Below, piece after piece: positions 1 to 64,000 of a DNA stretch of 64,000 nt (position 1 is its first letter; each line of letters begins with the position of its first letter). The notes beneath the pieces are model-generated. The model searched no databases. It worked only from the letters and a program-made list of their open reading frames with translations, and was not told the origin of the DNA. The translations under genes were made by a program, and so were the position numbers. Source of the stretch: Yoonia ponticola (lineage in GTDB: Bacteria; Pseudomonadota; Alphaproteobacteria; Rhodobacterales; Rhodobacteraceae); NCBI RefSeq assembly GCF_014199395.1, contig NZ_JACIJM010000002.1, forward strand, positions 124,001-188,000, given 5' to 3'.

Positions 1-3
1 TCG

Positions 4-456
4 TTAGCCGGGCGTGTGTGCTGCCATTGCTTCGTCGTGCAGGCGTTTGCTGACCTCTGGCGAGACCCCGAGGATTTCGGCGACTTGGTGCAGTAGGGCA
101 TCTTCGGCTTCAGCTTCGACCCCGTCTGCAAAAACGACGGCCCAGAGGGCTGCGACTGTGGCTTCGCGTTCTGCGATACCGATTGCGTCGTGCAGGATTG
201 TGGAGAGGGCGTCGGTGTCGGGCATTGCCTCTTCCAGCTTTTCGCATTCGGCCCGCATTTTGGCTGCTTGGACTGGATTCAGTGCATAGAGGTGCGCCAA
301 GACGTCGTCGATTTGTTCAATTTCCTCAAAGAGGTAGGCTTTGTCGATTTTGGCCGCCCGCACGAGCAAGGCACCCATGGCGTGTTGTGCGTCTGCCTCG
401 GGCAGTTTGGTGACTGAGGCTTCTTGGTGGAACATGGCTAGGATGCGGTCGAACAT
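4..456 (-). CDS. TerB-family protein
   Basis: A 150-residue soluble, helical, acidic protein with no signal peptide or membrane segment. The C-terminal half (about residues 95-145) has the TerB pattern: a hydrophobic helix, then AVVFADGVEAEAED, which resembles the acidic metal-binding loop of tellurite-resistance TerB proteins, then HQVAEILGVSPE. Proteins of this size in Rhodobacterales are usually annotated as TerB-family; the cellular role is unknown and a tellurite phenotype should not be assumed. The ATG at 456 is followed by a complete frame to a TAA at 4-6. It is transcribed away from the EamA gene, and the 158-bp spacer holds a dispersed repeat. Confidence 0.8.
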   Translation of the reverse strand: MFDRILAMFHQEASVTKLPEADAQHAMGALLVRAAKIDKAYLFEEIEQIDDVLAHLYALNPVQAAKMRAECEKLEEAMPDTDALSTILHDAIGIAEREATVAALWAVVFADGVEAEAEDALLHQVAEILGVSPEVSKRLHDEAMAAHTPG

Positions 457-502
457 TGTGGAGCTCCGATTAGGCGTTGATGAACATTAGCGAGGTGATG
501 CC

Positions 503-549
503 TTGGGGGCTAGCCCCCAAACCCCCAGGATATAAAGAGAGCCAAAGAA
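503..549 (+). repeat. Dispersed intergenic repeat, copy 1 (GC-rich head plus AT-rich tail)
   Basis: A 47-bp element that matches the reverse complement of 60957-61003 at 45 of 47 positions. The head contains GGGGGCTAGCCCCC, which is self-complementary, then AAACCCCC; the tail is GGATATAAAGAGAGCCAAAG. Related copies with the same kind of tail but a different head lie at 30421-30464 and 42885-42924. The element is purely intergenic and probably acts at the RNA level or is a neutral repeat family. Confidence 0.8.
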
Positions 550-614
550 GCCTAAGAGGCGGTTGACCATCGCGAGGGCAAGGCAGAGAGTTCGCCGGAA
601 TTCAGGGGAAACAT

Positions 615-1499
615 ATGGCCGGATCATTTCAGTTGCGCGTCGTTGCTATGGTTGTGGGTGCGATGGTTTTGATCGTGGGCGGCGATGTTGCGGGGCGGAT
701 GTTGACCGCTGCCGGATTTTCCCAATTTTCCGTGGCCTGGGCGCGGTTTGCGCTGGCCGCTGTGGTGTTGGCGCCGCTGTGCGGATTGGAAAAAGGCGAG
801 TTGCGGTTGCTGCTGAAGCCCGCGTTGATTTTCCGCGCTTGTTTGATTGCGGGCGGGATTGCGTCAATTTTGACTGCGTTAAAGACCGAGCAGTTGGCCA
901 CAGTTTTTGGCGGCTTTTTTGTCGGCCCAATTATATCTTACGCATTGTCCGGTTTGGTGTTGAAAGAGCGCGTGACGCTGCCGCGCACCGTGCTGTTGCT
1001 GGTTAGTTTTGGCGGCGTGTTGCTGGTTGTGAAACCGGGATTTGGGATGACGCCGGGGTTAGGCTTTGCCCTGCTCGCGGGGATGTTCCACGGTAGCTAT
1101 TTGGTCGCGACGCGGTGGCTCGCTGGATCATATCGCCCCCGCTTTTTGCTGTTCTCGCAATTGGTGATCGGGTCTGTCGTGCTAGCCCCGCTCGCGATTG
1201 CGCCTGTGCCAGCGGTCACGCCGCAGTTGCTGGGGTTGATCGTGGTGAGCGCGTTGGGGTCCGCTGTCGGCAACCTGCTGCTCGTTCTTGCGAACCGCGC
1301 CGCAGAAGCGTCGGTGATTGCCCCGCTGATCTACAGTCAGATCATTGTCGCGACCATCTTCGGCTTTTTGTTCTTTGGCGAGTGGCCGGATGCCATCGCG
1401 CTGCTCGGGCTTGTGATCATTATCGCGTCGGGCGCTGGATCAATTTGGGTGGTCGGCCGCGCGCGTCCTGTCGCAAAAGTGAGTTTACCGGACGTCTAA
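615..1499 (+). CDS. EamA-family (DMT superfamily) transporter
   Basis: A 294-residue integral membrane protein with about ten hydrophobic segments arranged as two EamA repeats of five helices each, the usual length for the family. The first repeat spans roughly residues 8-140 and the second 150-285. Members export amino acids or other metabolites across the inner membrane; substrate cannot be read from the sequence. The ATG at 615 follows AGGGGAAA, a good ribosome-binding site. It stands alone between the TerB-like gene (divergent) and the ThDP enzyme downstream. Confidence 0.85.
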   Translation: MAGSFQLRVVAMVVGAMVLIVGGDVAGRMLTAAGFSQFSVAWARFALAAVVLAPLCGLEKGELRLLLKPALIFRACLIAGGIASILTALKTEQLATVFGGFFVGPIISYALSGLVLKERVTLPRTVLLLVSFGGVLLVVKPGFGMTPGLGFALLAGMFHGSYLVATRWLAGSYRPRFLLFSQLVIGSVVLAPLAIAPVPAVTPQLLGLIVVSALGSAVGNLLLVLANRAAEASVIAPLIYSQIIVATIFGFLFFGEWPDAIALLGLVIIIASGAGSIWVVGRARPVAKVSLPDV

Positions 1500-1561
1500 A
1501 TTAGAGGATGCAGATGCGCCTGCCACCCGCTAAAATACGACAAACAGATCAAGGATTTCTC

Positions 1562-3175
1562 ATGACCGAAACATTGCGTGCCGCTGATGTGCTTGCCCGT
1601 CGCTTGTATGAAGCGGGGTGTCGTCATGCGTTCGGGATGCCGGGCGGCGAGGTGTTAACCTTGATCGATGCGCTTGAGACGGCTGGAATTGCGTTTCATC
1701 TGGCCCGTCATGAGAACGCGGCGGGGTTTATGGCCGAGGGCGTGCATCACGTTGACGGTGCGCCCGCGATTTTGGTCGCGACTGTTGGACCCGGTGCAAT
1801 GAACGGCGTGAATGTGGTCGCCAATGCCGAGCAGGATCGCGTGCCGCTGATCGTGCTGACCGGCTGCGTCGATGCGGCTGAAGCCCAGAGTTACACGCAC
1901 CAGGTTCTGGATCATCGCAAGGTGTTTGAACCGATCACAAAGGCTACGTTTACGCTGGATGCGCAGGCGGCTGGTATCATCGCGGAAAAGGCGATTGGGA
2001 TCGCGACCGAGGGCCGGTCCGGCCCTGTGCATATTGATGTGCCGATTTCTGTCGCTGATGCGCCTGCCGTGCCTGCGCCGTTGCGGCGTGCCGTGGCCAG
2101 CGATGTGGCCCCTGTTGGCAGTGATTTGTTGACGGCCCGCGATTGGCTGTCCGAGGCTGTGCGTCCGGTGATGATTGTGGGTTTGGATGTGATCAAGGAC
2201 CGCTCTGCCGAGACGGTGCGCGCCTTTGCTGAAATTCACGGGGTTCCGGTGATCACGACCTATAAAGCGAAGGGCGTGATGCCCGAAGATCACCCGCTGT
2301 GCCTCGGTGGTGCGGGGCTGTCGCCGTTGGCCGATAAGCATCTTTTGCCGCTGCTGGACGAGGCTGATTTGATCATTTGCGTCGGTTACGATCCGATTGA
2401 AATGCGTCCCGGCTGGCAGGACGTCTGGGACCCGATGGTGACAAATGTGATCGACATTACCGCCACGCCAAACCACCATTTCATGCACCAAGGAACGGTA
2501 AATTTTATTGCTGATACTGGGGCTACGTTGGCGGCATTGTCCGAAGGGATTCCGCCCTGTGCGACCTGGCCGGATGGCGAGCCGGAGACGGTGAAAACGG
2601 CCCTTGCCACTGCGTTTCCGCGCGATGATGAATGGGGGCCAGCCGCTGTGATTGCAGAGTGCCGCGATGCGCTGCCAGTTGATACGATTGCGACGGTGGA
2701 TAGCGGCGCGCATCGGATTTTACTGTCGCAAATGTGGGAATGTTCGGACCCGCGCACGCTGCTACAATCGACGGGATTATGCACGATGGGATGCGCTGTG
2801 CCGCTCGCGATTGGCGCGAAAATGGCGGCCCCTGACCGGACGGTCGTCAGCTTTTCCGGAGACGCGGGATTATTGATGGTTGCTGGTGATTTATCGACGG
2901 CAGCAGAGAACGGTCAGAACACGATTTTCGTGGTGTTTGTGGATCAATCGCTGGCGTTAATTGATTTGAAACAACGGCAGCGTAAGCTGGACAATAACGG
3001 CGTTGATTTCAGGGGGCATGACTATGCCGCCATTGGTCGTGCGTTTGGCGGTTACGGGGCGACTGTGACGACTCGCGAAGAATTGCGTGAGGCGCTTGAG
3101 GCGGCGCAAACGGCGGATAATTTTACGTTGATCGCGGCGGTGATCGACAAACACGCATATGATGGGCGTATCTGA
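1562..3175 (+). CDS. Thiamine-diphosphate-dependent enzyme, acetolactate-synthase-like
   Basis: A 537-residue member of the AHAS-like ThDP family with the usual three-domain layout. The N-terminal PYR domain carries FGMPGGE and the conserved catalytic glutamate (Glu51, in RHENAAGF). The middle domain follows, and the C-terminal PP domain holds the ThDP/Mg motif beginning GDAG near residue 438. The start is set at 1562 because AAGGA precedes that ATG and the MTETLRAADVL start fits the family; an upstream in-frame ATG at 1508 has no comparable site. Its TGA overlaps the ATG of the following CoA-transferase by one base, so the two are almost certainly one operon. The reaction is not certain: true acetolactate synthesis is less likely because no small subunit is adjacent, and decarboxylation of a 2-oxo acid or of an acyl-CoA is possible. 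Confidence 0.8.
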   Translation: MTETLRAADVLARRLYEAGCRHAFGMPGGEVLTLIDALETAGIAFHLARHENAAGFMAEGVHHVDGAPAILVATVGPGAMNGVNVVANAEQDRVPLIVLTGCVDAAEAQSYTHQVLDHRKVFEPITKATFTLDAQAAGIIAEKAIGIATEGRSGPVHIDVPISVADAPAVPAPLRRAVASDVAPVGSDLLTARDWLSEAVRPVMIVGLDVIKDRSAETVRAFAEIHGVPVITTYKAKGVMPEDHPLCLGGAGLSPLADKHLLPLLDEADLIICVGYDPIEMRPGWQDVWDPMVTNVIDITATPNHHFMHQGTVNFIADTGATLAALSEGIPPCATWPDGEPETVKTALATAFPRDDEWGPAAVIAECRDALPVDTIATVDSGAHRILLSQMWECSDPRTLLQSTGLCTMGCAVPLAIGAKMAAPDRTVVSFSGDAGLLMVAGDLSTAAENGQNTIFVVFVDQSLALIDLKQRQRKLDNNGVDFRGHDYAAIGRAFGGYGATVTTREELREALEAAQTADNFTLIAAVIDKHAYDGRI

Positions 3176-4356
3176 TGGCTGGCGCGTTGGATGGGCTGCG
3201 TATTCTTGACCTGAGCCGGATTTTGGCGGGGCCTACGTGTACACAACTGCTGGGTGATCTGGGGGCCGAGGTCATCAAGATCGAAAACCCTGCAACGGGC
3301 GGTGATGACACGCGCAGTTGGGGGCCGCCGTTTGTTGAGGGCGTGGATGGTGAACCGACTGATTTAAGCGCGTATTTCATGTGCGCGAACCGGAACAAAC
3401 TGTCGGTTGCTGTCGATATTGCGACGGTGGAAGGGCAGGACACGATCCGTGCCTTGGCTGCCGAGTGCGATGTGGTGATCGAGAATTTCAAGCCCGGTGG
3501 GCTGGCGAAATACGGGTTGGACGCGGACACGTTGTTGGCTGCTGATCCGGCGCTTGTGTATTGTTCGATCTCTGGATTTGGGCAAACGGGTCCGAATGCG
3601 AGCAAACCGGGTTACGATCTGATGGCCCAAGGCTTTGGCGGGATCATGTCGTTGACGGGTGAACCGGATGGTGAACCGATGAAAGTTGGCGTGGGTGTTG
3701 CCGACGTGATGTGCGGGATGTACGCGACGATCGGGATTTTGGCGGCGCTGCGGCACCGAGATAAAACGGGTGAAGGGCAGCATATTGATGTCGCGTTGGT
3801 CGATAGCCAGATTGCGTGGCTGATTAATGAGGGTGTGAACCACCTTACAAATGGTGAACTTCCGAAACGGCGCGGGAATGGGCATCCGAATATTGTGCCT
3901 TATCAGGTGTTTGCGACCAGTGACGGGCATGTGATTGTTGCTGTCGGCAACGACGGGCAGTTCCGTAGGTTCTGCGCGTTTCTGGACGTGCCGCATTTGG
4001 CGGATGATCCGCTTTATGCGACGAACCCTGCGAGGCTGGCAAATCGCGACGCACTGCTGGCGATGATTGTACCACTGATCGCGGCGCGTCCGATGGATGA
4101 TGTGATCGCCGGACTAGAGGCCCGCAAAGTGCCGGTCGGTCCGGTGCAGACGCTGGATCAAGTGTTCGGCAGCGCGCAGGTCAAAGCCCGTGATATGATC
4201 GCGACGATTCCCACAAATGACGCAAAGTCAGGCGACGTGCGGGTCATCGGGAATCCCCTGAAGCTCTCGAAAACGCCTGTAACCTATCGACGTGCGCCGC
4301 CGCGCTTTGGTCAGGACACAGATCATGTTTTAGGCGAAATCAAGCCGAAACGCTGA
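3175..4356 (+). CDS. CaiB/BaiF-type (class III) CoA-transferase
   Basis: A 393-residue class III CoA-transferase, normal in length. The N-terminal LDLSRILAGP block and AEVIKIENP motif are typical, and Asp148 in PGYDLMAQGFGG aligns with the catalytic aspartate of formyl-CoA transferase and the equivalent residue of methylacyl-CoA racemase. The enzyme moves CoA from an acyl-CoA to a free carboxylic acid, forming a mixed anhydride on the aspartate. Substrate is unknown. It is translationally coupled to the ThDP enzyme upstream, an arrangement that recalls oxalate degradation (frc/oxc), but the ThDP partner does not resemble oxalyl-CoA decarboxylase closely enough to claim that. Confidence 0.85.
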   Translation: MAGALDGLRILDLSRILAGPTCTQLLGDLGAEVIKIENPATGGDDTRSWGPPFVEGVDGEPTDLSAYFMCANRNKLSVAVDIATVEGQDTIRALAAECDVVIENFKPGGLAKYGLDADTLLAADPALVYCSISGFGQTGPNASKPGYDLMAQGFGGIMSLTGEPDGEPMKVGVGVADVMCGMYATIGILAALRHRDKTGEGQHIDVALVDSQIAWLINEGVNHLTNGELPKRRGNGHPNIVPYQVFATSDGHVIVAVGNDGQFRRFCAFLDVPHLADDPLYATNPARLANRDALLAMIVPLIAARPMDDVIAGLEARKVPVGPVQTLDQVFGSAQVKARDMIATIPTNDAKSGDVRVIGNPLKLSKTPVTYRRAPPRFGQDTDHVLGEIKPKR

Positions 4357-4388
4357 ATAAACAGCACCTTACCTCTGCAATACTGATA

Positions 4389-4413
4389 ACAGGTCCGTTA
4401 TTCACGGGTCTGT
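4389..4413 (+). terminator. Possible terminator hairpin after the CoA-transferase
   Basis: ACAGGTCCG pairs with CGGGTCTGT across a 7-nt loop; the nine pairs include two G-U wobbles in the plus-strand RNA. It lies 33 bp past the CoA-transferase stop. There is no clear U-tract, so this is a weak or rho-assisted terminator at best. Confidence 0.35.
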
Positions 4414-4503
4414 GAGATTAATTCTGGCCATAGTGCCTGTATGTCAGTGCCAACGAATGCGCGGCGATGTCCGCGATATAGCTTTTTAAAGAACGGACGA
4501 CGC

Positions 4504-5877
4504 ATGACGCAGGACATATTTGGCCAAACGACGACAATCGCAACCGGCCCTGCGCTAGAGGCGTGGAATAAAACACAGATGGCGTTTCTGGCGCATGGTG
4601 CGGCGACACCCGGACATTTGAGTGAGGCGTTAACCGCGTCGCCTGATTTCGCGCTTGGTCATGCCGTCAAAGGCATGTTTTACACGTTGTTGGGCCGTAG
4701 TGAATTGATGGAAACGGCGCGTGAAGCGTTAACCACGGCCCGTGCCGCTGCGCAGGCAAACCCAATTAGCGCCCGCGAACAGCATTTTATCGACGCGCTT
4801 GCCTGCTGGATTGATGGGCAACCCAAAGCCGCGATTGCGCACTTTGAGGCGAACATCGCCGCTGCACCTGACGATATTCTAGCGGTTAAGCTGGATCACG
4901 CGACTCGCTTTGTCCTTGGGGACAATCGTGGGATGCGCCAGATGCTGGAAAACGTGATGCCAGCCTATGGCCCAGACCACCCCGGACGTGGCTATTTGAT
5001 GGGTTGTTATGCTTTTGCGTTGGAAGAAACTGGCGATTATTCGCGCGCGAAAACTGTTGGCCGCGAAGGTATGCTGATCGCGCCGGATGACGCGTGGGGC
5101 TTGCATGCAGTCGCCCATGTTCATGATATGACAGCCGATGCGACGGGCGGAATTAAGTGGTTAACCGGACGCGAAAGCGCGTGGGCGCATTGCAACAATT
5201 TCCGTTATCACGTGTGGTGGCACAAGGCGTTGATGCACCTTGATTTGGGTCAGCATGATGTTGTTTTGGACCTGTATGACCGCGAAATTCGCCAAGACAA
5301 AACCGATGATTATCGTGATATTTCAAATGCTACGTCGCTTTTGTCTCGGCTCGAACTGGATGGCGTCAACGTCGGTGATCGTTGGGAAGAACTGGCTGAT
5401 CTGTCCGCGAACCGGACTGAAGACGGCTGTCTGATCTTTGCTGATCTTCACTACATGTTAGCGCTGGTTGGCGACAATCGCGACGCGGAAATCACGAAAC
5501 TTCTGGGCCGTTTACACCGCGATGCGTCTAGCGGAAAAACAGACATGCAGCGTGCGATGGCATCCCCCGGCATGGCAATTGCCACCGGATTAGAGGCGTT
5601 TGGCGAGGCGGAATTTGGCAAAGCATTCGTCAATCTGGCACGTGGGCGGAAAACCATCCAAGATGCGGGCGGATCACACGCGCAGCGTGATGTTTTTGAA
5701 CGATTAACTATCGACAGTGGCATCCGTGCTGGCTACTTGGACGAAGCCGAAGATATCCTTGCCGCCCGCTCGATCCGCCGCAATGGCCATGAAGATGGTT
5801 ATGCTGCTGCCCGTCGGTCGCTGATCTCTGAGGGCCGCGCCGCCGCTGGTGTCGCTGCCCGTTTTCCGGCTGAGTAA
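4504..5877 (+). CDS. TTC38-like tetratricopeptide-repeat protein
   Basis: A 457-residue soluble protein made of helical repeats throughout. It matches the tetratricopeptide repeat protein 38 (TTC38) family by length and by conserved stretches such as ALGHAVKGMFYTLLGR near the N terminus, GLHAVAHVHDM near the middle and FRYHVWWHKALMHLDLG after it. No signal peptide is seen and no catalytic function is established for the family; the His/Trp-rich central block suggests a bound ligand or partner. I chose the ATG at 4504 (MTQDIFGQ); an in-frame ATG at 4441 would add 21 poorly conserved residues. It precedes the glucan operon by 24 bp on the same strand, so co-transcription with opgC is likely. 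Confidence 0.75.
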   Translation: MTQDIFGQTTTIATGPALEAWNKTQMAFLAHGAATPGHLSEALTASPDFALGHAVKGMFYTLLGRSELMETAREALTTARAAAQANPISAREQHFIDALACWIDGQPKAAIAHFEANIAAAPDDILAVKLDHATRFVLGDNRGMRQMLENVMPAYGPDHPGRGYLMGCYAFALEETGDYSRAKTVGREGMLIAPDDAWGLHAVAHVHDMTADATGGIKWLTGRESAWAHCNNFRYHVWWHKALMHLDLGQHDVVLDLYDREIRQDKTDDYRDISNATSLLSRLELDGVNVGDRWEELADLSANRTEDGCLIFADLHYMLALVGDNRDAEITKLLGRLHRDASSGKTDMQRAMASPGMAIATGLEAFGEAEFGKAFVNLARGRKTIQDAGGSHAQRDVFERLTIDSGIRAGYLDEAEDILAARSIRRNGHEDGYAAARRSLISEGRAAAGVAARFPAE

Positions 5878-5901
5878 AACCGGAACCAAGGACGGATATT
5901 G

Positions 5902-7125
5902 ATGGCCACAGCCACACACCCAGACATGCCGCGCGTACGCGACCCAAGGCTAGATTTTTATCGTGGCATTGCGATGCTCGTTATCTTTACGTCGCACACG
6001 CCCGGCAATTTCTGGGGCGGCTGGATTCCCGGTCGCTTTGGTTTTTCCGACGCGACAGAAATCTTTGTGTTCTGTTCTGGAATGGCGTCGGCGATTGCCT
6101 TTGGCGGTAGTTTTGATCGCCGCGGCTGGTTGTTAGGGACCGCCCGTGTGCTGTTTCGCTGCTGGCAGGTCTATTGGGCCCATATTTGTCTGTTCTTTGC
6201 GCTGTCGTTTATGTTGATCGCGCTGGATAGTTTCGGGTTTGAAAAGAACTATGTGAACAGTCTGAACCTGAGCCAGTTTTTCAACGAGACCAAGGACCAT
6301 CTGTTTGGTCTGTTAACCATGACCTATGTGCCGAATTATTTCGACATTCTGCCGATGTATATCATGATCCTGCTGATGATGCCTCTGGTGATGGGGCTTG
6401 CATCGGTTCATGTCGGGCTGGTTTTCGCGTTCTGCATAGCGCTTTGGTTTATCGCACAGACGGGCATTATGATCGCGCTCGGGACCGAGCGGATCGCGGT
6501 ATCGTTGCCTGCGTCTTTGACCAGCGACCGCCCGTGGTTCTTTAACCCTTTTGCGTGGCAGTTGGTGTTTTTCACTGGTTTTGCGCTGGTGCGTGGCTGG
6601 TTGCCGCGTCCGCCTGTTAACACTCTCTTGGTCGTATTGGCGTCTATCGTCGTGCTGGGCATGATGATGTTGTCCAACGTCGCGATCCGCGAATGGGGTT
6701 TTGACTGGGCTGCTGATTGGCGTCGTGCGAATCCGAATTTGATTACGAAGACCGATCTTGGCATCGCCCGTTACACGCATTTTCTTGCCCTCGCCTATCT
6801 GGCTTACGCCATTGCGGGCGATGGTGGACGTCGGTTGATCATCACAGGTCGGACCGCATCGGCGCGTTTTGGCAAAATTATCGTCGCTTTATTAACCAAA
6901 GTCGGCCAACAATCGCTTGCCGTCTTCATTGTCGCGATGATGCTATCGATTTTCGTAGGATTTGTTCTAACTGAGACAGGGGCCGTGGCCGACGACGTCA
7001 CGCCTCTTAAGTCTCACGTTTTCGTCGCTGCCGGGAATATTCTCGGCTGGGCGTTTCTTGTTTTTATTGCCTACACGGCCGCTTGGTTCAAAAGCCAACC
7101 TTGGAGAAAGTCTGCTACAGGATGA
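5902..7125 (+). CDS. opgC: OpgC, membrane succinyltransferase for osmoregulated periplasmic glucans
   Basis: A 407-residue polytopic membrane protein of the OpgC/acyltransferase-3-like family. Near the N terminus it has RLDFYRGIAMLVIFTSHTPGNFWG, interrupted here only as a description of residues about 17-40, followed by about ten membrane helices. In enterobacteria OpgC transfers succinyl groups to periplasmic glucans. The ATG at 5902 follows AAGGACGG; a TTG three bases earlier is less likely. Its TGA overlaps the ATG of opgG in an ATGA, which together with opgH downstream makes the role firm. The acyl donor and the substituent in this organism are inferred. Confidence 0.88.
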   Translation: MATATHPDMPRVRDPRLDFYRGIAMLVIFTSHTPGNFWGGWIPGRFGFSDATEIFVFCSGMASAIAFGGSFDRRGWLLGTARVLFRCWQVYWAHICLFFALSFMLIALDSFGFEKNYVNSLNLSQFFNETKDHLFGLLTMTYVPNYFDILPMYIMILLMMPLVMGLASVHVGLVFAFCIALWFIAQTGIMIALGTERIAVSLPASLTSDRPWFFNPFAWQLVFFTGFALVRGWLPRPPVNTLLVVLASIVVLGMMMLSNVAIREWGFDWAADWRRANPNLITKTDLGIARYTHFLALAYLAYAIAGDGGRRLIITGRTASARFGKIIVALLTKVGQQSLAVFIVAMMLSIFVGFVLTETGAVADDVTPLKSHVFVAAGNILGWAFLVFIAYTAAWFKSQPWRKSATG

Positions 7126-8645
7126 TTTCACGTCGCGCCCTTTTAATCAGTATGTCCGCCGCTGCTGTTGCTGGCCCCGCCTATTCCCAGGCTACGATTG
7201 AACCACTTTGGAAACCGTTTGCCCCTGAAATGGTGACGGAAATGGCGCGGGAGCTTGCCAAATCAGCTTATGCGCCTGTGCCGCAAATTCCGCAGGAATG
7301 GCTGGACCTGACCTATGACGAATTTTCGCATATTTGGTTTGATCCGCGCAAAGCTGTCTGGGTTGGTGAAGACCGCCCGCTGAAGATGGACCTGTTTAGC
7401 GCTGGATTGTTTGTGCCGCGCCCTGCTGAGGTGAACATCGTTCAGGACCAGAAATCCAAGACGTTGCCATTCAACATTGATCTGTTTGAAACGACTGATG
7501 AATTCCCTGATTTGCCAACCGGCGAGACGATGGGGTATTCGGGTTTCCGCCTGCGCACGTCGATGACGACCGCCGAAATCTTTGAAGAATTTACCGTGTT
7601 TCAAGGCGCGTCCTACTTCCGTGCGATTGGGAATGGTCAGAATTATGGCTTGTCTGCGCGTGGTTTGGCGTTGCGGACGGCTGATCCTGACGGCGAAGAA
7701 TTCCCAGACTTCACCAAGTTTTGGGTCGAAGCCGCAGAGGCTGGCGATACCCAATTCGTCGTTCACGCGCTGCTGGATAGCCCGTCGACGACTGGTGCAT
7801 ATACGTTCCGCATTCGTGCGGGCGCAAAGGGCGAACCGACTGTGATGGACGTCGAAACGACGCTGTTCCCGCGTGTTGATCTGACGCATGTTGGCGTCGC
7901 ACCGCTGACGTCGATGTTCTTGTTTGATGAGACGAACCGTAACCGTTTCGACGATTTCCGCCCTGCTGTTCATGATAGCGAAGGGTTGTTGATCGTAAAC
8001 GGTAACGGCGAAACGATCTGGCGGCCGCTTGCCAACCCGACCCGTGTGCAGATTTCATCGTTTACCGACGAGAACCCCCAAGGTTTCGGGCTGATGCAAC
8101 GGAATCGCACTGCTGACGATTATGCCGATTTGGAAGCGCATTACGAGAACCGTCCGTCGCTGTGGATTACCCCGAAAAAGGGCTGGGGTAATGGTGTGGT
8201 GGAACTGATCGAGATCCCTGCTGATCTGGAAATCTACGACAATATCGTCGCCTATTGGCGTCCTGCCGAGCCGTTAACCGTCGGGTCCGAGCATCATTTC
8301 AGCTATGCGATGCGCTGGGGCGGCGAGCCTGTTGGCCTGCCGGACGTTGCTCGTGTGACGAATACACGGATCGGAAAAGGGTTCGATCAGGTTAAAACCG
8401 TCTTCGCGATTGATTTTACGGATCACCCTGATCTGCCCGACAATCTGGACGATGTGACACTGACAATCCGCACGAACACGGGTGACGTGTCGCCCGGTGT
8501 TCTGCAACGCAATCACGGAACCGGAGGGGTGAGGCTTGCGTTTTCACTGCTGCCGGGGGATGCGCAAGCTGTTGAAATGCGGGCGCAATTACACTTGAAC
8601 GGCACCGCAATCACTGAGGTATGGCTTTACAGATGGACGATCTAG
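7122..8645 (+). CDS. opgG: OpgG/OpgD-family periplasmic glucan biosynthesis protein
   Basis: A 507-residue exported protein of the MdoG family, full length. OpgG/OpgD proteins act in the periplasm on the beta-glucan backbone made by OpgH. The N terminus reads SRRALLISMSAAAVAGPAYS with a twin-arginine pair and an AYSQA cleavage region, so export by Tat is plausible, as for E. coli OpgD rather than OpgG. The start at 7122 gives a 4-bp ATGA overlap with opgC; an earlier in-frame start lies inside opgC and would bury the signal peptide. Conserved family blocks are visible, for example GYSGFRLR and GASYFRAIGNGQNYGLSARG. The 3' end overlaps the start of opgH. Confidence 0.88.
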   Translation: MISRRALLISMSAAAVAGPAYSQATIEPLWKPFAPEMVTEMARELAKSAYAPVPQIPQEWLDLTYDEFSHIWFDPRKAVWVGEDRPLKMDLFSAGLFVPRPAEVNIVQDQKSKTLPFNIDLFETTDEFPDLPTGETMGYSGFRLRTSMTTAEIFEEFTVFQGASYFRAIGNGQNYGLSARGLALRTADPDGEEFPDFTKFWVEAAEAGDTQFVVHALLDSPSTTGAYTFRIRAGAKGEPTVMDVETTLFPRVDLTHVGVAPLTSMFLFDETNRNRFDDFRPAVHDSEGLLIVNGNGETIWRPLANPTRVQISSFTDENPQGFGLMQRNRTADDYADLEAHYENRPSLWITPKKGWGNGVVELIEIPADLEIYDNIVAYWRPAEPLTVGSEHHFSYAMRWGGEPVGLPDVARVTNTRIGKGFDQVKTVFAIDFTDHPDLPDNLDDVTLTIRTNTGDVSPGVLQRNHGTGGVRLAFSLLPGDAQAVEMRAQLHLNGTAITEVWLYRWTI

Positions 8646-10531
8646 ACCGCCAAAATCAAGCCGGGTGGATGCCAACAACGGCATCACGCGCAATGCCGAT
8701 CCAGCAGTTGGATCAGCCCTATTTTGATGCAACCGCGCCTATTTCAACGCCCGCCGGATCACGCACCGTTTGGTGGCGTGCGGCGACGTTTTTGCCCGCG
8801 ATTGCAGCAACTGCCGCGTTGATCGCAGCTTTTAGCGACTGGTTCGCTATGGACGGCTTTTCCGCGTTTGAGGGGATCGTGATCGCCTTGATCGCGTTTA
8901 CCTTTTTCTGGATTGCCTTATCGGTGAGCACATCATTCTTGGGTGTCGCGAACTTGCTTTGGGCGCGTCCGCGTGTCGCCCATGATGGCCCCGTTACGCC
9001 GATGAAAGTCGCGTTGCTCGTGCCAGTCTATAACGAAGACACAGCAGACGTATTCGGCAACGCCGCTGCGATGTTGCAGGCGTTGGACGAGCAAAAGCAC
9101 GTCCATAGCTTTGATTTATTTATCCTTTCTGACACGCGCGATGCGGATATCGCAGTCCAAGAAGAACGCGCCTTTGCGGCGCTGCGTTCGCAATTGAACC
9201 TTGGCAGCGATGTTTATTACCGTCGGCGCGTCGAAAATGTGGACCGCAAGGTTGGCAATCTTGCTGACTGGGTTGAAAACTGGGGCGGCGCTTATGAGGC
9301 GATGCTGGTGTTGGACGCCGATAGCTTGATGGCGGGTGAAGCGATCATTGGCCTGACGGATGCGCTGGCGTGCGACCCTTCAGCAGGGTTAATTCAATCG
9401 TTTCCAACGCTGTTTGGTGCGCAATCGCTTTTTGGTCGGGTTCAGCAGTTTTCAAACCGCGTTTACGGTGCCGCTTTGGCCGAAGGTCTGGCGAAATGGA
9501 CCGACCGAGAGGGCAATTATTGGGGACATAACGCGATTATTCGCTCTGCCGCTTTTGCGTCCTGCGCTGGGTTGCCGAAGGTGATGAACCGCAAAGGCAA
9601 CGGGCGATTGATCCTGTCGCATGACTTTATCGAGGCGGGTTTGCTGCGCCGTGCGGGCTGGTCTGTTCGGTTTTTGCCGCGCATTGGCGGGTCTTACGAA
9701 GAGGTCCCAGCGACCCTGATCGACTATGTTTTACGGGACCGGCGTTGGTGTCAGGGCAACCTGCAACACCTTGGTTTGATTGGCTCACGCGGGTTTCATG
9801 CCGTGTCGCGTTTCCATCTGATCAGCGGTGCAATGGGCTATTTGATGTCGCCTGCGTGGTTTGCGTTGCTGCTGGTTTGGGCCTTGGTCGGCGACGGCGA
9901 TCAAACCAACGCAATTCGCTATTTTTCCGGCTACGATCCGCAAGTTAACTGGCCTGCCATGACGGCTGGAAATTCACTGGCGATCCTTGCGTTTATGTAC
10001 GGGATGTTGCTTGCGCCAAAGTTAATGAGCGCCGCCGCCGCGAGCCGTTCCGGTCTGAATATGCGCGATATGGGCGGCGCGTTTCAGTTCGTTGGATCGT
10101 TGATCGCCGAGATTTTGCTGTCGATTCTGTATGCGCCGATCATGATGGTTCAGCAGACGATTGCCGTGATCCGCACGGTCGTCGGCTATCAGGAAACCTG
10201 GACGCCGCAACAGCGTCGCGGTGGGCGCTATAGCTTTGGCGTGATGCTGAAGTTTCATGCCGTCGAGACGCTGATGGGTGCAACGATCATCGCTGGCATG
10301 ACCCAAGGTCTAGTTAGTTTTTGGCTCATGCCGATTGCGATTAGCTTGATCGGTGCGGTTCCGCTGTCTGCGCTGAGCGGTGTGAACCTAGGCGCAAAAG
10401 GCTGGTCGGGCCGTCAAATGGGCACGCCTGAACACCTGAACGCGCCTCGGATTATTCGCATGGCAATGGCTGAACGCGAGCGGTTTGCGGCTGTGCTGGC
10501 AACCCCCGACAAGGGCATTGCCGCGCAGTAA
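8633..10531 (+). CDS. opgH: OpgH, glucan glucosyltransferase (GT2)
   Basis: A membrane glucosyltransferase of about 632 residues that polymerises the glucan backbone from UDP-glucose. It has two N-terminal membrane helices (about residues 45-65 and 75-100), then a cytoplasmic GT2 domain with VPVYNED, a DADS metal site, SHDFIEAG and the RRWCQGN motif, then a cluster of C-terminal membrane helices. It is shorter than the enterobacterial protein of about 850 residues, as expected for alphaproteobacteria. The start is ambiguous: ATG 8633 and ATG 8621 are both in frame inside the 3' end of opgG; the GAGG at 8616-8619 is too close to 8621 and somewhat far from 8633. Third gene of opgCGH. Confidence 0.9.
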   Translation: MDDLDRQNQAGWMPTTASRAMPIQQLDQPYFDATAPISTPAGSRTVWWRAATFLPAIAATAALIAAFSDWFAMDGFSAFEGIVIALIAFTFFWIALSVSTSFLGVANLLWARPRVAHDGPVTPMKVALLVPVYNEDTADVFGNAAAMLQALDEQKHVHSFDLFILSDTRDADIAVQEERAFAALRSQLNLGSDVYYRRRVENVDRKVGNLADWVENWGGAYEAMLVLDADSLMAGEAIIGLTDALACDPSAGLIQSFPTLFGAQSLFGRVQQFSNRVYGAALAEGLAKWTDREGNYWGHNAIIRSAAFASCAGLPKVMNRKGNGRLILSHDFIEAGLLRRAGWSVRFLPRIGGSYEEVPATLIDYVLRDRRWCQGNLQHLGLIGSRGFHAVSRFHLISGAMGYLMSPAWFALLLVWALVGDGDQTNAIRYFSGYDPQVNWPAMTAGNSLAILAFMYGMLLAPKLMSAAAASRSGLNMRDMGGAFQFVGSLIAEILLSILYAPIMMVQQTIAVIRTVVGYQETWTPQQRRGGRYSFGVMLKFHAVETLMGATIIAGMTQGLVSFWLMPIAISLIGAVPLSALSGVNLGAKGWSGRQMGTPEHLNAPRIIRMAMAERERFAAVLATPDKGIAAQ

Positions 10532-10533
10532 GG

Positions 10534-11370
10534 TTAATCTGGTAGCGCTTCAAACCAGTCAAACATGTAAGTTGACCACCCCTGCGGGATTCCGTGTCCG
10601 CCGGGGTGCAGGACGAATTCAAGCGCGGTTCCGGCATCGCATTCCTCCCATGTCCGGACCCAGAAATCACCTGATGTGTCAAAGCTATCGGCCCGCAATC
10701 CGTCGCATCCGTTTTCGGCCCGCCACAGGCCCATTGCGTGCCAGACATCGCCTTGCAGGATCGATCCGCCGCCTAATGGGCGCCCTTCGAGAGGGACGGT
10801 TTTGTCTTTCCAGCCGTGCGTGTGCAACAGCCGAACCGGACCTGCGCAGTCGGTCGGGTGCGGTCGCCAAAAGCTGCCACCGACGGGTGCATATGCCGCG
10901 AATGCTGTGGGGTCCTGGCACGCGATGTAGCTGGCGGTTGATCCGCCAATCGAGAACCCACCAAGAATAATGTTGTCACGGTCGATGCCAAAACGGGCGG
11001 CGACGTCATCGGCGATTTGTCGGAAAAACGCCATTTCGTCGCGTTGCTGCGGGCGGTCAGGGTGGAACGACCAACTGGTTCCCGAGCGGCCATTTTCGCG
11101 TTCCAATCCGTTCGGCCCGATGACGGCGTATCCGCGTGCATTTGCGTTGTCTGCCATGCTGCCCGAACGGGTCGATCCGTTGCCCGAACCGCCTGCCCCA
11201 TGCAGGAACATTAAGGCCGGAATATCCCCGTCCGCCCCGTCGGGTAGTGCAATGTGATAGGTGCCAAGCGGGACCTCGCAGGGCTCTGGATCGGGTCCGC
11301 ATCCGGCCTGTGCAGCCGTTCCGATGAGTGTCGCACAGAGCGTGGCGATGATTTTAGGTATCTTTGACAA
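10534..11370 (-). CDS. Exported PHB-depolymerase-like (LpqC-type) esterase
   Basis: A 278-residue alpha/beta hydrolase with a Sec signal peptide (about residues 1-22, cleaved after AAQA). The nucleophile is Ser140 in GGFSIGGS, the oxyanion region is LHGAGGSGNG near residue 57, and a C-terminal HPGGHGIPQGW supplies the histidine. This is the pattern of the polyhydroxybutyrate depolymerase/LpqC esterase family, whose members are often feruloyl or acetyl esterases rather than true PHB depolymerases. It overlaps the rhodanese gene upstream by 17 bp, so the two are one operon. It converges on opgH with only two bases between the stop codons. Confidence 0.8.
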   Translation of the reverse strand: MSKIPKIIATLCATLIGTAAQAGCGPDPEPCEVPLGTYHIALPDGADGDIPALMFLHGAGGSGNGSTRSGSMADNANARGYAVIGPNGLERENGRSGTSWSFHPDRPQQRDEMAFFRQIADDVAARFGIDRDNIILGGFSIGGSTASYIACQDPTAFAAYAPVGGSFWRPHPTDCAGPVRLLHTHGWKDKTVPLEGRPLGGGSILQGDVWHAMGLWRAENGCDGLRADSFDTSGDFWVRTWEECDAGTALEFVLHPGGHGIPQGWSTYMFDWFEALPD

Positions 11371-11815
11371 GTGGTAGTCCTCTCGCGATCCAGCCCGGCC
11401 CTGCGGCAGAGCCTAACATCCCTTCGGGGACGTCGATAATGTTGGTGAAGCCGTATGTTATCAATTGATTAGCGACGCGCGCAGACCGCACACCGCGTGC
11501 GCAAATCAAGGCGATGGGCGCGGTCAGATCACCATCTGCAGCCTGTTGAACGCGCTTTGAAAAGTCATCGGCACGCAGATCAATCCGGTGCGCGCCCTCA
11601 CCAGTACCTGTCGCGGCCCATTCGTCTGCTCGGCGTATATCGATCAGGGTAATTTTGCCAGAAGCCGCCATTGCATGGGCTTCGGTTGCGGTCAGAATTC
11701 CGCCTGAGAAGCTTTCTGTCAGGGCGGAATAGAAGGTGTTTTTGCCGCCGACGACGGCAAATCCTGCAGCGATTACAACAATGGCTCCCGCCCCAACAAA
11801 CGCGCGTCGGTTCAT
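11354..11815 (-). CDS. Rhodanese-domain protein, membrane-anchored or exported
   Basis: A 153-residue protein with an N-terminal hydrophobic helix (about residues 8-23) and one rhodanese domain. The candidate catalytic residue is Cys105 in ICARGVRSARV, followed by the small active-site loop of a rhodanese. Single-domain rhodaneses carry persulfide sulfur; periplasmic placement is inferred from the leader helix. The reading frame overlaps the esterase gene downstream by 17 bp, implying translational coupling, although no functional link between the two is obvious. Confidence 0.8.
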   Translation of the reverse strand: MNRRAFVGAGAIVVIAAGFAVVGGKNTFYSALTESFSGGILTATEAHAMAASGKITLIDIRRADEWAATGTGEGAHRIDLRADDFSKRVQQAADGDLTAPIALICARGVRSARVANQLITYGFTNIIDVPEGMLGSAAGPGWIARGLPLVKDT

Positions 11816-11917
11816 GTGGGGACAGCGGATTTCGCAATGATCTGATCGCGCATTTGGGTGCTCCGGCAGGCTGTGCGGTTGGTTCAGTCTACCGCAAGTC
11901 AGGGGCGCAAAGGCAAG

Positions 11918-12508
11918 TCACATCAGAGTGACACCGGCTTTTTTCATCTCTGCCTTAGCCGCGTCGAGCGACCCGTCAAAATCAATTGCACGGCAGAGGG
12001 TGGTGTTCACGGCCACCCTGTACCCGAGCTGCGCTGCGTCAATCGCTGAAAAATTCACACAAAAATCTGTGGCAAGACCCACCATCACAAGGTCGGTGAT
12101 GCCGCGCGTTTGGAGATATCCATGCAGGCCTGTCGGCGTTTTGTGATCGTTTTCGAAGAACGCAGAGTAGCTGTCGATCGCGGGGTTATACCCCTTGCGA
12201 ATGATCATATCGGCCGCGTCGGTGTTCAGGTCACTGTGAAAGGCGGCACCAGATGTGCCTTGGATGCAATGGTCAGGCCACAACACTTGGGGGCCGTAGG
12301 GCATTTCCATCATGCTCATGGGTGCTGCGTCGTGCGTCGATGCAAACGACGAATGTCCGGCGGGGTGCCAGTCTTGCGTTAGAATTACCGCGTCGAAACC
12401 CGTCATCAGCGCGTTGATCCCCGGCACGATCAAATCGCCTTCGGTGACGGCAAGGGCACCACCCGGGCAAAAGTCATTTTGGACGTCGATTACGATGAGG
12501 GCTTGCAT
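11918..12508 (-). CDS. pncA: Nicotinamidase
   Basis: A 196-residue isochorismatase-fold amidase that converts nicotinamide to nicotinate for NAD salvage. The catalytic triad is visible as Asp8 (VIDVQNDF), Lys105 (RKGYNP) and Cys150 (ATDFCV); the metal site is Asp46, His48 and His80 (QDWHP, WPDH). The ATG at 12508 is preceded by AAGGATTC; an in-frame start 60 bp further upstream would add a non-homologous extension. It is divergent from the Hsp70-like gene with a 160-bp spacer. Confidence 0.93.
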   Translation of the reverse strand: MQALIVIDVQNDFCPGGALAVTEGDLIVPGINALMTGFDAVILTQDWHPAGHSSFASTHDAAPMSMMEMPYGPQVLWPDHCIQGTSGAAFHSDLNTDAADMIIRKGYNPAIDSYSAFFENDHKTPTGLHGYLQTRGITDLVMVGLATDFCVNFSAIDAAQLGYRVAVNTTLCRAIDFDGSLDAAKAEMKKAGVTLM

Positions 12509-12668
12509 GGTGAATCCTTTGTTAATCACGGCGAATTTGCCCCATCTCTCGGCGGAAGTCACCCACATCAGCCGACTGTTGCCGATGAATTTTACTCTAA
12601 CGTGGGGACAGGGCTTGGCAGGCTGGTCAGTTTAAACTATCGCCGCGTTTTTACATTTGGAGAACGTG

Positions 12669-13919
12669 ATGTTTCCGCAAACGCTAGGCATTGATTTCGG
12701 AACATCTAACACCGCTGCGGGCGTTATGGCGGGCGATCGGCCCTATCTGATCGAAGTCGAAGCCGGAAAAACCACGCTGCCCACGTCCGTATTTTTCGAC
12801 ACGCAACGCAAGGTCACGACCTATGGATCCGCCGCGAATGCCGCGTTGATCGAAGGTCGCGAGGGGCGTTTCATGCGTGCGCTCAAGTCGGTTTTAGGCA
12901 CGCCATTGATGCGCGAAAGGCGGCAAGTTGCCTATGAAACGTTAACCTTAATCGAAGTCGTCGCGCGTTTTTTGCAAACAATCCGCGAACGCGCCGAAGC
13001 TGCTACGGGTCTGACGTTAAAACATGCCGTGTCTGGCCGTCCGGTGCTGTTCCACTCTTCGGACCCCGCGCGAAACGAACAGGCATTGGTCGATCTACGC
13101 GAGGCTTATGGCATCGCCGGCTTCGACAGCGTCGAGTTCTTGTTTGAGCCTGAGGCCGCAGCGCTCGCGACTGGCACGATGACGGGCCTCGGTTTGATTG
13201 TTGATATCGGCGGCGGCACCTCGGATTTTTCGGTCTTTACCCGCGATGGTGCTGCGACGCAGATTATTGCATCACATGGCGTTCGCCTTGGCGGTACTGA
13301 TTTTGATAAATCGATCAGCCTCGCACGGGTCATGCCGTTGCTGGGTCGTGGTGCTGAAATTCGCAATGACATGGGGGCTGGCACTTATCTCGCGCCCAAT
13401 GCGATCTTTAATGATCTGGCGAGTTGGGAGAAAATTCCGTTTCAATACAATGCTGAAACCCGCAAGATGGCCACTATTTTTTCGAAACAAGGTATCGATA
13501 AAGCGCTTTTTAACCGTCTGTATGACACGCTTGATCTTGAGTTGGGGCATGACATCGCCTTTGCGGTTGAGCGTGGCAAGATCATGGTAAACAAACCCGA
13601 TGCGCCAGACGCCGCGATTGATCTCTCGGTGTTGGAGCCAAAGCTACGTGCGCCCATTTCGCCGACGATGCTGCAAGACACGCTGTCCGATCACGGCGCA
13701 ACTATCCGACAATGCGCGAAAGAGACGATTGATCGGGCGGGGATTGAGACAGACAAAATCGGCACTGTGGTTTTTGTTGGTGGCTCTAGCTTGATGCATG
13801 TCGTTCGCGATGAAATGCGGAACTTGTTCCCGAATGCAAAACTGGTGGATTCCGAAGCCTTCACAGCAGTGGCAAGTGGCCTTGCCATGGCCGCGCATGC
13901 CGCAGATCAGCGGCGCTAA
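12669..13919 (+). CDS. Hsp70-like (YegD-type) ATPase without substrate-binding domain
   Basis: A 416-residue actin-fold ATPase. The phosphate 1 motif LGIDFGTSNTA lies at residues 6-16, the phosphate 2 motif VDIGGGTSDFSV near 178-189 and the adenosine motif VVFVGGSSLM near 370. The peptide-binding and lid domains of DnaK are absent, as in E. coli YegD, so it is a nucleotide-binding-domain-only Hsp70 relative of unknown client. The ATG at 12669 has GGAGAA seven bases upstream; a TTG at 12657 is less likely. It appears to be monocistronic. Confidence 0.85.
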   Translation: MFPQTLGIDFGTSNTAAGVMAGDRPYLIEVEAGKTTLPTSVFFDTQRKVTTYGSAANAALIEGREGRFMRALKSVLGTPLMRERRQVAYETLTLIEVVARFLQTIRERAEAATGLTLKHAVSGRPVLFHSSDPARNEQALVDLREAYGIAGFDSVEFLFEPEAAALATGTMTGLGLIVDIGGGTSDFSVFTRDGAATQIIASHGVRLGGTDFDKSISLARVMPLLGRGAEIRNDMGAGTYLAPNAIFNDLASWEKIPFQYNAETRKMATIFSKQGIDKALFNRLYDTLDLELGHDIAFAVERGKIMVNKPDAPDAAIDLSVLEPKLRAPISPTMLQDTLSDHGATIRQCAKETIDRAGIETDKIGTVVFVGGSSLMHVVRDEMRNLFPNAKLVDSEAFTAVASGLAMAAHAADQRR

Positions 13920-14001
13920 ACGGCGTTAACCATCCTCACGAATTTGGCGGTTTCGATTGGCTGGGCTTGCCCATTTCGCATGACAGGCGTAATTCAAAGA
14001 C

Positions 14002-14907
14002 ATGTATATTGTCGCTGCTCTTTATCACTTCACCCGCTTTGCTGACCCTGCTGCATTGCGCGAACCGCTTTTGGAATTGTGCCGTCATCACGGGATTGGC
14101 GGGACTTTGCTGCTTGCCCATGAGGGTGTGAACGGTACAATTGCTGGTAGCCGGAACGGCATCGACGCCGTACTTGCGCATTTGCGCGCGCTTCCGGGCT
14201 GTTCGGATTTGGAACACAAGGAAAGCCTGTCTGACACGCCGCCCTTCAACCGCATGAAAGTGCGCTTGAAACGCGAGATCGTGACGATGGGCCAACCTGA
14301 CGTCGATCCGCTGGCGGGCACTGGTCATTATGTTGATGCCGCCGAATGGAACGCATTAATTACGTCACCCGATGTGGCCGTGATCGACACCCGCAACGAT
14401 TACGAAGTGGGTATTGGGACGTTCGAAGGCGCGATTGACCCTGAGACCAAAAGCTTTGGTGAGTTCCCCGCATGGTGGGAAGCGAACAAAGATAGGTTTC
14501 ATAACAAACGCATAGCGATGTTTTGCACCGGAGGCATTCGCTGCGAAAAGTCGACAAACTATTTAATCGGCCAAGGCGTTGAAGACGTTTACCACCTGAA
14601 AGGCGGTATTTTAAAGTATCTCGAAGAGGTCCCAGAAGAAGAAAGCACTTGGGATGGCGAGTGTTTTGTTTTTGATGCGCGGGTTAGCGTTGGTCATGGC
14701 CTCGCAGAGGGTCCGCATCTGCTGTGCTACGCATGCCGACGTCCTATTCTGCCCGAAGATCGTGACCGCCCCGAGTTTGAAGAAGGTGTTTCGTGCCACC
14801 AATGTGTGGATGAAAAAACGGAAGACGACAAAATACGCTTTCGGGAACGTCAAAAACAGGTCGCTTTGGCACGTGCGCGCGGCGAGAAACATATGGGTAG
14901 TTTGTAA
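14002..14907 (+). CDS. trhO: TrhO, tRNA uridine-34 hydroxylase
   Basis: A 301-residue protein of the YceA/TrhO family, which makes 5-hydroxyuridine at the tRNA wobble position using oxygen. It has the N-terminal ferredoxin-like region with LLAHEGVNGTIAG, a central rhodanese domain with the active Cys175 in MFCTGGIRCEKS, and a C-terminal cysteine-rich tail (CYACRRP and CHQC, about residues 247-274). The next gene starts 6 bp after its stop and is probably co-transcribed. Confidence 0.92.
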   Translation: MYIVAALYHFTRFADPAALREPLLELCRHHGIGGTLLLAHEGVNGTIAGSRNGIDAVLAHLRALPGCSDLEHKESLSDTPPFNRMKVRLKREIVTMGQPDVDPLAGTGHYVDAAEWNALITSPDVAVIDTRNDYEVGIGTFEGAIDPETKSFGEFPAWWEANKDRFHNKRIAMFCTGGIRCEKSTNYLIGQGVEDVYHLKGGILKYLEEVPEEESTWDGECFVFDARVSVGHGLAEGPHLLCYACRRPILPEDRDRPEFEEGVSCHQCVDEKTEDDKIRFRERQKQVALARARGEKHMGSL

Positions 14908-14913
14908 AACGCG

Positions 14914-15963
14914 ATGCAGTGGGCCGAACAAAAATATGTGGTGCTTGCGTTAACAATCGGTTTGGTTTTCGGGGGGCTCGGCCAGCTTTCTGGGTTGCCG
15001 CTGCCTTGGATGCTTGGTCCGATGATCGGGAATACCATCGCGGCGCTGCTCGGTGTTCCCGTCAGAGGACCGGACAAGTTGAGACCGCTGGTGATGCCCG
15101 TTATCGGTGTCATGTTGGGGTCTTCGGTTACGGTTGCGTTATTTTCGCAACTTGGTGACTGGGTCCTGACCCTGATCCTGCTTCCGATCTTTCTCGTTGC
15201 AGCTACTGGTATTTCCTTTCTCGTCTACAGCCGCATCGGTAAATACGACGCTGTAACTGCGTTCTATTCCGCGATGCCCGGTGGATTGAACGAAATGCTC
15301 ATGATGGGTGCTGCTGCGGGCGGTGATGAAAAACGCATTGCATTGGCACATGCAGCGCGCGTTCTTATTGTCATTTTTTTCGTCGTATTGTTCTACTGGC
15401 TTGCATTGGGGGTCACGAGCATCGGTTCAGCTGGCTGGATTGGCATTAGTGAGTTAACTTACTTAGACTACGCAATATTTGGTTTTTGTATGATCGTCGG
15501 GGCATGGCTGGGCCAATTATTGAACTTTCCAGCTGCACCAATTTTCGGTCCGATGCTACTCAGCGCCGCAGCGCATTTGATCGGCTGGGTGTCAATTGCA
15601 CCGCCCACCGTATTTATTATCGTAGCACAACTCGTCATTGGTACTGTCATCGGATCACGATTTGTTGGCGTTTCTCCCGTCGCCGTCGCAAAAGATTTAG
15701 CCCTCGCGGTGGTTTCTGCGACCAGCATGCTATTGATCTCTATTGTCTTTGCGGAAATGATCGTTTGGACGACCGGCATGGGTATGAGCCAAGCCTTTCT
15801 TGCGTACTCACCTGGCGGGTTAACTGAAATGACACTTCTTACGTTAGCTATGAACCAAGACGTAACCTACGTCTCGGTCATGCACTTGTTTCGTATTACG
15901 ATCGTGATCGCCATCGCCCCTATTGTTTTCGAACGCGTCGTGAAGCGTCGCCCACAGCGTTAA
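14914..15963 (+). CDS. AbrB-family membrane protein (AbrB duplication, PF05145 type)
   Basis: A 349-residue polytopic membrane protein with two similar halves, each containing GLPLPWMLGPM-like or APIFGPMLLSAA segments typical of the family once called ammonia monooxygenase/AbrB regulators. About ten membrane helices are visible. It is more likely a transporter than a DNA-binding regulator; substrate is unknown. It starts 6 bp after trhO and its stop overlaps the flgI stop by four bases on the opposite strand. Confidence 0.8.
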   Translation: MQWAEQKYVVLALTIGLVFGGLGQLSGLPLPWMLGPMIGNTIAALLGVPVRGPDKLRPLVMPVIGVMLGSSVTVALFSQLGDWVLTLILLPIFLVAATGISFLVYSRIGKYDAVTAFYSAMPGGLNEMLMMGAAAGGDEKRIALAHAARVLIVIFFVVLFYWLALGVTSIGSAGWIGISELTYLDYAIFGFCMIVGAWLGQLLNFPAAPIFGPMLLSAAAHLIGWVSIAPPTVFIIVAQLVIGTVIGSRFVGVSPVAVAKDLALAVVSATSMLLISIVFAEMIVWTTGMGMSQAFLAYSPGGLTEMTLLTLAMNQDVTYVSVMHLFRITIVIAIAPIVFERVVKRRPQR

Positions 15964-17069
15964 CGAACAATGAATTCGGCGTGAAGCGCACCACTTGCTT
16001 TAATGCTTTTCAAAATATCGATCATATCACGTGGCGCAACGCCAAGTGCGTTTAAGCCAGCGACGACTTCACTTAGCGACGTGCCTTCGCGAATTTCCGC
16101 GAGCCCAATTCCCGGCTCCTCTTCGATCCCAGCGTTTGTTCTGGGCACGACAACAGTCTCACCCGGTGAAAACGGGTTTGGTTGGGATATCAAAGGGGCC
16201 TCTTCAATGCGCAGGGTCAATCCGCCTTGACTGACCGCCACGCGGCTGATGCGAACGTCATCCCCCATCACGATGGTACCCGAGCGTTGGTCCACGACGA
16301 CCCGAGCCCTGCGCTCTGGTTCGACCAAAACGTTTTCAATTTGACCCAAGGCATGTGCCGGTGATCGCGCCTGTGTACCGACGATATCAATTTGAACGGT
16401 CCCCGCATCAAGCATCAAAGCAACAGATCGACCGAACGTCGCGTTTATGGCCTGCTCGATCCGCGCCGCAGTCGTAAAATCCGGTGTGCGAAGCGCAAGT
16501 CGAAGGGACGTTAACCCCGCAAAATCAAAGTCAACTTCGCGTTCAATTATCGCCCCCGAAGGCACGACACCGGCAGTTGGAACCCCCTGAGTGACCCGAG
16601 CACCTTGACCTTCAGCCGTTACCCCACCCGCGATGATCGTTCCTTGTGCTACGGCATAAATCTCACCGTCGGCGGCATTGAGCGGCGTCATAATCAATGT
16701 CCCGCCCAGCAGGCTGGTCGCATCGCCGATTGCGGAAACGGTCACGTCCATGGGACTACCCGCGCGCGCAAAAGGTGGCAGACTCGCGGTTACCAGAACG
16801 GCTGCGACATTCTTGGGGCGAAACTCTTCGCCAGTGACATTCACGCCTAAACGTTCGAGAATATTTGTCATAATATCCTCGGTAAATGGTGCATTTCGCA
16901 ATCCGTCGCCGGTAGCATTTAGTCCGACAACTAAACCGTAGCCCAAAAGGTCGTTTGACCTCACGCCATCAAATTCCACGAGATCCTTCAACCGAATAGG
17001 TGTTGCGAAGACTACAGCTGGAATGAGGCAACATAAAACGCAAGCTAAAAGCTGTTTTATTGTATTCAA
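15960..17069 (-). CDS. flgI: FlgI, flagellar P-ring protein
   Basis: A 369-residue periplasmic protein that forms the P-ring bushing around the flagellar rod. It has a signal peptide of about 22 residues ending VVFA, then the family start RLKDLVEFDGVRSNDLLGYGLVVGL, given here only as residues about 26-50. The start codon appears to be TTG at 17069: no ATG lies nearby in frame, GGGG stands 8 bases upstream, and the TTG overlaps the flgL TGA. Last gene of the minus-strand flagellar operon; its end overlaps the convergent AbrB gene by 4 bp. Confidence 0.93.
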   Translation of the reverse strand: MNTIKQLLACVLCCLIPAVVFATPIRLKDLVEFDGVRSNDLLGYGLVVGLNATGDGLRNAPFTEDIMTNILERLGVNVTGEEFRPKNVAAVLVTASLPPFARAGSPMDVTVSAIGDATSLLGGTLIMTPLNAADGEIYAVAQGTIIAGGVTAEGQGARVTQGVPTAGVVPSGAIIEREVDFDFAGLTSLRLALRTPDFTTAARIEQAINATFGRSVALMLDAGTVQIDIVGTQARSPAHALGQIENVLVEPERRARVVVDQRSGTIVMGDDVRISRVAVSQGGLTLRIEEAPLISQPNPFSPGETVVVPRTNAGIEEEPGIGLAEIREGTSLSEVVAGLNALGVAPRDMIDILKSIKASGALHAEFIVR

Positions 17070-18073
17070 CGCAAATACCCCACAAGACTCAGTTGAGAAA
17101 GTCGGGCTGTCAAAGTGTAATGAGTTTCGAGCTGCAATTGCACGGCTTGAAGTTCTGAAGCAGTTTCAAACGGATCCGCTTGAATTATCAGGTTCCGAGC
17201 CATGCTTAACGCTGAAGCCTCAGCGCTTTGTGAAACCGCGAACCGCTCTGTTTCGCTTTCGGCGGTGCCGACCCGTGCCTGAATCTGCGTCACGTCAGTC
17301 GCCGCTGCTTGTAGCATGATGCCGCCTTCGAAGAGTAAATCGGTCTGTGTACCCTTGTCTAATCCAGTCAAGTTTTGCGAAAGCGCCGCGACGACTGCCC
17401 CCTTTAAAACGGCGCGAATGCCAGGATCATCGGCACGCGCATCAAGCGAAATTTTTATCCCCGCATCCAAGCGGCGTTCAGCGTGGTCGCCAGTGTCGCC
17501 AGTATATCCTAGCATCGCGTAGCCGCCTGCAGGGTCCTCGAACCAAGTTTCGACAGTTGCAATTATTGTCGCTTTGTCAGTGGCCCCCCCGATTTGTGCA
17601 GCAATATCAGCCAACATAGCGTCCGCTGAAATGACGGGCGTCTGGTCGACAGCAGTGCCAGAAAACAGGCTTTCATCACCCAGTCGCGTGTTGAGTGTGC
17701 TGATTAGGCCGTCCAGCCTCGCGCGAGCGTCATCTCCAGCCTGTTGCACTTGAAAATCGGGACTTTCGGCGTTGATCGGTATGAGCTGTTCAGCCAGTGC
17801 GCCCCGTTGTGCATCGAAATTAGTTAATGCTGTTTGCATGGTTGAAAGCGTGAGTTGCGTTTCTTTCGCCACAAAGGACAGCGATTCTAGAATTTTCAGG
17901 CGGTTATCAATAAAGCTAAAGCGCGCTGTATCGCCGCCAGTTGCTTTGACCTTATCGGTTTTTTCGCCGCTGCTTAATTCTGTCACAAGCGTATTAAGTG
18001 TTGTTTTTAATGCAACGTTTTGGCGGTTCAGTTGAAACTGCCGTACGCTGTCGCCGAGAGAAGAGAAATTCAT
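17066..18073 (-). CDS. flgL: FlgL, hook-filament junction protein (HAP3)
   Basis: A 335-residue flagellin-like protein with helical N and C termini and a variable middle, as expected of FlgL of alphaproteobacteria. The N-terminal segment (LNTLVTELSSGEK) and the C-terminal helix ending LSQLSLVGYLR are the conserved D0/D1 regions. The ATG at 18073 has GGAG eight bases upstream and sits just past the flgK stop; a TTG at 18079 is in frame but less likely. It overlaps flgI by 4 bp. Its position after flgK distinguishes it from a filament flagellin. Confidence 0.88.
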   Translation of the reverse strand: MNFSSLGDSVRQFQLNRQNVALKTTLNTLVTELSSGEKTDKVKATGGDTARFSFIDNRLKILESLSFVAKETQLTLSTMQTALTNFDAQRGALAEQLIPINAESPDFQVQQAGDDARARLDGLISTLNTRLGDESLFSGTAVDQTPVISADAMLADIAAQIGGATDKATIIATVETWFEDPAGGYAMLGYTGDTGDHAERRLDAGIKISLDARADDPGIRAVLKGAVVAALSQNLTGLDKGTQTDLLFEGGIMLQAAATDVTQIQARVGTAESETERFAVSQSAEASALSMARNLIIQADPFETASELQAVQLQLETHYTLTARLSQLSLVGYLR

Positions 18074-18075
18074 AT

Positions 18076-19512
18076 TCAAATCTCCAACAGGCGCGACATC
18101 ATCGCATCGAGTGTTTGTAAGACGCGTGCATTTGCTGCGTAGGATTGTTCGATTTGCAACAGACGCTGCAGTTCTTGATCACTGTCGACGCCGCCAGCAA
18201 GTTCTGCTGATTTCAAGCTATCGAACCGTGCGGTTTCAAAGCCAAGCCTTTCTTCTGCATCTAACCGCAAGCGACCGATAATATTTATTTGCTCACTCGC
18301 GTGACCGATTCCGCTTTTTGCGGTGCCGCCACTTGGCAGAGCGACGGGATCGTTCAGGGCATTCAGCCATCGCTCAATTTGCGCGGTCTCGCCAACTGGA
18401 CCTGTAGTTATTGCGTTCACGCCATCGCGCAGTCGCGACAATGCGCCGCCCTGACTTGGGGCGACAGACGCCTGCACAGTCAGGCGCGATGAGAGGCCCG
18501 TAATGTTCAGCGGATCGAATGCGGCCCCACGATCCGTGAACAGGCCTGGGTCGCCTGCGGTGAGCGTTGGGTCCGTCGTGGACGATTCAAATCGCTGCAT
18601 GAGGTCCGCTGCAATTTCATCGAGGTTCGTTTGAAGCTCGACAAGAGTCTCATCGCGCAGGACAAAAGCCGCTTCGAGTGAGCCGCCCTTCATGCGCCCG
18701 TAGCCATCCCCTAGATCAAGTGGAGCACCGTTCAATGTGACCCCTGATAGGCCACCGGACGCCAATATCATGTCAGCGACAATGGTTCCGACAGGAGCAA
18801 AGCCGAAGGTTGCGGGCGATCCATCGATCAAGGCGATCCCGTTTTTCGTGTAGAGAGCGACCTGCCCATTGCCGCGGTCGATTTCAGTTAGGGCTACGAT
18901 TGAGGTCAGTTTGTCGATCGCATTTTGACGTGCGTCAATGGCTGACGATGGGTCGTTACCCGCCCCCACCAGACGCAAAACGTCCGCATTCAGCTTTTCG
19001 ATTTGCTGGAGTGTCGTGTTCAACGTGTCGACGTCTGACGCAATGGCCTGATCAGCCATAAGCCGTTGTGATTGGATCGCGTCAGCGTCTGAACGCATTG
19101 CAGTCGCCACGTCTTGAAGTCGCGACAGTACAGTTTCGAGGCGCTGCTCAGACGACGGATTGCTACTTGCACTGATCAACGATTGTTCCAAGGCTGCGAG
19201 CCTGCCGACGACGCCACTCTCGTCGCCGACAGTTCCGAACGCTTGTTCCAGTTGAGATAAAGCCGTCGCGCCGCGCTGCTGCGCGCCGACATCGGCCTCG
19301 GCGTTTCTGCGTTCGCGCAAGGTGCTTTGGTCGACGATGCGCGAAATTCCATCTATTTTGACCCCGCCAAGAAGGCCCGACGAAAGATTGATCTCTCGGA
19401 CTCCGTAGCCATCTGTCATAACGTTGGACAGGTTTGAAGACACGACTTCTGCCATGCGTGCCGTTGCGGTCAAACCACCCGATGCGATGTTGAATGCACT
19501 TGAAATAGCCAT
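18076..19512 (-). CDS. flgK: FlgK, hook-associated protein 1
   Basis: A 478-residue hook-associated protein. It starts with the FlgK signature (SSAFNIASGGLTATARMAEV, VSSNLSNVMTDGYG), and ends with the coiled helix LQRLLQIEQSYAANARVLQT typical of the axial protein family. It caps the hook before filament assembly. Start ATG at 19512 with an AAGG-type site upstream. It follows flgE by 23 bp and is separated from flgL by two bases. Confidence 0.92.
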   Translation of the reverse strand: MAISSAFNIASGGLTATARMAEVVSSNLSNVMTDGYGVREINLSSGLLGGVKIDGISRIVDQSTLRERRNAEADVGAQQRGATALSQLEQAFGTVGDESGVVGRLAALEQSLISASSNPSSEQRLETVLSRLQDVATAMRSDADAIQSQRLMADQAIASDVDTLNTTLQQIEKLNADVLRLVGAGNDPSSAIDARQNAIDKLTSIVALTEIDRGNGQVALYTKNGIALIDGSPATFGFAPVGTIVADMILASGGLSGVTLNGAPLDLGDGYGRMKGGSLEAAFVLRDETLVELQTNLDEIAADLMQRFESSTTDPTLTAGDPGLFTDRGAAFDPLNITGLSSRLTVQASVAPSQGGALSRLRDGVNAITTGPVGETAQIERWLNALNDPVALPSGGTAKSGIGHASEQINIIGRLRLDAEERLGFETARFDSLKSAELAGGVDSDQELQRLLQIEQSYAANARVLQTLDAMMSRLLEI

Positions 19513-19535
19513 GTCTTCTACCTTTCAGATAAGGG

Positions 19536-20849
19536 TTAGCGTTTGATGTTTGTGGTTTCTTGCAGCATCTCGTCCACGGTCTGGATGACCTTCGCGTTGG
19601 ATGAATATGCGCGTTGCGTTTGGATCAAACTTGTCAGTTCGTTGGCAACATCAGTGGCAGATTCCTCACGTGCAAAACTCACGATGTCGCCCGTTGGACC
19701 GTCGCCTGCATCCCAAAGGAAAAATGAACCGCTATCCGTTGAAACGCGGTAGCTTTGCTGATCAAGCGCTTCGAGGCCATTCACGTTTGAGACGTCTACA
19801 AGTGGCACTTGATACAATACGACATTGATTCCGCTGTCAAAGGACGCTCGCACAAAGCCGTTTTCGTCCACATTAATTTCGGTCAGGCTGCCAACCGCTG
19901 AGCCATTCTTGGAAATCGACGTTGGTGCGAAGCTTTCCCCCAACTGCGTCAAGCCAGTCGCACTACCAAGCGTCCCGATTGCCAGTTCAAGCGGCCCACC
20001 GTCTACCGTTAGTGTCATTGATCCCGTGGCGGGATCATAATCGGTCGGCAGGCCGACACCGAAGTTATCCGCAACACTAAGAAGCTTGCCGCCGCCTGCC
20101 CGCGAAGGATCAAACACAAGTTGGTAATCGCCAACAAGCGCACCGCCAGATGCCGAGTCAAAAACCTGCAATTGCCATTCGTTAGCCGAACCGGTTGCAG
20201 GGACCACCGGCGTAAACGTCATGCGCAGGTCGGCAGATTTTCCAAGGTTATCAAAATATTCAATCGATAACGTCTCATCGCCGGTCAATGACCCTGCTTC
20301 GGTCGACGTTGCAGGTAGGTTCACGCCAAGGTCGATTTTGGTCGTCGGCTGACCGGCGAATTGGTTCGTGTTGATCTTGATCGGTTCAAGGCCGACAACA
20401 GAATCACGCGGGTTCGCTGGGATAGTGCCATCCGCGTTCGCGGGCCATCCAAGCAAGACCAGCCCTGCTGGCGTGCGTAAATAGCCGTCTTCGTCAGGTC
20501 TAAATGATCCGGTTGTCGTCAAAAGGAGAGGGTTATTTCCATTGCCAACGCCGATAGATGCTGAAGTTGTCACAGGCAACATCCCGCGGCCACGCACGGC
20601 TAAGTCGGTTGAGTTTGATGTTCCGACAAGCGGCCCGCTTTCGTCAATCAACCGCGTGGTTGTCGTACTGACCCCGCCAGCGGTGTATTTACTGCTGCTA
20701 TTGTCGATCACCAGTGACTGAAAATCGGTCACTGCACGTTTGTACCCGTATGTTGACGAGTTCGCGATGTTGTCTGAGATCGTCGCAAGTCTGTTGGCGT
20801 TGGCGGCTAAACCGGCAACACCTGCGTTGAGGGAAGAGGAGATCGTCAT
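19536..20849 (-). CDS. flgE: FlgE, flagellar hook protein
   Basis: A 437-residue hook protein. The N terminus (SSSLNAGVAGLAANANRL, then ISDNIANSSTYGYKR) and the C terminus (LIQTQRAYSSNAKVIQ, then VDEMLQ) are the conserved rod/hook D0 motifs. The start at 20849 is preceded by AAAGG; the open frame continues 142 codons further upstream through the motB end, but that part is not homologous and is antisense-like in composition. A CtrA-like box lies 57-71 bp upstream of the start, so flgE probably heads the flgE-flgK-flgL-flgI transcription unit. Confidence 0.93.
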   Translation of the reverse strand: MTISSSLNAGVAGLAANANRLATISDNIANSSTYGYKRAVTDFQSLVIDNSSSKYTAGGVSTTTTRLIDESGPLVGTSNSTDLAVRGRGMLPVTTSASIGVGNGNNPLLLTTTGSFRPDEDGYLRTPAGLVLLGWPANADGTIPANPRDSVVGLEPIKINTNQFAGQPTTKIDLGVNLPATSTEAGSLTGDETLSIEYFDNLGKSADLRMTFTPVVPATGSANEWQLQVFDSASGGALVGDYQLVFDPSRAGGGKLLSVADNFGVGLPTDYDPATGSMTLTVDGGPLELAIGTLGSATGLTQLGESFAPTSISKNGSAVGSLTEINVDENGFVRASFDSGINVVLYQVPLVDVSNVNGLEALDQQSYRVSTDSGSFFLWDAGDGPTGDIVSFAREESATDVANELTSLIQTQRAYSSNAKVIQTVDEMLQETTNIKR

Positions 20850-20905
20850 ATCGGGGCCTTTCTGCTTCAGGAATGACTGCTTTCCACAGCCATATCTGTT
20901 TCCTC

Positions 20906-20920
20906 TTAACGCCCCCCTAA
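20906..20920 (-). promoter_or_regulatory. CtrA-like box upstream of flgE
   Basis: On the minus strand the sequence reads TTAG-N7-TTAA, one mismatch from the CtrA full site TTAA-N7-TTAA. It lies in the 82-bp gap between motB and flgE, about 57 bp upstream of the flgE start. CtrA control of flagellar genes is established in several Roseobacter-group and Rhodobacter species; binding here is inferred from the match and location only. Confidence 0.5.
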
Positions 20921-20931
20921 CATCGCCAATT

Positions 20932-21780
20932 TTAGATATCGCTTCGCAGCACGATGACTTCGATCCGATTGTTGCGCACGTCAGTAGTGTCTTCGGTGAC
21001 GGGATCGCGGTCGGCCTCGCCAGTTGTCCGCATGATTTTCTGCGGATCGTACCCATCAGCCTCAAGTAGTTCGCGCATTTTTGCAGCACGTGAGGTGGAC
21101 AACGCCCACACAGAGTTTTCCCTGACAACAATGGGTTGCGTGCGAACATGACCTTGAATGGCGAGCGGATTATCGACGATGGGGATAATGTCTGCCAAGA
21201 TTTCCGCGATGTCATAAGCGACGGGCATCGGGACGTCGGTTCCGGGTTCGAACAGGGACGCATCCGGCAGGTCATAGAATTCGATTACGAGCCCTTCGTC
21301 CGTCTGCCGGGTCACGATATGCCGCAGTGCTTTTTCAGCGATCGCGCTTTCGCCACCGCGCCCGATCAGGATTTCTTCGAGGTTTTCGAGCGCTTTGACA
21401 CGTGATTCTTCTTCGCCGCCAGCTTGGGCCTCGTTCGGGTCTTCGGCGGAATTTATCTGCTCGCCAGAGTGCCGCATACTCGCGCCTTCACCGTCTTGCG
21501 ATAGGCGCGATTCCGCGCTGGTGCTGTCGCCGCCAAACATGCCTTCGCCGCCGCCAGACGAACGGTTGATCGTGACCGTTGGCGCAAAGTAGTCGGCGAG
21601 CCCCGCCTTTTGCTGATCGGTTGACGCATTGAGCAACCACATCAACATGAAAAATGCCATCATCGCGGTTACGAAGTCCGCATAGGCGACCTTCCACGCG
21701 CCACCATGATGACCGCCACCTTGGATGACTTTTTTCTTCTTGATAATGATTGGCCGAGTATTGCCAGCAGCTGCGCTCAT
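20932..21780 (-). CDS. motB: MotB-type flagellar stator protein
   Basis: A 282-residue stator subunit. The cytoplasmic N terminus is basic (IIIKKKKVIQGGGHHGG), followed by a single membrane helix in which Asp35 (YADFVTAMMAFF) is the conserved proton-carrying residue. The C-terminal half is the OmpA-like peptidoglycan-binding domain (ending DVRNNRIEVIVLRS). An AAAGGA lies 8 bases before the ATG at 21780, so I prefer it to the in-frame ATG at 21789, which would leave only two bases. No motA is adjacent, which is unusual and implies that the partner is elsewhere. Confidence 0.9.
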   Translation of the reverse strand: MSAAAGNTRPIIIKKKKVIQGGGHHGGAWKVAYADFVTAMMAFFMLMWLLNASTDQQKAGLADYFAPTVTINRSSGGGEGMFGGDSTSAESRLSQDGEGASMRHSGEQINSAEDPNEAQAGGEEESRVKALENLEEILIGRGGESAIAEKALRHIVTRQTDEGLVIEFYDLPDASLFEPGTDVPMPVAYDIAEILADIIPIVDNPLAIQGHVRTQPIVVRENSVWALSTSRAAKMRELLEADGYDPQKIMRTTGEADRDPVTEDTTDVRNNRIEVIVLRSDI

Positions 21781-21860
21781 GTTGTCCATCCTTTGAGTGG
21801 CGTGAAGCCAAGTAGAGGGATGGACGTAAAGAGGGTCTTAAATACTGACTTTTATGAGAT

Positions 21861-22631
21861 TTATTGGCTCTTGCGGAGCGCATAAATTTCGTCAGGACCG
21901 CAGAAGTCGATTAAGTCGTAATTGTGTTCGTGCATCAGATCGAGAATATCGCGGTTCCCGATGTTGTTCTCGATCGACCAGACCCCGACGCGATGATCTG
22001 CGAAGGGAAAGCCTTGTAACGCGGCCAATTCGCCCCCTTCGATATCGAGAGAAATGAAGTCGGGATGCTGGATTTTCGCCTCGTTAAGGATCGCCGCGAG
22101 CGGCTTTGTAGGGACTTTGATTGTGGTCTCTTTGTGGCGCGGGTTCTCGCGGACACGTTTGAGCATGGCGTCATCATAACTATTCGATAAACCGCTCATT
22201 TGAGTAAAACCTTCGGTAACGGTGATAAAGTCGGCCGTTCCTTCCTGATCTGCCACCGCATAGCCGAGACAAGGACAACTACGGGCTGCTTTGGCGCGCG
22301 TCAGATTCGCAGCGACGGGTTCAACCAGAACGCCCGTCCAGCCGCGCCATTTCTCGAAAAAGATCGTGTTTGAGCCGGTCACGCCGTCGTAACCGCCGAC
22401 GTCGATGAACGTCCCGCCCGTCTTTTGTTTGAGAATACGGTCGACGACGACATCTTGGCCTGCTTGCGACATGAATGCGTAGCGGGGTGATAACATTTGC
22501 CGGATTTCGTGGACTTTACGGTTAAGATCAGCGCGTTTGCGGCTTTTCTCGCCCTTTAATGCTTGGCCAATTTCAGATTGTGCTTTCGTCAGTTCACGAC
22601 GTATTTCGTCCAAGCGCCTTTGAGAGATCAT
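21861..22631 (-). CDS. FkbM-family methyltransferase
   Basis: A 256-residue SAM-dependent methyltransferase of the FkbM family. After a helical N-terminal extension of about 50 residues come SQAGQD, the SAM-binding FIDVGGYDGVTGSNT near residue 75, VEPVAAN, and HPDFISLDIEGGELAAL near 190. FkbM proteins commonly O-methylate sugars of glycans or glycolipids. It overlaps the DUF6165 gene by an ATGA, placing it in the TPR/glycosyltransferase operon, and suggests methylation of a surface or flagellar glycan (inference). Confidence 0.85.
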   Translation of the reverse strand: MISQRRLDEIRRELTKAQSEIGQALKGEKSRKRADLNRKVHEIRQMLSPRYAFMSQAGQDVVVDRILKQKTGGTFIDVGGYDGVTGSNTIFFEKWRGWTGVLVEPVAANLTRAKAARSCPCLGYAVADQEGTADFITVTEGFTQMSGLSNSYDDAMLKRVRENPRHKETTIKVPTKPLAAILNEAKIQHPDFISLDIEGGELAALQGFPFADHRVGVWSIENNIGNRDILDLMHEHNYDLIDFCGPDEIYALRKSQ

Positions 22632-23029
22632 GCCGTTTCCGATGATGAGTAATAGGATTTCTCTTCGACGATAGCAGAGCCTAACAGAAGGTTAATCTCT
22701 TTCTTGATCGCGGCGCGTTCGTCGTTGGTCACGTAGACCGCACGCGCCAACGCCACAAAACCGACGCCAAAGTCGCCGCGTCCTTCAAATGCACGAATGT
22801 CGTCTTCGATGACCCAGAGGTCAGCGTTAATACTATATAGTTTCGTCTGAAGCTGGTGCAGAGATTGCGATTGCGGCAACGCGGCATCCGCGACGCCTTG
22901 CAGCACCTCTAGCTCATGCCGGACATTTGCCAGTTTCGTCGCGTCCTTGATCCGTTCGCTTTTGATCTGAAGAATGGTCAATTTGTCGATCAGTTCGCCC
23001 GCGGCGATGGGTACAAGAATCTCGGTCAT
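22628..23029 (-). CDS. DUF6165-family protein
   Basis: A 133-residue soluble protein that I recognise as DUF6165 by the N-terminal ILVPIAAGELIDKLTILQ, the central IEDDIR and the C-terminal LGSAIVEEKSY pattern. Function is unknown; the family is repeatedly found with TPR and glycan genes. GGAGACC precedes the ATG at 23029; an in-frame start at 23089 would add 20 residues lacking homology. It overlaps both neighbours by 4 bp, so it is part of a tightly coupled three-gene unit. Confidence 0.8.
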   Translation of the reverse strand: MTEILVPIAAGELIDKLTILQIKSERIKDATKLANVRHELEVLQGVADAALPQSQSLHQLQTKLYSINADLWVIEDDIRAFEGRGDFGVGFVALARAVYVTNDERAAIKKEINLLLGSAIVEEKSYYSSSETA

Positions 23030-24396
23030 GCTCGGTCTCCAATTTTTGCACGCAGGGCGGTGCCGACCTCTGTTAGTACATCGGTCCACGCGAGGGCGCT
23101 AGTTTGCCGGAAAAGGCGCATATTCGGATACCAATCAGTCGTGTCACCAGCGTGTCGCCAGACCCAAAACGGGTCCCAGTGCAGGATCGTCCAAGTTGGC
23201 ACACCGAGGCTGCCCGCCAGATGCGCCGTTGCCGTATCCGAACTAATGACGAGGTCCATTTGTTCCATCATTGCGGCGTTATCGCCAAAATTTCGCTCAG
23301 ACGCGGCTGCATTGATGATGAAAGCATCGCTACCGTCAGCTTCATACGCCGCCAATGCCGGACCTTTGTAGAGCGAAAACAGCTGCACACCTGCGATATC
23401 CGCCAGCGGTAGGAAGTCCGTGTGCGAAAAGGACCGGAACCCGTTGCCCTTGTAAGTGACAGAGCCGGACCAAATGACGCCGACCTTGAAGGCGTCTTGA
23501 TAAGGAGCAACGATCGCGGCGGCACGGTCGTGTGCAATGGCAGGGATTTGCAGTTTCGTCGGCGCTGGGATTTTGTCGGTCTGCGCAAAGTGGATCGCGG
23601 CCATGTCCATCATGTTGATCCAGCAATCGACAGGTGCGTCTTTGCCCAGACTTGTGCCAACCCAATCGGCGCCTTCTAACTTTGAAAACAACGGGTAAAC
23701 CGGTTTTTCTGTCAGCACCCAAACGGTTGCCCCCAAAGCCTTGAGAGCTGGTAAAAAGCGCATGAACAGGATCGCGTCGCCGAACCCTTGCTCTGGCAGA
23801 ACAAGGATGGTTTTGCCCGCAAGCGATTGCCCGTCCCATTCAGGGAACGGTTGATCGTGGCGTTTTAATTCTTCGGTATCCCACCGCACGCGGTACGTCT
23901 GAAACGCCTGATTATACTGCCCTGCACCCAGCTGAGCGAAGGCGAGCTGCATCTGCAATTCTGTATCTTCGGGATGATCTGGAATGACCGTTTCGAGGTA
24001 TTCTATCGCCCCGAGATAATGCCCCTGCCCGCGCAAACAGCGTGCAATCATCGACTTTTGCGTCACATCATCGGGGTTGTGTTCGAGTATCCATCGCCGT
24101 GCCGCAATCGAGGCTTTGTAATGCCCCAAGTCACTGAGGATATTCGCATAATTGTTCCGTAGCCCAACATCATCGGGCGCGATGCGTTGCGCCCGTTCTT
24201 GCGCCCGTAACGCCTGTAAATAACGTCCTTGCTTGCGGTGCAATGCGCCCAAGTTTGACCAGATCGCAGCATCGTTCGGAACCTGCGCCAGATAGGTCGC
24301 ATAGGCCTGCAATGCCTCCGGTGCGTTATCGACGTGCGCCTTGTGCGCAGCGCGGCGCAGCACCGCCTGTTCTTGTGTCACCCTTGGGATAGCCAT
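23026..24396 (-). CDS. TPR protein with GT9/GT41-like glycosyltransferase domain
   Basis: A 456-residue two-domain protein. The N-terminal 170 residues form about four TPR helices pairs (ALQAYATYLAQVPNDAAIWSN, shown only as residues about 28-48, begins the array). The C-terminal part resembles ADP-heptose-type glycosyltransferases: LPEQGFGDAILFMRFLP near residue 200, VGVIWSGS near 300, and DLVISSDTATAHLAGSLGVPT near 385. This combination occurs in bacterial proteins thought to glycosylate proteins or surface polymers. Substrate unknown. It overlaps DUF6165 by 4 bp. Confidence 0.75.
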   Translation of the reverse strand: MAIPRVTQEQAVLRRAAHKAHVDNAPEALQAYATYLAQVPNDAAIWSNLGALHRKQGRYLQALRAQERAQRIAPDDVGLRNNYANILSDLGHYKASIAARRWILEHNPDDVTQKSMIARCLRGQGHYLGAIEYLETVIPDHPEDTELQMQLAFAQLGAGQYNQAFQTYRVRWDTEELKRHDQPFPEWDGQSLAGKTILVLPEQGFGDAILFMRFLPALKALGATVWVLTEKPVYPLFSKLEGADWVGTSLGKDAPVDCWINMMDMAAIHFAQTDKIPAPTKLQIPAIAHDRAAAIVAPYQDAFKVGVIWSGSVTYKGNGFRSFSHTDFLPLADIAGVQLFSLYKGPALAAYEADGSDAFIINAAASERNFGDNAAMMEQMDLVISSDTATAHLAGSLGVPTWTILHWDPFWVWRHAGDTTDWYPNMRLFRQTSALAWTDVLTEVGTALRAKIGDRA

Positions 24397-24402
24397 CGCG
24401 GA

Positions 24403-25188
24403 TCAGCCGCCCGATTTACGATTGATTGGCTTTACAAGCGTTTCGGGCCGCCGCGCCTCTGCCGCTTCGAACAAGGAAAACGTCTGGTTAACGTAGTTCA
24501 CTGCGCCGGAAATCAGGTCCATGTAATCGGTCAAATCTTTGGTGACTTCGACCTCTGACATGACGACGCTGCGGTCTTGCGGCAGTGTTTCGAAGGTTGC
24601 GTAAAACAATGGATCGCCGCGGCTGATTTTGATCGGCTTGGTGATGTCATGCCATTCAAAAGCCCACATCAGCGGGCGCGGCCAGACGTTGATCGGGAAG
24701 CGTCCGCCAAAGATCGTGCCCGGTAGCGGGTCCTTGGCGTAGTGCATGAAGGGCGCGACCTGCGACATGTAGACCGGTTCGTCCGCGATAAAGACGTAAG
24801 GCAGTTCCAGCTGGATCGATGGCACATTGGGATAGCGCCATTCAGCCTCGCTGGTGATGTGCAGTTTCTGGCCCAACTTGTTGGCCCTGATCGCGCTTGT
24901 TTCGCCAGCAAGATTGCGCAGCACGGGCTTGCCGTCTTTGTCGCGTGCAAAGCCGATGTTGATATCAAACGGGCATTTAACAGCGAAATAGCGGCTTTCG
25001 AGATTGATCACAGCAGGGCAACGGGACGCGGATTTAGCGTGTTTTTTATTCATGTCAGCTGACCGCACGCGCATCGGGGCATCGTAAATGATGCCGCCTT
25101 TTTGGGTCGTTAAAAACCAGCCGACCTGAACGGGACCAGACTTTGCATCAGATCCACGGGTATTTTCAAAACTCACTGACAACTGCAT
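24403..25188 (-). CDS. Uncharacterised protein in the glycan cluster
   Basis: A 261-residue soluble protein without signal peptide or membrane segment that I do not recognise. The middle contains an aromatic- and proline-rich stretch (YPNVPSIQLELPYVF, INVWPRPLMWAFEWH) that suggests a beta-rich core, and an early RCPAVINLESRYFAVKCPFD with two cysteines. It is 6 bp upstream of the TPR-glycosyltransferase on the same strand, hence probably co-transcribed and linked to the same glycan pathway. A role in modifying or binding an acceptor is a guess. Confidence 0.55.
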   Translation of the reverse strand: MQLSVSFENTRGSDAKSGPVQVGWFLTTQKGGIIYDAPMRVRSADMNKKHAKSASRCPAVINLESRYFAVKCPFDINIGFARDKDGKPVLRNLAGETSAIRANKLGQKLHITSEAEWRYPNVPSIQLELPYVFIADEPVYMSQVAPFMHYAKDPLPGTIFGGRFPINVWPRPLMWAFEWHDITKPIKISRGDPLFYATFETLPQDRSVVMSEVEVTKDLTDYMDLISGAVNYVNQTFSLFEAAEARRPETLVKPINRKSGG

Positions 25189-25251
25189 ATGCTGTCCTTT
25201 TTACTGCTCTCAAATGCCAATATACGACTTAGAACGTGCGTAAGGCGGAAA

Positions 25252-26937
25252 CTAGGCGTTACTTTGTTCTAACCCGTGAATGGTAATGAAATCGTATTTC
25301 GCCAAGAATAAAAGTGTCCCGATCGTCGCCGCGCGCGAAAAGCCGAGTATTTCCGCGATCTGCGCCGCGTCTGTTTGGTTAAGTTTCGCTACAGTTTCGG
25401 CGACTTGCAAGGTTTTCGCGTCCGGTAACAAGCGACGTTTATATAGGTCGCGCCCGTTCACCGCATCGAGCGTCTTTAGCCCGTCTGCAGTGAGGTCTTT
25501 GCGATGCGACACGATCATTTGCGACGGGGCCGATTGCGTTGGATAAGCGCGGTACAGATGAAACGGGTCGATTTCGATTGGATTAACCGCGTGCCCTGTC
25601 ATGCGAGGCGTTGTCGGACTTGCATTCTGACGCATCGCCGCCAATTCATCCGCAAGCTGTTGATACTGCGGAATAACTGCCTGCCAATCAAAGTTGTTTC
25701 GCACGTGGCGTGCACCGGCATCTCCCATGCGTTTACGCAGGTCAGCGTTTGTGACGAGGTCAGTCAAAGCCGCGATATAAGCCCGCATGTCGATCACGGT
25801 TTGCTGCTCGATCATCATCAGATATTGCAGGTATCCATCCATGCCGTTGGCGTGTCGCCGCGCAAAATCGCGGCCAATGTGACTGGAACCTGCCATCATC
25901 GTCGGGATCAGAAATCCGGTTTCGCCATGGACCACGGTATCGCGCAAGCCGTCCCAGTCGGGCATCACGACGGGCAAACCTGCAGCCATGGCTTCGACCG
26001 GAACGAGGCCAAATGTTTCCTGAATGTTATCAACAGGAAGCGTGAAAATATCCGCCCCTGACCAGATATCACGGCGTACATCCGCATCACGCCCGTCAAT
26101 AATGTGCACGGTCACGGATGGGCAAAACGCCTTTGCGCCTGCCGTGTGGACATCACGTTCCTCGTCGCGACTGGCCCATCCGACCATCCAGAAATGAATG
26201 TTCTTTCCGGTCGCCTGTGCGATTTCTTCGAGTGCGATGAATAACGGGACGGGGTTTGCTTTTTCGGCAACGGTCAACCGCCCCATCGACATCACGACAA
26301 TCGTGTCGTCATCTGCCTCGTATTTCGCCCGCAACGCATCCCGCACCGCAGCATTATGGGTAAAATCATCCGCGTTAATCCCAAGGGGGATAACGGGCAA
26401 TTGCGGGGTTGGCACGCGGGATGCGCCGAACCGATCTTTGATGTAGCCAACCTGTTGATCCATCTGCGTTTTCACAACGGATTTCACCGCGTTCGATGTG
26501 CAGATGATCGCGTCCCAAGGCTCTACCGGTTCCAGCATTAGGTTCAGCAGACCTTCTATCACGCGTCGCGTCGACACCGTATGCGTGATCCCGACAAGCG
26601 AGCAGGCGGTCGGGTCAAAATGGTGCCGCCGCCATGCCGCATCAAGATAGCCAGGACCGGGAAAAAAGATGCTGCCGAACCGCGTGAAATCATCGACGCT
26701 ACGCAAAGCGATGCCGTCGATGGGCCTGTCGCAGCCTAGATGACTGGCCGTCGTCCTGAATGTTTCGATGTCCTGTTTGCTTTGGCTCAGGACGTTAACG
26801 TTGTCACCTGCTGTGTGATTAAGATAACCGCACAGGAATGATTGCCCCGACGATCTGCGCCCAACAAGGTCTTTTCCGTCACCTTCAATGGCATCGGAAT
26901 GAAAGAAAATCGCCATAGACGACGGGGGGATGGACAT
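25252..26937 (-). CDS. Glycosyltransferase family 4 protein with extra C-terminal domain
   Basis: A 561-residue protein. Residues about 10-400 form a GT-B glycosyltransferase of family 4: VVMSMGRLTVAEKANP near 205, then the nucleotide-sugar motif FTLPVDNIQETFGLVPVEAM near 295 (an EX7E-type segment), then GLPVVMPDWDGL and GETGFLIPT. The last 110 residues form a second helical region that is not part of the family core. The ATG at 26937 is used; a GTG at 26952 is possible. It is separated by 63 bp from the unknown gene downstream and heads the glycan cluster. Confidence 0.8.
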   Translation of the reverse strand: MSIPPSSMAIFFHSDAIEGDGKDLVGRRSSGQSFLCGYLNHTAGDNVNVLSQSKQDIETFRTTASHLGCDRPIDGIALRSVDDFTRFGSIFFPGPGYLDAAWRRHHFDPTACSLVGITHTVSTRRVIEGLLNLMLEPVEPWDAIICTSNAVKSVVKTQMDQQVGYIKDRFGASRVPTPQLPVIPLGINADDFTHNAAVRDALRAKYEADDDTIVVMSMGRLTVAEKANPVPLFIALEEIAQATGKNIHFWMVGWASRDEERDVHTAGAKAFCPSVTVHIIDGRDADVRRDIWSGADIFTLPVDNIQETFGLVPVEAMAAGLPVVMPDWDGLRDTVVHGETGFLIPTMMAGSSHIGRDFARRHANGMDGYLQYLMMIEQQTVIDMRAYIAALTDLVTNADLRKRMGDAGARHVRNNFDWQAVIPQYQQLADELAAMRQNASPTTPRMTGHAVNPIEIDPFHLYRAYPTQSAPSQMIVSHRKDLTADGLKTLDAVNGRDLYKRRLLPDAKTLQVAETVAKLNQTDAAQIAEILGFSRAATIGTLLFLAKYDFITIHGLEQSNA

Positions 26938-27062
26938 ACAAATACCTAACACAGTGACACCTCAATGTGTCCAGAAACCACTGGACCTTCAAGGACCCTC
27001 GCGCGTTGGTTGATATTTACGCTGGCAGTGGCGTTGACGTTCGCGTGCTATATTGCCAAATG

Positions 27063-27078
27063 TCGGGAAAGATCCCGA
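27063..27078 (+). promoter_or_regulatory. Hairpin covering the ribosome-binding site of the idi leader ORF
   Basis: TCGGGA pairs with TCCCGA across the loop AAGA and ends directly at the leader ATG. The only Shine-Dalgarno-like sequence, GGGAAAG, is inside the 5' arm and loop, so pairing would hide it. Thermo- or ligand-sensitive control of the leader and of idi is an inference from this geometry. Confidence 0.35.
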
Positions 27079-27141
27079 ATGACGTTGAAAGTTAAGACCT
27101 TGGCAACCCCTTATGAAGTACTGTCGATGGTGCGCGCATGA
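27079..27141 (+). CDS. Putative 20-codon leader ORF coupled to idi
   Basis: An ATG at 27079 opens a frame for MTLKVKTLATPYEVLSMVRA and ends in a TGA that overlaps the idi ATG (ATGA). GGGAAAG is about 8 bases before its ATG, while idi itself has no recognisable ribosome-binding site. Translational coupling through this leader is therefore likely if the ORF is real. I do not recognise the peptide; it could instead be the relic of a lost gene. Confidence 0.35.
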   Translation: MTLKVKTLATPYEVLSMVRA

Positions 27142-27659
27142 CGATCATGATTCCTGCTTGGGTAAATGGCACACTGACTCCAGTCGAAAAGCTGGATGCC
27201 CATGTGCGTGGATTGAAACATAAGGCGGTCAGCGTCTTTGTGATGGATGGGCGTCAGGTGCTGATCCAGCAACGGGCGATAGGGAAATATCATACGCCCG
27301 GGCTTTGGGCGAACACCTGCTGCACGCATCCTGAATGGGATGAAGATGACGCTGTTTGTGCGCAGCGACGATTAAAAGAAGAGTTAGGGATCGTTGGGGT
27401 TTCACCGGTTTACCGCGATACGATTGAATATCGGGCAGATGTCGGCGGTGGATTGATAGAGCACGAGGTTGTTGCGGTTTTTGTAGCGGAAGCGGCGCCG
27501 AATATGACAGTTTCGCCGAACGCTGAAGAGGTGATGGCAACCCGCTGGATTGATGTTGATGAACTTGCCGTCGATGTTGAAAGGCACCCCGACCTATATA
27601 CGCCGTGGTTGCGTATCTATTTGGCCGATCATTTGGGGTTAATTATCGGCGACGACTAA
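27138..27659 (+). CDS. idi: Isopentenyl-diphosphate delta-isomerase, type I
   Basis: A 173-residue Nudix-fold isomerase that interconverts isopentenyl and dimethylallyl diphosphate. The active-site cysteine lies in NTCCTHPEW (about residues 59-67) and the catalytic glutamate within AEEVMATRWIDVDEL near 133. The Nudix helix appears as RRLKEELGI. The ATG at 27138 overlaps a putative leader ORF; an in-frame ATG at 27147 is an alternative. It is not in a photosynthesis cluster here; dxs and ispA are at 50.5-53.3 kb. Confidence 0.92.
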   Translation: MTIMIPAWVNGTLTPVEKLDAHVRGLKHKAVSVFVMDGRQVLIQQRAIGKYHTPGLWANTCCTHPEWDEDDAVCAQRRLKEELGIVGVSPVYRDTIEYRADVGGGLIEHEVVAVFVAEAAPNMTVSPNAEEVMATRWIDVDELAVDVERHPDLYTPWLRIYLADHLGLIIGDD

Positions 27660-27686
27660 GATTGGAAGCATGCAAGTATTTCAACT

Positions 27687-28316
27687 TTACTCGCCTAATT
27701 GGTTCATTTTTGGCGCAAAAGTTCGATATGCACCGTAAACACGCAGTGCACCCGTTGCAAAACAAGCAAGCCCAAAGGCATAGGCCATCGGTGCAAACCA
27801 TGCTGGCGCAAGGCAAAGCAGCACAAAGAATGCGATGGTTTCGGCACCTTCGAGAATGCCATTAGAGTAATAAATCGACTTTTCGCCCTGACTGCTGGTT
27901 TCGATATTATGCTTTTCGGCCAAGATCGCAAACCCAAGGAACGAGGTGCCGTTGAAGTAAAACGACGTCAGCAAGAACGCACCGGCGATCCCGTTCGAAT
28001 CCGGGTTCATGACTACAAATGCCAGCGGTATCATGCCGTAGAACAGAAAATCTGCTGCAATATCAAGGTATCCGCCGAAGTCTGTTTTCTGCGTTGCCCG
28101 TGCGACAGCGCCGTCCAGTCCATCCGCAAGGCGGCTTAGCAAAAGCGGGATCAACGCCAACATCGGACACCCGAATGCAATCATCAGCGCCGCGATGATA
28201 CCGATCACAAGCCCAACCAATGTCGTGGCATTGGCCGTGACACCGCGCCGCGCAAGGGTCCGGCCCGAGGCGTTCAGAGGTGGATCGATATAGGTGCGAA
28301 GGCGACTGTCAAACAT
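27687..28316 (-). CDS. CDP-alcohol phosphatidyltransferase
   Basis: A 209-residue membrane protein with about five or six helices. The family signature D-G-x2-D-G-A-x-A-R-x8-G-x3-D-x3-D is present as ADGLDGAVARATQK followed by DFGGYLDIAADF (about residues 66-91), with both catalytic aspartates. It joins a CDP-activated lipid to an alcohol head group; which lipid is unclear, and pgsA/pcs/pssA assignments are not supported. It converges on idi with 27 bp between stops. Confidence 0.88.
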   Translation of the reverse strand: MFDSRLRTYIDPPLNASGRTLARRGVTANATTLVGLVIGIIAALMIAFGCPMLALIPLLLSRLADGLDGAVARATQKTDFGGYLDIAADFLFYGMIPLAFVVMNPDSNGIAGAFLLTSFYFNGTSFLGFAILAEKHNIETSSQGEKSIYYSNGILEGAETIAFFVLLCLAPAWFAPMAYAFGLACFATGALRVYGAYRTFAPKMNQLGE

Positions 28317-28373
28317 TGTATTGTTTTGACCTATCGCCTCAGTTCGCGCAACGGCGGTGACGATATTGTGAGA

Positions 28374-30353
28374 CTACGTAACCGCAATTCGAGGCCGCCC
28401 GTGGGCTGTGACCTTGATTGTGGCCTCGATAAACATGGGTTGATTTTCGATAGTGACCTCTTTGATGTTACGGTCGATTGTCAGGCGGATATCTTCGACA
28501 CCAGCGGCGCGGGCTTTGGTGCTGGCAGTTTGCGAAAGCTGTGTTTCAAGCGCGGCGAGGGCTGTGTTTTTGTCGGTGTATCCGGTGCCCAATGCTGCGA
28601 AATGGCCTGGACCGTTGCTGGTGACTTGACCGACTTCGTGCATCGCGACCTGCCCGACGACCGCGCCAATTGCGTTTGCGACACCCGCATATTCTGGCAA
28701 CACCATACGCGTATTCAATCGCTTACCAACCGCGCCATAGTACGATGCCGCCGACGCGCCCAGCCCGATGACTGGAACGCCCAGCTTGAGAGACGTTTCA
28801 ATCACGCCACGATGTTGATCTAGACCCGCTTTGGTTAACGGATGATTGCTAAGCGCTGTCCGCTCCACATCCCAGTCGCGACCGTCTTCGGCAAAGGCCG
28901 CATCAAGCAGACAATCCACGGTCTGTGCCGTGAGTTGGTCGATAATCATTTGCGCAAGGTGCTTTGCGTCAGGCGCAAGGCGGTCGCCGCTGCCGCTGCG
29001 TTTTCGGGCAAACAGGGTTAACGCCTTTTCAGCGGCGTCCGTATCCCATGTGTCAGCCTTACCTAAAACATGCGCCGCATCGGATGGCGTGACGCCTGCG
29101 AGCATTGCCAGCCCACGCGTGACTAATCGGCCTAGCGCAGGGCCCTCCATCCGCGTCGTGACCGCCTGACCGTAGCGCACAGGACCGTCTTGCAATCGCT
29201 CGGCGACACCGGTTTCTCGTGGGTCGAGCCCCTGCGGGAATGCAGACCAAAGCGGGATCACGATCTGACCGCCGTCAATTGCGGGGGACGGCAGGCCCAA
29301 CGCTTGGTCCAATGCCAGATGCACGACGTCGGGGTAATGGTGCGCGGCCAATGCAATCGGCATCAAGCGTCGCGGCCCGAGGCGCAGCCCGGCCTTTAAC
29401 CCTTCAATAACATGCACTTCGCTATCGCCGCCAAGTCCGGTCGTTCGCATTGCCACCGCTTCGACCATCGTGCGATAGGGGCCGACACGCGCACCCTGCG
29501 GATCAATCTGCGGGCGACCGTCGCGCAAAAGGCAAACATCCGTCGTCGTACCACCAATGTCGCTGACCAGCGCGTTCTGCTCGCCTGTTAACCATGCTGC
29601 ACCAGCAATTGACGCGGCAGGCCCACTAAGAATCGTTTCAATCGGTTTTTCGCGGGCAACAGCGGCGGACACCAACGCCCCGTCACCGCGTACAACCATC
29701 AGCCGCGCGTTGATCCCTTTATCCGCCATATGCGTTTCACACGCGGTGATCAGCGCATCAATCATCCCGATGAGACGCGCGTTCAACAGCGCGGTCAAAG
29801 CGCGTTTTGGGCCACCTAACGCCGAAGATAATTCATGTGAACATGTTACGGGCAGGTCCGTCACAGCGCGAATATGATCGCGCACTTCGATTTCATGGGC
29901 CGGATTGCGCGTCGCGAAACTACCTGCAACCGCATAGCCAGTGACCCCAGTTGGCATCGCGGCCTTTAATGCTGTTAAATCAAGCGCTTGCAGCTCGGCA
30001 CCAGCATGAGAATGCCCACCTTGCAGGAACACAACAGGATCACCGCGCAACGCATCCTTAAGGCCAGCGCGTTCCAATTCCGCCGCCTCGAACCCGATCA
30101 AGATCAATGCAACGCGCCCGCCTTGACCTTCGACCAGTGCATTTGTCGCCAAGGTCGTTGATAGCGAAACCAGCGCCACATCCGCCGGATCGACGCCCGA
30201 CAAAACAGTATCCATCGCAGCACCAACACCTTGCGATAGATCCGGGCGCGTTGTCAGCGATTTTGCAGAGGCCACGATCTGATCCGTCGCCTCGTCCAAG
30301 ATCACCGCATCAGTATATGTGCCGCCGGTATCAACGCCCAAAAGATATGCCAT
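28374..30353 (-). CDS. Hydantoinase/oxoprolinase family protein (HyuA-type)
   Basis: A 659-residue ATP-dependent hydantoinase/oxoprolinase subunit A. The N-terminal phosphate motif is LGVDTGGTYTDAVI at residues 5-18; the second actin-fold block is SDIGGTTTDVCLL near 255. The start at 30353 is preceded by AAAGGAGAG; the frame is open another 50 codons upstream but without homology. No HyuB partner is adjacent, as in the single-subunit members. It follows the ABC importer operon after a terminator, so it probably has its own promoter in 30354-30467. Substrate may be a cyclic ureide or a lactam (inference from position). Confidence 0.85.
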   Translation of the reverse strand: MAYLLGVDTGGTYTDAVILDEATDQIVASAKSLTTRPDLSQGVGAAMDTVLSGVDPADVALVSLSTTLATNALVEGQGGRVALILIGFEAAELERAGLKDALRGDPVVFLQGGHSHAGAELQALDLTALKAAMPTGVTGYAVAGSFATRNPAHEIEVRDHIRAVTDLPVTCSHELSSALGGPKRALTALLNARLIGMIDALITACETHMADKGINARLMVVRGDGALVSAAVAREKPIETILSGPAASIAGAAWLTGEQNALVSDIGGTTTDVCLLRDGRPQIDPQGARVGPYRTMVEAVAMRTTGLGGDSEVHVIEGLKAGLRLGPRRLMPIALAAHHYPDVVHLALDQALGLPSPAIDGGQIVIPLWSAFPQGLDPRETGVAERLQDGPVRYGQAVTTRMEGPALGRLVTRGLAMLAGVTPSDAAHVLGKADTWDTDAAEKALTLFARKRSGSGDRLAPDAKHLAQMIIDQLTAQTVDCLLDAAFAEDGRDWDVERTALSNHPLTKAGLDQHRGVIETSLKLGVPVIGLGASAASYYGAVGKRLNTRMVLPEYAGVANAIGAVVGQVAMHEVGQVTSNGPGHFAALGTGYTDKNTALAALETQLSQTASTKARAAGVEDIRLTIDRNIKEVTIENQPMFIEATIKVTAHGRPRIAVT

Positions 30354-30420
30354 GTGATCTCTCCTTTGCTTGTCGATATGACTAAACCCACACCGCTTGC
30401 CAGTAGAAATGCGCGGCCTC

Positions 30421-30464
30421 GCTTCTTTGACTTTCTTTAAATCCCCGCCGGAGGCATCCGTCCC
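30421..30464 (-). repeat. Dispersed intergenic repeat, copy 2
   Basis: Read on the minus strand it has the head GGATGCCTCCGGCGGGGA and the tail TTTAAAGAAAGTCAAAGAAG. The tail corresponds to that of the copies at 503-549 and 60957-61003, and the head corresponds to that at 42885-42924. It lies between the terminator of the ABC importer operon and the HyuA-type gene. Confidence 0.65.
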
Positions 30465-30467
30465 AAC

Positions 30468-30497
30468 AAAAAACGCCCCGGCCCGAAGGCCGAGGCG
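30468..30497 (-). terminator. Rho-independent terminator after the importer operon
   Basis: In minus-strand RNA a 10-bp stem (CGCCUCGGCC paired with GGCCGGGGCG, one G-U pair) with a UUCG loop is followed directly by six U residues (A-tract at 30468-30473). It stands 22 bp after the stop codon of the substrate-binding protein gene and closes the operon that begins at 39260. Confidence 0.9.
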
Positions 30498-30519
30498 CAT
30501 CATCGCAACGATTAACGGT

Positions 30520-31512
30520 TTAGTTCAATGCAGCATCCGTGATGGCATGTGTCCATGCACCCTCTGGTTCCATCGAAATCACAGGATCAGAACCGCCAGC
30601 CAACAGTGTCGCCACTGTCCGCTCGTAGTCTGCAACGTCCAACGCACCGTTCGATCCGGCTGTTAGCTTGCCAACTTCGGTCATCATCCGCACCTGCGCG
30701 GCCTCGTTTTGCGCACCAGTTTCGTCGTTATCCAAAACGATGTTTGCCGCTTCTTCTGGATTGGCTTCAGCGTATTTCCAGCCCTCCATGGATGCCCGCA
30801 CAAAGCGCACCATTTTGTCGACGAACACTGGATCATCAAGGTTATCTTCCAGCACGTAGATGCCGTCTTCTAGCGTGGCAACGCCCTGCTCTTCGTATTT
30901 GAACGTGATCAATTCCTCAGGGTTTACGCCCGCATCCAGCACCTGACCGTATTCGTTGTAGGTCATCGTCGAGATGCAATCCGCCTCGCGGTTCAACAGC
31001 GGATCGACGTTGAAACCTTGTTTCAGAACCGTCACGCCGTCTTCACCACCGTCGGTCGAGATGCCTTCTTGCGACATCCATGACAGGAACGGATATTCGT
31101 TGCCAAAGAACCAAACGCCGATGGTTCTGCCTTTGAAATCTTCAACGGATGTGATGCCAGTGTCTTTCCAGCAGGTCAGCATCAGGCCCGATGTTTTGTA
31201 AGGCTGCGCGATGTTTACAACTGGCAAACCTTTTTCACGGGCGGCCAATGCGGATGGCATCCAGTTCAGCATCGCGTCAGCGCCGCCGCCCGCCAAAACC
31301 TGCGGTGGTGCAATGTCGGGGCCACCAGCCAAGACGGTCACATCAAGACCCTCGGCCTCGTAAAACCCTTTGTCTAGCGCCACGTAATAACCCGCGAATT
31401 GCGCTTGTGTGACCCATTGCAATTGCAACGTCACTTCGTTGGCTTCGTCTGCCATGGCGGTTGTGCCGCCCAGTGCTGCCGTGATTGCAGCGGTCATCAT
31501 TACCTTTTTCAT
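30520..31512 (-). CDS. ABC transporter substrate-binding protein (NMT1/ThiY-like)
   Basis: A 330-residue periplasmic binding protein with a Sec signal peptide (about residues 1-21, ending TAMA). The fold is that of the NMT1/SsuA-like family: LQLQWVTQAQFAGYYVALDKG near residue 30, given only as a location, is the usual start of lobe 1. Members bind thiamine precursors, sulfonates or small heterocycles. The start at 31512 has GGAGAGAG upstream. With two permeases and an ATPase in the same pyrimidine operon, the ligand is probably a pyrimidine or its breakdown product (inference). Confidence 0.85.
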   Translation of the reverse strand: MKKVMMTAAITAALGGTTAMADEANEVTLQLQWVTQAQFAGYYVALDKGFYEAEGLDVTVLAGGPDIAPPQVLAGGGADAMLNWMPSALAAREKGLPVVNIAQPYKTSGLMLTCWKDTGITSVEDFKGRTIGVWFFGNEYPFLSWMSQEGISTDGGEDGVTVLKQGFNVDPLLNREADCISTMTYNEYGQVLDAGVNPEELITFKYEEQGVATLEDGIYVLEDNLDDPVFVDKMVRFVRASMEGWKYAEANPEEAANIVLDNDETGAQNEAAQVRMMTEVGKLTAGSNGALDVADYERTVATLLAGGSDPVISMEPEGAWTHAITDAALN

Positions 31513-31570
31513 ATCTCTCTCCTTGTTCAAATATGCGCGCCATTTTGGCGTCGTTATTTATCGTCGTTTT

Positions 31571-32410
31571 TTATCGCTGTGACGGGTGCCAGAATGTCAT
31601 CCGTTTTTCGATTAATGTCATCGCGCCGTAAAACGCGCTTCCCGCGAGGGCTGCGACCACAATCTCTGCCCAGACCATGTCCAGCGCAAGCTGTCCAAAG
31701 CTGGTTGATATCCGAAAGCCCATGCCAACCGTGGGAGAGCCGAAAAATTCAGCAACAATTGCCCCGATCAGTGCCAAAGTGGTCGCGATTTTAAGCCCGT
31801 TGAAAATGAACGGCATCGCGGCAGGCAGGCGTAATTTGAAAAGCGTCGGCCAATAGCCCGCGCCGTAGGTCCGCATCAGGTCGCGTTGCATCGCACTTGT
31901 GTCCTTGAGCCCCGCTACCGTGTTTACGAGGATCGGGAAAAACACCATCACGGCCACGACAGCAGCCTTCGATTCCCAATCGCTGCCCAGCCATTTCACA
32001 AAGATCGGCGCGGTGCCCACGATGGGTAGTGCTGCCATAAACCCACCCACAGGTAGAATGCCACGCGTCAGGAAATCAGACCGATCCGCAAGCACGGCCA
32101 CACCAAATGCAGCAATCCCGCCAATGACATATCCCGTCATGGCACCTTTAATAATTGTTTGATGGAAGTCCGCCCACAAACGCGGCCCTTCAACCAACAG
32201 CCGCGCACCGATGGACGATGGCGCAGGCAAGATCACCGGATTGACGTCAAAGCCACGCACCAGCAGCTCCCAAACCAGGATCACGGTGATACCAAAGATC
32301 GCCGGGATCAAGATTTTCACGATTGGGTGGTCAGACTGTGCGCCCTTTGCCAGCTTCACATTCAGCCACCAACCAGCGGCCCAGATCGCTATTGCGTAGA
32401 GAATAATCAT
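31571..32410 (-). CDS. ABC transporter permease (SsuC/ThiX-like)
   Basis: A 279-residue permease with about six to seven membrane segments and the EAA loop (residues about 175-200, LMRTYGAGYWPTLFKLRLPA) that contacts the ATPase. The permease upstream overlaps its ATG by 4 bp (ATGA). A small hairpin, CGCCATTTTGGCG, sits between its stop and the substrate-binding gene and may affect differential expression of the two. Confidence 0.88.
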   Translation of the reverse strand: MIILYAIAIWAAGWWLNVKLAKGAQSDHPIVKILIPAIFGITVILVWELLVRGFDVNPVILPAPSSIGARLLVEGPRLWADFHQTIIKGAMTGYVIGGIAAFGVAVLADRSDFLTRGILPVGGFMAALPIVGTAPIFVKWLGSDWESKAAVVAVMVFFPILVNTVAGLKDTSAMQRDLMRTYGAGYWPTLFKLRLPAAMPFIFNGLKIATTLALIGAIVAEFFGSPTVGMGFRISTSFGQLALDMVWAEIVVAALAGSAFYGAMTLIEKRMTFWHPSQR

Positions 32411-33327
32411 GTCGCGGCCATCCCCATGCGCTTTAAGGTGATGCGCTCGATCACGCTAAATAATCCGACCAAAGCCGCTGCCGTCAACGCCGCTGCAAAT
32501 AATGCGGCCCACGACACAAGCGGTTGCCCGTATTGATCGCCGACCAACATGCGTGCGCCAAACCCTGCTTTGGCCCCTGTGGGCAGTTCGGCCACGATCG
32601 TCCCGACGAGAGATGCGGAAATGCCGATCTTCAACGACGCGAACAAATAGGGCGCTGATGCTGGCAAACGCAGCGCCCAGAACCCTTGTGATTTCGACGC
32701 ATTATAGGTCCGCAATAGATCAAGCTGCATGGCATCAGGACTACGCAGCCCCTTCACCATGCCCACAACCACCGGAAAGAATGACAGATAGGCGGCAATA
32801 ATCGATTTCGGAAACAACCCTTGGATACCCATCGAGCCGAGCACGACGATAATCATCGGAGCAAGCGCAAGAATGGGTATAGTCTGGCTGACGATTGCCC
32901 ATGGCATCACTGATTTATCCATCACGCGGCTGTAAACAATGCCCACAGCCAGCAGAATACCAAGGCTCGTCCCGATCAAGAACCCGAGCAATGTCGGCGC
33001 GAGCGTCACCCAACCGTGGTACACAAGACTGCGCTTTGACGTGATTTTCTGGCCAATGATCGTCCGATACATCTCGCCCGCGACTTGATGCGGCGACGGT
33101 AGCCGTGGCCGCACAAACGTATAAGTTAGCGGGATCAAATGCGCGTTGCGCAAAGCCAAACCAGCACCTGAAAATTCCTGACGTGCCGCAGGTGTATCAG
33201 GTGTCACAACCAAGTCGTCGCGCTGTGCCTGATCGGCGACCAAATGCATGTTCATCGGCGGCACGCAGACCACCCAAAACAGCAAGATCGCACTGATAAC
33301 TGTTAAAACCGGAAGGATCGATTTCAT
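32407..33327 (-). CDS. ABC transporter permease (SsuC/ThiX-like)
   Basis: A 306-residue permease with an N-terminal membrane anchor, a periplasmic segment of about 65 residues (about 27-90), then the usual six-helix core with an EAA loop near residue 220 (LLRTYNASKSQGFWALRLPA). The long periplasmic insert is unusual for this family and absent from the partner permease. The two permeases are not copies of each other and probably form a heterodimeric channel. Confidence 0.88.
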   Translation of the reverse strand: MKSILPVLTVISAILLFWVVCVPPMNMHLVADQAQRDDLVVTPDTPAARQEFSGAGLALRNAHLIPLTYTFVRPRLPSPHQVAGEMYRTIIGQKITSKRSLVYHGWVTLAPTLLGFLIGTSLGILLAVGIVYSRVMDKSVMPWAIVSQTIPILALAPMIIVVLGSMGIQGLFPKSIIAAYLSFFPVVVGMVKGLRSPDAMQLDLLRTYNASKSQGFWALRLPASAPYLFASLKIGISASLVGTIVAELPTGAKAGFGARMLVGDQYGQPLVSWAALFAAALTAAALVGLFSVIERITLKRMGMAAT

Positions 33328-33366
33328 GCGCCACCCCCAGCTTCATTTCGCCAAAACAACTCAATC

Positions 33367-34212
33367 CTACACATCATCAGAATGCCCCGCCCGCAAACCG
33401 TCACGCACCCGATGGGCAATCTCGATGAATTCAGGGCTATCACGAATTTCGAGCGGTCTTTCGCGTGGCAATGGGCTGTCGATCACATCCGAGATGCGTC
33501 CCGGACGCGGGGACATCACGACGATTTTGGTCGAAAGGTAAACGGCCTCTGGGATCGAATGTGTTACAAAGCCAATAGTCTTTTCGGTACGTGCCCAAAG
33601 CTTGAGCAGTTGTTCGTTCAGGTGGTCGCGGACGATTTCGTCCAGCGCCCCAAAGGGTTCGTCCATCAGTAGGATATCCGCATCAAAGGCCAGCGCTCGC
33701 GCGATCGACGCACGTTGCTGCATGCCCCCAGAAAGCTGCCAAGGGAATTTGCGGTCGAACCCGTTGAGGTCCACCAGATCAAGTACACGTTCGATCCGTT
33801 TCGCCTGTTCGGCTTTGTCGAAGCCCATGATCTCTAACGGTAGTCGGATATTTCCGCCAATCGTCCGCCATGGGTACAGACCCGCCGCTTGGAAAACATA
33901 ACCGTAGGCCCGCGCACGGCGCGCCTCGTCCGGTGTCATTCCGTTGACCGAGATATCGCCTGCCGTTGGTGTTTCTAACCCCGCGATGCAACGCAGGAAC
34001 GTCGTTTTTCCGCAGCCTGATGGCCCGATGAAGCTGACGAATTCGCCTTTTCCGATGTCCAGATCGACGTTTTTGAGCGCGTGGATCGGCCCGTCGTTTG
34101 TTTGAAATGTCAGATCAAGGTTTCGCGCCGTGATCACAGTCGCCCCCGACGCCGCAGCCGCCCGTGATCCGGGGGTGAGTTGTTTTGCGGCCAATTCTGC
34201 GACTGTGGGCAT
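33367..34212 (-). CDS. ABC transporter ATP-binding protein
   Basis: A 281-residue ATPase with Walker A GPSGCGKTT, signature LSGGMQQR, and Walker B ILLMDEPFGALDE, all intact, and the H-loop in FVTHSIPEA. An N-terminal extension of about 30 residues precedes the domain. I use the ATG at 34212 (MPTVAELAAKQ); an in-frame start at 34260 would run into the gene upstream. It energises the two permeases downstream. Confidence 0.9.
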   Translation of the reverse strand: MPTVAELAAKQLTPGSRAAAASGATVITARNLDLTFQTNDGPIHALKNVDLDIGKGEFVSFIGPSGCGKTTFLRCIAGLETPTAGDISVNGMTPDEARRARAYGYVFQAAGLYPWRTIGGNIRLPLEIMGFDKAEQAKRIERVLDLVDLNGFDRKFPWQLSGGMQQRASIARALAFDADILLMDEPFGALDEIVRDHLNEQLLKLWARTEKTIGFVTHSIPEAVYLSTKIVVMSPRPGRISDVIDSPLPRERPLEIRDSPEFIEIAHRVRDGLRAGHSDDV

Positions 34213-34228
34213 GCGGTATCTTTCTAAT

Positions 34229-34726
34229 TCAGGTCGTATAAGTATCTTGCGGTCCAACAAAAGCCGCGACGGTCATGGCAAGCGGATGGTGCAAAATCCA
34301 TTGTGGCGCAGGCGCGCCTTCGGGGTATTGCGGCCAGCCATTCGAGTTCGCCACGGGGATAATTTTAATCAATCGGCGCGGTCCTGATGTGTGAAATTCC
34401 AACATCATGACTTCGTTTTTCATCGTATCGACGGTGTAGCCATTGGCGAGCAATGCTTCTTCGGCTGTGCGTGTGTCGGGGCCCATTTCGTCGGGGTCCC
34501 AGTCCGCCGCATGCCCCGCCATTTGCGTGTAACGGCGGAAGGTCCAGTCGTCGTATTTGGGCGCGGATTGCAGGTGCGCCACGGTATATCCCATCGACAG
34601 TTGCCCTGCGTTGAACCCCATGCAGCGTTCCACATCAAAGCGGTTTTTGCCAGCAATCGCGCTTTGCTGCGTGATGATACCCGCCTCGAAAATCGTGCGG
34701 CCAATGGGGATTGGTGGCGTCGTCAT
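34229..34726 (-). CDS. Uncharacterised protein of the pyrimidine operon
   Basis: A 165-residue soluble protein with no signal peptide; I do not recognise the family. It is rich in acidic residues and has a well-defined N terminus (TTPPIPIGRTIFEAGIITQQ at residues 2-21) and central FNAGQLSMGYTVAHLQ. It lies between the ABC ATPase and an exported protein with overlaps of a few bases, so it belongs to the pyrimidine catabolism and import operon. A metabolic or regulatory role in uracil use is possible but unproven. Confidence 0.6.
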   Translation of the reverse strand: MTTPPIPIGRTIFEAGIITQQSAIAGKNRFDVERCMGFNAGQLSMGYTVAHLQSAPKYDDWTFRRYTQMAGHAADWDPDEMGPDTRTAEEALLANGYTVDTMKNEVMMLEFHTSGPRRLIKIIPVANSNGWPQYPEGAPAPQWILHHPLAMTVAAFVGPQDTYTT

Positions 34727-35073
34727 GGCGCCTCACACACTGTGATTTCGGTTTCAAATTCAGGGTAGGCTTCGGGGTGGATCAGCAGCGTGTTCTCGTC
34801 CTCTGTGGTCATGATCATGTAGTAATCTTCCCACGTCTCACCTTCGCCAGTGCATTCGACTGTCACCACCGTAGCACCGGAGCCGACCTGCAATGCACCT
34901 GTGACGGGACAGGTGCTTTCGACCCGTTGGATCGTGTTTTGGTCGTAGAGGTAGAGGCTGTCGGTCTGGACCGGATCACCCGCGAGCCAAGCGCAGCCTG
35001 CCTCGTCGCCGTAGACTTGGGCAATGCTGAAAGTCGGTAAAACGCAAAGCGGTAATATGAGGCTAAACTTCAT
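34723..35073 (-). CDS. Small exported protein of unknown function
   Basis: A 116-residue protein with a typical signal peptide (about residues 1-18, ending SIA) and a beta-rich acidic mature part with four cysteines (Cys27, 55, 74 and 113 approximately) that could form two disulfides. No homology recognised. Its start overlaps the stop of the membrane protein gene upstream and its stop overlaps the next gene, consistent with one transcript with the pyrimidine transporter. Confidence 0.6.
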   Translation of the reverse strand: MKFSLILPLCVLPTFSIAQVYGDEAGCAWLAGDPVQTDSLYLYDQNTIQRVESTCPVTGALQVGSGATVVTVECTGEGETWEDYYMIMTTEDENTLLIHPEAYPEFETEITVCEAP

Positions 35074-35546
35074 AGGATAGCTTCCCCTGCTGGAATATGG
35101 CGTCCACCGCCTGACAATGACCGTTCGACAAATAGATAAAGAACGCCACTAAATATGCCGACTGCTACAAATTGGGCGTAGATCGAAACGACGCCGCCTG
35201 CCAACGGTACGTCGATCAGAGAAAAATTCTCTGTATACAAGTCTTCAGCGAGCGCGCAGGCAGCGGTCACCCCACCCGCAAGACCAGCCGCAAAGTATGT
35301 TACCCAATTCATTAGGCCCGCGAAGAGACGGGACAGCAAAAAGACCGGTAGGCTTGACAGAAAGCCAACCAAATAAGCGAAAACCGCAAAAGTCATCGTC
35401 GATTGGGCCACTTCTAGTATGCTCAAATCAGGTTCTTCCCCTAAACGCTGAGCCTCCGGCCATAAAAATGCGCCCGCGATAACGATCGCAATTGGCAGGA
35501 CCGCGATGCAGTATCCAATAACGATTGATATCAAAAGGCGCACCAT
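35070..35546 (-). CDS. Small four-helix membrane protein of unknown function
   Basis: A 158-residue protein with about four membrane helices (around residues 5-28, 45-68, 75-100 and 115-140). Not recognised. The ATG at 35546 starts 8 bp after the dihydropyrimidinase stop; an in-frame start at 35618 would overlap that gene. Its context suggests an accessory envelope component of pyrimidine import. Confidence 0.6.
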   Translation of the reverse strand: MVRLLISIVIGYCIAVLPIAIVIAGAFLWPEAQRLGEEPDLSILEVAQSTMTFAVFAYLVGFLSSLPVFLLSRLFAGLMNWVTYFAAGLAGGVTAACALAEDLYTENFSLIDVPLAGGVVSIYAQFVAVGIFSGVLYLFVERSLSGGGRHIPAGEAIL

Positions 35547-35554
35547 AGATCTGA

Positions 35555-37012
35555 TTAAACCCCAGTCGCCGGAATGCCAGACCGCTGCACAGGCCGTGGT
35601 GCTGTCAGTTCTTTCCATGACGACAATGCACGGTTCACGGGTGTGTTGCCTTCGCGTTTCACGAATTTGCCGGAACCTTCTTGGGTCCGGATTTCGCCAT
35701 CGTGGACTGCGACATGGCCGCGTGTGAGGGTGAAGCGCGGTAGGCCTTTGACTTCTTTGCCCTCGAAGACATTGTAATCAATCGCGGATTGCTGGCTGCT
35801 GGCTGTGATTGTTTTGGTTTTTTCAGGATCCCAGACCACGAGATCGGCGTCCGCCCCGACAAGGACCGCGCCTTTTTTCGGGTAGCAGTTTAAGATTTTA
35901 GCGATGTTCGTGGATGTGACGGCCACAAATTCGTTCATCGTCAAACGGCCAGTGTTGACGCCATGCGTCCAGAGCATCGGCATCCGATCCTCAAGCCCGC
36001 CGGTGCCGTTCGGGATTTTTGTGAAGTCGCCAACGCCGTAGCGTTTTTGTTCGGTCGAGAATGCACAATGGTCGGTTGCCACGACGGACAATGTTCCGGC
36101 CTGCAGACCCGCCCAAAGGCTGTCTTGGTGCTGTTTATTCCGGAAAGGCGGGGACATGACGCGGCGGGCGGCGTGGTCCCAATCTTTGTTGAAATACTCG
36201 GATTCGTCGAGCGTGAGGTGCTGGATCAGCGGTTCGCCCCAGACCCGTTTGCCTTGCATTTTCGCGCGGCGGATTGCCTCGTGCGCTTCTTCGCAGGACG
36301 TATGCACGACGTACAGAGGCACGCCCGCCATGTCAGCGATCATGATCGCGCGGTTGGTTGCTTCGCCTTCGACTTGGGTTGGGCGAGAATAGGCGTGTGC
36401 CTCTGGTCCGGTGTTGCCTTCGGCGAGCAGTTTCGCGGAGAGTTCCGCGACGACATCGCCGTTTTCGGCGTGAACCATCGCGATGCCGCCGAGGTCAGCG
36501 AGGCGGTTGAAGGATGCGTATAATTCGTCGTCATTCACCATCAACGCGCCTTTGTACGCGAGGAAGTGTTTGAACGTGTTGATGCCGCGGTCTTTGATGA
36601 CCGATTCCATTTCGTTAAAGACCTGTTCGCCCCACCATGTCACGGCCATATGGAACGAATAGTCACAATTCGCGCGGGTCGATTTGTTGTCCCACATTTG
36701 CAACGCGTCATGCAGGCCTTGGCCCGGTGACGGCAGTGCGAAATCGACAACCATCGTGGTGCCGCCAGCAAGGGCCGCACGCGTGCCGGATTCGAAGTCA
36801 TCCGTTGAATAAGTCCCCATAAACGGCATCTCAAGATGCGTATGGGGGTCGATGCCACCGGGCATGATGTAACAGCCGGTGGCATCAAGTTGTTCGTCGC
36901 CCGTCAGGTTCGCCCCAATTTCGATGATCGTGCCGTTCTCAATCAGCACATCAGCCTTGTAGGTCAGGTCTGCTGTGACAATGGTGCCGTTTTTGATCAC
37001 TTTGGTCGTCAT
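35555..37012 (-). CDS. hydA: Dihydropyrimidinase (D-hydantoinase)
   Basis: A 485-residue cyclic amidohydrolase that opens dihydrouracil and dihydrothymine to N-carbamoyl-beta-amino acids, the second step of reductive pyrimidine breakdown. The metal site HTHLEMP lies near residue 60, the carboxylated lysine in FKHFLAYKG near 150, and HAENGD and HTSCEEA supply further ligands. The start at 37012 is chosen because the sequence MTTKVIKNGTIV is homologous; the frame is open 82 codons upstream without homology. Length is normal. Neighbours are the lipoprotein genes and the importer. Confidence 0.93.
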   Translation of the reverse strand: MTTKVIKNGTIVTADLTYKADVLIENGTIIEIGANLTGDEQLDATGCYIMPGGIDPHTHLEMPFMGTYSTDDFESGTRAALAGGTTMVVDFALPSPGQGLHDALQMWDNKSTRANCDYSFHMAVTWWGEQVFNEMESVIKDRGINTFKHFLAYKGALMVNDDELYASFNRLADLGGIAMVHAENGDVVAELSAKLLAEGNTGPEAHAYSRPTQVEGEATNRAIMIADMAGVPLYVVHTSCEEAHEAIRRAKMQGKRVWGEPLIQHLTLDESEYFNKDWDHAARRVMSPPFRNKQHQDSLWAGLQAGTLSVVATDHCAFSTEQKRYGVGDFTKIPNGTGGLEDRMPMLWTHGVNTGRLTMNEFVAVTSTNIAKILNCYPKKGAVLVGADADLVVWDPEKTKTITASSQQSAIDYNVFEGKEVKGLPRFTLTRGHVAVHDGEIRTQEGSGKFVKREGNTPVNRALSSWKELTAPRPVQRSGIPATGV

Positions 37013-37035
37013 TGGGTTTCTCCTGCGGTTCGGTA

Positions 37036-37317
37036 TTAGGCTTCGGGACAGATCGGATTTGTGCCGTCGAAGGACACAGGCCGGATATCGTCGCCAAAGC
37101 GGTAGAAGTAGCAGCCGTCTTGGATTTTCACGGCGGATGCAGGGATGCCTTCGGGCAGGGCTGCGGAAACTTCGGCTGGGAATGGTTGTGTCGCGGCCAG
37201 AACCGGACCCGGCTCTACGGGCCGTTCTGGCAGTGAAATTACAATCGGGCTTGCGCAAGCAGAGGCCAGAGACACGAAGGACAGAGCAGCAAGTGTTTTG
37301 TATGTGATGGAAAACAT
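37036..37317 (-). CDS. Small lipoprotein, pyrimidine-operon paralog 1
   Basis: A 93-residue predicted lipoprotein with the lipid-attachment cysteine in SLASAC near residue 21. The mature part has the shared signature PxxVxxALPEGIP, then DGCYFY, and a final cysteine. It resembles the two small lipoproteins encoded just upstream (37336-37581 and 37582-37908), so all three arose by duplication. Two conserved cysteines of the mature part probably form a disulfide. Start ATG at 37317; a GTG at 37326 is possible. Confidence 0.7.
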   Translation of the reverse strand: MFSITYKTLAALSFVSLASACASPIVISLPERPVEPGPVLAATQPFPAEVSAALPEGIPASAVKIQDGCYFYRFGDDIRPVSFDGTNPICPEA

Positions 37318-37335
37318 GGGCGTCACTTTCTGAAA

Positions 37336-37581
37336 TTAAGCGTTACATTGGACAGCCGCATCGGGTGCCGCTGTCGTTTCGATCAAAACGAGCTGACCGT
37401 GGGATGGGTAATAGTAGCAGCCATCGCGCTGAAGCACGTTGAAGGCTGGCACATTGTCCGGCAAGGATTGTTCAACCGTCAACGGCACAATCCCGTCCGT
37501 CTGGATAAATCCCTGCGGAGGAAGCGGACGCTGGCACGCGGCCAACGTCCCCATGGCGGTTATGATTACCACCGGATTCAT
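37336..37581 (-). CDS. Small lipoprotein, pyrimidine-operon paralog 2
   Basis: An 81-residue predicted lipoprotein with a clean lipobox (TLAAC near residue 16). The mature part shows the family signature: PLTVEQSLPDNVP, then RDGCYYYP, and a C-terminal cysteine (QCNA). It lies immediately upstream of paralog 1 and its ATG directly abuts the stop codon of paralog 3, indicating one transcript. Confidence 0.65.
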   Translation of the reverse strand: MNPVVIITAMGTLAACQRPLPPQGFIQTDGIVPLTVEQSLPDNVPAFNVLQRDGCYYYPSHGQLVLIETTAAPDAAVQCNA

Positions 37582-37908
37582 CTAGAGCGCAGGATCAAGT
37601 GGCGGCGCATTTGCCGCGATTTGATCAGGTGCGATCACCCCATCGCTGCACACCCAATTACCAGCAGCATCACGCAGCGGACGACCCGTGCGCGGCTCGC
37701 CAGCTTCGATACCAACAGCCCAACACCCGTTCGCTGCCTCAAAGACGAAATCGCGCGGCATACCATCAGGCATAGCTGCTTGGACTTGCGCAGGAAGCGG
37801 CGGCGGTGGTGGCGGAATAGGCACGCCGTTTTCATCAACAGGGCCGGGGGTCAGATCAGCACAGGCCGCAATCAGCGGCAGTACAAGTAGCGGGATCAGA
37901 CGTTTCAT
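37582..37908 (-). CDS. Small lipoprotein, pyrimidine-operon paralog 3
   Basis: A 108-residue predicted lipoprotein (lipobox LIAAC near residue 16). After a proline-rich linker it carries PAQVQAAMPDGMP and ANGCWAVG, then a cysteine near the end, matching the other two paralogs. The extra proline stretch PPPPPPLP could span the periplasm or bind a partner. The gene follows the carbamoylase after a 101-bp spacer that contains nested inverted repeats. Confidence 0.65.
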   Translation of the reverse strand: MKRLIPLLVLPLIAACADLTPGPVDENGVPIPPPPPPLPAQVQAAMPDGMPRDFVFEAANGCWAVGIEAGEPRTGRPLRDAAGNWVCSDGVIAPDQIAANAPPLDPAL

Positions 37909-37940
37909 TATTTTCTCACTTATTCTTGATCATCAACGTG

Positions 37941-37983
37941 GGTCACTGTGGTGAAAGGTGCCACAGTTTACTTGCAAGTGACC
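37941..37983. repeat. Nested, overlapping inverted repeats between carbamoylase and lipoprotein genes
   Basis: GGTCACT (37941-37947) is complementary to AGTGACC (37977-37983), and ACTGTGG (37945-37951) to CCACAGT (37961-37967). The left arms overlap by three bases, so the two stems compete to that extent. It lies inside an apparent operon, and may attenuate or process the transcript; this is an inference. Confidence 0.4.
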
Positions 37984-38009
37984 AGCCCCAGACCAATGTG
38001 TCATCAATA

Positions 38010-39260
38010 TCAGCTTACAATCTCTGCGGTTTCGACAACGGCGTGAAATAACACGTCCGTACCTGCTGCCGCCCATTCTTGGCTGATTTCCTCGGCCTCG
38101 TTGTGGGACAAACCGTCAACGCACGGGCACATCACCATCGCGGTCGGGTACATGCGGTTGATCCAGCAAGCGTCGTGACCCGCGCCGGAAATCAAATCCA
38201 TATGGGAATAGCCCAACCGTTCCGCTGCATTCCGCACGGCCGTGACGCAGGTTTCATCGAAGGTTACGGGGTCGAAACCCCCTACTTTTTTGAAATCAAT
38301 TGTCATGCCCATAGCGTCGACGATGGCCTGTGCTTCGGTTTTGAGCCGCGTTTCCATGTCTTTGATGACGCTTAGATCGGGCGACCGGAAGTCGACGGTA
38401 AAGACAACTTTGCCCGGAATCACGTTGCGCGAGTTCGGGTAGACGTCGATATGGCCCGCAGCACCCACCGCATGAGGCGCATGAGACAGCGCGATTTCTT
38501 CGACCTTTTCGAGAACCCGCGCCATCGCGAGGCCCGCATTTTTGCGCATTGGCATCGGGGTCGATCCGGTGTGCGCGTCCTTACCGGTGATTGTGATTTC
38601 GGTCCAAGACAGGCCTTGACCATGCGTGACGACGCCGATTTGTTTATTTTCGGCCTCTAGGATCGGCCCTTGTTCGATGTGCAGCTCAAAGAATGCATGC
38701 ATTTTGCGTTCGCCGACGGGTTCATCACCCTTCCAACCGATCCGCGCCAGTTCGTCACCGAACTTTTTGCCTTTCGCATCTTCGCGTTCATAGGCCCAAT
38801 CTTGGGTATGAATGCCTGCAAAAACACCGGACGCGAGCATCGCAGGGGCAAAGCGCGTCCCTTCTTCGTTGGTCCAATTGGTCACAACGATGGGGTGCCT
38901 TGTTTTAATGTCGAGGTCGTTCATCGTGCGAATGACTTCTAGACCGCTCAGCACCCCCAGAACGCCGTCGTATTTGCCGCCAGTGGGTTGGGTATCAAGG
39001 TGCGAACCGACATAGACCGGCAGCGCGTCGGGATCTGTACCTTCGCGACGCGCGAACATGTTGCCCATGGTATCAACGCCCATCGTGCATCCGGCAGCGG
39101 TACACCAATCTTGGAACAGGTGCCGACCTTCGCTGTCTTCGTCCGTCACGGTCTGGCGGTTATTGCCGCCCGCGATACCGGGGCCGATCTTAGCCATTTC
39201 CATCAACGTGTCCCACAAACGAGATCCGTTCACTTTGAGATTTTCACCCGGTGCTGGCAT
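38010..39260 (-). CDS. Beta-ureidopropionase-type Zn hydrolase (hydantoinase/carbamoylase family)
   Basis: A 416-residue M20-like amidase that removes the carbamoyl group from N-carbamoyl-beta-alanine or -beta-aminoisobutyrate, the last step of the reductive pathway. Metal ligands are visible in GSHLDTQP, the DGVLGVLSGLE segment, TNEEGTRF, ELHIEQGP and the C-terminal GAGHDACW. The start at 39260 is preceded by GGGGGT; the frame is open to a GTG at 39308 but that region contains the operator. It is the first gene of the long RutR-controlled operon. Confidence 0.88.
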   Translation of the reverse strand: MPAPGENLKVNGSRLWDTLMEMAKIGPGIAGGNNRQTVTDEDSEGRHLFQDWCTAAGCTMGVDTMGNMFARREGTDPDALPVYVGSHLDTQPTGGKYDGVLGVLSGLEVIRTMNDLDIKTRHPIVVTNWTNEEGTRFAPAMLASGVFAGIHTQDWAYEREDAKGKKFGDELARIGWKGDEPVGERKMHAFFELHIEQGPILEAENKQIGVVTHGQGLSWTEITITGKDAHTGSTPMPMRKNAGLAMARVLEKVEEIALSHAPHAVGAAGHIDVYPNSRNVIPGKVVFTVDFRSPDLSVIKDMETRLKTEAQAIVDAMGMTIDFKKVGGFDPVTFDETCVTAVRNAAERLGYSHMDLISGAGHDACWINRMYPTAMVMCPCVDGLSHNEAEEISQEWAAAGTDVLFHAVVETAEIVS

Positions 39261-39286
39261 AGCGACCCCCGTTGCTGCTTGCTTAT

Positions 39287-39302
39287 TTGACCATCTGGTC
39301 AA
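39287..39302 (-). promoter_or_regulatory. RutR operator, perfect consensus
   Basis: TTGACCATCTGGTCAA matches the E. coli RutR box TTGACCAnnTGGTCAA at all 14 defined positions. It lies 27-42 bp upstream of the carbamoylase start and immediately downstream of a candidate promoter, the position of a repressor site. The regulator gene starts 127 bp away on the other strand, so the operator may also control it. Confidence 0.85.
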
Positions 39303-39306
39303 AGAC

Positions 39307-39334
39307 ACGCTAACAGAGGCGGGAAACCAGTCAA
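39307..39334 (-). promoter_or_regulatory. Candidate sigma-70 promoter of the pyrimidine operon
   Basis: On the minus strand TTGACT, 16 bases, TAGCGT. The -35 matches five of six positions, the -10 only three. The RutR box begins just after it, so repressor binding would block transcription initiation. Start site is not directly visible. Confidence 0.35.
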
Positions 39335-39428
39335 GCTTTCTGCTGGCTGCAGCGACAATTGACGAAGAAAGTAGCCTTCGGGCGTAAAAATAGATTCCAT
39401 CGCTTCCTTTTTGTGCAAAGTGTAACCC

Positions 39429-40031
39429 ATGCCCAAGTCAGCCACCCGTATCCAACAGAAAAACCAAGCCGCGATTATGACGGCAGGGTTAGAAGTATTT
39501 TCCCAGTTCGGCTTTCGCGGATCGACATTAGACCAAGTCGCGGACGCGGCTGGCCTGTCGAAGCCAAATTTACTGTATTATTTTCCATCCAAGGACGCGA
39601 TCTACACGGCGCTGTTGGCGCGGTTGTTGGAAAACTGGTTAGAGCCATTGCATCAAATGAACGATGCCGGTGATCCGGTTGAGGAAATCCTGGGCTACGC
39701 CAATCGCAAACTAACCATGAGCCGCGATTTTCCACGCGAAAGCAGGCTGTTTGCGAATGAGATTCTGCAGGGCGCGCCACGCATCAAAGATGTTCTTGCT
39801 GGTGAATTGCGTGCGTTGGTCGAAGCCAAAGCGACGGTTATCAAACGCTGGATTGCTGAAGGTAAGATCAAACCCGTTGATCCTGTTCACCTGATATTCT
39901 CGATCTGGTCATTGACGCAACACTACGCGGATTTCGATGTGCAGGTTCGGGCGATTTTAGGCGACACCGATCCGTTTGATACGGCTGAAACACACTTAAA
40001 TGATGTGTTCCGTCGGCTGCTGACGCCTTAG
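39429..40031 (+). CDS. rutR: RutR-like TetR-family regulator of pyrimidine use
   Basis: A 200-residue TetR-family repressor closely resembling E. coli RutR in both domains. The helix-turn-helix spans about residues 30-58 (ADAAGLSKPNLLYYFPSK), and the ligand-domain block near residues 155-175 (IFSIWSLTQHYADF) corresponds to the IFMIWASTQHYADF block of E. coli RutR. RutR releases DNA on binding uracil or thymine. The gene is divergent from the carbamoylase operon, with the consensus operator between them, and convergent with preA. Confidence 0.9.
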   Translation: MPKSATRIQQKNQAAIMTAGLEVFSQFGFRGSTLDQVADAAGLSKPNLLYYFPSKDAIYTALLARLLENWLEPLHQMNDAGDPVEEILGYANRKLTMSRDFPRESRLFANEILQGAPRIKDVLAGELRALVEAKATVIKRWIAEGKIKPVDPVHLIFSIWSLTQHYADFDVQVRAILGDTDPFDTAETHLNDVFRRLLTP

Positions 40032-40057
40032 CGATCATTTTACCGGATGAGAGGTGT

Positions 40058-40098
40058 CGGCCAGTTTATTGTCATTTTTGCAGACAATAAACTGACCG
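40058..40098. repeat. Long inverted repeat between rutR and preA
   Basis: CGGCCAGTTTATTGTC and GACAATAAACTGACCG are complementary at 15 of 16 positions, separated by 9 bases. Lying between convergent genes it would act as a bidirectional terminator, but neither strand has a following U-tract. The arms are AT-rich and unlike the dispersed repeats elsewhere in the window. Confidence 0.6.
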
Positions 40099-40126
40099 TC
40101 TTGATCTGACGTGTGACGCCTTTGGA

Positions 40127-41431
40127 TTATTCAGCCGCAACTGCGCCTGGATTGTTAGGATGCGTCGTCCAGTTTGCATAGTCGCCCGACACCACTTTAC
40201 CAGTGCGCGGATCAACTTCGCCGGGCTTCATTACTTCCATCGTGATGCAATTTTCCACCGGACAGACATCGACACAGAGATTACACGCAACGCATTCTTC
40301 GTTAATGACGCTGAATGTCCGATCTTCGGACATTGCAATCGCTTGGTGAGATGTATCTTCGCAAGCCGCATAGCAGCGTCCGCACTTGATACAATCGTCT
40401 TGGCTGATCACGGCTTTGGCAACGTAATTCAGATTTAAATACTGCCAATCGGTGACATTCGGCACCGCCATGCCGACAAAATCTGACGTGTTCGTGTGGC
40501 CTTTTTCGTCCATCCACTGCGACAAGCCGCTGATCATTTCTTCAACGATCTTAAAGCCATACGTCATCACAGCTGTACAAACTTGAACATTGCCACAGCC
40601 CAGCGCCATATATTCAGCCGCGTCGCGCCACGTGGTCACGCCACCGATGCCGGACATTGGCAGGCCTTGCGTTTCAGGGTTACGCGCGATTTCGGAAACC
40701 ATCGACATCGCGATTGGTTTCACCGCAGGACCGCAGTAGCCGCCGTGCGTGCCTTTGCCATCGATGGTTGGCTCAGGGGCCATGGAATCGAGGTTCACAG
40801 ACGTGATCGAGTTGATCGTATTGATCAAGCTAACCGCATCTGCACCGCCGCGTTTCGCTGCCGCTGCCGGCAGGCGAATGTCGGTAATGTTGGGCGTCAG
40901 TTTTACGATGACAGGTTTGCTGTAGTACTGCTTGCACCAGCGCGTCACCATTTCGATATATTCTGGCACCTGTCCGACGGCACTGCCCATGCCGCGTTCG
41001 GCCATGCCGTGCGGGCAACCAAAGTTCAGTTCGATCCCGTCGGCGCCGCAATCTTCGACCAATGGCAGGATCGCTTTCCACGCCTCTTCTTCGCAAGGCA
41101 CCATGATCGACGCGATAATCGCGCGATCTGGGTAGTCCGCTTTGACGCGTTTGATTTCTTCGAGGTTCATGAACAGGTCTCGGTCTGTGATCAATTCGAT
41201 ATTGTTCAGACCTAGCAAGCGCCGATCTGCGCCATAAATCGCGCCGTAGCGTGGGCCGTTGACGTTCACGACTGGCGGCCCTTCGGACCCAAGCGTTTTC
41301 CAAACCACGCCACCCCAGCCGGCCTCGAAGGCGCGGCGGACGTTATATTCTTTGTCAGTCGGTGGTGCCGAAGCCAGCCAGAACGGGTTTGGGGTTTTGA
41401 TACCTAAAAAATCTGTTGTGAGATCAGCCAT
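40127..41431 (-). CDS. preA: NAD-dependent dihydropyrimidine dehydrogenase subunit PreA
   Basis: A 434-residue flavo-iron-sulfur protein. The N-terminal FMN barrel has LNFGCPHGM with the active cysteine near residue 140; the C-terminal domain carries two 4Fe-4S motifs, CIKCGRCYAAC and CVACNLCVDVC. With PreT it reduces uracil and thymine to the 5,6-dihydro forms, the first step of the pathway. Its ATG overlaps the preT stop by one base. Confidence 0.93.
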   Translation of the reverse strand: MADLTTDFLGIKTPNPFWLASAPPTDKEYNVRRAFEAGWGGVVWKTLGSEGPPVVNVNGPRYGAIYGADRRLLGLNNIELITDRDLFMNLEEIKRVKADYPDRAIIASIMVPCEEEAWKAILPLVEDCGADGIELNFGCPHGMAERGMGSAVGQVPEYIEMVTRWCKQYYSKPVIVKLTPNITDIRLPAAAAKRGGADAVSLINTINSITSVNLDSMAPEPTIDGKGTHGGYCGPAVKPIAMSMVSEIARNPETQGLPMSGIGGVTTWRDAAEYMALGCGNVQVCTAVMTYGFKIVEEMISGLSQWMDEKGHTNTSDFVGMAVPNVTDWQYLNLNYVAKAVISQDDCIKCGRCYAACEDTSHQAIAMSEDRTFSVINEECVACNLCVDVCPVENCITMEVMKPGEVDPRTGKVVSGDYANWTTHPNNPGAVAAE

Positions 41432-42774
41432 TACGAAGCACCTCCCATGAGGGTTGCGTGAATATCCATCGCCGCATCACGGCCTTCAGCCACAGCGGTC
41501 ACGGTCAAATCGTCGCCGCCAGCGGCACAATCGCCACCAGCCCAAACTTTGGCATTGCTGGTTTTTCCTGTCTCAGAGACAGCGATTTTACGGCCGTCCA
41601 GTGCAAGGCCACCGTCCGTGGTCAGTGTCTGACCAATGGCGCGGAATACTTGATCTGCTTCCAGCTTCACGGTTTCGCCGGTGCCTTTCAGGCCCGTGCC
41701 GTCGTCGTGAGTGTATTCAAGTTCGATAAATTCAACGTAGTTTTCATCGTCAGCGTGCAAGGCTTTTGGCTGGACGTTGAACATCAGATTCACGCCTTTG
41801 GATGCGGCAAGGTCTTGTTCGTATGTGCTGGCACCCATCGCATCGCGTCCGCGACGGTAGGCGATTGTGACATTCAACGCGCCCAATAATTTGGACTGCA
41901 CAGCCGCATCAACGGCCGTCATCCCGCCGCCGATCACAACGACATTACGGCCAACGGGCAGCTCGGTAAGATCGCTAGCCTGACGCAGATGCGCGATGAA
42001 GCGGACCGCATCAAAAACACATTCCTGATCATCACCCGGCACACCGAGCGCATTCACACCGCCCAGTCCGACGCCCATGAAGACCGCGTCATGGTTGGCG
42101 ACCAGTTCATCAAGTTGAAAGCTTTCACCAAGAATTTGCCCATGATGGAAAGTAATCCCGCCGATACCCATCAGCCATGCGACTTCTTTCGCGGCGAAGT
42201 CGTCGGTGGATTTATAGGCGGCGATCCCGAATTCGTTCAGCCCGCCTGCTTTGCCTTTGGCATCCAGTAGACTGACGTCGTGACCCAACATCGCAAGACG
42301 GTGCGCACAAGCAAGACCCGCAGGCCCCGCGCCCAGAACCGCGACCCGTTTTCCGGTAGGTGCGGCACGTTCAAACGGGTGGCTGTTCTTAGCCATCGCC
42401 GTGTCGGTTGCATACCGCTGAAGCCTGCCGATTTCGACAGGTTTGCCTTCGGCGGTTTCGCGTACACAGGCTTGTTCACACAGATCTTCGGTCGGACACA
42501 CACGGGCGCACATGCCGCCGAGGATGTTTTGATCAAAAATCGTTTCGGCTGCGGAATCTGGCGTTCCGGTCGAGATCTGCCGAATGAACAGCGGAATGTC
42601 GATTGAGGTCGGACATGCCGTGACGCAGGGCGCATCATAGCAGAAATAGCAGCGATCCGCCGCGACGGCAGCCTCGTGCGGCGCATAAGGCGCATGCAAG
42701 TCCTTGAAGTTTTCTGCGATCTCGTCAGCGGGCAAACGACCTACTGCGATACCGGGAGTCAATGGGGTGGCCAT
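41431..42774 (-). CDS. preT: NAD-dependent dihydropyrimidine dehydrogenase subunit PreT
   Basis: A 447-residue GltD-like oxidoreductase subunit. It has an N-terminal cysteine-rich cluster (CYFCYDAPCVTACP), the FAD motif LGAGPAGLACAHRLAMLG near residue 126, and the NAD motif VIGGGMTAVDAA near 272. It passes electrons to PreA. The start at 42774 follows GAGAGTT; the frame is open 36 codons upstream through the operator region and is not conserved. Heads the preT-preA operon. Confidence 0.92.
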   Translation of the reverse strand: MATPLTPGIAVGRLPADEIAENFKDLHAPYAPHEAAVAADRCYFCYDAPCVTACPTSIDIPLFIRQISTGTPDSAAETIFDQNILGGMCARVCPTEDLCEQACVRETAEGKPVEIGRLQRYATDTAMAKNSHPFERAAPTGKRVAVLGAGPAGLACAHRLAMLGHDVSLLDAKGKAGGLNEFGIAAYKSTDDFAAKEVAWLMGIGGITFHHGQILGESFQLDELVANHDAVFMGVGLGGVNALGVPGDDQECVFDAVRFIAHLRQASDLTELPVGRNVVVIGGGMTAVDAAVQSKLLGALNVTIAYRRGRDAMGASTYEQDLAASKGVNLMFNVQPKALHADDENYVEFIELEYTHDDGTGLKGTGETVKLEADQVFRAIGQTLTTDGGLALDGRKIAVSETGKTSNAKVWAGGDCAAGGDDLTVTAVAEGRDAAMDIHATLMGGAS

Positions 42775-42826
42775 GGGCAACTCTCTGTCTATCCTGATTT
42801 GAGTTGAGCTTGGCACAGAAAATTTT

Positions 42827-42842
42827 TTTATCAAATGGTAAA
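42827..42842 (-). promoter_or_regulatory. Degenerate RutR-like operator upstream of preT
   Basis: TTTATCAAATGGTAAA matches the RutR consensus at 11 of 14 defined positions, including the TGG core half and both outer TT/AA ends. It lies 53-68 bp upstream of preT, whose product is in the same pathway as the genes behind the perfect site at 39287-39302. Probably a weaker site for the same repressor. Confidence 0.55.
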
Positions 42843-42870
42843 TTTTAGGCGGAATGAAAACAGAGGCCTG

Positions 42871-42900
42871 CGCCGGAGGCAAAAGTGGATGCCTCCGGCG
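42871..42900 (-). terminator. Strong hairpin after the Gfo/Idh/MocA gene
   Basis: CGCCGGAGGC pairs perfectly with GCCTCCGGCG over a 10-nt loop. It lies 35 bp beyond the stop of the sugar dehydrogenase (transcribed on the minus strand) and just before the preT promoter region. There is no adjacent U-tract, but it would insulate the two units. Its right arm is the head of dispersed repeat copy 3. Confidence 0.55.
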
Positions 42901-42924
42901 GGAGTTGTTCTGGCGAAATGAAGG
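42885..42924 (+). repeat. Dispersed intergenic repeat, copy 3
   Basis: GTGGATGCCTCCGGCGGGAG followed by TTGTTCTGGCGAAATGAAGG. The head matches copy 2 (30421-30464, minus strand) over GGATGCCTCCGGCGGG; the tail is divergent from the other copies, keeping mainly the spacing and the final AAxGAAG. Confidence 0.5.
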
Positions 42925-42934
42925 AGTGGGCCGC

Positions 42935-43846
42935 CTAGAATGCGAAGGCGTCGGTGCTGATGCGTTTGCCCAGTGTCAGCGCGTCTGCGACTTGGATGAG
43001 GGGCCGCACATCGATGTCAGAGGTGTTGGAATCCACTAGCGTTTTCATATGCTTATAAAGCGCGGGATATTCGTCAAGACCATCAACAGGTTGCTCAACA
43101 CCGTCGATGAAAAACCGTGCGCCGCCCTCTTTGAGTTCGGCTAAACCGCCGTCGGTTTCTAAGGTGATGTCCCAGCTTTCTGACCCCTCTTGGCGCCAGT
43201 CAAATTCACCGCTGATATTGTCTGCCCACTGCATTTTAGCGGCAATTGGGGTGTCACGATTGGTCGGAAACTCTAAAATCGCGCTCTGGAGGCGCATCTC
43301 GAACGGTAGAATCTCGGTGATAATCGACAGTGCGTTGATGCCCGGATCGAAGACACCCATGCCGCCTGGCTCGAACACCCAATCTTGGTTGGGGTGCCAT
43401 TTGCGCACGTCTTCTTTCCAAGTGATGTGCGCCTTTTTGATCGACTTGTCCGCCAGCCACGTCTTGGCCGGTTGCACTGCAACTGCCGCCCGACTGTGCC
43501 ATGTCGCAAACAGAGACACACCGTGGTCTTTCGCCATGGCTTGCAGCATGTGAACTTCAGAAATCGTAGCACCCGGTGGTTTTTCGAGCATCACGTGACG
43601 GCCTGCGGCCATTGCTTTTGCTGCATATTCGAAACGCGGCACAGTTGGCAGGCACAAGGAAATCACGGGGATGTCGGGGTGATCGGCCAGCATTTGGTCA
43701 AAGTCTGTGTAAGACGGCACGCCATCCACTGTTCCAACCCGACTGACTGTCGCTGCAAGGGTCCAATCATCGCTGCCGCTAATTGCAGGGACATGTTGGT
43801 CAACGGCGATTTTGCCGATGCCGATGAGGCAGATTTTAGTTTTCAT
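42935..43846 (-). CDS. Gfo/Idh/MocA dehydrogenase, galactose/arabinose 1-dehydrogenase-like
   Basis: A 303-residue NAD(P)-dependent sugar dehydrogenase. It has the N-terminal dinucleotide motif GIGKIAVDQHVPAI, the catalytic lysine in MLEKPPGAT (Lys89), and strongly conserved WKEDVRKWHP and GGMGVFDPGINALSI blocks. These are the same blocks I recall in the L-arabinose/D-galactose 1-dehydrogenase of Azospirillum, which oxidises the sugar to a lactone. The start at 43846 is used; an upstream extension is not conserved. No sugar lactonase or transporter is adjacent, so physiological substrate is uncertain. Confidence 0.8.
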   Translation of the reverse strand: MKTKICLIGIGKIAVDQHVPAISGSDDWTLAATVSRVGTVDGVPSYTDFDQMLADHPDIPVISLCLPTVPRFEYAAKAMAAGRHVMLEKPPGATISEVHMLQAMAKDHGVSLFATWHSRAAVAVQPAKTWLADKSIKKAHITWKEDVRKWHPNQDWVFEPGGMGVFDPGINALSIITEILPFEMRLQSAILEFPTNRDTPIAAKMQWADNISGEFDWRQEGSESWDITLETDGGLAELKEGGARFFIDGVEQPVDGLDEYPALYKHMKTLVDSNTSDIDVRPLIQVADALTLGKRISTDAFAF

Positions 43847-44118
43847 CAGTGGCTCTTTCTTTTTACGTCGTTGCCGCGCCTTTGACAGGCGGCTTGGCAC
43901 GTGGATCGTTCGGGACAGGTTAGGGGCAGTTGAGCCGAATCTCAAACGTCAAACGGGGGCTATGCACGGTCAAAACCGCTTTATTTTGCAATAGGTTCCG
44001 CCAGTCTCACTATGTGACACTGCACACCCACCCCACCGCCATTTTTGTCCAAATAATGAAACCAAACGGACTTGATAATGGACGATTACCCTGACAGCCT
44101 AGCGGCAAGGAGAATGAC

Positions 44119-44859
44119 ATGCGTAATACAATGGATCACTGGCAAGAACGGGTTGATATGGCGGCGGCGTTCCGCTGGACCGCGAGGCTGAATATGCACG
44201 AAGGCGTCGCGAACCACTTTTCGCTCGCGATCAATGACGACGGCACGCGGTTCCTGATGAACCCGAATCAAGTGCATTTTTCACGCGTCAAAGCGTCCGA
44301 TATGATTGTCGTTGATGCAAATGATCCCGACACGCTGAATGGCCCTGACGCACCTGATGCCACAGCATGGGGTTTGCACGGCGGTATTCATCGCCATGTA
44401 CCGCATGCCCGTTGCGCGATGCACGTGCATTCAACTTTTGCGACCGTACTTGCATCGTTGCAGGACAGCCGCCTGCCCCCGATTGACCAAAACTGCTGCA
44501 CGTTCTTCAATCGCTACGTGATTGACGACGGATACGGCGGGCTGGCGTTTGAAGACGAAGGCGAACGATGTGCCGCGCAATTCAGCGATCCGAAAAAGAA
44601 GGTCATGATTATGGGTAACCATGGTGTGCTGGTGATCGGAGACACGGTCGCGGATACGTTCAACCGGATGTTCTACTTTGAACGGTCCTGCGAGACGTAC
44701 ATCCGCGCGCTACAAACGGGCCAGCCGTTGCGCGTGCTGCCCGATGACATCGCCGAAAAAACTGCGCTTGAATTGGAAGCCTATCCTGAGCAAGATCAGC
44801 GTCACTTGGCCGAGTTAAAAGCCATTTTGGATGACGAAGGGTCGCCGTATGCCAGCTAG
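44119..44859 (+). CDS. Class II aldolase/adducin-family protein
   Basis: A 246-residue class II aldolase-like protein with the metal-binding histidines in MHVHSTFATVLAS (about residues 94-106) and a further histidine in IMGNHGVLVIG near 170. Family members are sugar-phosphate aldolases or epimerases, but many are of unknown substrate. It precedes the acyl-CoA dehydrogenase by 104 bp; a catabolic operon with the three genes downstream is possible but not proven. Confidence 0.78.
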   Translation: MRNTMDHWQERVDMAAAFRWTARLNMHEGVANHFSLAINDDGTRFLMNPNQVHFSRVKASDMIVVDANDPDTLNGPDAPDATAWGLHGGIHRHVPHARCAMHVHSTFATVLASLQDSRLPPIDQNCCTFFNRYVIDDGYGGLAFEDEGERCAAQFSDPKKKVMIMGNHGVLVIGDTVADTFNRMFYFERSCETYIRALQTGQPLRVLPDDIAEKTALELEAYPEQDQRHLAELKAILDDEGSPYAS

Positions 44860-44963
44860 CCCCATTGTGTACGATAAAAAACAGTGGAAAAGCACGCGCC
44901 GCATGTCGTCGCGGGGGTGAAAGGGCCTGCCACCCTTCCGACCTCTAGCTTTAAGGCATCCCC

Positions 44964-46127
44964 ATGACAGTTTATGGCACCACAGACGAACATCAAATGA
45001 TCGCGGACAGCGTCCGCAGCTTTGTTGAAAAAGAGATCTATCCGCACGAAGAACTGGTAGAACGCACCGGCGAAGTCCCCGCAGAGATCGCGCACGAGAT
45101 CAAACGCAAGACGATTGATCTGGGCTTTTACGCTTGTAATTTCCCCGAAAGCGTGGGGTGTGCCGGATTGAACCACCTCGAATTTGCGATTGTTGAACGC
45201 GAACTTGGGCGCGGATCGATGGCATTGAACCATTTCTTTGGACGACCGCAGAATATCCTCATGGCTTGCGAAGGTGAACAGGTTGAAAAATATCTGATGC
45301 CTGCAGTTCGCGGCGAAAAGATGGATGCGCTGGCGATGACTGAACCAGGCGCTGGGTCCGACGTGCGTGGGATGAAATGTTCTGCCGTGCGTGATGGTGG
45401 CGATTGGGTGGTGAACGGGAGCAAACACTTTATCTCCGGCGCGGACCATGCGGATTTCATCATCGTGTTTATAGCCACCGGCGAAGATGAAACCCCACGC
45501 GGCCCCAAGAAACGGATAACCGCGTTTCTGGTTGATCGCGGCACGCCCGGTTTTACCATTCGCGACGGATACAAATCGGTGTCGCACCGTGGTTACAAGA
45601 ACATGATCCTTGAATTTGACGACTGCCGTTTGCCTGGTGCGCAGGTTTTGGGCGAGGTTGATGGCGGCTTTGATGTGATGAACACGTGGCTTTATGCAAC
45701 GCGGATTACGGTTGCTACGATGTCCGTGGGTCGTGCACGTCGGGTGTTTGACTATGCCTTGAATTACGCGGCTGAGCGCGAGCAATTTGGCCAGAAGATC
45801 GGTAAATTCCAAGGCGTTAGCTTTCAACTTGCTGATATGATTACCGAGATTGACGCGGCTGATCTTCTGACGCTTGCCAGTGCTGATCGATTGGACAAAG
45901 GATTGCCTGCGAACCGCGAGATTGCATCGGCGAAACTGTATGCGTCTGAAATGTTGTCGCGCGTCACCGATGCTGCGATCCAAATTCATGGCGGTATGGG
46001 TCTGATGGACGATTATCCATTGGAACGGTTCTGGCGTGATGCCCGTGTCGAACGCATCTGGGACGGCACATCAGAAATCCAACGCCACATTATCAGCCGT
46101 GATTTACTGCGAGCGTTGGGCGCATGA
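44964..46127 (+). CDS. Acyl-CoA dehydrogenase
   Basis: A 387-residue acyl-CoA dehydrogenase with the FAD-binding MTEPGAGSDVRGM near residue 125, and AEREQFGQKIGKFQG near 270. At the position of the classical catalytic glutamate (YEGT in medium-chain enzymes) it has Asp367 in WDGTSEIQ, and the alternative helix G glutamate of the isovaleryl class is not evident. Activity could be retained by the aspartate, but the base is unusual. Its TGA overlaps the start of the acyl-CoA synthetase (ATGA). Substrate unknown. Confidence 0.85.
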   Translation: MTVYGTTDEHQMIADSVRSFVEKEIYPHEELVERTGEVPAEIAHEIKRKTIDLGFYACNFPESVGCAGLNHLEFAIVERELGRGSMALNHFFGRPQNILMACEGEQVEKYLMPAVRGEKMDALAMTEPGAGSDVRGMKCSAVRDGGDWVVNGSKHFISGADHADFIIVFIATGEDETPRGPKKRITAFLVDRGTPGFTIRDGYKSVSHRGYKNMILEFDDCRLPGAQVLGEVDGGFDVMNTWLYATRITVATMSVGRARRVFDYALNYAAEREQFGQKIGKFQGVSFQLADMITEIDAADLLTLASADRLDKGLPANREIASAKLYASEMLSRVTDAAIQIHGGMGLMDDYPLERFWRDARVERIWDGTSEIQRHIISRDLLRALGA

Positions 46128-48145
46128 CGGGCGCGTTAAAGCGGCTGTTCAACCCATCATCCATGGCCGTCATTGGCGGCGGATTTTGGGGCGAGGCCGT
46201 CATCCAGCAGGCCGAAAAGTTCGGATTTTCTGGCGCGATCTGGCCGATACATCCGTCCAAGGATGAAATCGCTGGGCTGCCCGTATTTCGCGGTATCCCC
46301 GCGTTACCCGCAGCGCCTGATGTCGCTTATGTTGGCATTAACCGCGACGCGACAATTGGCGCGGTCGAACGATTATCACGGGCAGATGCGGGCGGCGCGA
46401 TTTGCTTTGCCTCTGGCTTTGCCGAAGCACAAGCCGAAGACGGTTTGGCCACCGACGCCCAAGCCAGATTGTTACGGGCCGCTGGTGATATGCCGTTCCT
46501 CGGGCCCAATTGCTACGGTTTTATCAACGCACTTGACGGGGCGATTGTCTGGCCTGATCAACACGGTTTGACGTGCGTTGATCGTGGCGTCGCGATCCTG
46601 ACCCAATCGTCAAATATTGCGATCAACCTGACGTTTCAGGCGCGAAACCTGCCGATTGCAATGATGATTACTTGCGGGAATATGGCGCAAATTTCGCAGG
46701 CAGCGGTCATCGATCACCTCTTGGATGATTCACGCATCACTGCGATTGGTGTACATATCGAGGGGTTTAGCGATCTGAAAGGTTGGGAAGCCGTTGCGCA
46801 AAAAGCCCACGCACGCGACATTCCCATCGTTGCGATCAAAGCAGGGCGATCCGAAGCCGCGCGCGCCGCGACCCAGTCACACACCGCGTCGCTGGCTGGC
46901 GAAGACACGAGCGCCGAAGCATTATTGGCGTTTCTCGGTATTGGCCGCGTGAACACGCTGCCGGAGTTGCTGGAAGCGCTGAAACTGGGTCACGTCTGCG
47001 GGCGATTACCCAACCGGAATATCGCGTCGATCAGTTGTTCGGGCGGTGAGGCGTCGCTCGCCGCTGATTTGGGCGAAGTACACGGCCTGACATTTCCGCC
47101 ACTAACGGACGGTCAGCAGACGACATTGCGCGATGTTTTGGGACCGAAAGTGGCGCTCGCCAATCCGCTTGACTACCACACTTACGTTTGGCGCGACACA
47201 GCTGCGATGACCGCTGCTTGGTCCGCGATGGTCACGCCTGACATCGCGTTAACCATGACGATCGTTGATATTCCGGACGCCACCCGCGCCGACCCCAAGG
47301 ACTGGGATTGCGCGATTGATGCCGCTATTGGCACAAAGGCCGTTGGCGGCAATGTCGCCGTTGTGTCGTCATTGCCCGAAACGATGTCAGCCGCAACGGC
47401 TGCGCATCTATTAACCAATGGCGTCGCACCGATGCAGGGGCTTGCCGAGGCGATGGCCGCCGCCGCCGCACTTGTCCGCCAGACACCTGGTAAGGGATTG
47501 ATGACAGGTGGCGTTTGCACGCAATTCATTGATCATGGTGAACGTGCGGCCAAGGAAATGTTGCGCAGTCACGGATTGAATGTGCCGCGAAACGTGGTGG
47601 AAAGTGATCCGGATGCGATCAATGATCTGACGTTTCCTGTTGTCGCCAAAGCAGACCGCATTGCTCACAAAACAGAGCAAAATGCAGTGGTCTTGAACTT
47701 AAACTCACCCGAAGAGGTACATGCGGCGTTGAAAACACTGCCCTCTAGCGGCGGTTTCAACTTTGTAGAAGAGATGGCGCAAGGCTGTATTGTCGAACTG
47801 ATCGTCGCCATGACAAATGACCCCGCGCACGGCATTATGTTAACGATTGGCGCTGGCGGAACATTGGCAGAGCTGTGGCAAGACACGCAACATTTGATGC
47901 TGCCTGTGACGTCAGAGCAGATCAACGATGCCATCAGCCGTTTGCGGATCGCACCCCTGATTGACGGCTATCGCGGCAAACCGAGCGCAGATCGCACCGC
48001 GATCATTAACCAAGTTCTCGCACTGCAAGCCTGCGTCGCGACCCAAACCGACGGCTTTGTCGAAATCGAAATCAACCCCCTGATTTGCACGCAGACCGAG
48101 GCCATCGTCGCCGACGCCCTGTGGCGCCAAACCTATCCGGAGTAA
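46124..48145 (+). CDS. ADP-forming acyl-CoA synthetase (acetate-CoA ligase family)
   Basis: A 673-residue NDP-forming acyl-CoA synthetase in which both halves are fused. The N-terminal CoA-binding part has VIGGGFWGEAV, the phosphorylated histidine is in QSHTASLAGED near residue 248, and the C-terminal ATP-grasp region begins GVCTQFIDHGERAAKEMLRS (a location near 464) and ends EIEINPLI. It activates a carboxylic acid to its CoA thioester with ATP. It is coupled to the acyl-CoA dehydrogenase by 4 bp and followed by an enoyl-CoA hydratase 3 bp later. Confidence 0.85.
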   Translation: MTGALKRLFNPSSMAVIGGGFWGEAVIQQAEKFGFSGAIWPIHPSKDEIAGLPVFRGIPALPAAPDVAYVGINRDATIGAVERLSRADAGGAICFASGFAEAQAEDGLATDAQARLLRAAGDMPFLGPNCYGFINALDGAIVWPDQHGLTCVDRGVAILTQSSNIAINLTFQARNLPIAMMITCGNMAQISQAAVIDHLLDDSRITAIGVHIEGFSDLKGWEAVAQKAHARDIPIVAIKAGRSEAARAATQSHTASLAGEDTSAEALLAFLGIGRVNTLPELLEALKLGHVCGRLPNRNIASISCSGGEASLAADLGEVHGLTFPPLTDGQQTTLRDVLGPKVALANPLDYHTYVWRDTAAMTAAWSAMVTPDIALTMTIVDIPDATRADPKDWDCAIDAAIGTKAVGGNVAVVSSLPETMSAATAAHLLTNGVAPMQGLAEAMAAAAALVRQTPGKGLMTGGVCTQFIDHGERAAKEMLRSHGLNVPRNVVESDPDAINDLTFPVVAKADRIAHKTEQNAVVLNLNSPEEVHAALKTLPSSGGFNFVEEMAQGCIVELIVAMTNDPAHGIMLTIGAGGTLAELWQDTQHLMLPVTSEQINDAISRLRIAPLIDGYRGKPSADRTAIINQVLALQACVATQTDGFVEIEINPLICTQTEAIVADALWRQTYPE

Positions 48146-48148
48146 ACC

Positions 48149-48931
48149 ATGTCCAATCCGATCAAAACACGCCGCGAAGGCGGAATTTTAGAAGTCACAC
48201 TTGACCGTCCAAAGGCCAATGCCATCGATCTGGCAACATCGCGGATTATGGGAGAGGTGTTCGCCGATTTTCGCGATGATCCCGAATTGCGCGTGGCGAT
48301 CATTACAGGCGCCGGTGAGAAATTCTTTTGCCCCGGTTGGGATTTAAAGGCTGCGAGCGACGGCGATGCGGTCGACGGCGATTATGGCATCGGGGGCTTC
48401 GGCGGTTTGCAAGAATTGCGCGACCTGAACAAACCGGTGATTGCTGCGGTGAATGGGATTTGCTGCGGTGGCGGTTTAGAGCTCGCGTTGTCAGCGGACA
48501 TCATTCTCGCGGCAGATCATGCGACGTTCGCCTTGCCAGAAATCCGGTCCGGCACGGTGGCTGACGCTGCGTCGATCAAACTACCTAAACGCATCCCCTA
48601 CCACATCGCGATGGAACTACTGTTAACCGGACGTTGGTTCGACACGTCAGAGGCTGTTGGCTGGGGGCTGGTTAACCATGTTTACCCTGCCGCCGACCTC
48701 ATGACACAGGCGTGGGACATGGCGCGGCTGATCGAATCTGGGCCGCCGCTGGTCTACGCGGCGATCAAAGAAGTCGTGCGCGATGCCGAAGATTCAAAGT
48801 TCCAAGACACCATGAACCGCATCACAAAACGCCAATTGGCCAGCGTTGATGTGCTGTATTCCAGCGACGACCAGCTTGAAGGTGCAAAGGCGTTTACCGA
48901 AAAACGCGATCCCGTTTGGAAGGGTCGCTAG
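48149..48931 (+). CDS. Enoyl-CoA hydratase/isomerase, CaiD-like
   Basis: A 260-residue crotonase-fold enzyme. The oxyanion block KFFCPGWDLKAA and AVNGICCGGGLELALSAD are present, with Glu residues near 112 in PEIRSGTV. The C-terminal AFTEKRDPVWKGR is close to carnitinyl-CoA dehydratase (CaiD). Because the upstream genes are an acyl-CoA dehydrogenase and synthetase, the set resembles the cai layout, but no CaiB-type transferase is adjacent. Substrate therefore unknown. Confidence 0.83.
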   Translation: MSNPIKTRREGGILEVTLDRPKANAIDLATSRIMGEVFADFRDDPELRVAIITGAGEKFFCPGWDLKAASDGDAVDGDYGIGGFGGLQELRDLNKPVIAAVNGICCGGGLELALSADIILAADHATFALPEIRSGTVADAASIKLPKRIPYHIAMELLLTGRWFDTSEAVGWGLVNHVYPAADLMTQAWDMARLIESGPPLVYAAIKEVVRDAEDSKFQDTMNRITKRQLASVDVLYSSDDQLEGAKAFTEKRDPVWKGR

Positions 48932-49000
48932 GCCGCTTTAACCACGAAACATGGATAATGCAGGCTTGCCTCTCTGGCAGGTCTGTATCACCACAGGCCC

Positions 49001-49864
49001 ATGACACAGACTTTACTCTCGTTTGGACACGGCTATTCGGCGCAGGCGTTGGGGCGACTTTTGCTGCCACGCGATTGGCGTGTGATTGGTACAACGCGGT
49101 CAGAAGATCGCACCGCGGCTTTCGAGAATGCAGGCATTGAAGCGCATATTTGGCCCGGTGCCGACATGCGGCCCGCGCTTGATGCCGCGACCCATTTGTT
49201 AATATCCACAGCGCCCGACGCCGTTGGCGATCCGGTGCTGGCTGAATTGCGAGATGAGATCGCGAAACGTGCAGGGCAATTTGCATGGGTCGGCTATTTG
49301 TCCACGACGGGCGTTTATGGCGATCACCAAGGCGGTTGGGTGGATGAAAACACGCCCCTTACCCCTGCCACAAAACGCGGTATTGCCCGCATGAAAGCAG
49401 AGGCTGCGTGGTCCGCGATTGATGGCCTTCCGCTACATATTTTCAGGCTCGCGGGTATTTACGGCCCCGGTCGTGGCCCCTTTGCGAAGGTCCGCAATGG
49501 CACCGCGCGGCGCATTATCAAACAGGGACAAGTGTTTAGCCGCACGCATGTCGCTGATATTGCACGTGTTTTAGATGCGTCGATCCAGCAACCTAATGCG
49601 GGTGCGATCTACAATGTATGCGACAATGATCCCGCGCCGCCTGAAGACGTGATCGCCTACGCCGCAGAATTGCTCGGGATGCCGATCCCCGAAGCCGAAG
49701 ATTTTGCGACGGCTGACATGACGCCGATGGCGCGTAGTTTTTATGCCGAGAGCAAAAAGGTCAGCAATGATCGGATCAAGTCTGAACTGGGCGTTGACCT
49801 GCTGTATCCAGACTATCGGAGCGGACTTAATGCGTTGTTTGCTGCGGAAACGTCCGGCGAATAA
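49001..49864 (+). CDS. SDR-family NAD(P)-dependent epimerase/reductase (YeeZ-like)
   Basis: A 287-residue extended short-chain dehydrogenase. It starts with a degenerate Rossmann motif (FGHGYSAQALGRLL) and has STTGVYGDHQGGWVDE near residues 103-118. The usual YxxxK is not clear, as in E. coli YeeZ relatives, so it may be a binding protein or a non-classical reductase. Its 3' end overlaps the convergent Pr6Pr gene by 38 bp. Confidence 0.8.
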   Translation: MTQTLLSFGHGYSAQALGRLLLPRDWRVIGTTRSEDRTAAFENAGIEAHIWPGADMRPALDAATHLLISTAPDAVGDPVLAELRDEIAKRAGQFAWVGYLSTTGVYGDHQGGWVDENTPLTPATKRGIARMKAEAAWSAIDGLPLHIFRLAGIYGPGRGPFAKVRNGTARRIIKQGQVFSRTHVADIARVLDASIQQPNAGAIYNVCDNDPAPPEDVIAYAAELLGMPIPEAEDFATADMTPMARSFYAESKKVSNDRIKSELGVDLLYPDYRSGLNALFAAETSGE

Positions 49865-50480
49865 CCCAAGCGATACCTGCAAAAACGAGCAGCAAAATCA
49901 CCGCGATGACGAAGTTAGATCCGTAAAAAACAGCGCGGCCTGATAGGTCGAGATTATTAAGAAACGGATAAGGTAGACCGCTCGTGACGGTCCCTGTAGG
50001 GCTTGCATTCATCGGCCCTACCACCAATTCGGCCCACGCGACATAGGCCCCGATGACACCGAACAACCACATCAGCGAGACGCGCAACTTGCGGTAGCTG
50101 CGATGTACAAACAATGTGTCGATGATTTGCAACGCGGGGCCAAGCCCGTGCATGTACAGCTCTAAATAGGCCTTTCCCAACTGCCCGTCGCTGGTCACGG
50201 ATGTTGGGTCGACGAAGTACAGACGCCAGTACAGAAACACGACCATTGCGTTGAGCACGGCGGTCATACACACGAAGCCGTCCCACCGTTTGGCGCTGCG
50301 ATTTTCCTCTAGCGCCATCATACGACTGGCTGCGAAAAACGAACAGAATAGCGCCCAGATTGTTAGGTAACGGAACGGGCCACCAAAGGCTGCAAAATCA
50401 CCGAAGAACAGAGTGCGCAGGCAATAGAATGCGGCCAGCAAGAACACGATCCATCTGAAAACTTGCCGTTTACGCATCAT
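49827..50480 (-). CDS. Pr6Pr-family membrane protein
   Basis: A 217-residue polytopic protein with about six membrane helices. It matches the Pr6Pr/FAR-17a (AIG1-like) family by the ordering of helices and by YRKLRVSLMWLFGV and LPYPFLNN. Function unknown. The C-terminal 12 codons overlap the end of the SDR gene on the opposite strand. It lies just downstream of dxs on the same strand, separated by 43 bp, but no functional link is evident. Confidence 0.75.
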   Translation of the reverse strand: MMRKRQVFRWIVFLLAAFYCLRTLFFGDFAAFGGPFRYLTIWALFCSFFAASRMMALEENRSAKRWDGFVCMTAVLNAMVVFLYWRLYFVDPTSVTSDGQLGKAYLELYMHGLGPALQIIDTLFVHRSYRKLRVSLMWLFGVIGAYVAWAELVVGPMNASPTGTVTSGLPYPFLNNLDLSGRAVFYGSNFVIAVILLLVFAGIAWVIRRTFPQQTTH

Positions 50481-50522
50481 GTCATCGTTTCATTCTCGGT
50501 GGCTTGAATGCTGTTACAGAGG

Positions 50523-52436
50523 CTAACCCCGCTTTTCAATCGTCGCGACGCCCATGACCTCTAGCACTTTGGCCTCGATGTCCGATGCGTTCAGGCCTGC
50601 GACGTCATACATTTCACGCGGTCCCGCTTGATCGATAAAGATGTCGGGTAGCACCATGGAGCGGTATTTCAGACCGTGATCGAACACGCCTTCGTCCGCC
50701 AGTAGTTGCGCGACATGCGAGCCAAATCCGCCAATCGCGCCTTCTTCGACGGTGATCAGCGCGTCGTGATCTGCGGCCAGTTTCAGGATCATGTCGCGGT
50801 CAAGTGGCTTTGCGAAACGTGCGTCAGCAACAGTTGGCGTGATGCCTTTTGCGGCAAGCGCCTCGCACGCTGCTTCGACTTCTTGCAAGCGCGTGCCAAA
50901 CGACAGGATCGCAACTTTAGACCCTTCGCGGATCATCCGGCCTTTACCGATTTCTAACACTTCGGGGTTAGCGGGCATTTCAACGCCAACGCCTTCACCA
51001 CGCGGGAAACGGAACGCGATGGGGCCGTCGTCGTGCGCTGCCGCCGTGGCGACCATACGCACCAATTCGGCCTCGTCGGCGGCTGCCATCACGACAAATC
51101 CGGGAAGATTGGCAAGGAACGCCACATCAAACGCCCCCGCGTGAGTCGCGCCGTCAGCACCGACAAGACCCGCCCGATCAATCGCAAAGCGCACAGGCAA
51201 ACGCTGGATCGCAACATCATGCACAACCTGATCGTAACCGCGTTGCAGGAACGTTGAATAGAGCGCACAAAAAGGGCGCATTCCGCCAGCGGCGAGGCCA
51301 GCAGCGAATGTTACCGCGTGCTGTTCAGCAATACCCACGTCAAAACAACGGCTTGCATAACGTTCCATGAATTTGTTCAGCCCCGTGCCATCCGGCATCG
51401 CTGCGGTGACGGCACAGATTTTAGAGTCTGTCGCTGCGTGTTTCAGCAAGCTTTCGGCAAAAACTGAGGTGTAAGACGGCGCGTTGGACGGTGCTTTTTT
51501 CTGTTCGCCCGTGACGACATTGAATTTTCCCGTCGCATGGCCCTTGTCACGCGCCGCCTCGGCGGGCGCAAAACCTTTACCTTTTTTCGTAATCGCGTGA
51601 ATCAGCACCGGACCCGTGGCGCGGTCTTTGACGGTTCGCAGTACGGCGAGCAACTGATCCATGTCGTGCCCATCAATCGGGCCGATGTAGGAGAACCCGA
51701 GTTGCTCGAACAAAGTGCCGCCAACGGTCATGTGTTTGACCATATCCTTGGCACGCTTCGCGCCTTCCCGAAACGGTTCGGGCAGGAAGGAAACAGCGCC
51801 TTTTGCGGCGGCCTTTAGTTCCTGAAACGGCTCGCCTGCGTAGAGTTGCGACAAGTAGGACGACATCGCGCCCACAGGCGGTGCAATCGACATTTCGTTG
51901 TCGTTCAGGATCACGATTAGGCGTTTTTTCAGGTGGCCTGCGTTATTCATCGCCTCGTAGGCCATGCCAGCGGACATTGATCCGTCGCCGATCACGGCAA
52001 TCGCATCGCCGCCTTCGCCGCCTAAATCACGCGCAACGGAAAAGCCCAGCGCGGCTGAAATTGACGTGCTGGAATGCGCGGCACCAAAGCAGTCATATTC
52101 GCTTTCCGACCGCTTTGTGAAACCGGATAAACCACCTTCCATCCGCAAGGTCCGAATGCGGTCGCGGCGACCTGTCAGAATTTTATGCGGGTAACATTGA
52201 TGGGACACGTCCCAGATAATTTTGTCCTTCGGCGCATCAAAAACAGCATGCAACGCAACCGTTAATTCCACGACGCCTAGCCCCGCGCCCAAGTGGCCGC
52301 CTGTGACCGAAACCGCAGAAATTGTCTCTTCGCGTACATCGTCGGCAAGCTGGCGCAATTGGGCATCAGACAGCGTTTTCATATCCGCAGGAACGGTTAC
52401 TTGATCAAGAATCGGGGTGCTTGGACGGTCAGCCAT
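50523..52436 (-). CDS. dxs: 1-Deoxy-D-xylulose-5-phosphate synthase
   Basis: A 637-residue ThDP enzyme that joins pyruvate and glyceraldehyde 3-phosphate, the first step of the MEP isoprenoid pathway. The ThDP motif [18 protein letters not shown] lies near residue 148 and [15 protein letters not shown] near 370. Length is normal. It ends the HDAC-like/xseB/ispA/dxs row, an arrangement in which IPP synthesis and prenyl elongation are neighbours. Confidence 0.95.
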
Positions 52437-52445
52437 GACAGGCTC

Positions 52446-53309
52446 CTACTTATCGCGGGTGATCACGTAACGGGCGGCATCCCGCAGCGTTTCTGCGTCG
52501 TTTCCATAAGGTGATAGCGCATCACAGGCCGCTTCGACCAGCGTTTCCGCCCGGCGTTTTGCCGCATCAAGACCCAGTAACGAGACAAACGTGGCTTTGC
52601 CAGCACTTGCATCCTTGCGCACGGCCTTGCCAACAGTGGCAGCATCACCTTCCACGTCTAGAATGTCGTCAGCGATTTGAAACGCACGGCCCAGCGCACG
52701 GCCATAGACACGCATCGGCATTTCATCAGCATCAACGGTCATACGCGGGCCAGCGGCCGCGGCCCATTCGATCAATGCGCCTGTTTTTTTGGCCTGCAGC
52801 GCCTCGATCTGCTCTAATGTCAGTTGCGTGCCTGCGGTTTCCGCAGCGATATCCATCGCTTGGCCACCGACCATGCCGCGCGCGCCTGCATCAAGGGTAA
52901 GCATATGCAGCAACACAATTTTCTGTCGGTCCGGCACATCCGCGTACATGATTAACTCAAACCCCAATGCCTGCAGCGCATCGCCAGCTAAAACAGCTGT
53001 CGCTTCGTCCCATTTACGGTGGACGGTTGGCTGGCCACGGCGCAGCGCGTCATCGTCCATGCAGGGCAAATCATCATGCACCAGTGAATACGCATGGATC
53101 GCCTCGATTGCGCCCGCGATGGGCGCCGCGACATTTGGATCGACGTGATGCAGTTTTGCGCCTTCAAGCACAAGAAACCCACGCAAGGTTTTCCCGCCTT
53201 TCACGGCGTACATCATCGCATCAGGTATAGCTGTCCCATCAGGCCGAAGCGCCGTCTTGATCGCCAGCTCGACAATACGGGAAGCGTCGGAAAGTGCGTC
53301 TTTAAGCAT
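52446..53309 (-). CDS. ispA: Farnesyl/geranyl diphosphate synthase
   Basis: A 287-residue polyprenyl synthetase. The first aspartate-rich motif is VHDDLPCMDDD near residue 80 and the second is QIADDILDVEGD near 212, both intact. It condenses IPP with DMAPP and GPP. Three in-frame starts exist: ATG 53309, ATG 53327 and GTG 53345; the first gives a normal N terminus and an 8-bp overlap with xseB. Product chain length is inferred from size and position before dxs. Confidence 0.9.
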   Translation of the reverse strand: MLKDALSDASRIVELAIKTALRPDGTAIPDAMMYAVKGGKTLRGFLVLEGAKLHHVDPNVAAPIAGAIEAIHAYSLVHDDLPCMDDDALRRGQPTVHRKWDEATAVLAGDALQALGFELIMYADVPDRQKIVLLHMLTLDAGARGMVGGQAMDIAAETAGTQLTLEQIEALQAKKTGALIEWAAAAGPRMTVDADEMPMRVYGRALGRAFQIADDILDVEGDAATVGKAVRKDASAGKATFVSLLGLDAAKRRAETLVEAACDALSPYGNDAETLRDAARYVITRDK

Positions 53310-53538
53310 CCAGCGGGGCAGTCCCATTTGGCTGACCGCCTTCACCCAGCGTGATTTTCGCGACCTTTTCTTCGGCCTCTTTCAGCTTGGCCTCGCAACG
53401 GGCTTTCAATGCAGCACCGCGTTCATACAGCGCGATCGACTGATCCAGCGCCACATCACCGCGTTCAAGCTGGCCAACAACGGTTTCCAGCTCTTTCATT
53501 GCGTCTTCAAAACTCATCTGGTCGACTGCATCTGTCAT
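53302..53538 (-). CDS. xseB: Exodeoxyribonuclease VII small subunit
   Basis: A 78-residue protein with the characteristic MSFEDAMKELETVVGQLERG and a second helix with ALYERGAALKARCEAKL. It is the small subunit of exonuclease VII. It overlaps ispA by a few bases and HDAC-like gene by 4 bp. xseB beside ispA-dxs is a common bacterial arrangement. Confidence 0.93.
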   Translation of the reverse strand: MTDAVDQMSFEDAMKELETVVGQLERGDVALDQSIALYERGAALKARCEAKLKEAEEKVAKITLGEGGQPNGTAPLDA

Positions 53539-54458
53539 CTGCTTGCTTCCTCTAAAACACCGACATGGGCCGCGACACTGGCGCCTAGGGCTTCCAGATC
53601 GTAACCACCTTCAAGCGCGGATACCACGCGACCATTACAATGCAAATCCGCAAGGTCACAAATCCGCCGCGTCACCCATCTAAAATCGTCAGTATCAAGC
53701 ATCAGGTCAGCCATCGGGTCCGCCCTGTGGGCATCGAAGCCCGCAGAAATCAGGATCAACTCTGGGGCAAAGGCATCGACACGCGGTAACACCACCCGAT
53801 CCCAAACTTCGCGGAACGCAAGCGATCCGGTTCCCGCACGCAAGGGAACGTTCAGCACATTGCCGACACCCGTATCCTGCGACGAGCCCGTGTCAGGGAA
53901 AAGCGGCGATTGGTGGCTAGAGCAGAACAAAATGCGCCCGTCGTCTTCGACCAGATCCTGCGTGCCATTCCCGTGGTGAACGTCAAAATCGACAATCGCG
54001 ACGCGCTTTAAGCCGTGATGATCCAAGGCGTGTTTCGCACCGATCACCACATTTCCGAAGAAGCAAAACCCCATAGCGGTCTCGCGTTCAGCATGGTGGC
54101 CGGGCGGGCGTATGGCTGCGAATGCATTCCCGACCTCGCCAGCCAGAACCATATCCACCGCCTTTACCACACTGCCAGCCGCACGATACGCAGCGGCCAA
54201 TGTGCCGACGGACATATAGGTGTCTTCGTCCAGCGCCTTCCAACCTTCGGTCGGAGCTGCGGCCTTCATCGCGGTCACATGTGACTTTGGATGCGCCCGT
54301 AAGACGTCGTCTTCAGCCGCCATTGGCGCGGAGGTCCGGTGCAGGTCCATCTCTTTCAACGCGCCCAATACAGCGTCCAAGCGCGCGACCTGTTCAGGAT
54401 GTCCGGGTGGCGTCACATGGTCCAAACAATCGTCGTGGGTAATTAATGCCGTTACCAT
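53535..54458 (-). CDS. Histone-deacetylase-family amidohydrolase
   Basis: A 307-residue arginase-fold deacetylase related to acetoin utilisation and acetylpolyamine amidohydrolases. Zinc ligands and catalytic residues lie in RPPGHHAE, DFDVHHGNGTQ and SAGFDAHRADP. Bacterial members remove acetyl groups from small polyamines or proteins; substrate here is unknown. It precedes xseB with a 4-bp overlap, so it begins the row ending in dxs. Confidence 0.88.
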   Translation of the reverse strand: MVTALITHDDCLDHVTPPGHPEQVARLDAVLGALKEMDLHRTSAPMAAEDDVLRAHPKSHVTAMKAAAPTEGWKALDEDTYMSVGTLAAAYRAAGSVVKAVDMVLAGEVGNAFAAIRPPGHHAERETAMGFCFFGNVVIGAKHALDHHGLKRVAIVDFDVHHGNGTQDLVEDDGRILFCSSHQSPLFPDTGSSQDTGVGNVLNVPLRAGTGSLAFREVWDRVVLPRVDAFAPELILISAGFDAHRADPMADLMLDTDDFRWVTRRICDLADLHCNGRVVSALEGGYDLEALGASVAAHVGVLEEASR

Positions 54459-54488
54459 ATGTGTCCTTCCCTCACGTCGCCCTTGAGG

Positions 54489-55196
54489 TCAGACTTGGTC
54501 AGGCGCGAGCATGTACCCCGCCCCGCGTACAGTTTGCAGATAGCGCGGCTGTTTGGGATCTTCTTCGATCTTGCGCCGCAGACGCGTGATCTGAACGTCG
54601 ACTGCCCGCTCTTGGGTTTGTCCGCCAGACCTGCTCAATTCCTCGACCAATGTCGCCCGCGTGATGGCTTCACCCGCAGCGTTTGAGAAAATGCGCATCA
54701 GCTGGCTTTCGGTCGAGGTCAGCCGAACCAATTCGGTGCCGCGCCACATTTCGCCGCGCTCAATATCGTAACGGACAGGGCCAAGCGTGAGCACTTTGGG
54801 CGCTGCGACGACGGGTTCAGCGACAGGCACGCGGCGCAAAATCGCGTTGATGCGCAACAGCAGTTCTTTCGGCTCAAACGGTTTGGCCAGATAATCGTCA
54901 GCCCCAGCTTCTAAGCCTGTGATCCGGTCGTCCGTCTCGCCTTTGGCGGTCAGCAACAGGATTGGCGTTGTCATCTTTGTGCGCAAGTCACGGCACAGCG
55001 ACAGGCCGTCTTCGCCTGGCATCATCACGTCCAGCACGATCAAGTCGAACTCTAACCCACCTAGGATACGTCGCGCATGCGCTGCGTCCTTTGCACTGCT
55101 GACCAAAAAGCCGCTGCGCATTAAAAATTTCTGTAAAAGCCCCCGAATACGTTCATCGTCATCAACAATCAGCAGGTGCGCGTCGTCAGCTATCAT
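54489..55196 (-). CDS. petR: PetR, OmpR-family response regulator
   Basis: A 235-residue response regulator. The receiver domain has the phospho-acceptor aspartate in LIVLDVMMPGEDG near residue 55 and the lysine in YLAKPFEP; the C-terminal winged helix carries TSTESQLMRIF and RRKIEEDP. It is coupled by 4 bp to the MarR-type gene upstream, as PetR is to PetP in Rhodobacter capsulatus. No sensor kinase is adjacent. Confidence 0.87.
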   Translation of the reverse strand: MIADDAHLLIVDDDERIRGLLQKFLMRSGFLVSSAKDAAHARRILGGLEFDLIVLDVMMPGEDGLSLCRDLRTKMTTPILLLTAKGETDDRITGLEAGADDYLAKPFEPKELLLRINAILRRVPVAEPVVAAPKVLTLGPVRYDIERGEMWRGTELVRLTSTESQLMRIFSNAAGEAITRATLVEELSRSGGQTQERAVDVQITRLRRKIEEDPKQPRYLQTVRGAGYMLAPDQV

Positions 55197-55699
55197 TCGG
55201 CTTTGTCCTTCAGCGCATCATAGTGGTGGCGCATTTCTTCATCCATCATTGCTTCCAACACTTGCCGAAAGCCCGCAACTGCCGCTGGACCCGCCGCACG
55301 ATATGCCGCGCGCATCCGGTCCCGTTGGGCGTCAGATAAGGCACGTTCCAATGTCGTACCCGTTTCCGTCAAATACAAATGACGTTCCCGCTTATCTTTT
55401 GTCCCAACTGTGTTCAGCACCAAACCGTCTTCTACTAGCGTCCGCAACACACGATTAAGCGATTGTTTTGTGACGCCGAGAATACCAAGCAAATTGTTAA
55501 CTGTCGTACCAGGGCTACCATGAATAAAATGGATCGCGCGGTGGTGTGCACGACCATAGCCACGCTCTGACAGTATGCGATCCGGATCAGCGGTGAAACC
55601 ACGGTAAGCAAAAAACATCGCCTCGGTGCCCTTGCGCAACTGCTCGTCAGTAAGAAAGAGCAGACTTTGCCCCGTGGTTGATTGACCGCTTTGCGCCAT
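55193..55699 (-). CDS. petP: PetP-like MarR-family regulator
   Basis: A 168-residue MarR-type winged-helix protein (GVTKQSLNRVLRTLVEDGLV near residues 75-94 is the recognition region). PetP and PetR of Rhodobacter capsulatus lie together in this order upstream of the cytochrome bc1 genes and affect their expression. Here the pair is followed by the HDAC-like/xseB/ispA/dxs genes instead. It is divergent from ilvE across 140 bp. Confidence 0.85.
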   Translation of the reverse strand: MAQSGQSTTGQSLLFLTDEQLRKGTEAMFFAYRGFTADPDRILSERGYGRAHHRAIHFIHGSPGTTVNNLLGILGVTKQSLNRVLRTLVEDGLVLNTVGTKDKRERHLYLTETGTTLERALSDAQRDRMRAAYRAAGPAAVAGFRQVLEAMMDEEMRHHYDALKDKAE

Positions 55700-55739
55700 G
55701 ACATCCCTCTTTTCACAGGTTTAGAATACGTCAGCTTTG

Positions 55740-55768
55740 TTGACATTCCAAGAATCAACTGGTAGCGA
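55740..55768 (+). promoter_or_regulatory. Weak candidate promoter for ilvE
   Basis: TTGACA, 17 bases, TAGCGA in the petP-ilvE intergenic region, about 72 bp before the ilvE start. The -35 is perfect and the -10 poor. An imperfect inverted repeat (GTTGACATTC and GAATCAAC) overlaps it and could be a regulator site. Confidence 0.3.
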
Positions 55769-55839
55769 TTTTGAGAAATTGCGCAACTTTACGTCCATTT
55801 CGGACCTAAGCACGCAACAAATGCAAACAGGAGGCCGAT

Positions 55840-56709
55840 ATGGCAGGTGCATATGATGATCGCGACGGCAAGATCTGGATGGACGGAAAGCTCGTGGAAT
55901 GGCGTGATGCCAACGTCCATATTCTGACCCACGCCATGCACTACGCCTCGTCTGTGTTTGAAGGCGAGCGGTGCTATTCCGGTACGATCTTTAAATCCCG
56001 CGAACATTCGGAACGGTTGATCAACTCTGCGAAACTGATCGATTTCGAAATCCCGTACACCGTGGACGAAATCGAAGCTGCCAAAATGGCAACTCTCGAA
56101 GCGAATGGCTTGAAAGACGCTTATGTGCGCCCAGTCGCATGGCGCGGGTCCGGCACTGATATGGGCGTTGCTGCGGCGGCCAATCCGGTTCACCTTGCTG
56201 TGGCCGTTTGGGAATGGGGCAACTACTACGGTGACGCGAAAACCAAAGGTGCGAAACTCGATATCGCCAAGTGGAAACGCCCATCGCCTGAAACCGCTCC
56301 ATCCCAAGCCAAAGCTGCCGGCCTGTACATGATCGCCACAATGTCCAAGCACGCGGCAGAGGCCAAAGGCTGCTCGGACGCGATGATGTTCGACTATAAA
56401 GGCGACGTGGCCGAAGCGACCGGCGCGAACATCTTCTTTGTCAAAGACGGCGAAGTCCACACGCCCGACGCTTCTGCGTTCTTGAACGGTATCACCCGTC
56501 AAACCGTCATCGGCATGTTGCGCGAAAAAGGCATCACAGTTCACGAGCGGATCATCAAACCGGCTGAACTCGAAGGTTTCGAGCAGTGCTGGCTGACTGG
56601 CACCGCAGCCGAAGTCACCCCCGTTGGCTCCATTGGCGACTACAACTTTGAAGTTGGCGCATTGACGCAAGACATCGCAGCAGACTACGAAAAACTGGTC
56701 CGTTCATAA
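55840..56709 (+). CDS. ilvE: Branched-chain amino acid aminotransferase
   Basis: A 289-residue fold-type IV PLP enzyme. The Schiff-base lysine is Lys158 (SQAKAAG), and the substrate-binding loop is EGERCY near residue 41 and EATGANIFF near 203. It interconverts valine, leucine and isoleucine with their oxo acids. AGGAGG lies just before the ATG. It is the only plus-strand gene of this section and converges on an EamA gene through a hairpin. Confidence 0.92.
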   Translation: MAGAYDDRDGKIWMDGKLVEWRDANVHILTHAMHYASSVFEGERCYSGTIFKSREHSERLINSAKLIDFEIPYTVDEIEAAKMATLEANGLKDAYVRPVAWRGSGTDMGVAAAANPVHLAVAVWEWGNYYGDAKTKGAKLDIAKWKRPSPETAPSQAKAAGLYMIATMSKHAAEAKGCSDAMMFDYKGDVAEATGANIFFVKDGEVHTPDASAFLNGITRQTVIGMLREKGITVHERIIKPAELEGFEQCWLTGTAAEVTPVGSIGDYNFEVGALTQDIAADYEKLVRS

Positions 56710-56713
56710 GACT

Positions 56714-56738
56714 TTGGGGCGTCGTCATGGCGCCCCAA
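56714..56738. terminator. Hairpin between convergent ilvE and EamA genes
   Basis: TTGGGGCG pairs perfectly with CGCCCCAA over a 9-nt loop, 5 bp after the ilvE stop and 24 bp after the EamA stop. No U-tract on either strand, so bidirectional termination is likely but not canonical. Confidence 0.5.
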
Positions 56739-56761
56739 TCTCAACGCCACGACGGCACGGG

Positions 56762-57679
56762 TTACTTGCCGCCAATCGATCCCATCGCTTTGCGTTGCTG
56801 CGCCCGTTGCAGGCCCAACGCCCGCTCACGCCAGATGATCAGTACCCCCGCAAAAATCACGATTGCCGCACCAACGAGCATGGTCGCAGTCGGCACTTCG
56901 CCAAATACAAAATAACCGATGCCCAGCGCCAATATCATCGACGTGTAGTCGAATGGTGCGACCAGCGACGCATCCGCATAGCGGTAGCTTGATGTCAGGA
57001 ACATCTGCCCCATACCGCCAACAAATCCCGCAAAAACGAGCAGAGCCGCAGCGGACCAACCGGGCCAGACCCAGCCCCAAGGAATGGTGAACAAAGACAA
57101 AATGCTAGATGTGACCGTGAACCAGAACACGATTGCAGACGTTCCTTCGGTCGCGACCAACTTACGGACGAAAACTTGGGCCAAGGCCGCTAGAACGGCA
57201 CCCATGAACACCACCAACGCACCTAAGGTTTCGGATACGCCGAGCGCGGTGGACAGGCGCGGTGACAATACGATCAAAACACCAACCATGCCGAGGCCAA
57301 CCGTCGATAGCCGGAAAATCCCGACCTTTTCATCAAGGAACATCGCGGCGAAGACAACAACCAAAAGCGGTGCGGCATAACCAATCGCAGTGACTTCAGG
57401 CAACGGCAGCAGTCCAAGTCCGGTAAAACCCAGCCCCATCGCGCCGGTCCCAATCAACCCGCGCCAGAAATGGCCCAAAGGGTTAACCGTCTTCCAGCCA
57501 TTGCGCAGCTCATGCCGCATTGCCAGCCAAACAAAAATGATCGGCAGTGCGAAAAACGACCGGAAAAACACGGCTTGGCCCGGCGGCACAATATCTGCCG
57601 TGGCCTTGATCAAGGCCGCCATGACGACGAACAGACAGACCGAAATGATTTTGAGAATAATACCGTGGACAGGCTGCAT
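56762..57679 (-). CDS. EamA-family (DMT superfamily) transporter
   Basis: A 305-residue inner-membrane protein with two five-helix EamA repeats (about residues 5-135 and 150-285). It is different in sequence from the EamA protein at 615-1499. Substrate unknown. The start at 57679 follows GAAAGGGG; the frame is open eight codons further upstream. A basic C-terminal tail of about 20 residues is cytoplasmic. Confidence 0.85.
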   Translation of the reverse strand: MQPVHGIILKIISVCLFVVMAALIKATADIVPPGQAVFFRSFFALPIIFVWLAMRHELRNGWKTVNPLGHFWRGLIGTGAMGLGFTGLGLLPLPEVTAIGYAAPLLVVVFAAMFLDEKVGIFRLSTVGLGMVGVLIVLSPRLSTALGVSETLGALVVFMGAVLAALAQVFVRKLVATEGTSAIVFWFTVTSSILSLFTIPWGWVWPGWSAAALLVFAGFVGGMGQMFLTSSYRYADASLVAPFDYTSMILALGIGYFVFGEVPTATMLVGAAIVIFAGVLIIWRERALGLQRAQQRKAMGSIGGK

Positions 57680-57718
57680 TGGTGGCCCCTTTCTCGGGCA
57701 CATTATGCGCGCGAGATT

Positions 57719-58696
57719 TTAGCGCAAGGCCGCAATTGCCGTCGTGTAATCCGCATCGACGGTAACCGGCACGCCGAGATGCCTGATCGCATCGACATAA
57801 CGCATGTCTTCGGCGTCAGCACCACGACCCGGCGCACGCAGGATCACATGACGAATGCGCTCGGGGTGACGTTGAATAGCATCGCTGTAAACCTGTGCAT
57901 CATGCTGGCCAGTGTCGCCGATCAAGATGAACGGCAGCGCAGGATTTGCCGTGAGAATAACGTCAATCGCGCGTCCTTTGTGGTCGCCATGGGTGCCCGT
58001 GATGAATTGAGTCTCGGAAATACCGTAGTCGCGCAAGAACTTTGGCGCGCGAGGCAATCCAGTGCGTTCAAATATCTGATCCAAAAAACCATGCAAATTC
58101 CATGGGGAGGAACTGACAAAAAAGATCGGATTGCGCCCGTTCTCGAACAACTTTTCCATCAACACCACTGCATCAGGAAAGACATTTCGTGTCAGTGCGT
58201 TGCCAGTTAGTGATGTCCACAAATTGCGCCAAAGCGAATAAGCTCCCGTTTCCATCATCGTGTCGTCAATGTCAGAAATCACGCCAAGTGACGCGCCTGC
58301 GAACGGCACGAACACCGGACAGATCGCTGTGACCTGGCCCGTGTGAATGATCATTTCGACCCAACCCACACGTTCGTCGCGCGGGACAAGGATCGTAAAA
58401 TACCCTTCGTCGTCGCTGATCGCTGAATACTCATCACAATGTACGGTTATATCCGAGACTTCATTCGTCAGGAACAAGCTCAGCATCTGACGCAAGTTTG
58501 TCCATCTGTTTTGCTCGGCCCGCACGGTCCCTTTTCTGACACGCCCTAGGACGCGCCCCCGCACGACGAGGTGCTCTGGCGTGGCGTATCCAATGTAGGG
58601 CTCAAGCACCGATGCGACCCGCTTGCGCTGCACAATCGGATCAACGCGGCGTTCAATCGCGGTGGCAATACGAGCAAGGCGCAGTTTGATCGTCAT
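57719..58696 (-). CDS. App1-like (DUF2183) phosphatase
   Basis: A 325-residue protein of the App1/DUF2183 family. The catalytic HAD-like motif is SDIDDTMMETG near residue 140, and ILIGDTGQHDAQVYSDA lies near 260. The yeast homologue is a phosphatidate phosphatase; bacterial members are uncharacterised. The N-terminal 100 residues form a beta-rich domain. It is coupled by 4 bp to the sugar dehydrogenase upstream. Confidence 0.83.
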   Translation of the reverse strand: MTIKLRLARIATAIERRVDPIVQRKRVASVLEPYIGYATPEHLVVRGRVLGRVRKGTVRAEQNRWTNLRQMLSLFLTNEVSDITVHCDEYSAISDDEGYFTILVPRDERVGWVEMIIHTGQVTAICPVFVPFAGASLGVISDIDDTMMETGAYSLWRNLWTSLTGNALTRNVFPDAVVLMEKLFENGRNPIFFVSSSPWNLHGFLDQIFERTGLPRAPKFLRDYGISETQFITGTHGDHKGRAIDVILTANPALPFILIGDTGQHDAQVYSDAIQRHPERIRHVILRAPGRGADAEDMRYVDAIRHLGVPVTVDADYTTAIAALR

Positions 58697-59856
58697 TCGT
58701 CGATGAACACTTCGAGAACGGCACCGTCTTGATCGTCAATCAGCACAAAAATGCGCCCGTCTTGGGTGATTTCAACATCGCGAACGCGGCCTACATCAGT
58801 CAGTAACCGTTCTTCACCGATGACCAGCCCGTTTTCCATTTTCAGCCGCACGAGCGCGCCGGGATTGAGCGACGCAATCAACAGATCATCCTGCCAATCG
58901 GCGAACGGCCCATTGTAAAACGACATACCGCCGGGTGCGATCACTGGATCCCAATAGTAAATCGGCTGTTCGGTGCCATCCAAAACGGCGACACCATCAC
59001 CCACATCGCTGCCGCGATAGTTGATCCCGTAGGACACCAGCGGCCAGCCATAATTACCGCCAGCGATGTGTTTGTTCAGCTCGTCACCACCACGCGGCCC
59101 GTGTTCAATCGTGTAAAGCGCGCCGTCAGGTCCAACCGCAGCGCCCTGCATATTTCGATGACCATAAGACCAAACCGCATCTTCGCCCAATTGGTTCACA
59201 AACGGATTTGACGCAGGCACACCGCCCGTATCCATGATGCGAACGACCTTGCCATGGGTCGAGGTGATATCTTGGGCCAATGTCCCATCATCGCCCGCCC
59301 CGCGATCACCTGTCGTGATCCAAACGGTGCCGTCCGCCATTGGAATAATACGACTGCCGAAATGCTGGCCCGCGCGCGATGGGTGCGATTGCACAAAAAT
59401 GTCCTGCACATCAGTTAACGCGCCATCGTCGCCCAAGACGCCACGCGCGGCAGCAGTCACAGCGCCACCATCCACAGGTTTTGCATAGGTCCAAAACAAG
59501 ACTTGATCCGTCGCAAAATTCGGCGACGCCGCAACGTCCAACAACCCGCCCTGCCCTTGATCCCATACATCCGGCAGACCTTCCGACGGGGCAGACAAGT
59601 GGCCATCGGTGCTAATCACCCGCATCCGACCGGGCCTTTCTGTGACCACAAATCGGCCGTCGGGCAGCGCGGCAATCCCCCAAGGGTTCACCAATCCCGT
59701 CGCAAAGTCATTCACGCCGACAGATGTTTCGTTCAGAGCCGCAGCACGGGTCTGCTCTGGAAAGTTAGGTGTAAACTCTGCGTGTGACGTCCCCTGTTCA
59801 ACTTGAGCAAACGCAAATGTCGGCAAAACGCATAAAAGGGCAGTTAGGCGCAGCAC
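58693..59856 (-). CDS. Exported PQQ-dependent aldose sugar dehydrogenase (YliI-type)
   Basis: A 387-residue beta-propeller protein with a signal peptide (about residues 1-17, ending FAFA). Family motifs include NPWGIAALPDGRFVVTERPGR near residue 55 (a location), GQHFGSR near 170 and YGHRNMQGAA near 240. It oxidises aldoses with PQQ in the periplasm. GTG at 59856 is the likely start: AAGGAA precedes it by 8 bases and the leader begins there. No PQQ genes are in view. Confidence 0.85.
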   Translation of the reverse strand: MLRLTALLCVLPTFAFAQVEQGTSHAEFTPNFPEQTRAAALNETSVGVNDFATGLVNPWGIAALPDGRFVVTERPGRMRVISTDGHLSAPSEGLPDVWDQGQGGLLDVAASPNFATDQVLFWTYAKPVDGGAVTAAARGVLGDDGALTDVQDIFVQSHPSRAGQHFGSRIIPMADGTVWITTGDRGAGDDGTLAQDITSTHGKVVRIMDTGGVPASNPFVNQLGEDAVWSYGHRNMQGAAVGPDGALYTIEHGPRGGDELNKHIAGGNYGWPLVSYGINYRGSDVGDGVAVLDGTEQPIYYWDPVIAPGGMSFYNGPFADWQDDLLIASLNPGALVRLKMENGLVIGEERLLTDVGRVRDVEITQDGRIFVLIDDQDGAVLEVFIDE

Positions 59857-59916
59857 GGCAGTATTCCTTAAATAGCTTTCGACACACAATCTAAGGCGCA
59901 ACGGCTAAATGCCAAA

Positions 59917-60954
59917 TCAAGTTTGCGTCGACAAGCGATCAACAGCCCAGATCGCGGCATCGGCCACCGCAGGATCAGGGTCCCCCAACAATCCACGTGC
60001 AACATCAGCCAACGCGGAATCGCCCGAATTGCCAATCGCATACAACACATTGCGGACAAAGCGATCCCGCCCGATCCGCTTTATCGGCGAGCCTGAAAAT
60101 CGCGCCCGAAATGCGGTATCATCCAAACCCGCCAGCTCTGCCAACGGCGGGGAAAGCAGATCAGCGCGAGAGTTATATTTTGCGTCACGTCCCTCTTGTG
60201 CGAATTTGTTCCACGGACAGATCGCCAAACAATCATCGCACCCATAAATGCGATTGCCCATCATTACCCGCAAATCAAGGTCAACGGGACCTTTATGCTC
60301 AATCGTCAGATAAGAAATGCAGCGCCGTGCATCCAAACGATAGGGCGCAGGAAACGCCTTGGTCGGACAAATATCAAGGCAAGCGGTGCAGGACCCGCAA
60401 TGGCTCGCCTCTGGTTCATCAACATCAAACGCAACAGTCGTAAAAATCGCACCCAGAAAAAACCACGACCCCAAATCGCGCCCTAGTAGATTGGTGTGCT
60501 TGCCCTGCCAGCCCAGCCCCGCAGCCTGCGCAAGCGGCTTTTCCATCACAGGCGCAGTATCCACGAACACCTTAATCTCAGCCTCGGGCGACTGCTCAAT
60601 CAACCAGCGGCCAACTTTTTTCAGACGCTTTTTCAAAACGTCATGATAATCACGCCCTTGGGCATAAACCGAAATTGCGGCGCGATCCGGCTGGTCCAAC
60701 ACCGCCAAAGGATCATGGTCCGGCGTATAGGGTTCCGCCAACATGATCACCGACTTCGCCTCCGGCCACAACGCCGCCGCGTTCCCCCGCCAATGCATGC
60801 GCTCTGCCATCCATGCCATCTGCCCGTGCATTCCTGCATCAACAAATGCGGCCAAACGATCAGCAGTTTCAGGCACAGCATCGGGCCTGCAAATCCCCAC
60901 TTTCGCAAAGCCCGCCTCTTGCGCAAACGCTACTAGATCATCACGCAAGCTCAT
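59917..60954 (-). CDS. queG: Epoxyqueuosine reductase
   Basis: A 345-residue cobalamin- and iron-sulfur-dependent enzyme that completes queuosine in tRNA. Both 4Fe-4S motifs are visible: [12 protein letters not shown] with a following Cys near residue 195, and [14 protein letters not shown] near 238. The C-terminal HEAT-like part is present. Length is normal. It is followed upstream by a dispersed repeat, at 60957-61003, only three bases before the start codon. Confidence 0.93.
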
Positions 60955-60956
60955 GT

Positions 60957-61003
60957 TTCTTTGGCTCTCTTTATATCCCGGGGGTTTGGGGGCTGGCCCC
61001 CAA
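60957..61003 (-). repeat. Dispersed intergenic repeat, copy 4
   Basis: Reverse complement of 503-549 with 45 of 47 identical positions. It occupies the space immediately upstream of the queG start codon, so the queG ribosome-binding region is inside or next to the repeat tail. Confidence 0.8.
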
Positions 61004-61006
61004 GTC

Positions 61007-61026
61007 CGAATTTTCGCGAAAATTCG
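61007..61026. repeat. Perfect 20-bp palindrome
   Basis: CGAATTTTCGCGAAAATTCG is an exact palindrome, 8 bp after the stop codon of the glutathione transferase gene and next to the dispersed repeat. It may act as a transcription terminator or a protein-binding site. Confidence 0.6.
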
Positions 61027-61034
61027 TCCCGCGT

Positions 61035-61700
61035 TTAGAAATCAAGATCCGCGTAGTGACGTGGCTGCGGAAATCCTGGAACCTGATCGGCAAGCAATGT
61101 GCGAAACGCTGGACGGGATTTGATTTTGGCATACCAGTCTTTGACGATCTCGGACCGGTTCCAATCGACGTCCGAGATATAGTCCAAGCACGACAATTGC
61201 GCTGCAGCCGCAAAATCAGCCAGTGACATTTCATTACCCGCCAACCAGCGGCGTTGATCCAACAAATGCGTCATGTAGTCCAAGTGATAGCGGATCGCCT
61301 TGGACCCTGCTTTCACGTTTGCGCTGTCGGGATATCCCGTGCCCATCACCTTGCGGAACACGCGTTCACCAACCAGCATCGACGTTACTTCTTTATAAAA
61401 CTTGTCGTCGAACCACGCCACAATCCGCCGGACTTCGTAACGCGCTTCTGCGCCTTTGGGCAACAACGCGGGCGTCGGATGCGCCTCTTCCAGATATTCG
61501 CAAATCGCAGCGCTATCGGCCATTGTCCGGTTGCCCAGCTTCAGAATCGGTACTTTGCCTGCAGGATTGCGGCGTAAGAAATCGCTATCTTGCTCCCAAT
61601 AGCGTTCTTCCACCAACTCCACCTCAATCTTTTTCTCGGCAAGGCTCAGACGCACTTTGCGGGAAAAGGGTGACAGGGGGTAATGGTACAGGCGATTCAT
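61035..61700 (-). CDS. Glutathione S-transferase family protein
   Basis: A 221-residue GST. The thioredoxin-like N domain starts [21 protein letters not shown] (location residues 4-24); the cis-proline region is GKVPIL near 50 and the glutathione contact is [11 protein letters not shown] near 65. The C-terminal domain is helical. Substrate unknown. It is transcribed in the same direction as mtgA, which lies 67 bp upstream. Confidence 0.9.
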
Positions 61701-61767
61701 CTGGGTTCCTCAAACGACAATGTCCGTCTTCAATGCCGCAAGCTGCTGTCCGTTTCAATGGGCCAGT

Positions 61768-62508
61768 CTATTCGCCGCTAAAACAAGCGGCTCTTCCGTC
61801 AACGCGAATGGTCGCCGCCCCGTCAAGGATCGACGCGGCGCGACGGCGCGTCTCATTTGTCGGGTTTGAAGCGGATCGCGTTTTGGGCGACGGTAAGATT
61901 GCGGCAAGGCGGGCCGCTTGTACGGCTGACAATTCGTCAGCGTTAACGCCGAAGTAATGCCGCGATGCCGCCTGCACGCCAAACACACCTTCATCAAATT
62001 CAGCAATATTGAGGTATAGCTCCAAGACGCGGCGTTTACTCCAGAGCAATTCTGTTAGCGGAGTCCATAACGCCTCTGTCGCTTTACGTACCCAAGACCG
62101 CCCATGCCACAAAAACACGTTTTTCACGACCTGCTGCGAAATCGTAGATGCCCCGCCGCTGCCGCCGCGTTCGATCCTGTCGCGGATTGCGTTCACGTCC
62201 AGCCCCCAGTGTAGGCAAAAATTCGCGTCTTCTGCCGCAACCACAGATCTCGCCATTACGGGGGCGATATTTTCTAATCCTACGAATTCATATTTGACCG
62301 GTCCGGTCCGGCGTCCTTCGCTAAACATATATGGTGTCGTTGGCGGATTCACGATTGCATAAAACAGTGTCGCGGCCACGATCACGGCAATCACCCCAAA
62401 GACAGCACGCCACATCCAACGACGCAAGGTCTGGATCAGCGACGTCCCCGCCATCGGTTTTTTCGCTGGGCGCGGCTTTGCTTTGGACTTGCGGGTTGAT
62501 TTGGCCAT
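61768..62508 (-). CDS. mtgA: Monofunctional peptidoglycan transglycosylase
   Basis: A 246-residue GT51 glycosyltransferase with one membrane anchor (about residues 33-52) after a basic cytoplasmic tail. The catalytic glutamate is in VVAAEDANF near residue 92, followed by GGASTISQQVVKN and ELYLNIAEFDEGVFGVQAA. It polymerises lipid II into glycan chains. No transpeptidase domain. Confidence 0.93.
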   Translation of the reverse strand: MAKSTRKSKAKPRPAKKPMAGTSLIQTLRRWMWRAVFGVIAVIVAATLFYAIVNPPTTPYMFSEGRRTGPVKYEFVGLENIAPVMARSVVAAEDANFCLHWGLDVNAIRDRIERGGSGGASTISQQVVKNVFLWHGRSWVRKATEALWTPLTELLWSKRRVLELYLNIAEFDEGVFGVQAASRHYFGVNADELSAVQAARLAAILPSPKTRSASNPTNETRRRAASILDGAATIRVDGRAACFSGE

Positions 62509-62553
62509 AGTCTCTTAAGTCATACACAACTGCATTTGGTCAAGATGTGCGCA

Positions 62554-63471
62554 TCATATTCGCAGCATCCGGCCTTCGCCGCTCGTTAAGACGCACCGCG
62601 CTGTCACCCACGGATCACCGTTGGCACGATCCAACTCGGGGAACAAGTTTGTGATTTCATCATAAAGCGTGGCATCCCCCGCTAAAATGGTAGGACCGGG
62701 ACAAAAACTTTCGCTTGCGATTCCTTCGGAATAGACGATTTCATGTTGGTCAAATAATATATGGCAATAAGTCACGTGACGCATCGGTTGCACATGAATC
62801 GTATCGCCATTGACCAGATGCTTTGCGGCCACCAGAACTTCACTTTCGCCAAAATACATTTCGGCCTGCCACCCTTGCACAAGCATTCTGTGCTGCGGCG
62901 AGACCAACAATTCTCGCGAATTTCCCATTGCCCCCGGTGCGAACCGGATCGGCGTAAAACTGTCCATACCTGCGATGGTTCGCATCCCTGTCCAGCGAAC
63001 GGGCTGCGCACCGCGATCCGCCGTCATCACAATGTCACCGACCTTAAGGTGTTCGACGGGGCGTTGCCCTGTTGGGGTATCAAGTAACGTGCCACTCACA
63101 AAACAAGGTGGACTCAGGTCCGCGATTTCGACCGACGATGTAAATAACGATACGCCCGTTGAGCTGACAAACGTGCCAGCTTGCAGTGCTTGGCCATCTG
63201 TCGGGCTAAACATTACCACACCGTTAGACAAAAGAAATGTTGCGCCAAAGTAGGTGATATCCCCCTCACCCGGCACGTTTATTGTCACGCTGTCGGTTTG
63301 ATACGTATAAAGAACATCGTTGCCATCGATACGGTCTGCCCCAGCGAAGTCGATGAAACCATCGTCGTTCTCGTCGACCAGTTCATAGATGACAGGCACA
63401 AGCGCCGTACCAAACGGCGGGGAGTAGATCGTATCAATTATGAAGAACTGATCACTAAAGGTCGTGGCCAT
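62554..63471 (-). CDS. Hint-domain protein
   Basis: A 305-residue protein whose C-terminal half (from residue about 127) is a Hint domain of the kind common in Roseobacter-group secreted proteins. It begins PCFVSGTLLDTPTGQRPVEH (Cys at the splice position), has GDIVMT and the conserved histidine in SPQHRMLVQG. The N-terminal part is beta-rich and may be an RTX- or VCBS-like segment with a DxDxDG stretch (DENDDGF near residue 33). Secretion is likely by a type I system; function is unknown. Confidence 0.78.
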   Translation of the reverse strand: MATTFSDQFFIIDTIYSPPFGTALVPVIYELVDENDDGFIDFAGADRIDGNDVLYTYQTDSVTINVPGEGDITYFGATFLLSNGVVMFSPTDGQALQAGTFVSSTGVSLFTSSVEIADLSPPCFVSGTLLDTPTGQRPVEHLKVGDIVMTADRGAQPVRWTGMRTIAGMDSFTPIRFAPGAMGNSRELLVSPQHRMLVQGWQAEMYFGESEVLVAAKHLVNGDTIHVQPMRHVTYCHILFDQHEIVYSEGIASESFCPGPTILAGDATLYDEITNLFPELDRANGDPWVTARCVLTSGEGRMLRI

Positions 63472-63572
63472 ACGTTACCCAAAACAGTGCAGGAAAATCG
63501 AAATCTCATCTTCAATTACACAGAAGGTTGGAACAAACCGTTAAGCTGGATTGAATTTAGCGCCGCCAAACG

Positions 63573-63605
63573 AAAAAAGCCCAGCAACCTGGTTGCTGGG
63601 CTTTT
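63573..63605 (-). terminator. Rho-independent terminator after gltB
   Basis: A perfect 12-bp inverted repeat (AGCCCAGCAACC and GGTTGCTGGGCT) around one base, flanked on the minus strand by six U residues (A-tract at 63573-63578) and on the plus strand by TTTT. It lies 22 bp after the gltB stop and can act in both directions. Confidence 0.9.
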
Positions 63606-63626
63606 CAATAAAATCGACAGGCGATG

Positions 63627-64000
63627 TTATTCTGCTGGGATCGCCTGCTCTTCGGCTGTCAGCGGATGCTTGAGGTGCACGAGCATCTCTTTTGGGCAAA
63701 TCTGCACAAAATTGGCGCGTTCAAGATCCCAATTCTGCAAGATATCCGCTGCTTTGCGGCTATCAGTTTCTTCCAAATGCCGCTTGATCAGGCCAAGCAA
63801 TTGATCCTCCCAAGCGGGCATTGTCACCTGACAAGTTACAAGCGTTTCCGTGTTGATCAGGTCGCCAGCAACGCCATCTGGGTCGTAGATGTAGGCCATT
63901 CCGCCTGTCATCCCTGCCCCAAAGTTGGCCCCAATTGACCCAAGGATCACAGCCACGCCGCCAGTCATGTATTCACAACCGTTGGTGCCGCAGCCCTCGA
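63627..64000 (-). CDS. gltB: Glutamate synthase large subunit, 3' end (partial)
   Basis: The last 124 codons of a gene that continues beyond the window. The visible part has EGCGTNGCEYMTGGVAVILG (truncated here as a location, residues from the window edge) and FGAGMTGGMAYIYD, which belong to the C-terminal GXGXG beta-helix domain of GltB. The protein ends QAIPAE. GltB with GltD converts 2-oxoglutarate and glutamine to two glutamates. Confidence 0.9.
   Translation of the reverse strand, partial: EGCGTNGCEYMTGGVAVILGSIGANFGAGMTGGMAYIYDPDGVAGDLINTETLVTCQVTMPAWEDQLLGLIKRHLEETDSRKAADILQNWDLERANFVQICPKEMLVHLKHPLTAEEQAIPAE

Follow-up and report, generated by a model that had tools for sequence, protein, structure and literature searches.

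Three tandem genes of the window, which is the whole 64,000-nucleotide stretch of the Yoonia ponticola genome analysed here, encode members of a small-lipoprotein family that is real and, within the searches made, undescribed. The family is unknown to the databases searched and occupies two sharply distinct genomic addresses: one clade (c2) lies mostly beside genes for L,D-transpeptidases, and the clade of the window (c1) lies mostly at genes of pyrimidine or hydantoin degradation. The reading that we favour, tentatively and with somewhat less than even confidence, is that c2 is a partner of L,D-transpeptidases and that c1 was recruited into a RutR-type pyrimidine operon and acts at the envelope.

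The genes lie head to tail on the minus strand in the order urp, lipoproteins 1, 2 and 3, dhp, and the three adjacent lipobox reading frames reported in the initial annotation were confirmed at 37582..37908 (lipoprotein 1, P0001, 108 aa), 37336..37581 (lipoprotein 2, P0002, 81 aa) and 37036..37326 (lipoprotein 3, P0003, 96 aa from a GTG). An ATG at 37317, three codons in, may be an alternative start of lipoprotein 3 and would yield 93 aa. Lipoprotein 1 ends in a TAG that abuts the ATG of lipoprotein 2 (TAGATG); the gap between genes 2 and 3 is 9 bases, and that between gene 3 and dhp, whose ATG is preceded by AGGAG, is 23. This spacing suggests that the lipoprotein genes are co-transcribed. 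Each protein possesses a lipobox by eye (IAAC, LAAC and ASAC in genes 1, 2 and 3) and, besides the lipobox Cys, exactly two cysteines. The reported pattern, P..V..[AS][LM]P[ED][GN].P followed by GC[YW] and one later Cys, was recovered in all three, with the correction that only genes 2 and 3 have this last Cys close to the C-terminus; in gene 1, the P1 subtype with a 4-residue insert, GCWAVGIEAGEPRTGRPLRDAAGNWVC, it lies 21 residues before the end. The proteins are probably lipid-anchored at the membrane; lipidation is less certain for the protein of gene 2, because its signal peptide has no basic residue in the n-region.

Comparison with two genomes that share the arrangement (G242 and G225) gave dN/dS values of 0.07-0.15, 0.06-0.13 and 0.09-0.17 for lipoproteins 1, 2 and 3, against 0.01-0.06 for dhp and urp in the same comparison. 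These values illustrate that all three lipoprotein genes are real and under purifying selection, and that they evolve faster than the neighbouring enzymes. The dN/dS values of 0.06-0.17, together with the orthologues, argue against spurious open reading frames.

All three proteins share a domain of about 50 residues with two cysteines. Pairwise BLASTP linked P0001 with P0003 (E 3e-6) and P0002 with P0003 (E 2e-8), and P0001 with P0002 at E 0.35. When clade HMMs were scored on the mature proteins, with 2000 shuffled versions of each as controls, the P1 model on P3 (27.1 bits), P3 on P2 (23.1), P2 on P3 (25.5), P3 on P1 (11.5) and P1 on P2 (10.9) all exceeded every shuffle. The P2 model on P1 was weak (3.5 bits, with 7/2000 shuffles as high), 1/2000 shuffles equalled the score of the P3 model on the c2 protein of the window's genome, and the c2 model on P1 was equalled by 17/2000, a result that counts against our favoured reading. 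Profile-profile comparison (hhalign) gave probabilities of 96.1% for P1-P3, 95.9% for P2-P3 and 59.8% for P1-P2, and 95-97% for each against c2. The suggestion that the three form a duplicated family is thus borne out by most pairs and by the profile comparison proposed with it, with P1 and P2 as the weak pair; the domains are homologous as judged by these scores, genes 1 and 2 being joined mainly through gene 3 and relatives outside the window.

A tree of 72 domain cores places every copy together with the corresponding copies of G242 and G225. Copy 1 is further joined by G234, a genome with three copies, and then by G132, which has two, and others across the bacterial family; copy 2 is likewise joined by G234. 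The triplication is therefore old, since relatives of copies 1 and 2 also occur outside the three genomes that share the arrangement. A recent tandem duplication is ruled out by the placement of the copies in separate tree groups, in trees that rest on few alignment columns and contain many unresolved forks.

Neither Pfam nor NCBIfam contains a family that matches the window's three proteins above its cut-off, in agreement with the remark in the initial annotation that no characterised family carries this signature. At E<=1, Pfam returned nothing for P0001 and P0003 and only T2SSL (E 0.19) for P0002, and no binding-protein domain of ABC importers was found by Pfam in the three. Two c2 relatives and one c1 relative gave nothing above the Pfam cut-off, and one of each clade nothing above that of NCBIfam. 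A keyword search of one open-access library revealed no recognisable description of the family, and we found no member that had been studied experimentally, which counts against our favoured reading. AF2 models of the P1 core (pLDDT 85, pTM 0.65) and of a c2 member (pLDDT 77, pTM 0.66), each resting on five sequences, predict a helix together with a small beta-sheet in the former and elements in a similar order in the latter. Sequence-profile searches of the PDB gave best E values of 0.73 and 0.22, to molecules with no evident link; Foldseek gave 0.82 and 0.69, with no convincing fold match; VIA-align on the P1 model gave nothing with a Z of 2 or more; and a BFVD search with the c2 model gave no match (best E 0.06). 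A binding role is therefore not readable from the fold.

Exactly two cysteines are present in 72/72 aligned cores, partly by construction since the profile holds both, and two besides the lipid Cys are present in 42/43 mature proteins, the other one being cut by a contig end. In the periplasm they most likely form a disulfide. These 43 relatives were picked by the lipobox pattern, so that their lipobox is present by construction; Asp directly follows the lipid Cys in 5/43. In E. coli, an Asp after the lipid Cys decides the membrane destination of a lipoprotein, and by this rule most of the family's proteins would go to the outer membrane. The predicted architecture is a signal peptide, a lipid-anchored Cys, a variable and often Pro-rich linker, and one two-Cys domain of about 50 residues, in which we recognised no catalytic motif. 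Because its conserved features (two Cys, Pro, Gly, an aromatic residue) look structural, the domain would be a small membrane-held binding or scaffold module and not an enzyme.

To survey the family, a 16-row clade profile was searched against 295 genomes of the window's bacterial family, and the resulting counts are lower bounds: matches occur in at least 100/295 genomes, with at least 136 matches in all. We classified 135 of them; the remaining one (G031:C15, locus L192) is a c2 gene with no L,D-transpeptidase within 1.5 kb. Clade c2 comprises 100/135 matches: an L,D-transpeptidase is encoded within 2.5 kb of 91 of them, 4 are located at urp/dhp, and 5 have neither neighbour. Clade c1 comprises 30/135, of which 28 have urp, dhp, hyuA or rutR within 2.5 kb; the two that have none (L217 and L218) speak against our favoured reading. 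Five matches fit neither clade model, and 3 of these lie at urp/dhp. The pyrimidine/hydantoin address thus holds 35/135 matches, found in at least 32/295 genomes, three of them in each case without a clade. The expectation that the lipoproteins co-occur with pyrimidine genes is upheld for c1 and fails for c2, homologues away from such genes being what the initial annotation had counted against itself. A pyrimidine-only family is refuted by c2: the window's clade does have a genuine link to pyrimidine genes, and the family is not pyrimidine-specific. The two clades are homologous by profile-profile comparison (98.1%, E 6.8e-14), and c2 shows the conserved pattern NCYWY.H.GPVETTLLPLRT..G..IC.

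The gene orientation differs between the two addresses. The L,D-transpeptidase model was built from six enzymes adjoining c2, three of them confirmed as YkuD by Pfam. Beside this specific subfamily (n=90), 85 c2 genes are convergent with the L,D-transpeptidase gene, with -17 to +212 bases between the two stop codons; the other 5 are codirectional, so that the pair mostly does not form one operon. All 29 classified c1 or c2 genes near urp or dhp are codirectional with those enzymes; 27 lie between urp and dhp, and for the other two just one of the enzymes was found. A separate c2-profile search matched 138/292 genomes of the order and 2/385 drawn from the wider class, both of the latter belonging to the genus of the window. 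No member was detected outside the window's bacterial family, to which the c1 search was confined. Within the genus, profile A1 hits 18/56 genomes at E <= 0.1, several by c2 or by chance, and ten genomes (G000, G242, G225, G234, G220, G231, G210, G249, G221 and G212) have c1 next to urp, dhp or hyuA/rutR. The rows of the c1 profile came from two genome-wide searches (queries P0003 and A1) and are mostly syntenic; in these searches, matches with no lipobox/two-Cys pattern (L008, L016-L019, L021, L022, L037, L039, L041, L046, L047 and L051) were set aside as chance. In one genome (G480:C1, loci L234 and L235) four c2 matches were observed, at least 2 with an L,D-transpeptidase nearby.

Plasmids also carry the c2 address. 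One c2 protein matches 178 plasmid records, and P0001 gave no match in the same collection. In five plasmid stretches examined, two of which share one segment, an L,D-transpeptidase gene follows the c2 gene tail-to-tail, amid copper-related, ABC-transporter, aromatic-catabolism and metal-transport genes, and the c2 gene is annotated as a hypothetical protein. The L,D-transpeptidase beside c2 is likewise encoded on plasmids from the Roseobacter group. The Ruegeria plasmid (L239) has the pair in a copper island with cueR, a P-type ATPase, a multicopper oxidase and DsbA-/DsbD-like genes; L136 has a set similar by eye, and an IMG/VR contig (L236) carries the pair as well. Copper is described as an inhibitor of the L,D-transpeptidases of E. 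coli (PMC10470522).

At least two lineages occupy the urp-dhp slot. The c2-type genes in it (L074, L291, L293 and L319) form one supported subclade with L325 (98/97), which has no urp/dhp neighbour, in a tree that used about 1/3 of the c2 rows and whose "pyr" label includes the c1 rows L162 and L172, with no pyrimidine genes. A fifth slot gene, L275, is poorly placed. In a tree that omits the four newly found slot genes, a branch with 100/99 support separates c2 from the rest; the c2 profile includes L074, itself a pyrimidine-slot gene. Small lipoproteins after urp in L062 and L109 have a similar two-Cys layout and no profile match, and are possibly very divergent members. Such a slot invites the explanation that the lipoproteins are passengers, generally useful at the envelope and placed where expression is good, with no pathway-specific role. 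The patchy presence of the family, its occurrence at other addresses and the longer lipoproteins, unrelated by eye, that fill the same slot in two Litoreibacter loci (L055, 251 aa; L072, 238 aa) all suit this explanation, which we nevertheless judge rather unlikely: 28/30 c1 genes lie at pyrimidine/hydantoin genes in differing arrangements (in the slot, HyuA-adjacent or RutR-adjacent), and the slot also houses c2-like members.

The surroundings of the three genes in the window are those of a reductive pyrimidine cluster. Next downstream, also on the minus strand, lies dihydropyrimidinase (dhp, 35555..37012; TIGR02033, 604 bits, cut-off 393), and upstream an M20 hydrolase of the hydantoinase/carbamoylase family (urp, 38010..39308, minus; TIGR01879 400 bits, NF006769 698 bits). 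The placement between these two enzymes is confirmed, and "ureidopropionase" is a name given by context: the best NCBIfam name of urp is allantoate amidohydrolase (NF006769), and urp is likely a beta-ureidopropionase. Further genes are a divergent RutR-like TetR regulator (39429..40031, plus; TIGR03613 241 bits, below the cut-off of 368, and PF08362 over its cut-off), preA for a dihydropyrimidine dehydrogenase subunit (40127..41431, minus; NF006183 716 bits, cut-off 335), an ABC importer with an NMT1/THI5-like binding protein, two permeases and an ATPase (30520..34260, minus; PF09084, PF00528 twice, PF00005) and a HyuA-type hydantoinase/oxoprolinase (28374..30503, minus; PF05378, PF01968). Between the ATPase and dhp lie three minus-strand reading frames of 165, 116 and 182 aa (34229-35618), for which no Pfam family scored above cut-off; among 98 loci, the 116-aa frame (exported, Cys-containing) was found in L144, L145 and L225, and the other two in L144 and L145 only. 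The pathway evidently works without a lipoprotein, which is thus accessory, since dhp occurs in 255/295 genomes and most of these have no match there; being nearly everywhere, dhp is uninformative by its presence.

The importer raises the possibility that c1 is an uptake helper that binds pyrimidine, hydantoin or N-carbamoyl substrates, or sits at a porin, and feeds the cluster's importer, much as the initial annotation had proposed ligand delivery. An NMT1-type importer does belong to the same gene cluster, and at two other loci the c1 gene adjoins a RutR-like gene together with ABC importer genes (L133) or with frames that look like an importer by eye (L221). However, the binding protein is about equally frequent in operons with the lipoprotein (14/22) and without it (45/76), and neither the permeases nor the ATPase are more frequent with it (17-18/22 against 68-69/76), in a comparison whose loci "with" are centred mostly on the lipoprotein and those "without" on urp. 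The latter are 76 of the 80 urp-homologue loci, which are those closest to the window's urp and not a random sample; L074 and L125 were moved to the "with" set, and L062 and L109 were excluded. The domain is moreover very small, and the c2 genes of the five plasmid stretches have no common transport context. Because the importer is not enriched with the lipoprotein, an uptake role is unlikely in our view and ranks below a general envelope role; a helper specific to the importer is rejected on the same enrichment result, which also lends no support to the proposed ligand delivery.

Between urp and the rutR-like gene, at 39287..39302, lies a perfect RutR-type operator, TTGACCATCTGGTCAA, with 0 mismatches to TTGACCNNNNGGTCAA, which we take to be the RutR operator consensus. 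The window contains 6 sites with at most 2 mismatches against 2.65 expected, and this one alone is exact. RutR binds a palindrome of about 16 bp (PMC10891134). Many of the 80 closest urp homologues align only from residue 17, so the true start of urp is probably M17, at 39260, and the operator would then lie upstream of urp. In the 20 lipoprotein loci with both urp and rutR, the 500 bases upstream of rutR hold an exact site in 12, a site with one mismatch in 4 and with two in 3, and none in one (L226). Three loci with c1 and a RutR-like gene and no urp (L133, L135 and L221) have no site with at most 2 mismatches near rutR, and two with urp and no rutR in the stretch (L142 and L232) none with at most 1. 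A scan for promoters and terminators gave results near chance. Judged from the operator-like sites, the lipoprotein genes may be under RutR control. Regulation of the cell wall by c1, which would modulate L,D-transpeptidases or other wall enzymes according to uracil or thymine and so link pyrimidine status to cross-linking, would fit the sister clade's location at L,D-transpeptidases, the RutR-type site heading the window's cluster and the c2-type members in the pyrimidine slot, but it is decidedly improbable, since the c2-associated kind of L,D-transpeptidase lies within 2.5 kb of 0/30 c1 genes (by a subfamily model that may miss others) and no phenotype is known.

Our favoured reading, in which c2 partners L,D-transpeptidases and c1 serves the envelope from within a pyrimidine operon, can be set out as follows. 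Because the L,D-transpeptidase neighbour is near-constant, c2 would most likely be an envelope partner of the adjoining YkuD enzyme, in the way proposed for DalA. Clade c1 would have been recruited into the RutR-type reductive pyrimidine operon, and so should be made during uracil or thymine degradation, acting on the envelope side of the pyrimidine-degrading state; the Yoonia-related group would have retained three diverged copies. An envelope role for the family as a whole is our best guess. A bolder version, which we regard as very doubtful, would make it an adaptor family with one branch partnering an L,D-transpeptidase and the other switched by RutR, its three adaptors relaying pyrimidine status to envelope cross-linking. 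Clade c2 offers a testable candidate partner for its class of L,D-transpeptidase, and c1 raises the question of why envelope lipoproteins are found in a pyrimidine operon.

Among known families, the family phrog_28538 (PHROGs, 64 positions), of unknown function, matched a c2 protein weakly (E 0.0039) and P0002 at E 0.08, too weakly for the family to be filed there. Braun's lipoprotein (Lpp) is a substrate of L,D-transpeptidases, and its C-terminal Lys is the point of attachment to peptidoglycan. The family resembles Lpp as a small lipoprotein with, in c2, an L,D-transpeptidase connection; it differs in that the window's three proteins end in L, A and A and no C-terminal Lys was found in these or in the c2 proteins inspected, and in that Lpp is a long helix, whereas helix plus sheet is predicted for the mini-lipoprotein family. 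The closest system is DalA (RSP_1200) of Rhodobacter sphaeroides, an outer-membrane lipoprotein for which a role as scaffold or activator of L,D-transpeptidases has been proposed; its loss lowers 3-3 cross-links from ~18% to 9.4%, and 93% of Rhodobacterales genomes are reported to have a homologue (PMC10470522). Compared by its published description only, DalA is larger, at ~18 kDa against the 81-108 aa of the window's three, and its homologues are more widespread, at 93% of Rhodobacterales genomes against 138/292 genomes of the order for c2. In the window's genome, two L,D-transpeptidases flank a lipoprotein (L211) that is CAP-like by eye, and our guess from this position is that it could be the DalA counterpart. 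What the family shares with DalA, as far as that description goes, is that both are lipoproteins of the same bacterial order with a link to YkuD L,D-transpeptidases, one of which adjoins the c2 gene.
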